Shown: positions 1-64,000 of the stretch, in pieces
Numbering within the stretch: position 1 is the first letter of the stretch
Layout of the letters: the number at the start of each line of letters is the position of its first letter
NCBI RefSeq assembly: GCF_037392515.1
Contig: NC_090280.1
Coordinates: 58,336,004-58,400,003, forward strand
DNA length: 64,000 nucleotides
Origin: Haliotis asinina
Lineage: Eukaryota; Mollusca; Gastropoda; Lepetellida; Haliotidae
Reading direction: 5' to 3'
The notes under the pieces: generated by a model
Told to the model about the DNA's origin: nothing
Database searches by the model: none
What the model saw: the letters and a program-made list of their open reading frames with translations, nothing else
Program-made: the position numbers and the translations under genes

Positions 1-369
1 CTTTCGCGAGCTATCCAGTTTCTCACCTGTCAAGTTTTGCAAAAAACACAAGACCACAAGAAAAAATAAAATTGACATCCTAATAACTGTTGTATCTAGA
101 TACTGAGGATATGGACTGTCAGAAAATGTCCTCACACATATAAAACAATGAAAAGTAGCCACACATATTCTCTCTCTCACATAATGTATCATTTCATGAC
201 TTTAAGTAATTTCACCTGTCGCACCTGAAGCGTTCTGCACCTTGATTGTCATAATGCCGTGTAATTAGTTCTTACCTTGATGGGACGGTACTTGACAACT
301 TCTACTTCCACCATGTCTTTGTTGATTACGTGTTCAAACACAGTAAGTCTTATGTCAACAGTGAAATAA
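1..369 (-). CDS. Possible terminal exons of an unidentified minus-strand gene (runs off left edge)
   Basis: Two stretches look like consecutive exons on the minus strand. The first (369 down to 276, 94 nt) follows an AG, reads one base plus 31 open codons containing VFEHVINKD and VEVVKYRPIK, and ends in AAG|GTAAGA. The second (26 down to 1) follows a strong T-rich tract ending in GACAG and continues in the same phase as VRNWIARE before leaving the window. A third open block ending in a good donor (CACAG|GTATGG, boundary at 799) lies upstream, but its phase does not join directly to the 369-276 exon. I do not recognise the protein. The support is splice signals, phase agreement and protein-like composition only, so this could be chance. 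Confidence 0.35.
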
Positions 370-2664
370 CTGGAGTTGGCGCACGGTCAAGCTGAAGACT
401 ACACTATTTACCTGATGTTATATGTATCACAACTAATGATATATATCAGTGCATTTCGAAACCCTCTGTTGTCTCCCTCTCGGTAAGTCAAACTAAAAAG
501 GGGAGTATATGTTTTGGGTATACTATATCATGTATAGTATTTGAATCCATAGGTCTTTACATATTATAAATACATGCATCCCTAGTTCACACGTGGTAGG
601 ATAATATATTTTGAATATTGTTCACTTTCGAATGACAACGAACGGAGAAGCGATTTTCAACGTTTTGTTGCGAAGCATATTCTTGGGACCTAAATAAGGT
701 ACTATCAGTCACACGGCTTCAGCCAATCACGATCTTTCGGTATGTGTAACCCGAATTAGCCAGAGTATGTTGAAAGTTGTTCGGAAAGTACTCCATACCT
801 GTGAGCTGACACACTTCCGCATGTCAGAGGTCAGAATTGTGGCATACCGTTGTGATATCTCACTGATGTTTGAAACAGCGGGCGGATTCCTTGTTAAGTT
901 ACACTTTTGAAATGATGAAGTGTTACGGCTTGACACGATTTCTAAGTTATACACTAATTATTTCTTTGAACAGAGACAATCTGACAGTGTGTAGTCCTAC
1001 TTTATTTATTATTTAAGTGAACAAACTTTGTTTAAGGACAGTTTGAACGGATGTGGCTGATCAGGTTTAGCGGACTTATACGTTTGTTTATTCTGCAGGA
1101 CTGGCCTAAAAAAGAGAGCAAAAGCATTAATATGTGTTGTTATTTTTAACTTTTTATAGTCGGTTCTACTCCCACACATCTGTACAATGTGTGAAGCCAT
1201 TCATATATGATACCTCCTGGTGTTGCTAAAAGCGGCGTAACACTAAACTCACTCATTTGTTTAAGAAGCCGATTTGGGGTTTCTACATAGTGTCCCCAGC
1301 CGCATTGGGTGTGCGTTCAACATACATTTCCGGCAAATTTATGTTATATGAGATGTTATATATAGTACGTGCTCCTGACATGAATTCATGTATTTTCCAA
1401 GTTTACTGCATGTTTGGACTTCGTTTTTTTCTCGACAGAATTTGAAGTGTAAAATACACCTCTTTGTCTAACCAATTCTTTCTTGGTGTAAATGAACATA
1501 TTTCGTTTGCTTTTGTTTGTTAAACAGTTAATCGTAAGCTGATATTAAAACAAACGATTCCACCGGTCGAAACTATAAATAAGTTTGATAGCTTTTACGA
1601 TACAATATATTTTTGAAAGAGTAGATGCTTGCTTAGGCATTGTGCTTCTTCCCGACAATCCGAATTCGGCTTCGGCATAAGGTGAAAATGAAAGGAGGAC
1701 ACGGGTGACCCAGATGAATTTTAATTAGTGAATGCCACCAGACACCTATGATCTGGTTTCGAATCCCGTTAGTCCCGGATTGCCAATACACCGACCTCCC
1801 TTTAGGCTACCAACACCTTTCACCCCCAATTTTAAGCTTAGTGACTGTAACCGGAATACTGTCATTAGGGGATCAGAACCCCGGCCTCCCCAGGGTGCTT
1901 GACCCTTGCAGGCACGTGTTGCTAATGGAGTGTGTCTAACAAAAAGGGTAGATTATGTAACGGTACTTCATGTGCACTCATACTGATTGAACTGTCACAG
2001 TATATCCCTGCCATTCATTGCAATACACGCCTAAAGGAAATAAGAGAGGGTTAAGAAGTACTTCTGGAACTGTCACTTAAGAGCGTAAAATACATGTACA
2101 AGTAAATAAGGAAGATATTTACTTGTCATGATGCCACGTCCTCTAAAATGTCTCGATAACGTTGGTGTGTTATTGACAGAGGGTTAAAAGCCCTTCCGCG
2201 TTTAAAAAAGGTTAAACATTCATATGCAAAAATGTATAGCATGCCCTAATCTAGCCACGATAACACGCGAGCCTCCTACAATGTCCAGATAAAGTTGGTG
2301 TGTTCATGATAGTGCATTAAGCGAATAAACGCTTCAACGATATATGCGTGTAATTAACTTTGATATCTGTTTATCTGTGAATGGTTATACATACCACGCA
2401 TGTCTGAGTATGTGTGCTGCATGAGAATCAGAAGAATGTAGCTAAACATACAAGTATGACACATGTTGGAACCATACAGTCTCGTTATTTCTGCATTATA
2501 CCAGTCAACATCTCCTGATGTAAACTACACACAAAAAGTAATGTATCAACGAACATTGGCATAACGAAGTTCATTATTTCTTTTTTAATAGAGAGACCAC
2601 ATTAAAACATTTTCGTGAGTTCATAATCCATTTTAAAGACCATTCATTGCCTACTTTAGTGCGC
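370..2664. other. Non-coding stretch, few recognisable features
   Basis: No convincing gene is seen. A short open block on the minus strand at about 799-910 may be an exon (see the edge gene). The segment around 1685-1940 contains a tRNA-B-box-like string (GGTTTCGAATCCC) and reads like an old SINE, but I cannot assign it. The remainder is AT-rich unique-looking DNA. Confidence 0.4.
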
Positions 2665-3080
2665 TCACTCATTTAGATTTACGTCGCATTCAGCAATATT
2701 TCAGCTATATGGCGACAGTCTGAAAATAATCGAGTCTGGACCAGACAATCTTGTAATTAGCAACATGAGCATCGATATATACGCAACTGGGACACGATGG
2801 CATGTGCCAACCAAGTCTGTGAACCTGACTACCCGATCCCGTTAGTCGCTTCTTACATGGAGAGTATGTACAGAATCGGTTCCCAATTGCGCAGATCGAT
2901 GCTCATGTTGTTGATCACTGGATTGCCTGGTCCAGACTCGATTATTTACAGACCGCCGCCAAATAGCTGGAATATTGCTGAGTGCGGCGTAAAACTAAAC
3001 TCACTCACTGTGTACAGGTAGAGTATCCCTGTCTCTTACGACAAGCATGGGTTACTTAAAATCAATTCTAATCCGGATCA
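2665..3080 (-). repeat. SINE family A copy (minus), split by a second SINE A copy (plus)
   Basis: The outer copy reads from its tail at about 2665 (a diverged form of the gtgagtttagttttacgccgc-type start) through cagcaatatttcagctatat to about 2858 and resumes at about 3017 with tcttacgacaagcatgggtt. Between them sits a 5'-truncated copy in the opposite orientation (about 2874-3010) ending in aaactaaactcactcactg. TATGTACAG on its left and TGTGTACAG on its right look like its target-site duplication. The arrangement makes the two arms partly self-complementary. Confidence 0.8.
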
Positions 3081-3255
3081 TCACAGATACATCAACAATT
3101 TGGAAACAAACATAAAACAAATGTTGGACATTTAGATGCTGTCTCTTTAGTAACAGCATTTGATTGTAGAAAATCCCTGGTTTCATTAACCGTCTTTTCG
3201 ATCGTGGAGAAGCCTAGATAAGCGTCCTTGCGCCGTCATTTCGGTTAATGCATAG

Positions 3256-3395
3256 CTAGTGAGTGAGTTTAGTTGGACGCCGCATTTAGGCATATTGCAA
3301 CCAGTATCACGACATTAGATACATGAAATGAGCTTCAAACGACCATGAACACGGTGAATCGAGCGCGTTAGCAACGATAACCCTCCGCCAAAGAT
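3256..3395 (-). repeat. Diverged SINE family B copy
   Basis: It starts gtgagtgagtttagttggacgccgc, the reversed tail shared by the A and B families, followed by a poorly conserved body that ends near a degenerate tRNA-like head. It is recognisable mainly by the tail. Confidence 0.5.
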
Positions 3396-3739
3396 TATAA
3401 AGCACTGGTTCGATTTACCATCTCGATTTGGTACAGAAATGTAAGACCATAGCTAGCACGTGTAGTGCTTACCAAATGGATTCATAATAAAATATGCTGC
3501 AAAGCTCCATTTTGGAGACTGTATTCAGCTGTTGAAACTATTTGACCAACGCCACGATCTTCGTTCGTTCTATTCAGCAATCCAAACCTTACTCGAATCT
3601 GCAGAATCCGGAAGTATACATTGATATGAAGGCCCTTCAGGGCCCATAGATAGGTCAATGTAAACTATACTTCCCGAGTGACATTCGTGTGGTTTCTGTA
3701 ACTTAATCAGTACAGCTGGTATTCTTTTCTGTGTCTCTC

Positions 3740-3797
3740 GTCCTGATATTGCTGGAATATTGCTGAGGGCGGGATAAAACCAAACTTACTCACTTCA
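3740..3797 (+). repeat. SINE tail fragment
   Basis: It contains gatattgctggaatattgctgaggg and ends with a cttactcactt tail in forward orientation. The head is missing. Confidence 0.65.
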
Positions 3798-3820
3798 ACT
3801 GTTTTTTTTTTGTTGTTGTT

Positions 3821-3843
3821 TTAAATAATAATAATAATAATAA
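3821..3843 (+). repeat. (AAT)n microsatellite
   Basis: Perfect run of aat triplets following a T-rich stretch. Confidence 0.85.
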
Positions 3844-3992
3844 GTTGCGTCAATCCAATCTAACCTTCTATGCTGCTGAGGCAGTATTTTTGTAAGCATA
3901 AACACGTTTTCTCCAACCCACGTTTCAGAAAAAAAGATGTTTAAGTCATATCTAACCTCGTCTTTAAAGGGCATTTAGAAGTGAAATACAAA

Positions 3993-4117
3993 AGAATGAA
4001 GAGTTTATGGATATCAGCTTCTTTATTATGGGAACACAACGTTTCGGAGTTGAGCATTAACTCCGAAACGTTGTGTTCCCATAATACGAAGTTGATATCC
4101 ATAAAATTCTTCATTCT
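3993..4117. repeat. Foldback (snapback) repeat, two ~59-bp arms
   Basis: The left arm (3993-4051) and right arm (4059-4117) are inverted copies around a 7-base spacer. The inner 28 bases of the arms, including GGAACACAACGTTTCGGAG, are perfectly complementary, and the outer parts differ at a few positions. No clear target-site duplication was found. Short open frames on both strands here come from this symmetry. It is probably a foldback-type MITE. Confidence 0.8.
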
Positions 4118-4951
4118 CATATCTAACCTGCTAAATTGTAAGTTCGTAATGTCCATCCGATTCCTCTTTGTAAAATTATATTGTAACACGTTAACGTCAT
4201 GGAATTATTACAGTGGTTATATTGAAACAGTTAACGGATTTTCTCATCCAGTAATTTATTCCGAGAGAAGTGGTACACAGATATGACTTTGTTTTTAACA
4301 GGTATAGCAAGCATTCATTTTTCAGACAAGCACCTTTTCAACATGTTGGAGAGACTTTATATTTAATAAACATTATATAACACTGGATTATCGACAACGA
4401 TATTCAGCATTTGCCATTTCCACTTATATCTTAACATATTCACGAATCCCATCTCCGAACCCATATAGCATATATTTTCTAATTTAACAGGTCTTTCCGA
4501 TTAATTACTGTTGAAGAAACCCCGTGAGAGTGACTACTTGATTTTCGAAGTATGGGCTGTGTTATATAGGGAAACATATATATGTTCTTCCACAGAATAA
4601 TTTAATCAAGACAGTGGTCCCTCGATCAATATACAAGTAAGGAGTTGTCAGCAGGGGAGGTCACTCTCATCACGTACCCAACAGGGACTGAGCTTTCATT
4701 TCAACAAGCCTTAAAAAGCATGGACTGAAAGAGGAGTGTGTTCTAGGGTGCAATGACATGGGCTGATGAGGGACTGTATTTGTCATTTCGAGCTGCAATT
4801 TGAGACAAAGCTATCAGCTGCGTATTAATAATGAGCTGAACTTCACTATGTAGCGAGTTGGAGGGATTGACAGTCTTGTTTGGTAAAGGAATCTCAATGT
4901 TGAACAATCAGTCACTTCCGTAGATCGACGTTTAACTTTCACAGTGGTGTA
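4118..4951. other. Upstream region of the FkbM-family gene
   Basis: AT-rich, with no further gene. It should contain the 5' UTR and promoter of the gene whose start codon is at 4952. I see no unambiguous TATA box at a convincing distance. Confidence 0.35.
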
Positions 4952-7900
4952 ATGGCGTTTCAGCTAAGGAATATCTGCCGTAAACGCGGCATATGCAAAT
5001 GTCTGTGTTATGCTTTTCTTGTTATTGTTGTTACGGAGATCGTTGTGTTCAACGCTCTTGTGTTTGTAGCGTTGAGTTCTGTGAGGAAGGAGTTATCATC
5101 GGTGTTGGACGCTCCGGGAAATTCACTCATGGACAAGTTAATGAACAATAGGAAATTTCAGGTAAGAAGAAACATTTTATTTTATGCGCTTTCATCCTTT
5201 CGCTGTTTTGTGGCAAGGCTGGCTAAGATCGAAGATCAGTGATATGACATGTGTCATCAATGCTGTGTTGCAAAATTTTGTGAAGAGATAACGTTTAAAT
5301 TTATACACACAGAAAATTATGTATTCGGTCAAGGGACGGTGGTGTAGTAGTTGCTATAGTTAGTATTTAAGGTGTTTGCCCATGACGCTCGCTCGCTCAC
5401 TCATTCATTCACTCACCCACGTTGAGTGAGACCCCATTCTCCCCTGACCTCATGAGGGGCGATGGAGTGGGAGACTCTTTCGTAAATGGTGAATTCGTAG
5501 ACGTGTACTGGCTAGTGACCAGTTATCGCCACATACTATTTATCGCCACTTCCTAGATATAGCGCATGCGCAGATCTGACCGTGTCAATTTCATTGTTTT
5601 TCCAAGAGTAATTTTCAGATAGATGTTGCATACCCTAAACCTTTCTGTGGTAAGTAAACAAATATTCAAACCAATAGATAGAAGTTTGTTTTTCTCTAAA
5701 ATTGTAATAGCGGGGGATGTCACTTGATCGACAGAGTGGGGTGTAACTTTTAAAAAGAATCTTAAAAAGTTACACCGACATATAACTTGTGTTTCTAGTT
5801 ACAAAGCAAAATTTTCCTATGTGGTTTTGTATAAAGTTTCACATAAAGGAACATCTCCACATTTTTGTCAACCAGCGAAACGAATCACTGCATTGTCGGC
5901 TTAAATAATCTGATATGATTTACGTTTTGGTTTCCTTTCACTAACACATATCTGCAAATAAAATTTCAGTTCGATTTGACAATGAGAAACTGTTCAATGA
6001 GGTGAATAAAACGTCCACAAAATCAGCTCATATCAGCATTCTTCCACATTCAAAATGAGAGTAGGGTTTGCTCTTTCAATTTTAATTTTAAATATAAAAT
6101 ACTAATTATGAAATGTGCTCAGTATGTCAAGGTTAGAAGGACTCTAATTTATTTACGAATTTTATGTAATATTTGGTGAATAACGTGAACTATTCAAAAG
6201 TGGCGATAACTGTTCCTGTTAGTTGTTTGGAAAGCACAATATGTACTACCACGCTTCCTTTTGGCAGCGTAATAAAAATACACGATCAGCAGCTGTAAAC
6301 AAGCAGCTGGATACATCATCTGTCTATCATCATGAAAACTTCTTTGGTTGAGGAACTACTGGGGAAATCTCGAAAGACCACTGAAATATGGCGATAACTG
6401 GTCACTAGCAGGTATAAATATTTGAATAATATTATTTTGCAAGCATATTAATTTTGATAAATCACTAGGCTTATGTACTGCAAAACTTTTTTTGTTTTGT
6501 TTTCAGTGATACAAAGCTATGTTCTCTTTTAGCGATATGAAACTTGGAACAGCTGAGAACATGAAAGGTGTAATTGAAGAAGGAATGAATATTATCCTGT
6601 GTCTCCTCTTTATGTAAATGTATTTAGATTTATATACAAAATTTGTTGTGACATTTGCTCACCCCACAAAAGACTGAGGTTCGAATCCTCACTTGGGTGC
6701 AAAGTGTGAAGCCCATTTCTTGTATATCCCATCTGGATGTTGCTTGAAGTTTACTAAAAATGGCATTAAACTGTTTTCACTATTTTGTGATTGAATATTT
6801 ATTCCAGGAACTGGTGGATGTGGGGCGGAGTGGTGGATTTGCCAAAATGATGGAGGAGACAGTTGGTCGAATGTACATCGTATCACATCCAAGCCATCAG
6901 GACAACAAACTGTCACAGCCACAACTGAGTTTCCTTGGAATCGATGTATCAAATGCACGTGAGGCCACGTACCTGTACCAACGTATACAGTCTCGGCCTG
7001 ACTTTCCCTATACACGTCTCATTGTTGACATTGGCGCCAATGATGGCCTTGTTTCCAGTAACTCGTACAACTTTATTCAGTGGGGATGGAGTGCGATACT
7101 TGTGGAGCCACAGTCACGTGAAATCAGCTTGGCGAAGTTAAACAACAAGAGGTACAGATTATTTTGTCTGAAAACTCATCAGTGCTTGAAAAAATCTGAA
7201 ATTGGAACATTTTATCCCAAAAAGAATTGAATTTAGGCCTGAAAAATCCTAATTGCCCTCAGCTTTATATTTAGCGAAACTTGTCAAGATATAATTTAAC
7301 CGGAAACTCATACATCAGTGAGGGTTAATTGATCTCATCGCAAAGCAAAACTTTCCCAGTGCAGCGATGTAAGAGTTGTTTCCACATATAACTAACCTCG
7401 TCAGGCAGTTAATAAAAGACCTTGGACTTCTGCAAAGGATAATGCCCTGAAAAACAGTTTTAATCTACTTAAAATGGATACTAATTTTTATTGAACAAAA
7501 ACAACAACATCGGTTTTGAAGCATTTACAGTCAGTGGAGGTCACTGACACTTTTTACAAGTATGGACACATCTTGTCCAACACAGATGACATCACTGTTG
7601 AGAAAGACGACATTCAACTTTGACCTTTGCCTATACTATAAGCTGCCATTGTCTTCAGTGCTTAACAACATTAGAATTCCAGTTGATGCTTTCATTGCAG
7701 TATGTTGTAATTTATGGTACAATTGTTATGGTTGGCACAGGTACAAAAGTACATAATGGCACTGGTACTTGAGACGAATGTAAGTCAGAAATATCGCCAA
7801 TAATGAACCCAAGTTCAAATGAGCCACAGGTGATTAAACATCAACAGCTGAGCTACTTATGTTGTCCCCTGACAATGGGCTTGATAATGGCCCATCAGCA

Positions 7901-10900
7901 AGCATTTTGTAGGCATTATCAAGTTGCAGTGGCCTGCTCAGTTCTGATAATGTGCTCAGTTATTGATAATTCTATCCATTTTAGCTACAAGTATGGGTTA
8001 TATTTGTTTCTATGGTTCCTTTGTTGACTGAGATATGGAAAGCGCCTGAAATTTGATGAGTGACACTCTGTATGAACGCCATGTAAGGCCACAACAATTC
8101 TATTTCTTGTTTTATGGATTTTTGTCATCTAAAAACCTATAGGCAGGTGGGTTAAAAAAAACCCCAAACAATTCCTACTCAGTTTATTCGTACATTCATT
8201 CATTCATATTACGTTCTTTTCACTACAAAGTCAGTAATCTTACACAGGTCACTTGTCACTACGCACTCGTCATTGAATATATCGTATATTAAAAGTTTCA
8301 CGAGTATCAAAAGCTTCTGTCAACATTTCTGATGTGTGTGGGAGGCACATACACAGGCCTTTTGAGGGGATGCACTTATTGTTTTCTATTAAATCGCCAA
8401 AGACCGAGTTGCTGTGCCGGAAGTATACAAAACTAGGTCATCAGCGATGGGCTTTACGGCCTCCGGCAATCTGATTGGTTAATAATGCAAACTACAACTT
8501 CACATGGGTGTAAAAACTGGAGTGTTTTGTACACAAAAGTCTTAGCCATTGATGCTAACTTATTGGTCAGATTTCAAAGTGAGCGCCGCTAATTGACACT
8601 GATTGAATTTGCTCAATTGACTATTCACACCATTAATTAGTGTTAACTGGAACTGTCGAGAATTTCAAAGTGAGCATCGCTAAATGGCAATGATACTGAT
8701 TGAGTTCGCTCAGATTAGTGTTACCTGGGACACGCGGGGATTGCAAATCAGTTCGCTGTAGCCGGTAAGTTCGTTATAGAGAATTCATTATTCACGACTT
8801 TTTTATATGATAACATATAGTGGTTTATTCGGGACTTTTAAAACAGTTGGCTATAGCCGTCAGTTCGTTATATCCGTGTTTGTTATAAAAGTATTCTACT
8901 GTAAAAAGTATTTTCTTGTGAGTTTACATTTTTAGCCAATAAAACATTAGGAGGAAATTAAATTGTTTTTCTCATTGGAAAAATATGGAAGGCAGATCCA
9001 TAAAACAAGAAATAAAATTGGCATGGCCTAAGGGGTTTTTTTTAATTTTGTAAAGGTGATTTTTCCTTAGTTGATGAAGTGTTTTCATTGTGTGAGTTGG
9101 TAAAACTAGGCCTTAGACATACTTATCTGTGTTGGGATGTAGGTTCAGATTAATGGTTTCATATTTGTGTTTTAGTGCCGATCTCAGCGATATTCCAGCT
9201 ATGAGATAATGGTCTGTAAAGAACCATGTCTAGTGATTGACTCTGGGAGCGTCAAATTGGAATGATGACAATTTTTTATGGATATACAACATCTTATATT
9301 CTGTTAAGAGCGACGTTTGACATAGATTCTAATGTTGCTGTCAAGCAAGCACGCACCTCTGTTAGTCAGCTTTTGCAACAGAGATCAATTCTGACCCAGA
9401 TCTTCACAAGTTTGTCACCAAGACAGTCTCCCTTCCATCCCCATGTGCGAAATGAAATCTTCAACATCATCATCTAGGCTAGCATCTTGTCTTCCATTGG
9501 ATATTCTAGACCATTCATGTGTCACAGAGGAAAGTGACAAAACAGGCAGCAGATATTATCAAATTACTGTTGCTGGTGTGAGTGAGTATGGTTTTAAACC
9601 CCCCTTTGCAATATTCCATGGCAGGGGACACCAGATATCATGGATATAGGCTTCAGACTTTGTACTCTAGTGGAGAATTGAACCCAGGTCTTTCGCATGA
9701 CAAGCAAATGCTTTAACCACAAGGCTATTCCACTGCCCCTTGATTGCTTAGAGCAGTGAAGGTCCCGGGGTAGAATAGGCCTTCAGCAGCCCATGCTTGC
9801 CATAAAAGGTGACTATGCTTGTGGTAAGAGGGGACTAACAGGATCAGGTGGTCTGGCTCACTGACTTGGTTGACACATATCGATACTCATGTTGTTGGTC
9901 ACTGGATTTTCTGGTCCAGACTCGATTATTTACCAACCGCCCCCATATGGCTGGAATAATGCTGAGTGCGGGCGTAAACTAAACTCACTCACTTACTCTA
10001 ATATAACGAATAATACCCTGTTACAATAACGAGACATCAGCATCGGTGCGTGTGTGGAATAGTAAAGGAAATTTGTGTGTGTGGTGGTGTATTTCAAAAT
10101 TATTTGAGTGTAGGTGCTAATTTTAAATTAGAGCCAACCCTAAAAAGTACTAGAAGTAGTACTTATCCAAGAAAGGGTTGTGAGAAATGTAACTTGTTGC
10201 AAGCCACTTTGCATTGTGTATTTACATGAACATATCTGTATAAAATTTTGTCACCTTACTACAATGTAAAACAAATGAAAAATGTTTAACATACAGCTTA
10301 TGGCATTACTTTCTCAAAGCTTTTTTGTTTTCATAACAGAAGCATGTCTGTGGAATTGTCTTATCTGGCAATTTCAAGTAAATTAAGAATTTTTTAACTC
10401 TAGTCATTGTATATTTTCATGTCTTTTTCTGTGATCTCTTTTCAGGCATTTTGACCCATACAATGAAGGTAAACAGAACCTGACGCTTGTTCAAGGAATA
10501 TTGTCTGATAAGGATGGCATGGTAGACTTTGTGTTGTCGAGTTCTGTGGACAAAATGGAGAGCCATGCCATGAAGGATTTCCAATATGAACAGATCAGAA
10601 ATAGAAATCCATTCATAGTGAAGGTGCCTAGTCTCACAGTGAGAACATTTGCAAGGAGATACAATGTGCCCAAGATGTTTGGAATTCTCTCCCTTGATGC
10701 AGAAGGTTTAGGAGATAAGGTAATTTCAGCTTTGCCTTTAAGTGGGTGAGCAAGTATGCTTTTTACTCAGCTTGTAAGAAAATTCCAGCAATATCAATGC
10801 TGGGCATGTCACAAATGGGCTTCTTACTTGTTTCAATGTAATGTCATTGTAAGTGATGATATCACAATGGTATGCAAAGCATTGTGAGGCAGTTTTCTGG

Positions 10901-11197
10901 TAAATATCATTTGATGTCTCACAGCAATATCTTATTTTGTAGTCAGTTCAAAATGATAAACTTTTTAAGATCATTTTTTTTCATTTTCATGTTTCGTGTT
11001 GATACCTGTTTCAGCTGTTGCACCAATGGATGGACCTGGGCTTCAAGCCTGCATACATCATATATGAACAGCTTCATAACAGCGAGCCAATCATCACCAC
11101 TGTCAATTACCTGGAGGAAAAAGGATATCGCTTTCTCAACAGACTGGGCTGGAACTTTTTGTTTGAACACATGCCCTTCCAAGGAGATGACAAGTGA
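4952..11197 (+). CDS. FkbM-family (Methyltransf_21) methyltransferase with N-terminal membrane anchor, 336 aa, 4 exons
   Basis: Exons are 4952-5161, 6808-7151, 10446-10719 and 11015-11197. All junctions are GT-AG and the phases agree (CAG|GAA, AG|G, AAG|CTG), ending at TGA 11195-11197. The N-terminus has a basic stretch (RNICRKRGICK) and then one hydrophobic segment (about residues 18-40), predicting a type II membrane protein with the catalytic domain in the Golgi/ER lumen or outside. Residues 143-150 (VDIGANDG) are the SAM-binding motif I of FkbM enzymes, ILVEP (167-171) fits the motif II acidic region, and LDAEG (268-272) matches the family's (K/L)ID(V/A)EG motif. FkbM enzymes are SAM-dependent O-methyltransferases, often on sugars or small molecules; the substrate here is unknown. 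The start is the first ATG ahead of the membrane segment. Family assignment is firm; topology and role are inferred. Confidence 0.88.
5512..6408. mobile_element. TIR element (MITE-like, ~0.9 kb) in intron 1 of the FkbM gene
   Basis: The element is bounded by perfect 20-bp inverted repeats, CTAGTGACCAGTTATCGCCA on the left and its reverse complement on the right. A TA dinucleotide lies inside each outer CTAG, which suggests Tc1/mariner-type TA duplication. The core motif TTATCGCCAC recurs inside both ends (about 5540 and 6200). No transposase frame is visible, so it is non-autonomous. Confidence 0.75.
6655..6770 (+). repeat. Diverged SINE family B body next to FkbM exon 2
   Basis: It contains a tRNA B-box-like GGTTCGAATCC, followed by gtgtgaagcccatttct, which is diagnostic of family B. 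It ends about 40 bases before the exon 2 acceptor. Confidence 0.6.
7152..9173 (+). other. Intron 2 of the FkbM gene, left part
   Basis: No coding content. Two diverged direct copies of a roughly 90-base unit (aatttcaaagtgagc...) lie near 8573 and 8660. The 8740-8900 stretch contains gttcgttata motifs and ctactgta, resembling the end of a mariner-type element, but it is too worn to delimit. Confidence 0.4.
9174..9255 (-). repeat. SINE family A fragment
   Basis: It matches the tail-proximal part of family A (gatattccagctat, ggtctgtaaa). The end is lost. Confidence 0.55.
9575..9738 (-). repeat. SINE family B, near full length
   Basis: It reads from the tail (gtgagtgagtatggtttta) to the tRNA-like head. 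On the minus strand the head gives a B box in the form GGTTCAATTCTCC and an A box around tggttaaagc. Confidence 0.85.
9755..9996 (+). repeat. SINE family A, near full length
   Basis: It begins agtgaaggtcccggggtaga and runs through ggtccagactcgattattta to the aaactaaactcactcactt tail. It abuts the preceding family B copy head to head. Confidence 0.9.
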
Positions 11198-11275
11198 TCA
11201 TGGTGACAGAATCTGATGTTTAATGGAACCTCTCTCTGTGACGATCTGAGCACACATCTTTAGGTCACATCATGT

Positions 11276-11438
11276 GAATGAGTGAGTAAATAGGCGTGGG
11301 CTGCTTTTAGCAATATTCCAGCAATATCACGGCCGGGGGCATCAGAAATGGGCTTCAGACATTGTACCCATGTGGGAATGGAACTTGGGTCTTTGGCATG
11401 ACAAGTGAATGCTTTAACAACTGGGCTACCTTACACCC
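11276..11438 (-). repeat. SINE family B in the FkbM 3' UTR region
   Basis: It runs from tail to tRNA-like head (minus strand), between the FkbM stop codon and the likely polyadenylation signal. If transcription reaches that signal, the mRNA carries this SINE in antisense. Confidence 0.85.
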
Positions 11439-11512
11439 CGTATGAAGTCCTATCAAACAGTCTACATCAACGTGTGGGTTTTTCAGCCAGTCAGATATTA
11501 GCTTTCTGATAC

Positions 11513-11518
11513 AATAAA
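11513..11518 (+). terminator. Candidate polyadenylation signal of the FkbM gene
   Basis: AATAAA about 315 bases past the stop codon, followed by T-rich and GT-containing sequence. It is the first canonical signal I see downstream of the stop. Confidence 0.5.
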
Positions 11519-12479
11519 GTTCATACTGCCCTGCTGGAATTTCAACATGTTTAGTTTTCAGTGATCAATTTTTATTCCAAAAATTTTCCTGTCTCAGTTT
11601 TCGTCCCTGTTGTGAAAATATATTGGCCAATGAGAGAGCTTAGCTTTGGTGATGAAAGACTAATAACAAGTAGTCTAGATCTGACTGATGTAGAAAAACA
11701 TCAATGGATAGAACTAAAGAAAACGTATTCTGTTGTAACCCCGGTATCAGTCACTTTGAAGTTAGATGGCATTGTCCTCGGAAATTGAATAATTGTATTG
11801 ATTTATTGTATAAACTATCTTAAACAACATAGTTGCTTCCCTTATTTACCTTCCTATTTCCTGTATTGCACTGGTAAGGTGTGGAATATTCACTCAACAT
11901 AATGTATTGTGGGTATTGTATTGAGGGTTCAAAATTAATGCTTTAAGGTAGTAATCTTGCTACCTGTTATGATTTAGTGAAACCACTTACTTTCTTCAAT
12001 TAGTTGTCATTATCAAAGGAAAGATCTCTAATTGTGCACTTTCCCTTGTAAACTTACCAACACTGGTATTTTAATTTCCAAAAATGCTCATTGTAGCTTT
12101 CCTTGGTCACTTATGCATTGCAATAATCCTATGATTGTGCCAGAGAACCAGTCAGGTCAGTGCACATGTGCAGAAGTACATTACTGCAGCCTGAAGCATA
12201 AGAGTGAAATAACATTGTCTGCAAATACAAGGAAAGGTATCACTTTGCAAGATTTGATAAATACCAGTATGCCGAGATACTTAACTCGCTGTACTGATTA
12301 TATGTTGTATTTATGTGCAACAGGAAAAAATGCTGCTACCAGGTAAAGGACTTTGCTGCTTATTTTGAAACCGGGTAGGAAGTACTTGCTACTTCAGAAA
12401 AAGTGAATTTCAAACACTGTAATCAGATGATAGTGTTGATGTGTCCTATGAAAGACCATGATAATATTCAATGAGAAAC
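11519..12479. other. Intergenic DNA, nothing recognised
   Basis: Short open frames on the plus strand (up to about 100 codons) have no recognisable domain, splice context or codon pattern. I treat the stretch as non-coding. Confidence 0.4.
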
Positions 12480-12860
12480 AGTGTTATGATTATATTTTGA
12501 ATGATTGGTGCTGTGTCACGAGATGACATGTTAAATGATACTAGTGGATATTGTGTTGAATGATGAACTCTGTGTCTCATGATGTGTTGACTGATAAACT
12601 ATCACAATTAGTGGATGCATTGATGAATGGGTGTCGTCTTTTGATAAATTTTGCCATCTGTTGAGTTCTGAATGGTCGCCATCTGTTGATCAGTTGAATA
12701 GTCTCAATCTGTTAGTTAACTAATTAGTCACCATGTTGATTTGCTGAATGTCCACCATCAGTTGATTACCTAGTCTTATCTGTTGTATATATGTCACCAT
12801 CTGTTGATGTGTTGAATGATAAACTGTCATCTGTTCATGTGTTGAATGAAGAATGCTGCT
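12480..12860 (+). repeat. Degenerate minisatellite (gttgaatgat / accatctgttgat units)
   Basis: The words gttgaatga, atctgttgat and gatgtgttga recur about a dozen times with irregular spacing. It is an old, diverged tandem array rather than a clean period. Confidence 0.55.
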
Positions 12861-13473
12861 TTAATGATTGTAATGATTCCTTGAATGAGGAATATAATTA
12901 TATATAGTCTATTTTCACTGAAAGTATCAATGAATTTCACTATAAACAAGTAAATTCAACGTTAAACAAAACACAGAGAACAAGTAGGGTCAGTCTGTGT
13001 TGGTGTTCATCACATACTGCATGTGCAATTGTTTCACTGTTCCATCAACTGTGTTTACTCCCATGTAATACAAAACCAATATTTGAGTCTATGATCATTG
13101 GATAAGGAACTTTTATCTATAGTTGAATAAAATTCTGAGATTTAAGTGTTCATTTGGCAAGGTAAAATTGTGGAGATTCACAATCTTAATTTCACTTTAT
13201 TTGGTTTACTTTTTTGCTTTAAATGAAATTCATTGGTATGTTTGTACTGCAAACAGACTATAATTATGCTGAAGGTTGTCTAATGCAATAATGACATCGG
13301 TACACTTACCATTTGAATATTGTTGATTACTGGTGCTCACAGTTGCAGATCTGTTGTTAATCTTGGTGTTACCCTAAATTGGATGAGGTCAGAAGGTGAT
13401 GTTGTTTTGTGTCTGTTAGCATGTAAATGCCACTACTTGATCTTTCAAAGTTCATATGTGCACATTTACTTAA

Positions 13474-13756
13474 AGATTATACCATTCTCATTCTTAATAT
13501 CCAGTTTGATACCCCTAACAATCCTGTTTATGGATAATACCATTCTCATTCTTAATATCCAGTTTGATACCCGTAACAAAAGATTATACCATTCTCATTC
13601 TTAATATTCAGTTTGATACCCCTAACAATCCTGTTTATGGATAATACCATTCTCATTCTTAATATCCAGTTTGATACCCTAACAATCCTATTTATGAATA
13701 ATACCATTTTCATTCTTAATATATCCAGTTTGATACCCCTAACAAACCTGTTTACA
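13474..13756 (+). repeat. Tandem repeat, five copies of a 49-58-bp unit
   Basis: The word accattctcattcttaat (last copy has one change) starts at 13481, 13539, 13588, 13646 and 13703, each followed by atccagtttgatacccctaa. The 49-bp spacing is a unit missing nine bases. Open frames across it on both strands are by-products. Confidence 0.9.
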
Positions 13757-14304
13757 GTGTAGTCAGACAATATGACATTGCCATTTATGGCAGTCTCATG
13801 AACGTCAGTCTTCATGCTCCCTACCACTTCACAGCAACCTGAAGATGTCTTGTTATCGTGATTATAGACCACATCAGAATCATGCTTTGTGAACTTAACA
13901 GAACTTAACAGAACTTAACAGAATAATAACAAGTTGACATTGACTACTCAAAATGTATTATTCATGTGAACTTTTGTCACTTGAAATTTGAAAATTCAAT
14001 TTTAAAAATCCTGGAATGTCCTAGTTCATGCCTTAGAGTTATCACATTAGTTTCTAGAAGAAAGTTTCTTCACTTTCAAATTTTGAACGCATTGAAATAA
14101 GAAACAATTGATGCTTTTGACAAAAATACTCTTGCATTCGAAACTGTTATCATACAGTGTTACATTTTCAAGGTTGTATCATCAGAAAATACATTCCAAC
14201 TTTCATTTTTCTAATTTGCTAAACAGCCCTCTTATAGGCCCTGTGAAAGTTCATTCTGACATTACCTGAAACTTTATACCATCAGGTCTCTTTTCAGCCA
14301 GTAT
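13757..14304. other. Intergenic DNA with a short (gaacttaaca)3 run
   Basis: Three perfect copies of a 10-base word end near 13922. Nothing else is recognised. Confidence 0.5.
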
Positions 14305-15375
14305 GAGTAAACTTAGACTCAGTATTATTTGTTACACTGCTTTTACTGAGTCTAACAAAGCCTGGTAGAAGATCATGTGAGCTAGCCTTTGAGCAACCAA
14401 TGACCATCCAATCAAATGCGAGACAGTCAAACAGATTTACAGGTCACATACAACGTAAAACACAACTTTGCAGTACTTACCAAAACAAATCATAAAAAAT
14501 GCCATTTCAACTTATAAAGTTGAAAAAACTGCGATAACAAAATATGGTAATGAAATCAGAGTTCAAACAATTCACTAATTTTCCCTCAGTATTGCGGGAA
14601 AAAGTGGTTTCAACAGCTATGCTGCGCTGTGCTGTGCTCATAATGCCTGCACATTGAATAGGTTCGCGGAGCTTGAAACAGTATGCCTGTCCTCGGTATG
14701 AGGTCAAGAGCAGTAGTCTAATCTTGGTTGTGTACTCAAACAAGTAAATAATTTAATTGTTACATAAAAAAACATGTTGATTGTGATAAGCAGACTCTGT
14801 CACAGAGAGAACTCAATGTCTGGTTTATTCACACCTATATATCGGCCTGCCTGTCTGCTAATGACAGTCTACAATGCACAACTTCAATCGTTGACCACAT
14901 CCTATTTCAGTTTTTTTAAACACCTTTTGGGCATATATGCCACAAACAAAGAGCTAGCTGAGTGTATTGGCAAATGAACCAGTGGCAAATGAAAAGGCTT
15001 CGTTACACTAGAGTGCACACGCTCTGGCCCTGACTGGGTTCAGTATCGCAGCTGCTTTGTTTTGAGGGAGGTAGAAAAGAAAAAATATTTTTATTATCAA
15101 AAGCACTATTTTCAGTAACTGTGCAGTGCTCCTTGTATGTCACATGGAAGTGATTGGTACAGAAAAAAGCATTTGGAATCATTCTGATCCAAACATTTTC
15201 TTGGTAACAGCTCAAAAGGTATTTGTGAATGTTAACCTTTGCAATTTGGTAAGCTGTGTGCGGGTTGGTCAATTGAAAAGTCTAGCTGATGCGACATTCT
15301 TCTTATGCTTTGTTAGACTCAACATAAGCAGTGTAACGAATGATACTAAGACTAAGTTTACTTAGACTGCTTTTC
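14305..15375. mobile_element. Inverted-repeat-bounded segment containing a dispersed repeat
   Basis: About 60 bases at 14305-14363 (taaacttagactcagtatta, then gttacactgc) recur inverted at 15307-15370. A third, forward copy of the outer part lies at 16266-16315. Inside (14436-15100) is a repeat also found at 50341-51120, with its right half in opposite orientation. No transposase frame is visible. The outer arms may be TIRs of one element or independent repeats. Confidence 0.5.
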
Positions 15376-18214
15376 AACATTACATAGTTCTTAGAAGTGT
15401 TTAGAAAATGTGCCAATTGTTTTAACCATGTTTTTGTTGAAATGTGTCTTAATATTCTTATGTTCAGACTCCCAATATTTCATGAGAAAATCCATGAATA
15501 TTCAACACTTATGATCATGAATACAATGTATATAGTTCAATGTACCAAATATGCCAGTTAATCGTAACAGCCTTAATTATAATTTTCTTTGTTTATCTAT
15601 CTTGTGGGGTCACTTTTGCCTGGTCCAGCTCTTCAGTATTGTGTCTTTAGACATGGTAGATGAAAGATTTTATGCCACTTCCATCAAATTCCATCAAAAT
15701 CACTACTGACCAGTCCAGAAATGGGCCTCACACATTGTAACCATGTGGAGAATCGGACAACACCTTTTGGAATTCAAGGTATGTTTGGTTGTTCTATTTG
15801 GACGTTTGGGCGGTTGAGTCGACTCGTGGGTAAAACATTAAGGTCACCAGTGACGCATATTGGCACAGTCTGTGACCCTGGTTAAATGAAACATTAATAG
15901 CATATCTTTTTTGTATTCTGTCATCCTGAAATCAAATATGAAACAATGAACAATTTAATTTAGGTTACATGTTGAAATCATATCTTCAGAAGTGTCATAC
16001 AGAACAAACTGTGATGAACCACTTGAGGAAACATCATTAATTTTTTTTTTCACCCTTTGCAAATAAAGATGAAAGAAAAGTGTGGCTGATCAAATTTCTT
16101 GATACAAGTAGGTCAGAGGTTGACACTTCCATAATTAAAGGACCCATAATGACTTAAACTTACATAATCAACATCGTAACTAGAATGTGTTACTTCTAGT
16201 AACGGTTTTGCCAAAAAATTGCCAAATGTAACCCACATGGGATGCAATTTTTAATGGGTTACATCTATTCACTCAGTCTAAGTAAACTTAGTCTCAGTGT
16301 ATTTCGTTACACTGTGCCTGGTGCCTTAAGGTTTAGTTGAATTTTATGTTCAGTTTGCAATTATACAGTTAATTTTACCAGTTTTAGTTTTACAGATTTT
16401 ACAGAGAAGTGTATTCAAAGTAACCCTAATATTCTTACTTGCTGTGTCTAGTCATATTATGATCTTCCAGCAGATAGTATTACTTTGATGATATTGTACA
16501 GCACTATAGCCAACTCTGAAGATATGCCCAAACCACTTTTTGTCACTTTTCACTGTTTGATCTTCCAGTAGTTAGTGTTAGAGTTATGATCCGTGGTATA
16601 TTTGTAACAGTTCAGTACAAATTCTGTGAACACATTCTGGTTGTGGGTAGTTGTACAGGAAATTCATAGTCTTAAAATATTGTTGACAATTGTCTGTGAC
16701 AATGTAGTTTTAGAACAATGTTCCATCCAATCCGGAATGCTCTCAATATGAGCTGTAGAACTTTGTCCCAGCAGAAGGTACTTAATGTATGATGATTTAC
16801 ATGCCCTCTAATCCAGCATCAGGCTCTTCCGTATCTCAGCACAACAAAGACAGCCCAACTGACTGTTTGTACAGTAATTAATGCTCTCGAACTGTCATCT
16901 TGTATCTCGGCTCTTCTGTTGATTGACTGAACGTGTATTAACACAATGGACTACCATAGGCATTATCCTCACTGATGTTGCTAAATATAATATGGATAAG
17001 GATTAGGCCTAGGGAAGTGAGATAAGTTGAGTGTGTCACTTGTATCATAAATTCATTGTCGTGTCACAATTTGTCAGTTGCTCCGTGTCAAGATGACTCC
17101 ACCAGTCAAGAGAATGAACGGGGGAGGTTCCCTAAACAGCTAACCGGCATTTTTGGACAGTACCAACAAATGTTGGTTGAGAGGGCTTCCTCTGTTTCTG
17201 ACTTTGATGAAACTTTTCCTTAGTGATTCTGCATCAGTTTGTGTAATGATCTCCTTAGCACTTATTTACCGGTATCGGTTCACGTACATGTGATAGATTT
17301 CTGATTGTGAATATATGAGTTGTATCCAAAATACTGAAATATGCAAATATATTCATATATGCCTGTGTACTTTGTACATGTTTGTTTTCCAATTATGCAT
17401 TATATTGAATCTTATTCAAGAATAAAGATATTGATACATATCTTAGCGTTCTTTTGTCTCACATTGTTACGATAAAAAATAATCTTGATAACAGAAGGGA
17501 TTTCTCTGCTTCTGTACAACTGCCAATATTTGGCCCAAGGTTTCCAAATGATGTTGGTAAGAATTTCTCAGTTAAAGCTGACTGTTTGGGAGAAACGATA
17601 TCATTGACTTCAGGAACATTAAAATAGGATAGAATGTTTTGCATTTTTTTTCATTGCATTGAATGAATTCCACTTTGAATGAAGTACCATTATATTTTCC
17701 AAGTTGCCACACTATTTAATTTGGAATTAGGTATTAGCTAACAATTTACAAACCTGTGATGTAATTCACACACGGATCACAGATGAAAATATCAGATGCC
17801 TTTGTGGACAATCACAAGTGCAGGAAGAATGCAAGATCATTTCTAGGGACTGACACGGTATTGATAACAACATGGCAAAACCGGGGTTTGCAGACGGTTC
17901 AAGACATAAATGTTCCACTGAGTTGGTATTTAACTTAGTCCATGGCACGGTTCCATTTGAACTTCACTGCATTAGCCAGATCTTCCAGTTCCTTTGGCAA
18001 AACCCACTCCAATATGCATGTGCTCTTCCTCTGTGAAGATGTGGGTTTGAGTTTGTCTTTAGGAGGGGAAGAGAACAGAGGGGAGACCAGAAACATATAT
18101 TATGGGGAATCCCAGGTTTTTGGCACAACATCTGAGCACTTCAACTACAAGCTTTCCCCTCCGCCCTTGTTGTAGTAACTAGGCAAATGACATGATACGG
18201 TGGTATCCTGAAGA
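15376..18214. other. Intergenic DNA, mostly unrecognised
   Basis: It holds a SINE B fragment at 15700-15765 (minus; aatgggcctcacacattgta), the forward repeat at 16266-16315, and a minus-strand open frame of 53 codons at 18096-17935 (MFLVSPLFSSPPKDKLKPTS at its start, ILEWVLPKELEDLANAVKF within). That frame has a protein-like composition, but I see no partner exon or known domain. I do not call a gene here. Confidence 0.4.
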
Positions 18215-18511
18215 TGAGACCCTTGAAGGTCTGGGGTAAAACAGGCCTTCAGCAACCCTTGCTTGCCATAAAAGGTGACTATGCTTGTCGTTAGAGGCGA
18301 CTAAAGGGATTGGTTGGTCAGGCATGCTGACTTGGTTGACTCTGTCATCTGTTCCCAGTTGCGCAGAACGATGCTCATGCTGTTGATCACTGGATTGTCC
18401 AGACTCAATTGTTTACAGACCGCTGCCATATAGTTGGAATGCTTAAAACCAAACTCACTCACTCACTATTGTTTCGTCCAGACTCAATTATTTACAGACT
18501 ATATGCAGCCT
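18215..18511 (+). repeat. SINE family A copy plus a second partial 3' piece
   Basis: It runs from gaaggtctggggtaaaacag through tgctgttgatcactggattg to the aaactcactcactcac tail at about 18470. It is followed at once by another short stretch (gtccagactcaattatttac) of the same family. Confidence 0.85.
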
Positions 18512-19040
18512 TGAAAGGGAAACAAACAACCAAAGATACCTGGTTGTGCAGCTAAATCACATCACGCATCCAACACAGGGTGCAATTACACTACGAAGAA
18601 CCTTAACTGGTGCATGTTACAAGCTGCACCCAGAGCTGGTAGCAATGAATTATCTCTTATAGCTGCCATTATGTGTTTAAACTGGGAAGTAAGTGACTTT
18701 AAGTGATACACTGCTCTCAGCACAGCTTGTTACAAGCAGAAACATTTGTGTAGTCATAAATCAGTAACCAAGGAGTAATCATTTAATGGGGATCCTGATA
18801 CATATATAAAAAGGTAAGCCAAAATAGCAGCACAATCATTTCTCATTTATCATCATAGGGTCTGGTTATGCTGAATGTATTTAAAACTGACGACTTTTGC
18901 TTAATACGTATTTATGTTACTTTTTAGAACCAGTGACATTAATTTATGTTCGAACCAAACTTTTCATGGTGCAGTCAAACCTGTAAGCCAGGTTGCACTC
19001 AGTCCAGGTACTGAAAAAAAGCCCAAATCACACCCTTCCA

Positions 19041-22000
19041 TCAAGAACCCACTTCCAGCATCCAGACCCCTGCTGTATTCAGCCCATTATTCTCAAGTCG
19101 ACTTTGCTCTGGCAGTTCATATTCAGCCAGTTTTGTTAGCTGTGATTTCATTTGGTGATTTTTAAACATCAGCCTGCCTGGGTCGCCAATCAGAACACAT
19201 GTACCAGCCTTCAGATAATGACTCAACCAATCACTGATGCAGCTTACAAACTCACTGTCATAGAACATATCTCCAAGAATAATAACATCCCATTGGTTGC
19301 AGACTGAGCCAATCAGATTCCTGGAATCAACAGTAATGTCACAGAGGTTCACATCTGCATTCAGCTTGGCTGCCACTGTTGCAGCTGAAATGATAGACAG
19401 TGTACCCTCATTATAATGCCATTCTGGTTATAACACCAACATGTTAACAAAGCCTCTAGTTATGATGCCAACATCTCTACAAAGTTCTTAGTAATAATAC
19501 TATTTTTTTAAATGCCATTACTTTTATGCCAACATGTTTGTAATTCCCCAGTTATAATGACAACGGTTTAAAAATGTCAATAGTTATAATGCCAACATGT
19601 CAACAATGGCCCTAGTTACAGTGCCAACATGGCTATAATGCCAACCCATTTATAATGTCATCAGTTTGATAATGTTCCTAGTTATAATATGATCATTGTC
19701 ATAATGCCAACCTTGGTATAATGCTCCTGGTTATAAAGTCAACATGGTTACAATGTCACATGTATGGGTTACCATGGCAAGAGTACCTAATGAGGGTGAG
19801 CTACAATGCATACAGACATCCACTTATTTCCATAATTTTTTAAATGGATCAATACAAAATTGAAAATGAATCCAAAGTAAATACTGAATTGTGTGAATAC
19901 AATCTGTTTGTCTCAACAGCTCCTTGATTTTCAGATTTAGTTCGAAACCTGCATATACCTGCGTCAGTGCAATCAGTACCCACTTTCTTAACATTTACGT
20001 ACCTGCATCAGTCTGATTGATCGCCTCTGTCTTGACCCTCATGCACCTGCATCAATGTCACTGGTCACCACTTTCTGGGCTCTCACATACCTGCATCAAT
20101 GTCACTGGCCACCACTTTCTGGACTTGCACGTACCTGCATCAATGTCATTGGCCACCACTTTCTGGGTACTCACGTACGTGCATCAATGTCATTGGTCAC
20201 ACTTTCTAGACTCTCACATACCTGCATCAGTGTCATTGGCCACCACTTTCTAGGCTCTCACGTACCTGCATCAATGTCATTGGCCACCACTTTCTGGACT
20301 TTCACGTACCTGCATCAATGTCATCGGCCACCACTTTCTGGGTACTCACGTACCTGCATCAATGTCATTGGCCACCACTTTCTTGGCGCCACACTGAGCA
20401 GCAGCAATGGCTGAAGCCCCACATCCTGACCCAACATCCAGAACTGTTCTCTGTCGGAACTTATCACGGTTGTCCAGAATGTACCTGCAGGTGTTATCTT
20501 TGGTTAAGCTAATTTACTACATTAAGAATGCCCCCCGCCCAACATTTTTTTTTTTTCGTATCTTTTACCGTGTCAGACATCATCCACAACTTGGCTGAAG
20601 GCACAATAATGGCATGCTTGTCTCGTCCATCTCCAAATGCTAACGGTAACGCCTCTAGCATTCAAGAGAGCCGCATTAGGCTTATACTAACAGCAAAATG
20701 TAATGCAATATATGGGAGGCAACATTGTATGTGCAGGTGCAAAATATATTTTACACCTGCAATAATACTTTCATATCAAAATATCCTAAAGAGCATTTCA
20801 GGATTTTGGCTGTCTTTGTATACAGAATCTTAATCTATGACTGATACTTTTTCTGGAAATAAAGATTTGTGAGCTTGAAAGAGACAATATCTCTGATGTA
20901 CATTTTGAATAATCTGACTAACAAGAAATATTTCCCTGAACTAATCTCAATTAATAAATTAAATTAAAATTTATTTTGGGTGGTATTCATATGAAACCTT
21001 GGAAGAGTTACTTCCCTTGACAGGGGTCATCCATTGTTGTTTCAGTATGGAGGCAATGTGTTTGAATAATTTGGTAGGAAAACTGTGCCCCATGGTGTTT
21101 TATGGAGCTATGTGATATGTTCATATCAGGAATATGGAAATATATGAACATGTAATTAAGGCCAGGGGTTTACAAGACTCAAATTCCTGCATCCTTAATA
21201 CGCATAAAAATTGACAACAGACGCAATGACAGTAGATTTACGCATCCACAGTGGCACAGAATATGTCTAAATATGTAAAAATGTACAAATACCACGTTAG
21301 TGATTAGTTTGTACGAATGTGGACTGCAAAGGTTCAGGAAAAGAATGAGGACACTTACACTAAGGTAACAATTCACACAGATACCCCAGCAGAAAACAGA
21401 AACAGTTCCAAGCTGACCCATAATTTTGTACCCTTAATGATAAACAGGCAGGGAAACAACAAGTAACATTTTCCTCATCTCTTGGCATGACATTGCTGAA
21501 TAATGAGACCCTCACCTTCCATCACCAATCAGTCTACATGATCAGATATATTCTTGGTCCTACACTCACCCCAACAAACTACACACTTCTCTGCACCATT
21601 ACTTCTCGCAACTCTTATAATGCCAGCAAGAAACCTTAAAACTATTAATTAGGAGTCCCTGGAACCCCTGTGTTAGTGAGTTGAGGTGAAGCAATGTCTA
21701 CCTTAACTTTAATACATTCTTAAACAGACACGATATTTTAGAAACAAATACCTTGTCACTGCCTGGCCTCCTGGCCAGAAGAAGGCCCAGAAGGGATCCA
21801 CAAAGGGAGAATTATCTCCCCTGCTATGCCAGAGTTCACACTGTCTCGTCACTAGGTGTAGTTGTATCTCTGGAGTCAGGTGATCTCTAGTAAGCTCTGT
21901 ATGTTTCATGATCTCAGCTTTCATGCTGCTTTCGAAGAGTAAAGATTGACTATCTTGGTCATTGCACAGAGTTTTTGATTGGTTGTTGGAGCCATTTCCT

Positions 22001-22269
22001 GGCTGGTTGTTGGATACACTTGACGATTGGCTGTTGGAGACACTTCCTGATTTGTTGCTTGAGAAATTTTGTGATTGTCTGAAAGTGGCACTTCCTGATT
22101 GGCATTTGGAACTGTTTTGGGATTGTCTGTTAACTTTTACAGTCTGGCTATTTAAGAAGTTGCATGAAACTATAGGGCTTATATGGCCAGTGCTTGCTGA
22201 TGCTACAGCATTTGTTATTTGGCTGTAGTGTGCACAAAGTCTTCGGATGACCATTTCTTTCTCTTGTAC
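19041..22269 (-). CDS. ETFBKMT: Electron transfer flavoprotein beta-subunit lysine methyltransferase (METTL20 family), 325 aa, 3 coding exons
   Basis: Coding exons are 22254-21752 (this exon begins after an acceptor at 22270), 20484-20354 and 19384-19041. Phases agree (ACAAG|G and GCAG|CT). In vertebrates the enzyme trimethylates lysines of mitochondrial ETF-beta. The first residues (MVIRRLCAHYSQ) are basic with no acidic residue, which fits a mitochondrial presequence and decides the start. Residues 38-105 are a Ser/Asn/Gln-rich insert encoded by a 24-bp tandem repeat. The conserved region has HLTPEIQLHL, WPGGQAVTR, motif I LDVGSGCG (183-190), ANDID (206-210), GDMFYD (249-254) and IGDPGR (277-282), all matching the human protein. 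At least one 5' non-coding exon is implied by the acceptor ahead of the ATG. Identity is firm; the insert is unusual for the family. Confidence 0.92.
19408..19765. repeat. Degenerate ttataatgccaac minisatellite in ETFBKMT intron 2
   Basis: The word (g/t)ttataatgccaacat recurs about ten times with variable spacing. It is heavily diverged and distinct from the 44-bp array closer to the exon. Confidence 0.65.
20001..20395 (-). repeat. 44-bp minisatellite made of copies of the ETFBKMT exon 2 / intron 2 junction
   Basis: Read on the minus strand, each unit contains GTGGCCAATGACATTGATGC then AG|GTACGTGAG, i.e. the last ~28 bases of coding exon 2 plus its donor site. On the plus strand the word acctgcatca (or a close variant) starts at 20001, 20045, 20089, 20133, 20177, 20220, 20264, 20308 and 20352, giving spacing of 44 (once 43). 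The 20352 copy is the genuine junction and the other eight lie in the intron, with copies furthest from the exon most diverged. Another worn unit may begin near 19955. Confidence 0.93.
20485..21751 (-). other. ETFBKMT intron 1
   Basis: It lies between the donor after ACAAG and the acceptor CCTGCAG. Other than a T-run near 20548 I recognise no repeat or gene in it. Confidence 0.6.
21977..22144 (-). repeat. 24-bp coding minisatellite inside ETFBKMT exon 1
   Basis: Seven consecutive 24-base units on the plus strand begin gattggttgttgg, ggctggttgttgg, gattggctgttgg, gatttgttgcttg, gattgtctgaaag, gattggcatttgg and gattgtctgtt. Because 24 is a multiple of three, they encode an 8-residue repeat (SGSVSNSQ, SSSVSNNQ, PGNGSNNQ, SKTLCNDQ) without breaking the frame. 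Confidence 0.88.
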
Positions 22270-22310
22270 CTGTGGAATAATGAACAATATTTCAATACAA
22301 AATTGAACAA

Positions 22311-22466
22311 AGAGTGAGTGAGTGAATGATTGAGGTCTTGGTATTTCAGCAATATGACAGGGATACCAGAAACGGGCCTCACACATGTACCCATGAGGAG
22401 AATTGAACCCAAGTCGTCAGCATGGTGAACAAATGTTTTAACCACTAGGCCGCCCCGCTGCCACCA
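22311..22466 (-). repeat. SINE family B upstream of the ETFBKMT first coding exon
   Basis: Complete from tail (gagtgagtgagtgaatgatt) to the tRNA-like head ending in aaccactaggccgccccgc. It lies just 5' of the acceptor at 22270, within the presumed first intron. Confidence 0.85.
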
Positions 22467-22503
22467 ACATGCACCGTCAAAAAACCTCAGTGAGCACATG
22501 GGC

Positions 22504-22560
22504 GAGTGAGTGAGTTTAGTTTTACAGATAGCAATATTCTAGCTTCACTCACTGCACTCT
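22504..22560 (-). repeat. SINE tail fragment
   Basis: Tail motif gagtgagtgagtttagtttt plus caatattct. It is immediately followed by the TTAA element. Confidence 0.65.
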
Positions 22561-24277
22561 TTAAAGGGGCACTGATGCGGAGCGAATAATGCTTCTCGCC
22601 AATGGTCTAATTACGAAAGCAGACCGCAAATTGGTCAGCGCCCACTCCTTCGACCGTGACGGACAAAGGAACTGGGCTCCTGTCCATATTAGCAAAATTT
22701 CTTCACTTAAACAGTCAGGAGGCCGGATGCCCATCACATGCCATTTGTTTAAAAATATCCATGGTATTCCTTGTCTGATCGTAACCATATATCCCAGCAG
22801 TGTAGTTCTTTTCGGATGCTTGGATGGTATACTTACTGATCCAATTTGATCCTATTTCTGTGTTTCTAACCTCTATATTTAATCATGTTACATGAAAATA
22901 TGATGTCTACAGGCACGTAGCAACCCATTTGTTTCAGTACGGAAGATTGCAAAGCTTTATATTTAGGTAGTTTTGAGTGTTGGTTGAGCTGTGATAGCAC
23001 ATAGCATACGTAAATTTTGGTAGCTATGGTAGCTACAATGGTTTATTATTTATGATAATAAAACACACAGTTGATTTATTTGAATTCGTAAACAATAAAA
23101 CGATGACCTTGGCTTTGGTAGAGAAATCTGAAAATTGTCTTACGTAAAAAAAACTTATTTCACTTATTTACCAAAGTACACAGCAAATGCCTGTGTGTAT
23201 TCCTTATGTAACGAAATTCCGTTGGTATCCTCAAAACAGTTTCGGCCCATAAGTGTTTTCAGGCTGCATGCGACACAAAGATTACATCTTCCTTGCTGTA
23301 ACTCACGTTTGATGGTGTAAACCTACACGTGTTATTTGTCATCATTCTCTTGATGGTCAATTCATGAATTTATAACAGGTATAATTAGTAGCAACACCAC
23401 TTCGGTTACTCAACAAAGGTTCCCATTTGGCATTTCTCCTGTCTGGAGTAAATACTCAACATTATAAATTAAGGTCTGTAATGACAAATGTATTGTATGT
23501 TATGTAATATGTGCATGTAAGTGATGCAAGAGGGTTTATCACCTGAGTTACAAAAACAAACATCGATCAAAGGATTAACCGTTAACACACTGATTGATTA
23601 ATTACTTTTGTTCTTCTAGCGGATTTGTCAAAAGGCAGTGTGTGTAGATGACTACACCCTGTCGTAAAGTGTGAGTGCAAAAACAACATCCTCCCTTCAA
23701 AGAATCAACCACCCTTGCGTTGATTGATTGATTGCTCAATATTGGTCAACTAAATTACTCAGAATAGTGGACATCATAAAATTAGTTGCCAGGTGTGCTA
23801 TCTTGGGAGACCAATGAGAGGTTTATCTAGTTTTCACCAACGAAAGACGTGAAACGATGTGTTACTTTTTCGCAAATGAGACAGTTGTAAGACACGCGAC
23901 ACGTGTTCTTTTATTAATTTTCAGAATCATACAAATATGACAATAAACTAATTAGGGTTATGAGACAAAATATAGAGACGTACATTGGCTTCGTTATTTT
24001 TCCGTCCTAATAGTTTTTTACCATTTCTACCACTGGCAGATGATTAACCTTCAAAGTGTTTCATTTGTTTTCATAATACATTTGTAATGAAGTACAATTG
24101 ACTTCACCTCAGTTGATCTGTCTATAATTAAACTATCAACTGCGCTTACGGACTGCGCAGCAGAGGTCATGAACCAGTCACGAATTCTGGGATATCATCC
24201 GGGTACTCACGGGAGAAAAACAATAACAAAAGTTTACACCAGTCCACGGAAAATGCTCCGCATCAGTGCCCCTTTAA
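22561..24277. mobile_element. piggyBac-type non-autonomous element, TTAA-flanked, 1.7 kb
   Basis: The ends are TTAA followed by AGGGGCACTGATGCGGAGC on the left, and its exact reverse complement followed by TTAA on the right, i.e. a perfect 19-bp TIR with TTAA duplication. That is the target preference of piggyBac-superfamily elements. The interior is AT-rich and has no recognisable transposase, so it is a deletion derivative or a large MITE. It lies just upstream of the known part of ETFBKMT, so it may sit in its 5' region. Confidence 0.82.
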
Positions 24278-25825
24278 GAGCACATATGCACGCAACCACA
24301 ACTGCAAAACAAAACAAACAAACAAACAAAACAAACAGAAAAGAATCCAGTAGCTAAATAATGGTCTGAAAACCAAAGTATTACCTAACAGTTTAGTTCC
24401 AAAAAAGTGTTCACCAAAAATAATACAAGAGTTATTTCCCTTTTCGTCTTGTCCCTGTGCCGAAACTATGGTCAAATAATTATCTCAATGTTTTGGCTGT
24501 TGGTAAATAACTTACATCCTTTATATCATAAACACGAAAATCCTTATTGAAGCGTGTATAAACGACTTAATACTGATGCACCAAGCCACAACTCCAGTAG
24601 AAAATTGTTGGTGGAAGCGCCCGTATAATAACTTTCATTGTGTTTCGATGTAGGAGCTTATCAACATCGACACATCCTGTTCACAGTACCGCGAGTCTAA
24701 TTCTTATGGAGTCAGTGATCATAAAAGTAACGTTGACCCGTAGTGTTGTCACCAGAACTGAATCAGTCGCTGGAAGCGCCTGTGTGGTACTTTTTGAGCT
24801 TGGACATGCCTGTTGAGGAGTCCAAGTGTAAGCGTGAGATCGCTAGCCATCTCCAGCTGATCTTGGGTCCGAGATAACTATTATATTTAATCCCTACATA
24901 TCCCAACCATTCGTACACGAACGTGATTGACCTAAGTACATATCTCTGACCTATTTCACGTCACTTCCTTGTTAGCGGGAGGATAGGCTTGATAAACATC
25001 CGAATTCGGTTTTTCTGTGTGAAACACGCCTGTCGGAATGTCGACCGGTGAATATGAAGATTAGTTCCCCGTGTTATTATTGCGGTCATCGTCAAGGCGA
25101 CCTCATATTGGATTGAATTTAAATTTGTGCATAAAACACTTTAACTATACTGAACAGCTAAAGAAACGCAACTCAGGCTTCCTGACCAGATTTTATATGG
25201 AAGACTTAAAAATGAACGCTTACTTTAATGAGATTTCATTTTTTCGAAAAATGCGTACGTTTCTTAATTTTGCCAATCGCCCTTCATTCTAATGACCCGA
25301 TGAAGGCGCAAGAAGTATATTCACCAACTTCTAAATGCCTCTCAAGAATCGCAGCCACAGAGTATGGTTTAAAGAAGAATAAGTGGCGTTTAAACAGGCA
25401 CAATCAAATGACTTTCAACTTACACTGACATAGAAATCCAACTTCGTATAATCTTCCCAACCGTCGGATATCGGTAAATTATGTTAAAACGTTTTATAGA
25501 CAAGGAAAAGTTATTGAGGACGTAAGGACAAAGCGTCAAGCCTTACATATTTGAGTGAAATTCATTGCACAAATACAATTACTGCGGGTCCTGTTTTGGG
25601 ACTTTGAGTCATATTGTTTTCTCATGAGTAAACAGATTAATCATAGTCCATGAATTTAATATCTCCTTACTTATCGGATTGGCACATATTCCATGTGTAA
25701 CCGACACCTTACTCATTCAGTTTATCGTATTATAGTGTTATGAGAACTGGCCAGTGTTACGAAATCTTGATTATGAAGGTGTTGTGGACATACAAATGAT
25801 ACAAACGTACAGACCTCAAGGAACT
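24278..25825. other. Intergenic DNA, possible ETFBKMT 5' flank
   Basis: It begins with a (caaa)n-rich run (about 24306-24340). Two diverged direct copies of a word tggaagcgccygtrt occur near 24613 and 24772. No gene is supported. Confidence 0.4.
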
Positions 25826-25986
25826 TTGAGTGAGTGAGTTTAGTTTTACGCCGCCTTTTGTAATATTCCAGCTATAGGTGGGAACACCAGAAACGGATTT
25901 CCCCTGTTGTACCCATGTAAGGAATCGAACCCGAGTCTTCGGTGTGACGAGCGAACGCTTAGACTACCAGGCTATCGCAACGCCAC
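25826..25986 (-). repeat. SINE family B, full length
   Basis: Starts gagtgagtttagttttacgc and carries a good B box in reverse (GGAATCGAACCCG). It ends at the tRNA-like head. Confidence 0.88.
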
Positions 25987-26149
25987 TCAGTCTTAGACTT
26001 TGAATGTGTAAAATGAAACTGACACACTGTGTTTTAATACAGGTTTAGCTCACCAGTAGATGTAACCCCGTTCAACTGAAATTTGAACCCACCGCGATTT
26101 AAAACTTCTGACTGACCAATGTGAATCGGGATATGAAATGCCGATCAAA

Positions 26150-26318
26150 AGTGAGTGAGTGTGGTTTTACGCCGCTTTTCGGCAAAGTTCCAGCAATACC
26201 ATGGCGTGTGGAAATATGTGGAAATGGACTTCATACATTGTATTCATGTGAGGAATCGAACCCGTGTCTGTGGCGTGACGAACAAACGTTTTAACCACGA
26301 GGCCACCCCACCAGTCCT
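26150..26318 (-). repeat. SINE family B, full length
   Basis: Same family and orientation as the copy about 320 bases to its left. The B box in reverse is GGAATCGAACCCG and the head is aaccacgaggccacccca. Confidence 0.88.
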
Positions 26319-27642
26319 CAGTGAAAAGAATAAATTCACCCCTTACGCTGATTGATAAGGCCACAAACAAGAAAAGACAGTTCTATGTTGGTGTAGTTGA
26401 TAAGCAACTAAACGAGGACCCCAGAGACTATAATTCTTAATTGTGGTCATCTGGATTTGCTATACATTATAATCTTGCATTTCCATTATGACTACTTCCA
26501 GTTTAACTACCCTTCCAGTCAAGCGTTTTTTAGTTACTAGCGCTCTCCTCTCCATCAGTTTGACTGTTCCGGTTCATAAAATGTTTATTCAGCTAATTAC
26601 GTAGGTCGCTCTTGCAGAAGAGTTCAAATACACACATGCTACACTGAGTTACACGGCATATCATATACACTAAGTGAATTAAAACGCTATTGTGCTTTTT
26701 TATGCGGTCGGGACTGCTATTTTAGTCCGTAATCTGCAAATGAGAGAGTCCGCAATATAAAGCAAGCATTAATGATACATTTAGAACTCAGAGAGGTGTC
26801 CGGATTTTGGAGAAACCCTCATTGCACAGAGTCCGGATTTGACGGATTCCACTGAATAATAATTTGATTACTTTGTAAACACTGTGATGGGTCCGCCATT
26901 GACCGCTCAATGAAGATATGATAGTTTAATATGACTTATACATATTTTTATTCAGTCAAAGCAGGAAATACACAGTTTTTCTTAAATTTTAAAAGTTCCA
27001 ACATGTAAAAAGGTCGTGAGTACAATCACCGGTGCAATCACCACATGGACACATAGATGTTTCCTAATGTACATGTCGATTATATCTGTCTGTGGTTAGA
27101 TCACTGCAACTGTGCTTGAGGCAACAATGGGTGATTTGACAAAATCTAGTCCAAAAATTATAACAAAGTAATTGTGAGTTTCAGCTGTGAGTTATGTTCA
27201 GGAAAATTAGCATTATGAGCTACCGACTGTGTTCGATATATTCGTTTTTGCATCTGTATGACAGATTACCCGCACAACGAGCATGGCACGTTAATTGACG
27301 TGCATACTGCATTGCAAGAACTCTGGGATCAACCATTCACAGTATATGGTAATGGACTGCTAGACTGACGCCCACCATCTGCTCAGCCAATATCAGAACC
27401 GGCATTTGTAAGTAGAACATGCACATGAGTCAGACAAAGCTCTTTTTGTATTCATTTCTTGAACGTAAATCATACTAATACTCATTTCTCAAAAGATAAC
27501 TTGTTTTGTTTGTTTGCTTGTTGAGTTTGGTTAGCATTAATCAAGCTTTATGATGGCAATGTGTAAATATTCTTGTCTGGACATGAAATTTAGCTGATTG
27601 ACGTCATGAGCATCAATTCATGCAAGTAGGATACAAACAGAG
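26319..27642. other. Intergenic DNA, nothing recognised
   Basis: AT-rich DNA without open frames of note, leading into the 759-bp array. Confidence 0.4.
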
Positions 27643-30600
27643 CCCCACATACTCCAGAATATCAAAGGTGTATGAATGAAAAGGGCAAAAGAGTGTCACA
27701 TACTCCAGAATATGAAAGGTGTATCAGTGAAAACATACAAAAGGCTGTCACATACTCCAGAATATCAAAGGTGTCTCCAGTGTTGGCTCAAGAGAGGGTT
27801 TTGGAGTGTTTTGACTCATCAAATTCAGTGAGGACCCCTTCTATTTTACATCTGCCCATCTATTTAACATTGGAGGGGGTCCAGAAACATTATTTTCATC
27901 AATTTGGACCCACTCAAAATTTCACCCAGATCTAACACTGTGTCTCAATAAAAACAAACGAAATACGGACACATACTCCAGTATACCATAGGTGACTCAA
28001 TGAAAACAAACCAAAGACTGTTATATACTCCAGAATATCAAATCTTTTTCAATGAAAACAAGCAAAAGACTACAAAAACAAGCAAACGACTGGTATATAG
28101 GTCCGAATACCATATGAAAGGTGTTTCAATGAAAACAAGCAAAAGACTACAAAACAAGCAAACGACTGACATATAGGTCAGAATACCATATGCAAGTGAC
28201 TCAGTGAAAACAAACCAAAGATTGTCATGTTCTCCAGAATATCAAAGGTGTTTCAATGAAAACAAGCAAAAGACTACAAAACATGTAAACGACTGACATA
28301 TAGGTCAGAATACCATATGCATGTGACTCAATGAAAAGAAACCAAAGATTGTCATGTACTCCAGAAAATCAAAGGTGTCTCAATGAAAACAAACAAAAGA
28401 CTGCCACATACTCCAGAATATCAAAGGTGTATGAATGAAAAGGGCAAAAGAGTGTCACATACTCCAGAATATGAAAGGTGTATCAGTGAAAACATACAAA
28501 AGGCTGTCACATACTCCAGAATATCAAAGGTGTCTCCAGTGTTGGCTCAAGAGAGGGTTTTGGAGTGTTTTGACTCATCAAATTCAGTGAGGACCCCTTC
28601 TATTTTACATCTGCCCATCTATTTAACATTGGAGGGGGTCCAGAAACATTATTTTCATCAATTTGGACCCACTCAAAATTTCACCCAGATCTAACACTGT
28701 GTCTCAATAAAAACAAACGAAATACGGACACATACTCCAGTATACCATAGGTGACTCAATGAAAACAAACCAAAGACTGTTATATACTCCAGAATATCAA
28801 ATCTTTTTCAATGAAAACAAGCAAAAGACTACAAAAACAAGCAAACGACTGGTATATAGGTCCGAATACCATATGAAAGGTGTTTCAATGAAAACAAGCA
28901 AAAGACTACAAAACAAGCAAACGACTGACATATAGGTCAGAATACCATATGCAAGTGACTCAGTGAAAACAAACCAAAGATTGTCATGTTCTCCAGAATA
29001 TCAAAGGTGTTTCAATGAAAACAAGCAAAAGACTACAAAACATGTAAACGACTGACATATAGGTCAGAATACCATATGCATGTGACTCAATGAAAAGAAA
29101 CCAAAGATTGTCATGTACTCCAGAAAATCAAAGGTGTCTCAATGAAAACAAACAAAAGACTGCCACATACTCCAGAATATCAAAGGTGTATGAATGAAAA
29201 GGGCAAAAGAGTGTCACATACTCCAGAATATGAAAGGTGTATCAGTGAAAACATACAAAAGGCTGTCACATACTCCAGAATATCAAAGGTGTCTCCAGTG
29301 TTGGCTCAAGAGAGGGTTTTGGAGTGTTTTGACTCATCAAATTCAGTGAGGACCCCTTCTATTTTACATCTGCCCATCTATTTAACATTGGAGGGGGTCC
29401 AGAAACATTATTTTCATCAATTTGGACCCACTCAAAATTTCACCCAGATCTAACACTGTGTCTCAATAAAAACAAACGAAATACGGACACATACTCCAGT
29501 ATACCATAGGTGACTCAATGAAAACAAACCAAAGACTGTTATATACTCCAGAATATCAAATCTTTTTCAATGAAAACAAGCAAAAGACTACAAAAACAAG
29601 CAAACGACTGGTATATAGGTCCGAATACCATATGAAAGGTGTTTCAATGAAAACAAGCAAAAGACTACAAAACAAGCAAACGACTGACATATAGGTCAGA
29701 ATACCATATGCAAGTGACTCAGTGAAAACAAACCAAAGATTGTCATGTTCTCCAGAATATCAAAGGTGTTTCAATGAAAACAAGCAAAAGACTACAAAAC
29801 ATGTAAACGACTGACATATAGGTCAGAATACCATATGCATGTGACTCAATGAAAAGAAACCAAAGATTGTCATGTACTCCAGAAAATCAAAGGTGTCTCA
29901 ATGAAAACAAACAAAAGACTGCCACATACTCCAGAATATCAAAGGTGTATGAATGAAAAGGGCAAAAGAGTGTCACATACTCCAGAATATGAAAGGTGTA
30001 TCAGTGAAAACATACAAAAGGCTGTCACATACTCCAGAATATCAAAGGTGTCTCCAGTGTTGGCTCAAGAGAGGGTTTTGGAGTGTTTTGACTCATCAAA
30101 TTCAGTGAGGACCCCTTCTATTTTACATCTGCCCATCTATTTAACATTGGAGGGGGTCCAGAAACATTATTTTCATCAATTTGGACCCACTCAAAATTTC
30201 ACCCAGATCTAACACTGTGTCTCAATAAAAACAAACGAAATACGGACACATACTCCAGTATACCATAGGTGACTCAATGAAAACAAACCAAAGACTGTTA
30301 TATACTCCAGAATATCAAATCTTTTTCAATGAAAACAAGCAAAAGACTACAAAAACAAGCAAACGACTGGTATATAGGTCCGAATACCATATGAAAGGTG
30401 TTTCAATGAAGACAAGCAAAAGACTACAAAACAAGCAAACGACTGACATATAGGTCAGAATACCATATGCAAGTGACTCAGTGAAAACAAACCAAAGATT
30501 GTCATGTTCTCCAGAATATCAAAGGTGTTTCAATGAAAACAAGCAAAAGACTACAAAACATGTAAACGACTGACATATAGGTCAGAATACCATATGCATG

Positions 30601-30805
30601 TGACTCAATGAAAAGAAACCAAAGATTGTCATGTACTCCAGAAAATCAAAGGTGTCTCAATGAAAACAAACAAAAGACTGCCACATACTCCAGAATATCA
30701 AAGTTCTGCCTTAAGACAGGTAAAAGAGAACCCCGTACTCCAGAATATCAAAAGCATCTCCCTTAAGACAGGTAAAGTCCGTCCCATACTCCAGCATATC
30801 AAACT
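27643..30805 (+). repeat. Higher-order tandem array, ~4 copies of a 759-bp unit
   Basis: Identical segments recur exactly 759 bases apart (e.g. the MITE start at 27778, 28537, 29296 and 30055). The copies look identical base for base except for rare changes such as gaagacaagc near 30409. Each unit is itself built from roughly a dozen diverged ~45-50-base subunits (catactccagaatatcaaag then gtgtctcaatgaaaacaa) plus one 163-bp MITE. The array trails off into two shorter subunits at about 30704-30805. Repeated 103-codon open frames across the MITE are by-products. Confidence 0.95.
27778..27940 (+). mobile_element. hAT-like MITE, 163 bp, embedded in the 759-bp unit (first of four copies)
   Basis: It begins CAGTGTTGG and ends AACACTG, giving short inverted ends of hAT type, and is flanked by TGTCTC on both sides as a probable duplication. 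The other array copies are at 28537-28699, 29296-29458 and 30055-30217. A diverged independent copy lies at 49933-50092 in inverse orientation, which shows that the element is mobile and separate from the satellite. Confidence 0.8.
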
Positions 30806-30831
30806 CTCTCTCTCTCTCTCGATCTCCCTCA

Positions 30832-30890
<59 letters not shown>
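30806..30890 (+). repeat. (CT)n(AC)n compound microsatellite
   Basis: Runs of ct, slightly interrupted, lead into an uninterrupted run of ac. It directly follows the higher-order array. Confidence 0.95.
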
Positions 30891-30892
<2 letters not shown>

Positions 30893-30960
30893 ATGCCTCC
30901 ATGCATTCCAGTGAACATCGCATGCTTGATAATGGTACTACGGTCGCCCCACATTGTAAA

Positions 30961-31258
30961 TAAAGTAATCATTCATCCATAAATCTTATCCTTCCTTATA
31001 TATCATTCTCGCCGGTCGATCCTTTGTATCTCCTCGTTTCGTTCTTATGGTACTTTCATAGCTCTTCGTGAAAATCAGTATTTTGATACCATCAAGAATC
31101 CACTTTACTCTTAGTGTTTCGTGCCCTACTGTGCGTAATTATCAACAAACGTGTAACTTCCGCGACGCGTCACATTGACGTTTATTGTGGTGAAGTGGGC
31201 GAAAGTGTTCGGGGCATTCTTACCGGTGCTACAAGTCACATGATCAAAATATGTCAAG
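30961..31258 (+). promoter_or_regulatory. Probable promoter/5' UTR of the SWAP70-like gene
   Basis: Locally richer in CG dinucleotides than its surroundings (tccgcgacgcg, tcgccggtcg, accggtgc), as expected near a mollusc housekeeping-type promoter. A CRE-like ttgacgttta lies at about 31172-31181. No TATA box is evident. The boundaries are approximate. Confidence 0.4.
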
Positions 31259-34200
31259 ATGGCGACCACTGGCGATATCCAGAAAAGTTTGTGGCACGCA
31301 TTCAATGCCTTAGATGTACAGCAAACAGGGATTGTACAAAAATCACGTCTAAAGGTATGATGTTTTCAATTGTTTTTATTCAGATTTGCTTGGCGTCGCT
31401 TTTGAAAAAGTTTAGCCGTGATTGCGTTACTCTTCGTTGCGTGGGGCCCATTTTGGGTTAGACAATGTGGTCGCACACCAAAGAGAATCAAAGTTGATGT
31501 ACGTTTCAGTAGGGTATATGGTCTATGGTTTCAGCGGGAGTACAAACTTGTCTTGTGTTGTTTGATGTTGTTTGAAACTGGCAAATCAGGTCTTGTGTAA
31601 CTACACGGATTACATGAATAGTCACAAACAGCAGCAGGACAAGCAACAGGCGAGGCGACGTTCATTATCTATGACCCAATTTGTCGGTGACGACATCCGA
31701 ATATGAAAAAATTCCCAAACAAACAAACCAAAAAAACCCATTGTAACTTTAAAACTGTAATTCTGACCCAATGAGCCTACAGTGAGTTGGCACACAACTA
31801 TTGCCAAGTTCGTAATCTACCAAACTCATGTTTAGGGTGTGAGAGCAACTATAGACCCTGTAAACAACTCTCAACTATGGTTGGTTGTAGCTACTCTCTA
31901 TTGTGAAAGGTGTACAGATCAATGCTAAAAAAAATGTTAAACAATTGCCACATGAAACAAAGGAGATGTTGTTATCTCAAAAGTTGCATGTTTTCTCAAG
32001 TGCATAAGAATTATCTAATTAAATTGCTGACTTTGTTTTTCAAGTTTTTGAATACTGACTCTCAGTCCTCTGGGAGAGTAGAATCTACCATTTAATTTTT
32101 TTTATAATAATTGGGCAATTAGGTTATAGTATTAAGTTGAAAAGTTAGATTGAATTAGTGTAATGTATGTTGCATTAAAACAACCCTCACATCCTCTAGC
32201 TACTTGCTGAACATTATTTCAATCGAACCCGTCCCATGGAGTGCTCTTCATGAATATCCAAAGTACAGCTTGTGATTGAAAGTAATTCATCAAACACAGA
32301 AAACAGTTTTCAACATATGGAATAATTGTTTACATTCCATATATGGTAAGTGTTCTTGGTTTGAAGGTGTCTTCCCTGAGGTTTCAGTTATCATTTTCAG
32401 TGCAAGCTGTACATGACAAGGGATAATATGTGTTTTGTTGCATCAATAGGAAGATAAAGTTTGTGCACGTCCCTGTATATATAACACTGGCATAAATTTT
32501 GTCCAAAATGTGTGACAGTGTGCCTTTGAACATGTAAGAGGAAACTGATGTTTTGTTGTTTGTTAGACATATGTGATAATTTTACGACTTCATTCATTCA
32601 ACTCAATCAAAAGCAGTTACCTGAAGGAACATATTAAGCTGAACTATTCTAAAAACTCAACTCAGCGACATAAAAGTCGTAGTGAACTAAGTGAAAGATA
32701 TATTGAATAAATGAAGAAGCCTATCAATGACAACTGTGATTGAGAACTAGTGAGTAAATACCCACTGTCTTAAGAAAAGCATTTAGAGGCCCAGATGAGT
32801 GTGTATTTCAGTGTAAACTGGTGGCAAGTTGAAACGTACACATCTGTTTTTAATAACCTTTCTGTGTTGAAAAGAATGCCCTCACTGAAATTCCTTCAGG
32901 TATTTGAATGTCAAATGCTATTGATGTGAATGGTTCTATACCGTAAGTGAGTTTAGTTTTACATCACTTTTAACAATACTCCCTTTAATGTCATTGCAGG
33001 AAATGCTTTTCATATACTGTAAACTGTCTTATTTCCGTGCCTTTACATTTTCGTGAGTGATGGTCACTAAACCTTTTCGCGCCTTCTTATTTTCGCAAGG
33101 TGATCTTGTTACAGGGGCGTCTCGAAATGTTTTTACACGACACGTAGGTGCATGAACATTGAGCTGTTATAAAATAAACAGATTTGCGAAGTGATCTAAC
33201 AACAAATTAATGTAATTGATTTAAAAATTAACCCTTTTTAATTAGGTGTTAGAGCAATGAAAATAGAACGTGATTGAGCCGTGTTAATCCAGATTAGCCC
33301 AGCGGTGACATATGATTGAGCAATGACACCTGTATTGTTTTTGTGTCTTTGACTTGAATAGAGTGTATGATATATCTATATTATCACATGTTTTTATTCT
33401 CGCGTTGTGAAGTCTGGTGCGAAGTTCGCGAAAATTAAACGGTCGCGAAAATTTGGCTGTTTACAGTATCATGACCATGTGGGGAAATGAACCCGGGTCT
33501 TTGCTGTCGACTACGCTACCCCACTGCTCTGGTTGTACATACGAAAAAAAAGAAGAAACCCTTTAGTAATATGATGACTTTTTCAATATAAATGGGTTTT
33601 ACTACTCCTTCTCCGAGGTGAGGTGGGATGGGTCCCAAGTGAGTGTGTTAAATTTTATCACATCAGCAATATTTCAGCCTCATCATAGCACGGATCTCAC
33701 TAGCAACTGATTCAGGTGAACAGGGGAAGACATGGTTGTTGATGTATTTCATTGCTCTTTATATCGATCAGTGAATGGTTTGTCTGGTGCAGTCTCAAAC
33801 CCATGGTACGACTCGTACATGCTACAGAATTGCGTAGAACAGTGCTCATGCTGCTGACCACTGGGTTGTCTGGTCCAGACTCGATTACTTACAGGCATCT
33901 ATCATATTGCTGGAATATTGCTGAGTGTGGTGATATGTAGTTATACAATAAAATACAAGCCAAGATTATCAGTGAGTGAGTTTAGTTTTACGCCACAGTC
34001 AACAATATTCCAGCTATATTGTTGCAGTAAACAATCAAGTCTGAACCAGAGAACGGCATTAATCTACATAACTAGGCCAAGGCTATCACAGGGACATTAT
34101 AACTTCACATGTTTTACTTTTCTAGCAATGAAGTCTAAACTTTCATCACGTCCAGTTGTCTCTGTTACCAGAATGAAGTTTAGTATCTCATTGGAAGTAA

Positions 34201-37200
34201 AAATGCGTCTGAAAAAATGCTTAAGATGAAACTGGAAACAGGTTATCAGGGTTGCCTGATAGCTTTGTTATGTGAGAGGTTACATGGTGTTTAGAGCTCT
34301 TGTGTGGGGTGGAGTTATCTGTCCTACCAAACTAAGTGCATAAGGAAGGCAGTTTCTGAAAAAACTATTTATGATCATAAATGGGATCTTTTGCCAAGTT
34401 ATTTTTGTCATAAATCCATAAGTGTGGGACAATAAAATTTAGGACTGCATTCAATGCTTTGATATACAACAGAGCATGAAACATGTTTCATAATTAGAAG
34501 AGGATTCTTAACTAAATGTTTGTCACGTGCAGTTTGGGGAAAGAAAATATGTATGTGTATTTTTGTTTTGATTTTGTATTTTTGATGTGTATCTTTTTAT
34601 TAATTTCAGTTCAGTATGTGTGAAATAAGTAAATTTGGAATGTACCAACAGATATGCTTGTATTATGTAAAAATATCAATTCTATGTAAATTATGTATGG
34701 CAGCAATACATTGTTTGTTGGATAGATTCCTGAAGCATGTGTGAAACTGCTTGTATGAACATCAAAAACTATTATGAGATACATATTATCAGTACTGATA
34801 AAAGACAAGATTAATAGACAGCCACATTAAGACTGCAATACAGCGATCAAATAACTTTGCATGGAATGAGGTCAATCTTTATTCTTCTTAACAATAATTT
34901 CTTCAACAATAAAAGCATCTATGAGAAATTTTCTAAAACCTTCTATTGATAGCATATTTTTTTTCTGCTTGTGATATGGATACATTTCTAGGCTGATGAT
35001 ATTATATGTGATGTCAACAGACCATAGGGGAAGAGAATATCAGAATCTGTATTTACAATATCAAAACGGATGTACTGATTGAAAACATGTTCAACTTATC
35101 TCCAGAATTCATGTACAAATTTGCATTCTATAAACACATTGTGGAGATTTTCTGGTTCAGACTGACAAAGAGTGCCAATATTTTTATCAATAAGTTTTGC
35201 ACGTTTAGCATGAAGTCGGGGATGTAATATTAGGCTCCATCTGTACTTACGTACGTAAGAAGGACAGATTAAAATATCTTAAGAACCGTTGACTAGATTC
35301 TTTTCATGTTTGGTATCTAGGTTCATCACAGTAAAAGAAAGGTGGCAGACAGGTTTGATGACCTTGACCTTCATCTCAAGGTCACAAGAGATCTCAAGGT
35401 CACAAGAGGACTTTAGCATTTTACTTTGTCAGCGAGATATCTCAAGAACTGTTCCCTGCATTTTCTTCTTTATTCAACACCAAGCTTTATCTAGGGAAGT
35501 TGCAGGGCCCAGACCATTTTGGTGACCTTCAGTTGATTTTCAAGGTCATGACAACTGTTTTTAGGAGTTTCATACACTGGTCAAGGTCTAAGTGACTCTT
35601 TAAAATATTTTTGCGTTTGAATAACTCAAGAGAGTTTGAGAGTAGTGTTTTTGGTGTGATTTTACTTCATCTGAAACTACGACCTTAACTTTCATTTGTT
35701 TATAAGTTTGATATGATAATATGCGGCATGGAAATATGGTACCTTAGTGACAATGCTGGTTGAATATTGCATTTTTTAAAAAGAATAATCATAAACCTCT
35801 CTCTTTGTAATATTCTCTTTTATCTGTGTAAAACAGAGCCTCTCTACAAAGCATTTCTACAGTTAATTATGTGTTATTATTTGATATGGGAAATAACAAT
35901 TTATTAAATGCCTGTCTGGGAATTGTGTATATCATTTGCTGCTGCAATTGTGACTAAGTACCAACCTCTGAGCAGGTCTAGATTTTGGTGTTAATTTAAA
36001 GCATTAAGAGTTGTGTCCCTTTGATACACAAGGAGCCAGTGTTCATGTAAACTTCAAAAGAATCCTTGTCTATAACAAACTGCTATTACTTATTGTGCAG
36101 GTAAGGTGATTTTATGTGACTGGCAATTTAGAAGTTTTTAAATACAAGACAGTGGAAACGTGATATGTAAAATTTCAAGGGACTTCTTGTAATTGTTTTC
36201 TTATCAGGTATTTTACTTATCCAAACTGATCAAAGCGTCCAAATGACAACCATATGAGTGTCATTTGACCATAATGGTGGCCTACTTCAAGTCATTCATC
36301 ATGTAATTTGGATAAATTCACTGACATTGCTAACTGGTCTACTCACTGATCTGCTGATACTCGCAAGCGACGTAAAACAACCTGAACAACCTATCAGGGC
36401 TTGACAAACTTTATGGATAGCAACATCTTTTGTTTTGTGAATAAGATGTTTTGAACAGACTCTTCGCCTTTGACAATGATACAAGAATCTCTATAAAAAC
36501 TTCACACTCAAGAAATGAAAGGCATTGTTATCCATGAAGTTGTGTCAGTATTGCAAGGCGTTCTGTTGCAAAGAATTATTATTTTTTTATTCTACATACA
36601 TTATTTTAATGCAGTGTTCCAAAAATGTTACTGTATGTGTGAAATTAAAAGTACTAAATGCTTTTAAATGCATGTTAAGTACTAAATGCTTTTAAATGCT
36701 ATAATATGACCTGATTTTTTTATCAAGCATTAAACCAGTGCTTTTTAACCTTTGACTTTGACTGAACATTTTTGTCTTCCCTATCAGTTTTCCTTGATGA
36801 TAAAACAATTTCACTAAAAGCCTGTTACCATCGGAATTTGAAGCTGCAAAGTTTGCCCAGAAAAACTATTTGACAGTGACAGAAGTTTTTAATAACAGTG
36901 ACGTATGTGTGTAATGCAGTATACTATATTTTGGCTGAACGTCATGCTGCTAGTTGTGCTAAAAGTTGAATTTGTGGATAATCAAGACCGGTTATTCTTT
37001 GGCATTAGCATGTTAGTTATATTACTCTTGTTTTCTGGATACCCAAGAAGATCCAGGTTAGAATTAGTCTTTTAAGCTTGTTGTAAAAGGTGACTAACTG
37101 GATCGGGTGGTCAGCTGACATGGTTGACACCAAATGCATAGATCAATGCTCATGCTGTTGATAACTGGATTGAGTGGCCCAGAGTTGATTATTTACAGAC

Positions 37201-40200
37201 AGCTGCCATATATCTGCAATATTGCTTAGTGCTGCATAAAAGACGCTCATTCAACTGATTCACACACCGGCTCACTCAAAAACACATGCATGCACCAGTC
37301 CTGTGGACTAGTCCAACAGTCCAGAATGATAAATTTCTAAATTGTTTGTCAGAGACTGAAATACTTGCAGTCAGTTGCAGAAGGCTGCACAAAGCAGTGT
37401 TGATTATAAATGATAAGAGACTGGGGCATTGTAACCGGAAGGAAAAATGTGGTCCTCAGATTTTATCTACCCTGTTACATAATCAGTAGTCACGTGACTG
37501 CTAGTGGTTTTACAACTATAAGGTATAAGCTGCTCAGTGGCACACTACTTCAAACAGTCTGGAACTGACAAATTGAAATATGTGTTTGACCGACCAGTTA
37601 TGGTTCTTTCATGTGATTCAAAGCAGGAAGTATTGTCAGAGAGTCAGGAAATACATTTCAGTTTGAAAAGATGGACATTTTGTGGTTATATCCAAATTTG
37701 TTCAGTAGGAAATAATATTAAAAATAGGTACTTTTTGCTTTAGGAGATACTTGTTTGACAACACAGAGTAACAAGCCAAGTGGTTTGTTGAAAAAATATC
37801 GCTGTTGTAGATCTTTGTTAGAAAAAAAATGTGCAATATGGCAACTGGACTGTTGAATATATATCTGTGTTGTAGATCCTTGTTTTCTCAAGGTAGTATT
37901 GCTGTTGTAGATCATGGTTGTAGATCTCTTACGAACCACATAATGTAACATAATGTCTGATCTGTTGAATAAATATCATCAAGTAGAACTGTGATGGTGT
38001 TTGACAGGGTTGGTTTCACACTGTTCATATACATGAATGCATTCCTATAATTCATGCTTTTCTTCTAACAAGTGAAACCTCAAAGATGGCAGTCCTCATT
38101 GATATATATGAACGACCAGTAACATTTGAGGGCGATAATTCTGGATCAGTTCTCAATGTTTCACAATTGTTCCACATAGAGAGAGGGCAACACTCTTGAC
38201 TTGTTCAAGGGAACTTGCAACAGATTCCAAGGTCTAATGAAGTACAGTACCAGTAACATCTGGGCTGGAATGAAATCTGTTGAAGCTGAGCCCGTGTTCG
38301 AAATAATTTCCGGTCTGGAAGACCAACGCTCCTTATTTTATTGGGCCGACAGTTTCAAATATTTGCAAGCTCATGTGGCCTTCAGTGAATCATTCTTTTT
38401 TTTTATAAAAACCTGGATTCTTTTCTTTGTTTTTCTTTATTAACGTTCAGGAATCATCAGTGATCCATCATGTTGGGATAACTTTCAGTTTCAATTCCTG
38501 GTATTTCAGTGCTTTATGCGGAGGAATGTCAAAACCAGTCTTTAACAAATAAAACCATCTCTGTATGCCAGTCGCTTCTCTAATTGATCTTGTGAAACTG
38601 TAAAACTGTGTACAGTGTAGGTTGTATGAAACTGTCCCTGCAGATTTCAATCAGGGCCTGTAGATTTAAAACCCTGAAGGCAGCAGCAAACCCTTACTGG
38701 CAAAATAAAATTAAAGTCGGAGCTGAGTCAAAGAGCTTGTTTCATTTTTAATAAGGAGCAATGTCAGAAAAGTCTTCTGAAGGATTGTTATTATGTTGAG
38801 CTGTGGCTCTAAGAAATACCAGGTTGTGTTTGAATCGCAGGAGGATCATTGATAATGTCATCTGTTTGACTGACATTGAACAAGTTGATGAAGACTAGTT
38901 ATTCGACATGACTGATGCTCCAGTTACTATGGTTACTGTTCATTCAAGCAGAAATGCATTTTTTCATGCACACTGATAATATATCTACTCATAGTTTGGT
39001 CCTAAAAACAACTTTTGTCAAGTGTGTCATCAAGCAATCATCAAGTGTGTCATCAAGCAATCATTATGTGCGTTAGTTCTGACCTTTGGAATGTTAAATA
39101 TATTTTGAATTGTCTATTTAGTCTCTGATTTTTAAAAAATAATCTGTACTGGTACTTTAGAAAGTATCACTGGGTCCTTATGATTGAGGATGTGTAAAAG
39201 TTGATATTTCATACCTTGAATTCGCATATATATATTGTCCCCCCTGTGCTCTTAGTGCCAAGCAGGAGGATATTGTGTTGGGATCCGGCCAGCCAGCCAG
39301 CCATATGTACGAATTGGAACAGTTGACAGGATTCCTTACATATTTTGTAACTAGGTTCATCACACTGTAAGAAAGGTCCCAATTAGGTTTGGTGGCCTCG
39401 AACTTCATTTCAAGGTCACAAGGATTTTCTTCTTCATATTTGACAACAAACTTCACCAAGGGAAGACACAGAACCCAGTCACTTTTGGCGCCCTTCACAT
39501 AACTTTCAAAGTTGCCACAAAGCTTTGAAGATTTCAGCATGTTAACCTGCATGTGATGTTTGTCAGTAACATATCTCAAGAATGGTGCACTGGATTTTCT
39601 TTGAAGACATTTTTTTTTATAGATTCTCTTTATTATTATTTTTGCATATTTCATACACCATGACATTTATGTCAAGGTCAAAGTGAGTTCTGAAAATATT
39701 TGTGTGTTTGAACAACTACAGATCAAAAGATCAAGAGAGGTTGACTGGTCATGTTTTTGTTAACATTTAACTTCAGCTTAAACTATGACCTTCAATTTCA
39801 TTATTTTTTAAGATTGATTTGATAATATGCAGCGGGGAATGATGTCACATGCCTCAGTGATATTTCTTGTTTCATGAATAATGAAGTACTGAGCTATCAT
39901 GTTTTCACAATCATGTATGTTTGTTTAGTTTAGTGAGTTTTTCATGAGTGAGTTTTGTTTTACGCAGCACTCCATTTATATGTGGTGGCCTGTAAATAAT
40001 CGAGTCTAGACCAGTCAGTCCAGTGATCAACAGCATGAATATCAATTTGTGCAATGGGAAACTGATGACATGTATCAGCCAAGTCAGAGAGCATGACCAG
40101 ACGATCCTGTTAGTAGCCTCTTTTGACAAGCATAGTCACCTTTAGTGGCAAGCATGGATTTTCATGTTCCTTGTCTAGTTTAGATATGGGGCGGTTGGGC

Positions 40201-43200
40201 AGCCAAGTGGTTAAAGCGTTTGCTCATCATGCCGAAGACTCTTGTTTGATTCTCCACATGGGCATATTATGCGTGAAGGTCATTTCTGCTGTTCCCTGCC
40301 ATGATATTGCTCAAATATTGCTGATACTCATACTCACTCACACACTAGTTTAAATGTGAACAAGTCCATTTATCACAGGCTTAATCATGGCCATATAATG
40401 AACGTCAATGCAATTTTAATTGGGTGATGACTTTTCCACAGTCAGCTCAGTTTAAGAGAAAACATTTGAGATAATTATGCATGATTCAACAGGGATGCAT
40501 GCTATGATATATATAAGATTCTCAAATCTTAGACTGCCACTGTGGTGTAGCTGTTAGAGCATCTTACATTTTTTGATCCCTGGCTGCATCACACCAAAAG
40601 ATGTTGAAATATGGTACTTGTTGGTCCCTGACTGGTGCTCGGCATTTATGGGTACAACAGTGACTGGTTGGCTTGGGGTCAGTACAATATGTCTGAGGGT
40701 ATTCTTGCATAACTGTGGCATGGTATCTCAGTGAGCTAACGCTATTAAAAAACAGGCTAGCACAAGCATCCATACATACACATGCATGCATGTCATTGTG
40801 TGTGCTAAACATTCATAAGTGCAACATTAAGCCCAATTTCACCCCATCTCTGATTTGATATCTGTAAACACAGTTCCTAAACAGTTGGAATAAGCAAAAA
40901 AGTAGGTAAATACCATGGTTGAATGTTAACAATAATATATTCAGATATGAATTGTCCTATTTTTTCTCAAATAAATCATTTAAGTGCACTGCTATAGATA
41001 AGGCGAGTACACCTAAAAATCAATGATGTACGACATATTTATAGATTTCAGTGGCATCATTTATGCACATAAATACCTAAATATGTATAGAGATTAGAAG
41101 GTGAAAAATTGTTTGATATTATAAATAACAAACCACATATCTAGTGCACTGACAGTAAAGTGTGTCTGTACTCCTTCAAAATTCTCAGTACACCTCCACT
41201 TGCAATGTGATGTGTAAGTACACCCACACTCTCAAAAGTTACCTGGAGCCCTAGTGCAGTGGTAACTATTTATGTTACTTAGATTTTATCTGGGACACCT
41301 AAATACTTTCATTTTCACATTTGGATCAAAATAATTATCCAACAAATTCCCAAACTACTGTTTTTTTCATAAAAGAAAAAAGACATCAATCCAACAGCAT
41401 AACCATGGACAGGATAGCAAAGGTCACAGGTCACTTCCTTCACTTGTTTGTGTGTTCATATAAGTATTGTAAGAAGGTTTTAGCATTAGGTAAAGCCTGT
41501 GTAAACATGACCCGCGGAGCGTGACTGACGGATGTCCTACCGCAAGATTAATGGAGGGTCAAATGGCTGGCAGCTTATGGAAATGAAAGGCCATTACTTA
41601 CAAAACAAAAGGAATAAGACCAACAACTGAATTGTTTTAGTTTTGTCATCATGACCTTTGTGTCACAGTACAATGTCATGCCAATGGGAGAGTAATATTT
41701 TCAACAATATTTACTTATTAAATTAATTCAGTTTATATTCTTGTCCTTTTCATTTTGTGTATAACAAAAAGAGTAAGAACAAAAATGGAATGAATTTAAT
41801 TTTGTCATCAGACCCTTTGTATGTGCAAAGTTATGCTAACTGCGTAATAATTTTTTTAAACATAGGTTGTATCTGAAACTACACTTTCTCAGCCAAGTAT
41901 ATGTTCCTGTCCTGTTTTTTCGTTTTTCTATTTCAGATCATAGCATCATTGGCAGGACTAATGTATTTGATTAAAAAACCAAAAAAACATCGTAGAGCAA
42001 TATATTGCCATCGAGGTTTCTGTACCCAGTGAAGATCTGTGTTGGAATTACTGTTCAGCAACTCATGCTTGTTGTAACACAGTTGACATGGGATTGGGTC
42101 CGCTAGGTCAACATTCCTGACCACCTGATCCAATCAGTAGCTGTTTACAACAAGCATGTGTTGTTGAAGATCAGTTCTATACCAGATCTCCACAGGTCGA
42201 GCATTGTAGGAGAGAAACATACATGACATAACTTCTGTGGAGCACAATGCAGATTCTGCTGTTAAAAGCTAATGTATTGTCGGAATTAGGAAAAAAACTG
42301 ATTTTTCATGTTTTTCTCAACAGTTTATGTAGTTGATATGTGAAAGTGTGAAATGTGTGTTTAAGTTCAGCCTAACTATAGTAACAGTTCTAATGGCTGG
42401 GAGATAGGAAACTTGGAAAAAGAACTTTTCTGAGGAGAGATTAGTGCAGAAATGAGCAATGTGGATTTGTTGAAGTCCTAACTTGTACCAATAGCATGTC
42501 TGTGACATGAGTTTTACTACTTTTGACTGGAGTCTTTCTCTAACCTATTACTGAAACATGATGAAACTTTATATTCTGTATTTATATTGTCCTAATATCT
42601 GAAAAGATTGGTTGTAATTAATAATGAATTTTGGTATGAAATATTTTTTCATGATACATTACACAATGGTGGTCTTGTGCATAGAGTTCAGGTCACAAAT
42701 CAATTGAAATTAAGCGGCGTTGGAGAGTTCTTGGATGGGTGACCGAGGGGTGATGTTTGGCAGCTTGACTCCTGAGACTTCCCTAGCCCCACAACGAAGC
42801 ACATGTGATACATGTGGTGTCGTCTCCTCAGGCAAATGAGTTTGTTAAAACATGCCTCTTTCAACCCAGCAGAAAATGGGTACCCAGTGGGATAAGTCAT
42901 GTGGTCATAACAAACCAGTGTATCAAGTTAGTGTTATGAAAGTACACATATTTTTGTTGTTATATATTCAACTGAGCCATGATTCCATGATCCTATTTTT
43001 TTCTTGTTGTACATTGAGTTTTTTTTATTGTGTTAAAGATCTTACCAAATGTTATTTTTGCTATATTAGGTTCAGATATGTTCAAAAACAGTTAGATAGT
43101 CATTTGATTGTCTGTATGTTTTCTTTGGATAAGTGGAAAATGTTAAGTGTTAGGGTGGAAAATGATGTCTTTTTTTTTTTTTTTTTTTTTTATGTTGCTG

Positions 43201-46200
43201 GAAGGAGAAGTGCTTTTGTTTATACTGGTTTTTTTTGTTTTTTTGTTTTTTTTGATTTTGTGAATGCTGGAATGGAGTAGTTTCGTTTGTAGGCACAGAC
43301 TTAAATACTATATTTCTTCTAATAATGGATCTCTAATATTGAGCGAGAGATCTCTAATAAGCACCAGGGGTAAAGCAAAGGTTTAAGAAAAAGGCGGCAG
43401 GCGTTTAGTACGCACCGTGGATAAGCAGTAGTTTAAGAAATAAAAGCTGGGCCTCTAATAAGCACCTGGTCTCTAATAAACTGTAGGTATGTTTTTGATA
43501 AATGTATTCTCCCTTGTTCTGAACATAGATTTATAAAGGAATGATCCCTTTGACGTAATGCTCACTAATAATTAGCACACCCAGCAAGCACAAAAAGCAC
43601 CGTGTCGTCAGTAGGCGACATGCCTCTTATGGACAACTGGTATGGAAGTCCTTAAGCACGTGGGGGCTTGTTAGAGGAAATATGGTAGAGACGAGACTGA
43701 AATGCACTTCTGTTCCTTTATCCTGACTATATTAATAATAATGAAGTTGTAATGTCCTTGTAACTCCCCCTGTTGTTCATCACACCAACTTTTAAATGCC
43801 ACTCAGTGAAGTTGTTCGGGTGCAGTTGTTGATAATAAATTATGAATGTGCTTTAACACTGCTGACAGTGACAAGCTCTGTGTTAGACTAACTTAGAGAT
43901 ACAGTGCGTGGGTTTGTATGTGAAGAAAGGTAACTGACAAGAGATGAGAGATTACTCTTTAAAGTTAAACTTAACCAGAGGCACTATGTACACACAGTAG
44001 AGATTGTTTGCACTCATTACATATAGGTCTTGATGTTATTGACGGATCATTATTCTCAGCAGCAGTTACAAAAAATATTAGGATTTTGCTTTGATCGCAA
44101 ACTTTAAGAGACTGCTTTAGACTAATGGATAGAGTACCTTCCTTGAAATTGCCGGTGGGTGGTTCGAAATCTTTATGGCGCTGTTTCATACCAACAAATA
44201 TTGATATATGTTTGGCATTAAAAAGATAAAATTGCATCAGAATAACCATAGTCCTAAAAAATGGATGGTTTTTAAACTTATTTTAAGATATAGGAAACCA
44301 TGATTATCTTGGATATTTATGGATAAAAAATTAATTTGGGATTCTGGGTTTGAAAACAATTATTCTGCAACCTCTTTTGGTGGAAAGGAGGGTGTGAAAT
44401 TCCTAAAAAATGTTACCCAGACCACAGAGCTGGTCAAATTTAAAACTTGAAGCCCTGAGCAAAACATACTGCTAGCAAAATATCTTCATATACATATCTA
44501 AATTTTATTCCAACCATTGGGCAGGTGAATTTGAGAATCTGTTGTCAAAGAGCATGATGGAGATACCATTGATCTGCCATTACATGACTGAGTTTTGTCT
44601 AATAGAAACGTTTGTGCATCATGCAAGGGAGGAGGTTCCAGTTTTTTTTTGATGCAGGAAGATATGGTTTGAGTAACTTTGGTGGGAAGAAAATGGACTT
44701 TATGTAGATGGCTGTCAAATAGCTGGAATCTAGCTGAGTGATACATGCAGACTTAAACATGCACATGCACCAAACAGCAAAGAATTTATCCACACCATCA
44801 GCTCTGATGGTGCTCTGACTTTTTAGACCAAGTTCACTATAGATTATATCATAAGTAAGTCTAGATTAGCAAGGTTATATACTACAAGAAAGAATTTATA
44901 GAACATGAAATGACTGTTGTTAATCTGTCATGACCAAAAGGGGTTAAAATATTCAATCTGGCACCATTCATAATTTTTGGCAAGGGAGAGTGATGATGAT
45001 TTTAAGTGTGGATGGGTCACCTGTTCTGTTTTGGGGAGGTAAGGGGGATCATCAGTTTTGTACATAAGATTTTATAATTATGCTTTAAAAAATATGGGAA
45101 TTGGGAAGGGGTTGGAGGGCACTGATATTGTACATACCATGCAGGGGGGTCACTTGCTTTGTACATAAATGTTTGGAGGAGTCAGTCTCATTGTACATGC
45201 TTCTACATAAAAATAATCATCTCATCCCATGCCAAAACTTAAGGACGGTCCCTTACTTCTTTTGTGTTTGGTAATCTGTCGTGACTCTAAACTTCTTTTG
45301 AGTTTCATGAATCAGGAAGCATGACTGATTTATCAACTACTTTGTTATAGGTGTTAACAAACAATATCGGCCGTGTGTTTGATCTGGAGAAGGCGGAGGA
45401 ACTGCTGGACAACGTAGAATACTCAACACCCTGGCAGTCCTTGACCTTCACACAGTTCTACGAGGTCATTGAAAACAACTTGCTGTTTCAACTCAACGGC
45501 AACCTCAGTAGCAGCTCCACATCACACATCTTGGAACAAATAGACAATATCTGCTGGATGCTATGTGAAACAAAATACATGAAAAAAAACAACAACGACA
45601 CTGGTCAGGTGCAGAAGTTCTATGACAAAGAAATCTTCAAATTGGTCAAAGTGTTTAATTTCTGTGTGGAAGTGAATGAGGATGATGGGAAGGTAGTTTT
45701 CCCGTTGACAATTGATGTGGAGGAGGCACAGCATGTGTGCAACATCATGTCCCGGAGTCTGGGGCTCTCTGCCGACCGCAAGCGAGAGTTTTCCAGGAAG
45801 GGAGATAATCCACAGCTAGGTGATCAGGTGGTAGATTTTCCTGCTTTTCTTGATGGACTAGAGGCTTGCTTTCACGATCTGAGTGCAATGGACCTTTCAC
45901 AAGGTGTACATGAAGTGCATGATATGATTATTGGAGATACACTGAAGAAGGTATGTAACTTTTTTCTCCTTGTTTTGTGAAAGTTTTACAGGTGGTGGGG
46001 TAACCTACAGGGGTTCAAAAATATGTTTAAAAGCCAGTTGCCACAAGGCAAGTGACTTCAAGAAAATAACTTGTCTGGACTAATATTCCACTTGCCCTGA
46101 ATTTATGGTACTATGTGTGATATTAATGTTTACTGGACTATTTATCAAAGAGTGATATTTTCACTCTCTACTAGCTCTACGTTATTATTATTATTATTGT

Positions 46201-49200
46201 GAACTTTAATAGCTTCATTATGAACAGACATGAAATTAAATGCAAGATTATTTTCAGTTCGAAACCATAAGTGGAAATTATCTGGTAGTCCATGAACAAG
46301 TAAGGTACCATTATTTGATTGCCCGAAATGAAAACTGACTTGTCCCAGGCTTCGGGCAATGGTTTTTTTGAACCCCTGGCCTGGTGGTTAAAGCATTCAC
46401 TCATCATGCCGAAGACCCTGGTTCAAATCCCCATGTATAAGGCATTAATAAAATAATGTAAGTCGGATTTGGGTCAACAAGTTGTTAACAAGTTCAAGAT
46501 ATCTTCTGTCTTTTTCTAAACCTAGATAAAATAACAAATACCTTTATCAACGAGTGTTGATATAATTGATATCAGTAGACACAAGATTCTATTTATCATC
46601 CAAAATCATTCTTCATTAGTTTTCAATGGAAAATGTACATCTCTGAATGCAGCACTGGCATTAGATTTGCAGTGCAATGATGTCATAGCATTGTGACGTC
46701 ATCCAGTTCATGGCATCATAGCATTGTCAGGGTATCATGCATAATCTATTGTCAAAGCGATATCTCCTAGGAGATATTGTCTGATCTCAAACAAGTGATA
46801 TCTTCTGTGGAACACAGTTTTGGATGATAAAGTGCATTATGTTTGGACTAAAACTTTTGAAATGTTGCATATCCAAAATCATTCCAGTTGGTGGTGGAGC
46901 CTATTTCGGGTTTCCCCACTCTGTGATATTACTGGAAAATTACTAAAAGCAGCGCAAAACTAATTTCGTTCACTCACTCACTTAGTAGGAGGGGAGAAAC
47001 CAACAATTCAGTTTTCTTTCTCAGTTTTTGCAATAAACAGACAAAAAAAAAAATAAATAAAAAATCTCTTTTCATGTCTGAAAAAATATAATCCTTATGT
47101 TTTTTATGGCCAAAAATGTAAACATACAAGAAAAATTATTGTGATAGTTTTTTCCCATATACACTCAGAGGTAAAATACTTTTAGTATTCAGAGGTAAAA
47201 TACTTTTAGTATTTAAAAGGAATATTACTTTGACTGGTGTTATTTCTCTTTTCCATCCTGCATTTAGGCTATCTGAGGACAAAAATCCGTAAAACAAGAA
47301 ATAAAACTGTTCTGTCCTTGATGGTTGATTTCAGAAGGGGGCCTTCAACACAGGCATTACTTTATGCTGTACATATCAGGGAAGAAATTCATGTAAATGT
47401 GCATTGTTTAAGAGCAACATGAATTAACTATATTTCTTCTCAACCGATGTTTCATCTGTGTCATCTTCAGTATTATCAGTTGTACAAAGTCACAGCTTAC
47501 AACACATCTTACAACACACCTTACAACACATATGGATACCCGTGAAGGTCCCAGGATAGACTAGGCCTTCAGCAACCCATGCTTGCCGTAAAAGGCGACT
47601 ATGCTTGTAGTAAGAGGCGACTAACGGGATCGGGTGGTCAGGCTTGCTGACTTGGTTGGCACATGTCATCGGTTCCCAACTGCGCAGATCGATGCTCATG
47701 TTGTTGATCACTGGATTTTCTGGTCCAGACTCGATTATTTACAGACCGTCGCCATATAGCTGGAACATTGCTGAGTGCGGCGTAAAACTAAACTCACTCA
47801 CCCACTCACTACAACACATATGGATCAAAAGATGAAAAAATCATCAGCTGATCATCACATATTCTGACTGATTACAACATCAAACTATTCCCGTAGTACA
47901 TAGTAAAGGGACACAAGTGATGTTCACAACTGTAGATAAGTGGTCAGTGTGCAAGGAGTCAAATGAAGTCCTCAAGTCTCTAAGTTGAGGAGATGAAGAA
48001 TGAAGACAGTTTTTATGGACATAAACTTCATTATTCTGAATAGGCAATGTTTGACATAGTCTAATGTCATCCATATGCTTGACAACAACATTAAAATCTA
48101 TGTTGAAATGTCGCCTATTGTTTACAGAATAAAAGATTTCTATAGCTATGAAAATTGTCCTCATTCTTCAATTAGTGTTTGACTGAAAGAGGTTTGGTTT
48201 GATCGAAACAGTTGGCAAACTGATGGGCTATTAGTGATGCGTAAACAAATTGGTGTGAATTTTGAATTTTTTTTGCTTTTTTGAGATGCCAAAAGCCTTT
48301 CCTCTGAAATGTATGTTAAACTGGAATGAGTTTTTAGTATGTGTAGTTTGTATTTCATGGCCTTATACATATGTTGAGGTTTTCACTATATTTTTTTTAA
48401 ACATACATTAGACCATTAAACTTTGCCTGAGTTCATTTCCTGGCATTATGAACTAGATACAGTTTGAAGGCAGAGGGCTAATTAAGCTAATGCATCATGC
48501 TTTTGATACTAAAGTGACACCCCATTTTGTTCAGGTGGTTGAAATTACATGTTTAATAATGCCTACAGTGCTAGTCATATCAAAAGACATATTTTATAGC
48601 CGTTCTACAGTGAATTTTATCATCTGTGGTCTGTTTCTTGTATGACTGGGACAGGTAACCCAAATACCTGGGATGGGAGGGTAATGACCTTGACCCATTA
48701 CGATCATGTGACTAAAAGATTAAACAATGTAATATGTTATTCTTTCATTATTAAAAAGTTGTATTGTCTTTGAAGATTCAGACAAAATTTACAGTCACTT
48801 TTTTTAACATAATACATCGTTAATATGTTGAAAAACTCAAAACGTTAGCCTCAGAGCTGGGTAGGGTAGAGTAATCGGGGTTGGGTACCTGGTAGATTAT
48901 TTGGACCCACAATAATTTGCAATAATTTAGAAGTTGACCTATGATCTTTGACAATATTCAAAACTTAAAACTACTACTGAATCATTTTTGTTGAAAACAT
49001 AATCATCCTGTAATTTAATCTAGCATATATGTGGTTTGACAGTCTGTGTTTCACAGTGTTTTAATTCATTATCCTTCCTTGACCTTTTAACCTTGTTCAT
49101 GCTCTTGAACTCTTCAATAAGTCATTTCCTGGCACTGTAAAATAATCCCCGCAGAAATGAAAGGACCATGCTTATCTCCACTATGATGCCATCTAAAATT

Positions 49201-52200
49201 GTAAATGTTGTAATCTTATTTTCAAAATGGCTGCCTTGAGTCATGTCTCTCCATGGACTTTAGGAAGTTAGATGACGGAAGTTGTGCTTACTGTGTGCAG
49301 GGGAATATACCCATAAGACCGTTACAGGTTTGTTTTCCACCAATTTGAAAAATACTGAAAAACCTAGTACAGGCTTCTTTAATGTTAAAAAAACAACCCT
49401 GAAATCAGCTGGAAAAGGTAACATTAGGTATTGGTCACCAAATGTTGTAATAAAGGTGTTTGTATACAGACCTAAAACCAGCAAACAAACACAAACTGGG
49501 AACTCTGCCATGGCAGAATGTGTGCATGTAAAATTTCCAGCTTGACTAGCAAAGGCTTTTACCTTTAAGGCCAGTGTGTGAAAAAGTTCACTAATTTGAT
49601 TTGCCGTTCAGGCTAACTATGCCTGAAAGTTACTAGCCCACAAAATAATTCACTTAATAAGCCCCAGATTTAAATGTAGAAACTAAAGCATTATTTAATA
49701 AAGATTTATCAGGTCATACTCTTGCATGATTTAAAAGTACATTGTTAACACGTTGGAGAGAGTGATATATTTAAAAATTGGTCCCATGGAAGTTCATTAG
49801 CCAGTCGTGACAGTGATTTGAAGATTTACTATCCTGACAGAATATTTATTAATACTAGCTGGCAGGCCTGTGGCTACTTTGCACACGGTTCAAGGCTACC
49901 CCACTGCCTTCTTGTTGACATTGATATGTAAGCAGTGTTAGATTTGGGTGAAATTTTGAGTGGGTCCAAATTGATGAAAATAATGTTTCTGGACCCCCTC
50001 CAATGTTAACTAGATGGGCAGATGTAAAACAGAGGGGGTCCTCACTGAATTTGAGTCAAAACACTTCAAAACCCTCTCTTGAGCCAACACTGATGTAAGT
50101 GAGGTCACAAATGATCTAAACCCATCTTCCTTTTGTAGCAGGGCGTGGAGTCATCCCACAAGTAACATCCTTGCCTTGTCAGCTTGCTCACAGGGTTAAT
50201 TTCTTTGATCCTGGGTCTTTGGTCTTTGGACTTGGAAATTTTATGGCCGCTACATTGGGGTCCTACATGGGGGCTGAGTATTTTTATATGAAATTTTATC
50301 AAAATAAGTCTCAGTACCCTGCTCTGCCATGCTGGCATGCTTAAAGGTCACATGCTACATAAAATACAATTTGACAGATTGTATACCTTTTGGTATCGAC
50401 TTACAAAACAAGTCATCAAAAATGCCAATTCATCCTACAAACCTAAATGCCCACGAAATCAGAGTTCAGACGATTCACTAATTTTCCCCCAGCACTGGGG
50501 AAAAAAGTGGTTTCAACAGCTGTGCTCATAAAACATGCGCAGTGAATAAGTTCATGGAGCTTGAAACAGTATGACTGTCTGGAGTATGAGGTCGTGAGCA
50601 GTAGTCTAATCTTGGTTTTTGTACACAAACAAGTATATAATCTACCCATTACATAAAAAAGCATGTTGATTGTGATAAGCAGACTCTGTCCAAGTCCCAT
50701 GCTTGGTCAAAGTCCTGACCCTTATTCACATGCCCAAAAGGGTTATCCACTTAAAGGTCACATGCAGTTATCACTTATTCAAGATATATGAAATGGATTG
50801 CTGATTAAGAAAATGCAAAAAACAAAATTATGAGCGTATAATCACAAATCAAAAGTGAAGCCGCTGTGATACCGAACCCAGTCAGAGCCGGCCACTGGTT
50901 CATTTGCCAATATGCTTAGCCAGCTCTTTGCTTATGGCTTAGAGGCCTGATAGGTGTTAATTGCATGTGGTCAGTGATTGAAGCTGCACATTGGATATTG
51001 TCATTAGCAGACAGGCAGGCAGACATTTATAGTGTCAGTAAACCAGACATTGAGCTTCCATTCCATTTTGAGCATAAGGCGTGCGACTTTTGATCAGAAG
51101 GACCGTGACAGAGTATTGGACTTGGACATGTTAATACGGCCACTTGATCCTAACATCTGATCTTGATGTTTGAAACAGTTTATTAAATATCATTTCATGA
51201 ATTGTCATCATCTTGATCATCTCAGATAAAGGTGTCATGAAAAGTAAACAAATCCTTGAGCTATTTGTAAAGGTTGCTAGCATGTCACTGATAACAAATG
51301 GAAGATAACGTGGTATTGATTCCATCTGCATGGTGTTATCCATGATTGGTTGTCCATGATATCTGAGTCACATTTGCGAAGATGTAACATTTAACATTAT
51401 ATGTTTAAACAATCGCCAGACCTAAACTAGAAAATCATGGTTATCTTTTATTAATAAATATATGTTTCAGTTTCCATGGCAATAGCTGATTTTGCTTTAT
51501 GATACCCTGCAAAATTGTTGACTTTTAAATTGTACATTGAATACTTATGGGTGGAGCTGTCAAAGCTGTTATTTCCAATTTTCCAATTTCCATTCATTTT
51601 TTTGTCAACTTTACCCTTTTCTTTCTGTTGCGAAGGGTATTACTGATAAAATATTGCTTCAAAATTATTCATATAACTCAAGTTAGTTTATGATATTTTC
51701 TTTGAGGGCGGTAGGCAAGCCTAGTAGATAAAACAGTTGTTTTTTTTACACTGAAAACCTGGCTTTGATTCCCACACTGTTACGATGTGTGAAACCCATT
51801 TCCGGTGTCCCTCACTGTGTTATTGCTGGAATGTTGGAATGCATAAAACTACATTCCTTCACTTTGTTTGTTTTCACATGTGGTTTATCTTTAGGCTGTT
51901 ACAATACACTCACAAATTTAATAAATTGAACTGTAACCCTTCATGAATTCAATTTGTTATTTGTGATTACCAGAACTGAATATGAATAAACAGTTACAAT
52001 ATTTTAACAGAGAATGTTTTACTTGAGTCCTTATGTACTTTTGTCAAGGTGAGATAGGCAAGAATGGAATATGTACTAGCCTTGCAGTTAAGTAATTATA
52101 GTTTGCAATGGCTGCACATGGTACTGTGGACGATAACTACTAGTCTATTACATACCGAATTTGAGTGTCATGTCAGATCACTTATTATAATTGCGGCAAA

Positions 52201-52519
52201 TTAACAGTCAACATGGGGGTTCCAGATTGTTTATCAATCACTTAACTAGAATATTGTATTTGTGAATAATTATTCGTATTTGTGACCCAATATTCATGAT
52301 ACATATCATATTCACCACATAGTATATTCGTTGCTTCTCTAGTTTAAAAAGTCTACTGGATTACTTTGGCAGGGTCACATGGTCAAATTTGGCAACAGAC
52401 TGACCAGTTGGAAGGAGCGATGGTTTGTGCTGACAGCCCAGGAGTTGCGATACTTCACGGGGTGTGACGAGAGGGAACTGAAAGGAGCCATAGACGTCAG
52501 CAAGTCCTGCAAGGTTGAG
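31259..52519 (+). CDS. SWAP70/DEF6-like guanine nucleotide exchange protein, 5' three exons (281 aa; 3' end outside window)
   Basis: Exon 1 is 31259-31354 (32 codons, strong start context aagATGG), exon 2 is 45351-45950 (200 codons) and exon 3 is 52373-52519 (49 codons). All junctions are phase 0 with GT-AG ends. Exon 1 reads KSLWHAFNALDV...KSRLK, closely matching the SWAP70/DEF6 N-terminus (AFTALD...KSQLK, then VL in the next exon). Exon 2 carries the rest of the EF-hand-like region, including NICWMLCETK and EIFKLVKVFNFC. Exon 3 opens the PH domain with GHMVKFGNRLTSWKERWFVL and ends after CKVE, so about half the PH domain and the coiled-coil/DH-like tail are missing. The family binds phosphoinositides and acts on Rho-type GTPases and actin in vertebrates; the role here is inferred. 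I found no convincing further exon before 64000. Introns are about 14.0 and 6.4 kb. Confidence 0.88.
31355..32943 (+). other. Start of SWAP70-like intron 1
   Basis: AT-rich, with no repeat family recognised and no supported open frame. Confidence 0.5.
32944..33532 (-). repeat. SINE family B interrupted by a MITE
   Basis: The tail side (gtgagtttagttttacatca) runs to about 33012 and the rest (ccatgtggggaaatgaaccc to the head) resumes at 33471. The flanks match adjacent positions of the family B consensus, so the intervening ~458 bases are a later insertion. Confidence 0.75.
33013..33470. mobile_element. MITE with CTGTAAAC ends and cgcgaaaat motifs, inserted in a SINE
   Basis: It starts TACTGTAAACTG and ends GTTTACAGTA. 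The inverted similarity continues imperfectly for about 45 bases (tttcgcg words in both arms). A TA duplication or TCATA/TCATG fits the flanks. No coding capacity. Confidence 0.75.
33638..34092. repeat. Cluster of SINE fragments
   Basis: A degenerate minus-strand piece at 33638-33700 (atcagcaatatttcagc), a family A 3' part on the plus strand at 33816-33942 (gtctggtccagactcgatta), and a family A copy on the minus strand at 33971-34092 (gtgagtgagtttagttttac). Confidence 0.7.
34093..35230 (+). other. Intronic DNA, nothing recognised
   Basis: AT-rich intron 1 sequence of the SWAP70-like gene. Confidence 0.45.
35231..35765 (+). repeat. Dispersed repeat carrying TCAAGGTCA motifs, copy 1
   Basis: Shares with copies at about 39290 and 61285 the order: ttcttttcatgtttggtatc, ggttcatcaca, gaccttcat..caaggtcac, gagatatctcaag, agggaagttgcaggg, tttgataat, and an end like ccttagtgacaatgc. 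It holds exact TCAAGGTCA at 35376, 35394 and 35540, and its reverse complement at 35359. Family not recognised; no TIRs or coding region seen. Confidence 0.75.
35766..37077 (+). other. Intronic DNA
   Basis: No family recognised. A short direct duplication (aagtactaaatgcttttaaa) lies near 36648 and 36675. Confidence 0.45.
37078..37265 (+). repeat. SINE family A, diverged
   Basis: Reads ttgtaaaaggtgactaactg through atgctgttgataactggatt to a worn tail. Confidence 0.75.
37266..39289 (+). other. Intronic DNA
   Basis: No gene or family recognised. A 23-base word (starting atcaagtgtgtcatcaagca) is duplicated in tandem near 39017 and 39040. Confidence 0.45.
39290..39880 (+). repeat. Dispersed repeat carrying TCAAGGTCA motifs, copy 2
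   Basis: Same order of shared words as copy 1, with exact TCAAGGTCA at 39410 and 39672. A 162-codon open frame on its minus strand has no recognisable domain. Confidence 0.75.
39943..40160 (-). repeat. SINE family A
   Basis: Tail gagtgagttttgttttacgc, then ctgtaaataatcgagtctag and ccagtgatcaacagcatgaa. Confidence 0.85.
40186..40346 (+). repeat. SINE family B, full length with tRNA-like head
   Basis: Head gggcggttgggcagccaagt, A-box-like tggttaaagcg, a weakened B box (tttgattctcc), then the common 3' part and cactcactcac tail. Confidence 0.85.
40533..40755 (+). repeat. Third SINE-like family with tRNA-like head
   Basis: The start (tgtggtgtagctgttagagc) resembles a tRNA A box and is followed by tttgatccctgg as a B-box remnant. 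The body (ctggtgctcggcatttatgg) differs from families A and B, and the tail lacks cactcactc. I have an impression of seeing this body in abalone DNA but cannot name it. Confidence 0.5.
40756..42094 (+). other. Intronic DNA, nothing recognised
   Basis: AT-rich; no repeat family or gene supported. Confidence 0.45.
42095..42200 (-). repeat. SINE family A head fragment
   Basis: Contains cctgaccacctgatcc and acaacaagcatgtgttg, matching the head end of family A variants that finish in a gatcagttcta motif. Confidence 0.55.
42680..42840 (+). repeat. 5S-rRNA-derived SINE
   Basis: The stretch aattaagcggcgttgg, then ttcttggatgggtgaccg, matches the internal promoter half of 5S rRNA (gttaagcagcgtcgg, then tacttggatgggtgaccg). 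Upstream 5S sequence is degraded and the tail (cctagccccacaac onward) is non-ribosomal, so this is a retroposed element, not a 5S gene. Confidence 0.75.
43170..43260 (+). repeat. T-rich low-complexity tracts
   Basis: A run of 21 T at about 43171-43191 and a second T-rich run with single G interruptions after it. Confidence 0.85.
43305..43689. mobile_element. MITE with imperfect ~20-bp TIRs (tatttcctctaataa type)
   Basis: The left end ctatatttcttctaataatg matches inversely the right end cttgttagaggaaatatggtag. The word ctctaataagca recurs inside. TA flanks both ends. No coding capacity. Confidence 0.6.
43690..45350 (+). other. End of SWAP70-like intron 1
   Basis: No family recognised; ends with the acceptor tttgttatag before exon 2. 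Confidence 0.5.
46374..46446 (+). repeat. SINE family B head fragment
   Basis: tRNA-like head only: ctggtggttaaagcattcac, then ggttcaaatcc. Confidence 0.7.
46885..46984 (+). repeat. SINE family B tail fragment
   Basis: cactctgtgatattactgga to the cactcactcactta tail. It may be the 3' half of the element whose head lies 440 bases upstream. Confidence 0.65.
47538..47810 (+). repeat. SINE family A, intact, with perfect 15-bp target-site duplication
   Basis: The element runs from acccgtgaaggtcccaggat to a cactcacccactcact tail and is flanked on both sides by acaacacatatggat (47523-47537 and 47811-47825). This gives the exact boundaries of family A and marks a young insertion. Confidence 0.95.
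47826..49559 (+). other. SWAP70-like intron 2, middle part
   Basis: AT-rich; no gene or repeat family recognised. Confidence 0.4.
49560..49890 (+). repeat. Dispersed repeat also present at 63510-63705
   Basis: Shared words include tttatcaggtcatactcttg (or close), tgcatgatttaaa, aagttcattag, gatttact and actagc in the same order. Family not identified. Confidence 0.5.
49933..50092 (-). mobile_element. hAT-like MITE, dispersed copy of the one in the 759-bp array
   Basis: Reads CAGTGTTAG to AACACTG, flanked by atgtaag on both sides. It is inverted relative to the array copies and differs from them at scattered positions. Confidence 0.85.
50341..51120. mobile_element. Dispersed TTAA-type repeat with inverted right half
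   Basis: Begins TTAAAGGTCACATGC at 50341 and the same word recurs in the same orientation at 50751. The first half matches 14436-14815 forwards. The second half (about 50751-51060) matches 14820-15080 in reverse. The simplest reading is a TIR element whose right half has been flipped in this copy. Confidence 0.55.
51703..51862 (+). repeat. SINE family B, diverged full length
   Basis: Head gggcggtaggcaagcctagt, B box ctttgattccc, common part cccatttccggtgtccct, worn tail. Confidence 0.8.
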
Positions 52520-52669
52520 GTAAGAACAGACATTTGTCAGGCATTCCATTTTTGTACATGGTACGGACCACAAATAATTTTGAATACTAATTATCCCCTG
52601 CAACATCTTTTGTGGGTTTTATTAACATGCGTTCCGTCCATGCATCCGTCTGTGTGTCCGTTCATGCAC

Positions 52670-53150
52670 ATTTGTCATTTCAGGAGCAGAACTTCAAAAC
52701 CTTTCGCTATTTCTTCTACAAATTTTGCACATGGATAGATCTGCTGGTGCAAAGGTACCTTTTGGTAGTTTTGGATGTTTCTTAGAATACATTCTTACAT
52801 TTCCAGTTTCCAAGATTGATTTTGACTAAAATTGGGGTTAGTGTTCTTTTCCAGAGCAGAACTTTAAAACAGTACTCTATTTCTTCATCAAATTTTGAAC
52901 ATGGATAGGTCTGGTGGTGTTCTGGTACCTTTTGGTAGTTTTATAATTCTGAATAAAATATTTTGTTTTAGGTTTTCCATGGCATCAAGTTTGACTTCAG
53001 CCTTTACCAAAGCACAACTTTAAAACCATATACTATTTCTTCACCAAACTTGGCACATAGATAGGTCTGATGGTCTTTTGGTGGCTTTTGGTATGTTTGG
53101 AATTCAGAATAAAATATTTTTTTGTGTTTCCATGCCAACAAGTTTTTCTT
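52670..53150 (+). repeat. Three tandem copies of a ~160-170-bp unit after SWAP70-like exon 3
   Basis: The word gagcagaacttyaaaac (third copy caaagcacaactttaaaac) occurs near 52682, 52854 and 53011. Each is followed by tatttcttc, aattttg or cttggcacat, and ggtctgatggt-like and ccttttggtagtttt strings. Short open frames here are by-products. Confidence 0.8.
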
Positions 53151-55384
53151 CGACTGAATTTGGTGGTCCTTTCAATCCTCAAAACTTTCAGCACTCTCCT
53201 TCCAGACATATTCATGAAGGGTATACCGCCATTGTGTGGGATATTGATGACCTTGTCTTCTTGTGTTTAAGAAAACAAGAAAATAACATGAATCTGTGGA
53301 CTGTGAAACCAAGTTTAATTCACACTGTTTGGAAATGCAGAATGATTTATGCAACATTTGGTTTGGAGCATTTCTTTTGTGCATTTCTGTCAGGTAGATA
53401 TTGTTTTGCTGTGAATTTGATGTTTATGGAAACACAAGAGAAAAGTCCGTGAAATCCAAAAGCATGCAAATTCATGACAAGTTTTTTAGAGAGTGGGTTT
53501 TTAATTCTTTCCCATGACATTTCAGAGCTAATGAGCTCCTTCATGACAGTAGATTTGTATTATTTTCTTTTTTGTTGACTTGAGTTTTGCATGGTGCAGA
53601 AATCCTGCAGTTTGAAGTTTGACAAAATTGTGATATGTCTTTGTCAACGTAATACAGCAAAACAGTTGGTAATTCATCATGAAGTTTGTGAATATTTCAT
53701 AATTGTGATCACTGCTGATAGTACATATAAAACACTGTGTGTTAACACAATTCAGACAGTTAAGCATATTCAATTACATTTCTACTATCTTTTGAAAACT
53801 ACATTAGATCAGAGAAAACATCCTCTTCTTGAAAATACTGATCTTTAAAAAAGGGATATCTTACATGTACATGCTGTCTTTGAAGTTTCTCTTTAGACTG
53901 TGCATTGCACAGTTGTGTTAAAAGTAATTGCAAGGCAGTAAAATTGACCGAGAAAAACACATTTAAAATTTGTTGTATTTTTGGTTTGACTATGAAGAAA
54001 GGTATAGTTACAGAATGGTCTGTCAGCTGAAGTGAACATTTAGTGATTTAGTGAAAGGCTGAATTAACACTGCCAAACTGAACTACACAGATTTAAGCGT
54101 TCAACACTTGCTTTTCTAGAGAAAAGGAAAGTGTTAAGTTTGTGGATTGTCTTTTGATCGGGGTAATTTTTGAACTCCTGATTTCTAATTAATTACGACT
54201 CTTAATAAGCCTTGTTTGAGTGGCATGTTGAGAAGTTTGAAGTCCAATAGATCGAGTATATATCGATGACAGCCTATTTCATTCTAGAACAATAATTTGT
54301 GCTCTAGGATTAAAGAAGTTGTCATCCATATATACTTGTTCTCTCAGCAAGCCTAAATGACTATAAAACCTCTGGCATTAATGTACTTTTTGTTATTTAC
54401 AAGCTCTTTGTATAATAGTCTGCATCAGGAATTTATTGGGACTATTTTATGGTTTTTTTTCAATCCCAGCCAAACTACCACCTAATCCACCACCCATACA
54501 CACACCCCTACCCCCAGCCACCATCCCCTGAGCCTATAGCTGAATAACAAAAGGTCAGATCCTAGAGTGTAATTGTGAGTCGGAGGTGACTACCTCGAAA
54601 TGCAAATACATTGTTTGCAGAAATTATCTGTTTGATAGTATTAGAACTAAACAAAACTCAGTTAAAGGTCATAAATGATGATTCAAATCTGTGTGAAAAT
54701 CATTTTGTATCCTGTTTTGTGCATTGCATGTTCAGCTTATTTGCACTGATGGGTTCATGTGAGCAATTGTTGAGGCATGTTGTCTGGCAAACTGGCCGAA
54801 TGTGTTTCATGTAGCCATGAATTGAAACATCTTTATTTGATTGTTTCTACATCAGAAAGATGACTAAAGGAGTAGATGTTTGATTCTACTTATTTTGCCC
54901 GTTTAGGAGTGCGTATGGGAATCTTGTACAAAATATGACTTAACTTATTTATGAATTTTAAAATGTAGTAGTTATAGAAAATTTTATGACATCAGCTGCC
55001 ACCAGTAGGGGAGAACACGCTTTCAGTGTCCAGTCATGTAACATCCACAGATGTTTTCCCATTTACACCAAACAGAATTACTTTCTGAGGATAGTGAAGA
55101 CTGATTATTCTTTTTCATATTGAATATTTTCTATGTTGATAAATTTGCAATTTTGGATCCATAACACAGATTGCGCAGTGTAAGCAAAAGCAGCAGGGAA
55201 CAACTGAGAAAAGTATCAAAGAACATCAAAAAAGATTGAACCAGAACAAAGTTGGACATTTGGTCATTAAAAGTTGTCTTTTCTCATTAATGTATGATAG
55301 TGTATTAATAATGGAAATATGATGAAAGAAGAATGTTAATTCCTTGCACTGAGTCTTTTCACTTGTCCTCAACGCTGCCTTTCA
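53151..55384 (+). other. Presumed SWAP70-like intron 3, nothing recognised
   Basis: No exon encoding the second half of a PH domain was found. A lysine/glutamine-rich open stretch near 55170-55270 follows a cacag but lacks a donor and a matching partner. Confidence 0.4.
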
Positions 55385-55895
55385 GACCCGTGAAGGTCCC
55401 GGGGTAGAATAGGCCTTCAGCAACCCTTGCTTGCCATAAAAGGCGACTCAGCTTGTCGTAAGAGGCGACTAAGGGGATCGGGTGGTCAGACTTGGTTGAC
55501 ACATGTCATCGGTTCCCAATTGCGTAGATCAATGCTCATGTTGTTGTTCACTGGATTGTCTGGTCCAGACTTGATTATTCTCAGACCACCGCCATATATC
55601 TGGAATATATTGCTGAGTGCGGCGTAAAACTAAACTCACTCACTCACTCACTCATTCAGCCTTCCATTCAGCACTGATCTGTGAAGGTCAAGTGTGGAAA
55701 CCCTACTTTCCACAAAACTATGCTTGTCACAAGACGCGAAAAAGGGTATCGAGTGGCCAGGCTTGCTCATTGGTTGACATGTTATCACTTCCCAACTGCA
55801 CAGACTGATGCTCATGCTGTTGATCACTCATTGGGTTGTCTGGTCCAGACACGATTATTTACAGACTGTGTCCGCATAGCTGCTCATTCACTTCT
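55385..55895 (+). repeat. Two SINE family A copies in tandem
   Basis: The first (55385-55660) is well preserved (gacccgtgaaggtcccgggg to the cactcactcactcactc tail). The second (55681-55895) is older and lacks a clean tail. Confidence 0.88.
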
Positions 55896-56320
55896 CTCAG
55901 CACTGACACAGGAAGGACGTAAATAAATGAGCAGTCAGTGGATCCTGAGTTTGTCTGTGGACACAAACATCCTTTTCTATATATGGGTTAGTGGCCAAAT
56001 GACAGTCTGTTGCTCTACATTACTTACAGCATATCTAATCATGTATAATGGATCACATTATCAGTTTGTGACTTAGGTCCTGGTTTGAAGCCTGTTTTTA
56101 TCAACATTCTGTTGGGTCAGGTAAACTCTGATATAGTGATACTACTAATAGTAATGGATAGCATTTACATAGCGCTAATCTTTAAAAGACTCTTTGCGCA
56201 TTTGTCTCACGAATGATAGGTATATTCAGTAGTTAGATAGTTGTGATAGATGTATGTAAATATACACTTGACATACACAATGATTTTTGTGTCACATGGA
56301 GTGAGGGATTTATTGAGAGT

Positions 56321-56466
56321 ATGAGTGAGTATGGTTTTACGCTGCTTTTAGCAAAATCATGACGGGGGACACTGAGAAACACACTGTGCCGTCCTGAAGA
56401 ATGAAACCTGTGTCTTTCGCATGAAGATCGAATGCTTTAACCACTAGGCTTCTGCACTGCCCCATT
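56321..56466 (-). repeat. SINE family B
   Basis: Tail gtatgagtgagtatggtttt; head aaccactaggcttctgcact. Confidence 0.8.
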
Positions 56467-57243
56467 TCACATGGAAAGAAATATATCAAATCTTGGGTAA
56501 AAGAATACCCAGTCTTGAATATTTTCAGAAACAGGTTCCACTTGATGTAAAATAGCTGTGAAAATGAATGGACCACTGAAAGTCCGAGATGACAACACCA
56601 CGTGTTCATAAAAAATCATCCAAACTTAAGGAGCATATCAGAGCTAAGACCAGTCTTGTCAGGTGTGCCTTTTGAACTATATTGTATGCTAATCTATGTA
56701 TCTGTATATCAGTATATCAGTGATGTTATTGAAGGATATGTAGTGATATATTAAACCACATAATAGCATTAATATTGCCTAAAAATAATGCTTAGAGTCA
56801 TGTTTGGACCGTAGTCTCAGCAGTGTTTTGTTCAGGCTACATTGGGGCCAATAATCCCAAATATTGCTATGTATAAAACAGGGTACTTGTATTGTGAACA
56901 TAGAAGGTGTGAACAAGGTCGGATCATTTCCTGGTACATCTCTTTTTATTATGTATACGTGGACTGCAATGAATATACTAAGAAGCAAATATGACATGTT
57001 TTATGAATATGTGGTTATGTACAAAAATATTTATTGATTAAAATCTTATGGTTCACGCGTAGAAATTGTAATAACAAACATGTCATGCACTTGCTTACTT
57101 TGAAACATTTATTGCCAACACTGTCAGTTTTTTTTAAAAGGTTAAAGAATATTAATCCATACATATCTAGGTCTATGTCACAGTGCTGTGTGGGCCCGTT
57201 TTACTAAGGATAGCACAATTTATGCAACTGCATGGTTTGGAGT

Positions 57244-57990
57244 AAGTGAGTTTAGTTTTGCGCCATACTCAGCACATCCTCGATATCTCCAGGGTCTACG
57301 TTCCGAAAAGTCTCCACTATACCCTGGATGCATCTACGGCTCAGCCCGATAAATTTATTACCTCCCTTGGCTGGCTTTTTATCCAATAAGGTGTCTGCGC
57401 TGGGAAGTTGAGCGAACCAATCACAACTCACTTTTGCTTTTTAAATTCTCTAACCGATCAAATTTGGCAAACAAACCATGCGTAGGTTCTCTGAAAGTAT
57501 TAGATGGATTTCTTGCATATGTTTTAAAAAAGGTTTTGGACCTATAAAGTTGCATGTATGATTTCCCCAAATTGTTAATCGTACGGCGAGCACACCTTTG
57601 CAGTTGCAACTGCTACCTTTGTTGACACTGGCAAGTTCGGTTATAACGGCGACCACTCTGATTGGCTACTGTGAGAAAGCGGAGTCAGCAAAGGGAGGTA
57701 ATAAATTTATCGGGATGAGCCATAGATGCGTCCAGGGTATGGTGGAGACTTTTCGGAACGTAGACCCTGGAGATATCGAGGATGTACTCAGCAATATTCC
57801 AGCTATATGGTGGCGGTCTGAAAATAATCAAGTCTGGACCAGCCATTGCTGTGATCAACAGTATGAGCATCAATCAATATGAGCATGTGTTAACCAAGTC
57901 AGTGGTTAACCTGATCATTTTGGTCACTTCTTACAACAAGCATTGGTTGCTGAAGAGCAGTATTCTAACCAGTACCTTCACGTGTCTGCA
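57244..57990 (-). repeat. SINE family A split by a Mutator-like MITE
   Basis: The tail part (gtgagtttagttttgcgcca) runs to 57274 and the rest (tactcagcaatattccagct to about 57990) resumes at 57785. The host SINE sequence is continuous once the insert and one 9-base duplicate are set aside. Confidence 0.9.
57275..57784. mobile_element. Mutator-like MITE, 510 bp, ~100-bp TIRs, 9-bp target-site duplication
   Basis: Both ends read CATCCTCGATATCTCCAGGG inward and stay inverted-complementary for about 100 bases with only a few mismatches. TACTCAGCA flanks both sides (57266-57274 and 57785-57793) inside the host SINE, so the duplication is certain. A 9-bp duplication with long TIRs is typical of the Mutator superfamily; no transposase remains. 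Confidence 0.88.
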
Positions 57991-58848
57991 TGGTTTGGAC
58001 ATATTCCATTTTGCTAGTCAGACTTAGATAAATGACAAACTAATTCCAAGTGAAAAACACTCTTAAACATACAGTCTTTCCTCACAAGAACACCTTAAGA
58101 TGGGATGATATTAACATGTTCAAAAAGCACATGGACAAATAACACCATCAAATAACACATGGTCACATAAGGCATGGACAAGTGAGTCATGAAAATTAGA
58201 CATATATTGTGTCCAAATTTGATATTGAGGTTTTCATGAAAACTATTGATACATGTGAATATCTTCCTCCAGAAGGAAGCATTCATAAAATGAAAAGAAC
58301 CAAACAATTGTAATTATTTTATTAAATTAATTAATTTATTACAGTTCTCATTTGTATAATTTCTTCTAAGTAGAAATTTGCTGAATCATACCTGCTACCA
58401 AACAGAATCAGTTGTGAATAGGTCAACATTGAATATACTAAACAATTAATTAAACATCTCTACCTAACACAAATTTATTGATTCTGATTGAAACCATTAA
58501 AATCCTCCATAAACGTAACAGTTTGGAATATCACTGTTTCTCCATTCTACAAGGCAGCTGAGTCTATGATAATATTTTTCAAAGACAACAGTGTAAAGAC
58601 AAACATAGTTTAGGAAACTAAAGGAATTTCTGATTGTTGTGTTGTCTCCAAGTAATGTTGCAATAACAACTATATTGTTATGTAATACATTAATAACACA
58701 GCCAAGTTTGCATTGTTTGATTATCGATTGGGTGCATGCAGTTTCTCAAGTATATATGTGTGATCTGGTGTTTTATGTCTTTATTGATCACCCATGCCGA
58801 CACAGTGGAAGTTACTATTTCATTGTAGTCATCTTGTACAGATGGAAT
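57991..58848 (+). other. Non-coding DNA, nothing recognised
   Basis: AT-rich; possibly still intron of the SWAP70-like gene. Confidence 0.4.
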
Positions 58849-59600
58849 TGACACATACTGTACCCAGGTTAAATCGTACTGTGATCAAGTTGATAAATGC
58901 TGTCCCCTGACCAGCATATACTATGATCAAACTGACACATACTTTGGTCAAACTGACACATACTGTGCCCATAATGACACTATGATTTAAAAAAACACAT
59001 ACTTTGATCTGACGCATATGATGATCAAACTGACACATGCGATCAAACTGACACATATTGTCCTGTTAATGACTCATACTGTAAAGAAACTGACACGTTC
59101 TCGAATCAAACTGACACATATTGTCCTGTTAATTACAAATACTGTAATCAAACTGACACATATTATCCTGTTAATTACAAATACTGTAATCAGACTGACA
59201 CATATTGTCTTGTTAATGACAAATACTGTAATCAAACTGACGCATGCTATGGTTCAAACTGACACATAGTGTGGTCAAACCTACTGTTCTCTTAATGATA
59301 TAGTATCATGAAACCTACACATACTTCGATCAAACTGACACATGATGTGATCAAACTGACACCTACTTTTATCAATCTAACAAATGTTGTGATCAAACTG
59401 ATACATGCCATGATCAAACTGACACTTATTGTCCTGTTAATGACTCATACTGCAATCAAACTGACACATACTGTCCTCTTAATGACACATACTGTGATAA
59501 CACTGACTCCTGCTGTGATGAAAGCAACTTACTGTGATCAAACTGACAAATAGTTTGTTCACACAGACACATACGGTCCCTCACCTACGCATACTGTCAA
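58849..59600 (+). repeat. Minisatellite based on a 21-bp unit with 42-bp higher-order form
   Basis: The word gatcaaactgacacata with variants recurs more than twenty times. From about 59046 to 59260 it alternates with tattgtcctgttaatgacaa, making a 42-base unit. Open frames on both strands (I-K-L-T-H-type repeats) come from a period divisible by three. Confidence 0.9.
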
Positions 59601-59619
59601 CAAATGTTAGGTCAACAGG

Positions 59620-60770
59620 GCAGAAATGTCAGATAGCAATTCTCTCAAGTTAGAGGAAATTTCTGACTTTATCTTGAGAATGTTAACATGCTGTTTTTAA
59701 CTGAAACCTGGTTTCATCCAACTGGTGATGATACCCTTGTGGCTGGTATCATGCCAGATGTATTTTTTTGCAAACATTTTCCACTGGATGGTAGAGGTGA
59801 AGGTGTAGCAAATATTTAAAAGTGTATTATGTGTGTAAGTCTTAGGAACTCAGATACTGTATTCACATCGTTTGAACATAGTGATGTGACTTTATCATCT
59901 TTTAACACTGCAGCCAAGATTATGTGCCTGTACCATCCTGTCCTGACCCTGTCCTCCAAAAACAAACTTACATTCTACGAATTCCATGAGGATTTGTAGT
60001 CAAGACACTACTTTCATCTGATGATATGCACCAGCATGTATCCACTGCAACACATCGGTCAGGACACATTCTAGACTGGATTTTTAGTTCTAAATTTATC
60101 TTATTCAGTCTGTTGTCGTGAAGACAAGCTCCTGTCAGATCACTTCATAGTGTTCGCAGGTCCACTCAAGTTATGCAGAGACCAAAACTCCATAGCCCTA
60201 TAAGCACATCCAGGAATGTGAAAGCCATTGACCATGAGAATTTCTCGAGTGACTTGTCACACCTGTTATCTCAATGTGATGGTACAGGAGATGTAGCCAA
60301 AATGACTCATCAATATAAAGATGTGCTCAATTTTGTGTTTGAGAAACATGATCCCTTACAAGCTATCAACAGATCATAGACAGTTGTGTTTCTGACATAT
60401 TAAGACCTTGATAAACGCAAGGAAACTTGTCCTTGGAAATCCCAAACAGCTGCGGAATACCTCCATCTGCAATGTGAAGATTTCCTCATCTCATATTAAA
60501 CGTTCGCCTGCCACTAAAGATCTTTGTGTATATTTTGATGCCAGTTTGTCTTTGGAATCGCAACTCTCAACTCGACTATTGCAACAGTTTGCACTTTGGC
60601 ATCAGTTCATCTCAACATCAGAAACTTCAGAGACTGCAGAACTCAGCAGCTCGCATGGTCTGCCTCAAGTCCAAGAAAGATCATATGACACCTTCACTGA
60701 TGGAGTTTTGGAGGTATTGCCCTTGAAAGTTGGTAAAATTTTCCAAGACGCATTTTCATAGGGTTCATAA
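59620..60770 (+). mobile_element. Decayed non-LTR retrotransposon (LINE, Jockey/CR1-like) fragments
   Basis: In different frames: an endonuclease-like piece (LFLTETWFHPTGDD, about 59690), a block resembling the endonuclease C-part (HVSTATHRSGHILDWIF, about 60030) and the end of a reverse transcriptase (CVYFDASLSLE, then LDYCNSLHFGISSSQHQKLQ, and LQNSAARMVC, about 60520-60670). Most of the reverse transcriptase core between these is deleted and the frame shifts several times, so the copy is dead. Confidence 0.8.
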
Positions 60771-61284
60771 AAATGACATAACTCTGGAAAAAGACGTTGG
60801 ATTTCATCATTCAAGGTACTAAACTGTAGATAACTGAATGGAGAGCATCTTTGCTTCACATGATGGTTATGTAAAAGTCAATAATTATGCTACAATCACG
60901 ACACAAAGACATTCAGATTTTTGTATATTGTCATGGTCATAATTGAAGGAAGCACCAGTGAAAATTAGCAACAGTACCCACTTACTGGTTTTCCAATGCC
61001 AAATAAATCTAAAAAACACTGTAGTGGACGGTCCTGCTGTCGTCAAAAGAAACTGAAAGTGAAGAAAGCCACGGTGGGTGTAAGGGGGGATGTCTGAAGA
61101 CCATCAGTATTTTGTTGCCACCAGGAGGCAATCCTAGTTATTATTCTTATGAAAAGCGTTTGTCCATTCAAATTTGTGGACCTTTGGCAGGCATGTGGTG
61201 GAGGTGACAGAATTTGAAATTTTCCATGTTCTGATCGCTCTTGTTATCTCTCATCATGTGTTAAGCGCGGAACGGGATATATGG
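60771..61284 (+). other. Non-coding DNA
   Basis: A 33-codon basic open frame near 60990 has no context to support it. Otherwise nothing is recognised. Confidence 0.4.
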
Positions 61285-61815
61285 GATTAGGCTGACTGTC
61301 CATCTGTACGAATTGGAATATCATAAGAACCATTAACTAGATTCTTTTCATGTTTGGTATCTAGGTTCGCTGTGTGAGAAAGGCCCGAGTCAGATTGGGT
61401 GTATGGCCTTCATTGCAAGGTCACAATCAACACATTGAAGATTTCAGCATGTAAACCTACATGTTAACCTTATCAGTGAGATATCTCATGTTCTTGTCAT
61501 ATATGACAGCAAGCTTCATCTAGGGAAGGTGCAGGGACCAGCTGATTTTGGTCAGCTTCATTTATTGTTCAAGGTCACAGCAACACCTTGAATGTCTCAG
61601 TTTGTTAACCTAGATTTTCACCTTGTCAGTGAGACATCTCATTCTCTGTATTTTCTTCACATGTGACGCAAAGCATCATCTTGGGAAGGTGTCAGTTGGT
61701 TGATCATGATTTTTTGACATTTCATTTCTTAGACTACACACTTTCACTACTTCTTAAGTTTGATTTGGCAATTTGCACCGGGGGATTATATCACCTTAGT
61801 GACAATGCATTTTTC
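61285..61815 (+). repeat. Dispersed repeat carrying TCAAGGTCA motifs, copy 3
   Basis: Same word order as copies 1 and 2 (gtacgaattggaat, ttcttttcatgtttggtatc, agatatctcat, ending ccttagtgacaatgc). One exact TCAAGGTCA at 61569 and a near match (gcaaggtca) near 61419. Confidence 0.75.
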
Positions 61816-62861
61816 TAAACTTTTTATGGACTCAAGATTACATCTGAATAATTGAACAACCTGAGTGTGAGCAATTTGATCCAACAAACAGAACATACCC
61901 GTTAACAAACTTGTTGAACCTCTGGGGACCAGTCATTGTTGTCTGCTGGGAGGGATGCTCTTTCCACTAAAGCTCTTATTCCTCATCATATTGACATGAT
62001 GTAATTGCTTCTTCAGCAGCTTTGTTATCATTAAGTGTTTGGTTGTGTTGCCATTGACAACAGTAACATCTTCAGTTTTAGATTTCAAAGGCATTTGCAG
62101 TTTCAGTCTGGATCAATTGTTATTTCCTCATATTTAATTTATATGTGAGGCTACTTTCATGGAGAAAATTTCGACAGTAAACAGTTGCTGTGAAAAAATT
62201 GTAGGGACTGGTAATTTTAGTTTGTTACAACTGTAATTCATTATACATTTGAACCTAAATATACAAGTGGTTAAGGCAAACCCCCCAAGTTTCTTAAATC
62301 CGTGATTTCAGTATAAACTTGATTGTTTTCATATGTAGTGTACTGTAAAGATAAGATGTATGGCTGTGTCATCCTTAAATGGATTTTGAATTGTACTTTC
62401 TGTAATGTAATGTACTGTAAACATATTATATATTGTGCAGGTTTTATTTTGTTGCTTTTCGCATAGAATATTTTTCCCCCAAAATTTGAACACAGCAAAT
62501 AAACCTCTCATTCGCTCACTCTACCCACACTCGATTTCTTGGTTTCTGGGTTGTTACACATTAAGTTTGAAGCCAGATACATATAGGAATCTTAAAATGA
62601 TGATTGATAGAAGCATAAAGAATCATGTCTAAATGTCATTGTAATGGATTTTCCAGATCATGCTCCGAAAATAGTCCAATAGTAGTAACAGATGGTTCGA
62701 CACAAAATGGATTACTATGAAACGACTCGTAAATAAATAATACAGTCATATATTATTTATATGGAGATAGCTTGTTTGCAACATTAACACTTATGTCCTA
62801 TGTGAATGCATTTTGGAGAGTTTGGAACAGTTTTTAGTTGCAATAGAATATATAAGCTTCA
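61816..62861 (+). other. Non-coding DNA, nothing recognised
   Basis: AT-rich; no supported gene or repeat. Confidence 0.4.
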
Positions 62862-63080
62862 CAATCACACAGCAGTATTCCAGCTATATGGCGATGGTCT
62901 GTAAATAATCGGGTCTGGATCAGACAGTCCAGTGAATAACAGCATAAGCATTGATCTATGAAACTGGGATACAATGACCTGTTTCAAGTCAGCATGCCTG
63001 ACCACCTGATCCTGGTCTCCCCTTACAACAAACTAAGGTTACTGACGACCAGTTCTAACTCAGATCTTCGTAGGTCAACC
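62862..63080 (-). repeat. SINE family A, tail lost
   Basis: Contains attccagctatatggcgat, gtctgtaaataatcgggtct and cctgaccacctgatcc, ending in the gatcttcgtaggt-type head. Confidence 0.8.
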
Positions 63081-63255
63081 CTTGAGTCGTTCATGTTGAT
63101 GTTGTAAAACCAATGAGTATAAAGTGTAATTTGGTTCTTAGAAGCTTGTTATTAGGGCAAATCTTGTCACACAGGTGAGCTGCTCTGATATCACTCCATT
63201 GTTTTTCTCTTTTGGCAGAAACATCACCATCTTTTAAGACTTGATAAAAATCTGT

Positions 63256-63450
63256 CACTGACAGAGAAGTCAATCATCTGCTGAAACTCATTATGGAGGA
63301 GGAAAGAAAACTAGTGTTGAAAATTGTTTGAATTGATTACCAAACGTCAGTGACAGAGAACACAATCATCCACTGAAACACATTAAGGAGGAAAGAAAAC
63401 TACATTGTAGTGTTGAAAATTGTGTGGATGGATCATACCAAATATTACAA
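63256..63450 (+). repeat. Tandem duplication of a ~93-bp unit
   Basis: tcactgacagagaagtcaat and tcagtgacagagaacacaat begin two copies, both containing ggaggaaagaaaactas and gtgttgaaaattgt. Confidence 0.75.
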
Positions 63451-63509
63451 AAATAGACGACTATGATATTGTCAGTGTGACACAGGTTTCATCATTAAGC
63501 TGTGAATGT

Positions 63510-63705
63510 GATAAACATTTTATCAGGCCAAAATCTTGCATGATTTAAATGTGTTTTATTATTTAACAAGTTGGAAAGAGGAATATATTTATAAAATATC
63601 CCCATGAACATTCACTAGCCTGCCAGACCAGTGACTGTGGAGATTTACTGGCCTGACTGGATTTTTACTAGCCACAAGCTAGCAGTCCAGTGCTAATTTC
63701 GCACA
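63510..63705 (+). repeat. Dispersed repeat, second copy of the one at 49560-49890
   Basis: Shares gcatgatttaaa, agttggaaagag, acattcactagcct and gagatttact in order with the other copy. Confidence 0.5.
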
Positions 63706-63732
63706 CTGCAGTAGAATTGTCATCAAGAACCA

Positions 63733-63925
63733 ATATTTGATGTAAGAGGCGAGTAACAGGACCAGTTGGTTGGGCTAGGCCATATGGTTGACACATGTCA
63801 TCTTATCCCTGTTGTGTAAGTTTATGCTCATGCTGTTGATCACTGGATTGTGTAGTTCTCGCTTAATGATTATTTACCACCATCACGTAGCGGGCATATT
63901 TCTGAGTGCAGCTTTAAACAACAAA
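63733..63925 (+). repeat. SINE family A, diverged
   Basis: gtaagaggcgagtaacagga through atgctgttgatcactggatt to a worn tail ending ctttaaac. Confidence 0.75.
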
Positions 63926-64000
63926 CAAATAAACCCTATAATTGATCCTTGCTCGTAGTTTCTACTGCCCCAGTATGTACCCTCTGATGAGAATAATATG

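Follow-up and report, generated by a model that had tools for sequence, protein, structure and literature searches.

Minisatellite-like duplications of exon-intron boundaries have been described in amphioxus under the name "mirage" (PMC3087553), with cases in Adh3 and in the globins BflGb6 and BflGb9 (PMC3087553), to which TnC and PGBD5 were added (PMC3902484). According to the portions of these two reports that were available, the units measure 10-72 bp in Adh3, 150-160 bp in the globins, and 60 and 108 bp in PGBD5, and both boundary types are involved; many units retain AG/GT, distal units escape homogenisation, and regular splicing is reported as undisturbed (PMC3087553, PMC3902484). In humans, the 31-bp VNTR of CBS, c.1444_1467+7(16_21), combines 24 bases of exon with 7 of intron and occurs in 16-21 copies with substitutions among units, while ins68 of the same gene is a duplicated intron 7/exon 8 junction at which the more distal site is favoured (PMC2630376, available excerpts). 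Models of intron gain by tandem duplication of AG/GT proto-splice sites, which are named in part of PMC3087553, likewise duplicate a splice junction. In abalone, the accessible part of one gene report describes a 27-bp intron minisatellite whose number varies among individuals, and does not describe it as junction-spanning. Open-licence full texts yielded no account of junction arrays in molluscs, abalone included, and our literature searches for classical duplicated-donor experiments returned none.

The array analysed here, in an intron of a Haliotis asinina gene, resembles the amphioxus mirages, as these appear in the available portions of their reports, in being a boundary-spanning minisatellite with AG/GT units, among them a copy that forms the genuine boundary of a coding exon. 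It differs from them in belonging to another phylum, in its donor-side position and 44-bp unit, and in being known from sequence alone, since splicing and length instability were examined in amphioxus, whereas the Haliotis array is the sequence of one assembly. The human 31-bp VNTR, compared through part of its published description only, also has a unit that spans an exon-intron junction; however, gene and sequence are unrelated, there is no ground for supposing common descent, and the CBS repeat varies in people, has more copies and a shorter intron share. The single locus is one more case of a repeat kind already described. We assign a probability of roughly 0.85 to the reading that it is a donor-side mirage, that is, a minisatellite seeded by the junction itself and tolerated while the exon-adjacent donor is used.

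The host gene and its second exon

The window, i.e., the whole stretch of 64,000 nucleotides that was analysed, corresponds to C1:58336004-58400003 of a 1.14-Gb genome in 159 contigs. The host gene lies on the minus strand and is a putative ETFBKMT by its resemblance to the human protein. From a presumed ATG at 22254, the coding part of exon 1 (21752-22254) extends to the donor AAG/GTATTT in a phase that fits exon 2 (20354-20484; 131 nt), which bears a methyltransferase motif (...VLDVGSGCGASAIAAAQCGAKKVVANDIDA) and whose last 31 nt make up the exon-derived portion of each repeat. Intron 2 (19385-20353; 969 nt) has the array at its start, and is followed, after the acceptor TTTCAG/CTGCAACA, by exon 3 (19041-19384), which includes the stop codon; the joined frame of exons 1-3 gives 325 aa.

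A class I methyltransferase fold signature was detected in exons 2 and 3 when joined (Pfam PrmA, 2e-12; Methyltransf_16, 7.7e-9), and exon 2 alone yielded PrmA with an E-value of 2.7e-8. The top PDB match of the host protein was 3grz, a ribosomal protein L11 methyltransferase (E 9.6e-9), the alignment of which passes the exon 2/3 junction ungapped, its single gap lying well beyond the junction. Since the PrmA-type/3grz match is continuous over this junction, the true exon end is fixed at 20354/20353. ETFBKMT was absent among the PDB matches of the host protein, and a pattern for its prokaryotic relatives, scanned over genome contigs, matched 85 stretches, none of which was confirmed.

Further tandem repeats were observed in the window. 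Exon 1 contains a coding minisatellite (21972-22110; 24-bp unit, 5.6 copies) that encodes a Q/S/N-rich stretch after the N-terminus, and the 3' half of intron 2 (19440-19790) holds words resembling GTTGGCATTATAACTAG in a degenerate array (TRF 19546-19631, period 32). At 27646-30890 there is a big tandem block of 52-, 76- and 127-bp units, in which the TRF rows recur every 759 bp (28323, 29082, 29841, 30600). No Rfam family reached its gathering score over the window.

Anatomy and history of the array

TRF delimited the array at 19997-20387, with a period of 44, 8.9 copies, 84% matches and a score of 530. In each 44-base unit, 31 bases come from exon 2 and 13 from the intron, the exon part being conserved methyltransferase sequence, which bears out the preliminary description in its proposal that the units were built from the gene's own exon-intron junction. 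Because this exon part is old coding sequence, copying went from exon to intron.

The authentic junction (copy 0, 20341-20384, minus strand) has its first intron base, the true donor, at 20353. Beyond it there are eight clear copies in the intron, then a ninth that has decayed. Taking as coordinate the G of GT, i.e., the first intron base (the positions proposed earlier were one base off, marking the T), donors lie at 20309 in copy 1 (20297-20340), 20265 in copy 2 (20253-20296), 20221 in copy 3 (20209-20252), 20178 in copy 4 (20166-20208; 43 nt), 20134 in copy 5 (20122-20165), 20090 in copy 6 (20078-20121), 20046 in copy 7 (20034-20077), where the site is weakened to GTGCAT, and 20002 in copy 8 (19990-20033). 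The ninth copy (19946-19989), which lies outside the span first described, retains GCAG/GT at 19958. As had been noted, seven of the eight clear copies carry GCAG/GT and one, at 20178, GCAC/GT; likewise, the statement that several copies keep a complete donor word agrees with our count, GTACGTGAG or GTATGTGAG being intact in 4/8. With the ninth copy included, GT is kept in 9/9 and the preceding AG in 8/9. A query with the 395-base array against the genome, in a search that skips very common words, returned a single match, the array itself.

The earlier suggestion that the cleanest copy is the one next to the exon did not hold. Ungapped identities to copy 0, taken outward, run 38, 41, 38, 40, 38, 39, 36, 31 and 27 of 44. 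Against the consensus the ninth copy likewise scores 27/44 (ungapped), a value equalled in 1/300 shuffles of the rest of the intron. A simple decay outward from copy 0 was thus rejected, identity dropping in the distal copies only, and the distal end of the array is old and worn. A higher-order block of four units, absent from the preliminary description, was also recovered by TRF (175 bp, 2.2 copies). Among copies 0-7, those four apart are the most alike (mean 40.0, vs 37.8-38.3 at other distances; P 0.03 with permuted copy order), copies 5 and 6 matching copies 1 and 2, respectively, at 42/44; moreover, GAGTACC is common to copies 0 and 4, and with copy 4 the second 175-bp block begins. This likeness of copies four apart indicates that, after growth by single units, a block containing the junction copy was duplicated at least once.

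In this context, a 44-bp segment over the exon 2/intron 2 junction would have been tandemly duplicated in a minisatellite-rich genome, with slippage or unequal exchange as the probable mechanism, and have seeded a minisatellite that was presumably enlarged unit by unit and by the duplication of a four-unit block, with the exon copy held under coding constraint. The array itself would be selectively near neutral and most likely does nothing in particular. In the GCAG/GT columns of the intronic copies, 1/48 positions are mismatched, vs 37/304 elsewhere (P 0.02, with copies that are not independent); over the 9-base donor window, the figures are 5/72 vs 33/280 (P 0.17, with the same dependence among copies). 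Selection on the donor core cannot be claimed from these figures, since the copies are related by descent and the motif had been picked with the data in view; the slight retention of the GCAG/GT core would fit some constraint.

The presence of an AG/GT-like junction in every unit also recalls the duplication models of intron gain, and the available part of PMC3087553 proposes such a role for mirages, so that the array might be a step toward a new intron or exon through recruitment of the AG/GT of a copy. We hold this to be the least probable of the readings considered, and a very improbable one: no clear pyrimidine tract is seen ahead of the AG in the units, the acceptor of intron 2 is a separate site (19385), and, unlike intron gain by AG/GT duplication, the array multiplies the donor of an existing intron, with no sign of a new one.

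Pairing strength and coding consequence of the downstream donors

Donor strength was estimated as the duplex energy with the 5' end of U1. The true donor at 20353 scored -8.7 kcal/mol, a value reached by 0.55% of the 3823 minus-strand GTs in the window, and 6/8 intronic donors matched or beat it (-8.7 to -9.5 kcal/mol), the strongest pairing of the row being that of 20002. Weaker pairing was found at 20046 (-6.8), 20178 (-2.3) and in the ninth copy (-7.2 kcal/mol).

Past the true donor, the reading frame meets a TGA at 20348-20346, two codons beyond 20353, just as the preliminary description had it; its prediction that a downstream donor would shorten the protein is also upheld, since any of the nine downstream donors would add GT and then a stop after DIDA, giving 213 aa and not 325. 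If donor 20309 is used, the stop would fall 36 nt short of the final exon junction, a distance at which the 50-55-nt rule of mammals might let the transcript evade decay; with the more remote donors it should not. As all nine truncate, the first donor alone can give the full-length protein, and the use of that donor in at least some transcripts is therefore close to required. On coding sense alone, the exon-adjacent, first-transcribed donor would be the one mainly used, the others being at most minor and mostly unproductive.

These same properties could be read as regulation, with the array offering competing donors that tune the productive splicing of ETFBKMT, such that more copies would give more truncated product. 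That the U1 pairing of most intronic donors is no weaker than that of the true donor, and that every downstream donor would truncate the protein, speaks for such a device; a 2001 title by Lievers, in which the CBS 31-bp VNTR is reportedly tied to reduced CBS activity, was counted on the same side. The amphioxus cases, however, left regular splicing undisturbed, according to the available portions of their reports (PMC3087553, PMC3902484), and the recurrence of the same anatomy at unrelated genes, detailed below, is more in line with a by-product than with a device. We consider regulated competition between donors, and with it the length-variable control of productive splicing raised in the preliminary description, very unlikely.

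The decoys might also serve as U1 sites in some other capacity, aiding the upstream donor or shielding the intron against premature cleavage and polyadenylation. U1 suppresses early polyadenylation, and a row of sites with strong U1 complementarity speaks for such a role. Against it, the sign of selection is no stronger than the P of 0.02 on the core, nothing in the arrangement is gene-specific, and an intron of 969 nt is short; this role appears less probable still than regulated competition.

Another candidate, in which the decoys would be hidden or shaped by RNA structure, found no support: the predicted exposure of the true donor is 0.29, vs 0.14-0.58 for the decoys, so that the true donor is not more exposed. 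Folding of the RNA of exon 2 plus the array gave a structure no stabler than those of shuffled sequences (z +1.0, 60 shuffles).

Recurrence of junction arrays in the genome

Arrays of the same kind were sought with a pattern of three CAG/GTRNGT sites spaced 29-59 bases from one another. Genome-wide it gave 1897+1944 = 3841 rows, and the reversed control 1600+1886 = 3486; with the reversed pattern nearly as frequent, donor-like arrays are overall hardly over-represented by row count. The first 100 of the 3841 rows, which extend along C1 from its start to 50.9 Mb, were clustered by judgement into 27 arrays, each of which was assessed by the sequence upstream of its first donor and by Pfam, alone or with the next exon.

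Among these rows, 7/27 arrays adjoin an exon end with a Pfam E-value of 2e-4 or lower, four of the seven exceeding Pfam's own cut-off. The exons match tetraspanin (L037), Ig (L038), ABC (L043), MFS (L046 and L050), GH31 (L047) and phosphodiesterase (L054) families. Five further arrays are probable, two with weak Pfam support (L035, E 0.025; L036, E 0.0052) and three that are exon-like by eye, without a Pfam match (L056, L057 and L061). The remaining 15/27 among the rows examined were not counted as exon-anchored; L039, L059, L060 and a 21-residue piece beside L048 had no Pfam match, and for the other 11 this assignment was made from reading frames and by eye. Searching the PDB with the exons of L050 and L035 yielded nothing at E-values up to 0.1. 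In the same 50.9-Mb stretch, two control 9-mers matched for composition produced 12 and 2 arrays (2467 and 668 rows overall), so that about half of the donor arrays are at control level and the excess is close to the number of exon-anchored ones.

Several of these arrays have features of their own. L038 (C1:3247400-3254200, minus strand) shows an Ig-like exon end followed by a 32-bp donor array of 41.7 copies, the longest that is exon-anchored. In L057 (C1:46771500-46778100, minus strand), a signal-peptide-like first exon (MNTFKALLLLVAFMWQ) precedes a 44-bp donor array of 12.8 copies, after which comes a long HT-rich minisatellite. L047 and L048 (C1:17751700-17762100, minus strand) lie next to GH31-like exons at a distance of about 4 kb from each other, the former including the donor and the latter beginning around 25 bases past it.

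The coding consequences differ from one array to another. Donors beyond the first in-frame stop were present in 9/11 anchored arrays checked, the exceptions being L035 and L036, so the truncation argument fails in some arrays. The period is a multiple of 3 in 3/12 exon-anchored arrays, and such a scarcity is expected if the copies are spliced out.

A survey of exons by family returned 125 matches for the myosin head and 20 for ABC_tran. Egg_lysin (Pfam), a family that marks abalones and their close relatives, had six matches with E of 0.001 or lower, each above the cut-off and located on C14, and none in 14 control genomes, which fits an abalone-like genome; the cluster (C14:26671878-26918244) has its matches on one strand, some with stops.

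On the acceptor side, the pattern consisted of three tract-plus-CAGG sites and matched 1741+1833 rows, and 1102+1892 when reversed. At least 16 acceptor arrays occur in the same stretch of C1 among the rows examined (clustered by judgement), two of them also present in the donor list. Exon-like flanks were seen in 0/11 of those read by eye (11 of the 16, with about 260-330 bases each), a comparison in which the acceptor pattern differs in information from the donor pattern and the flanks may be too short. The contrast hints at a donor/acceptor asymmetry of junction arrays. One acceptor-like array, L063 (C1:29539500-29539760), lies beside a stretch resembling a retrotransposon reverse transcriptase.

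By crude scaling, the 12 exon-anchored arrays (7 firm and 5 probable) in 50.9 Mb would correspond to about 270 in 1143 Mb. We tentatively raise the possibility, which we think somewhat more doubtful than probable, that donor-side mirages are widespread in this mollusc genome, perhaps in some hundreds of genes, that they are much rarer at acceptors, and that the first-transcribed, exon-adjacent donor beats up to about 40 near-identical rivals. Set against this generalisation are the amphioxus mirages, which include both boundary types in the available part of their description (PMC3087553), and human CBS ins68, for which the consulted excerpt reports the more distal site as favoured (PMC2630376).

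The added weight of the Haliotis data lies in the recurrence of exon-end donor arrays with differing genes, units, copy numbers and spacings. At such arrays, splice-aware read mapping and gene models may err. If the wider reading is true, evolution would have repeatedly run the classical experiment of tandem 5' splice site duplication in this genome, and ordinary RNA reads over the series of arrays could show how distance, order and number govern the choice of 5' splice site.
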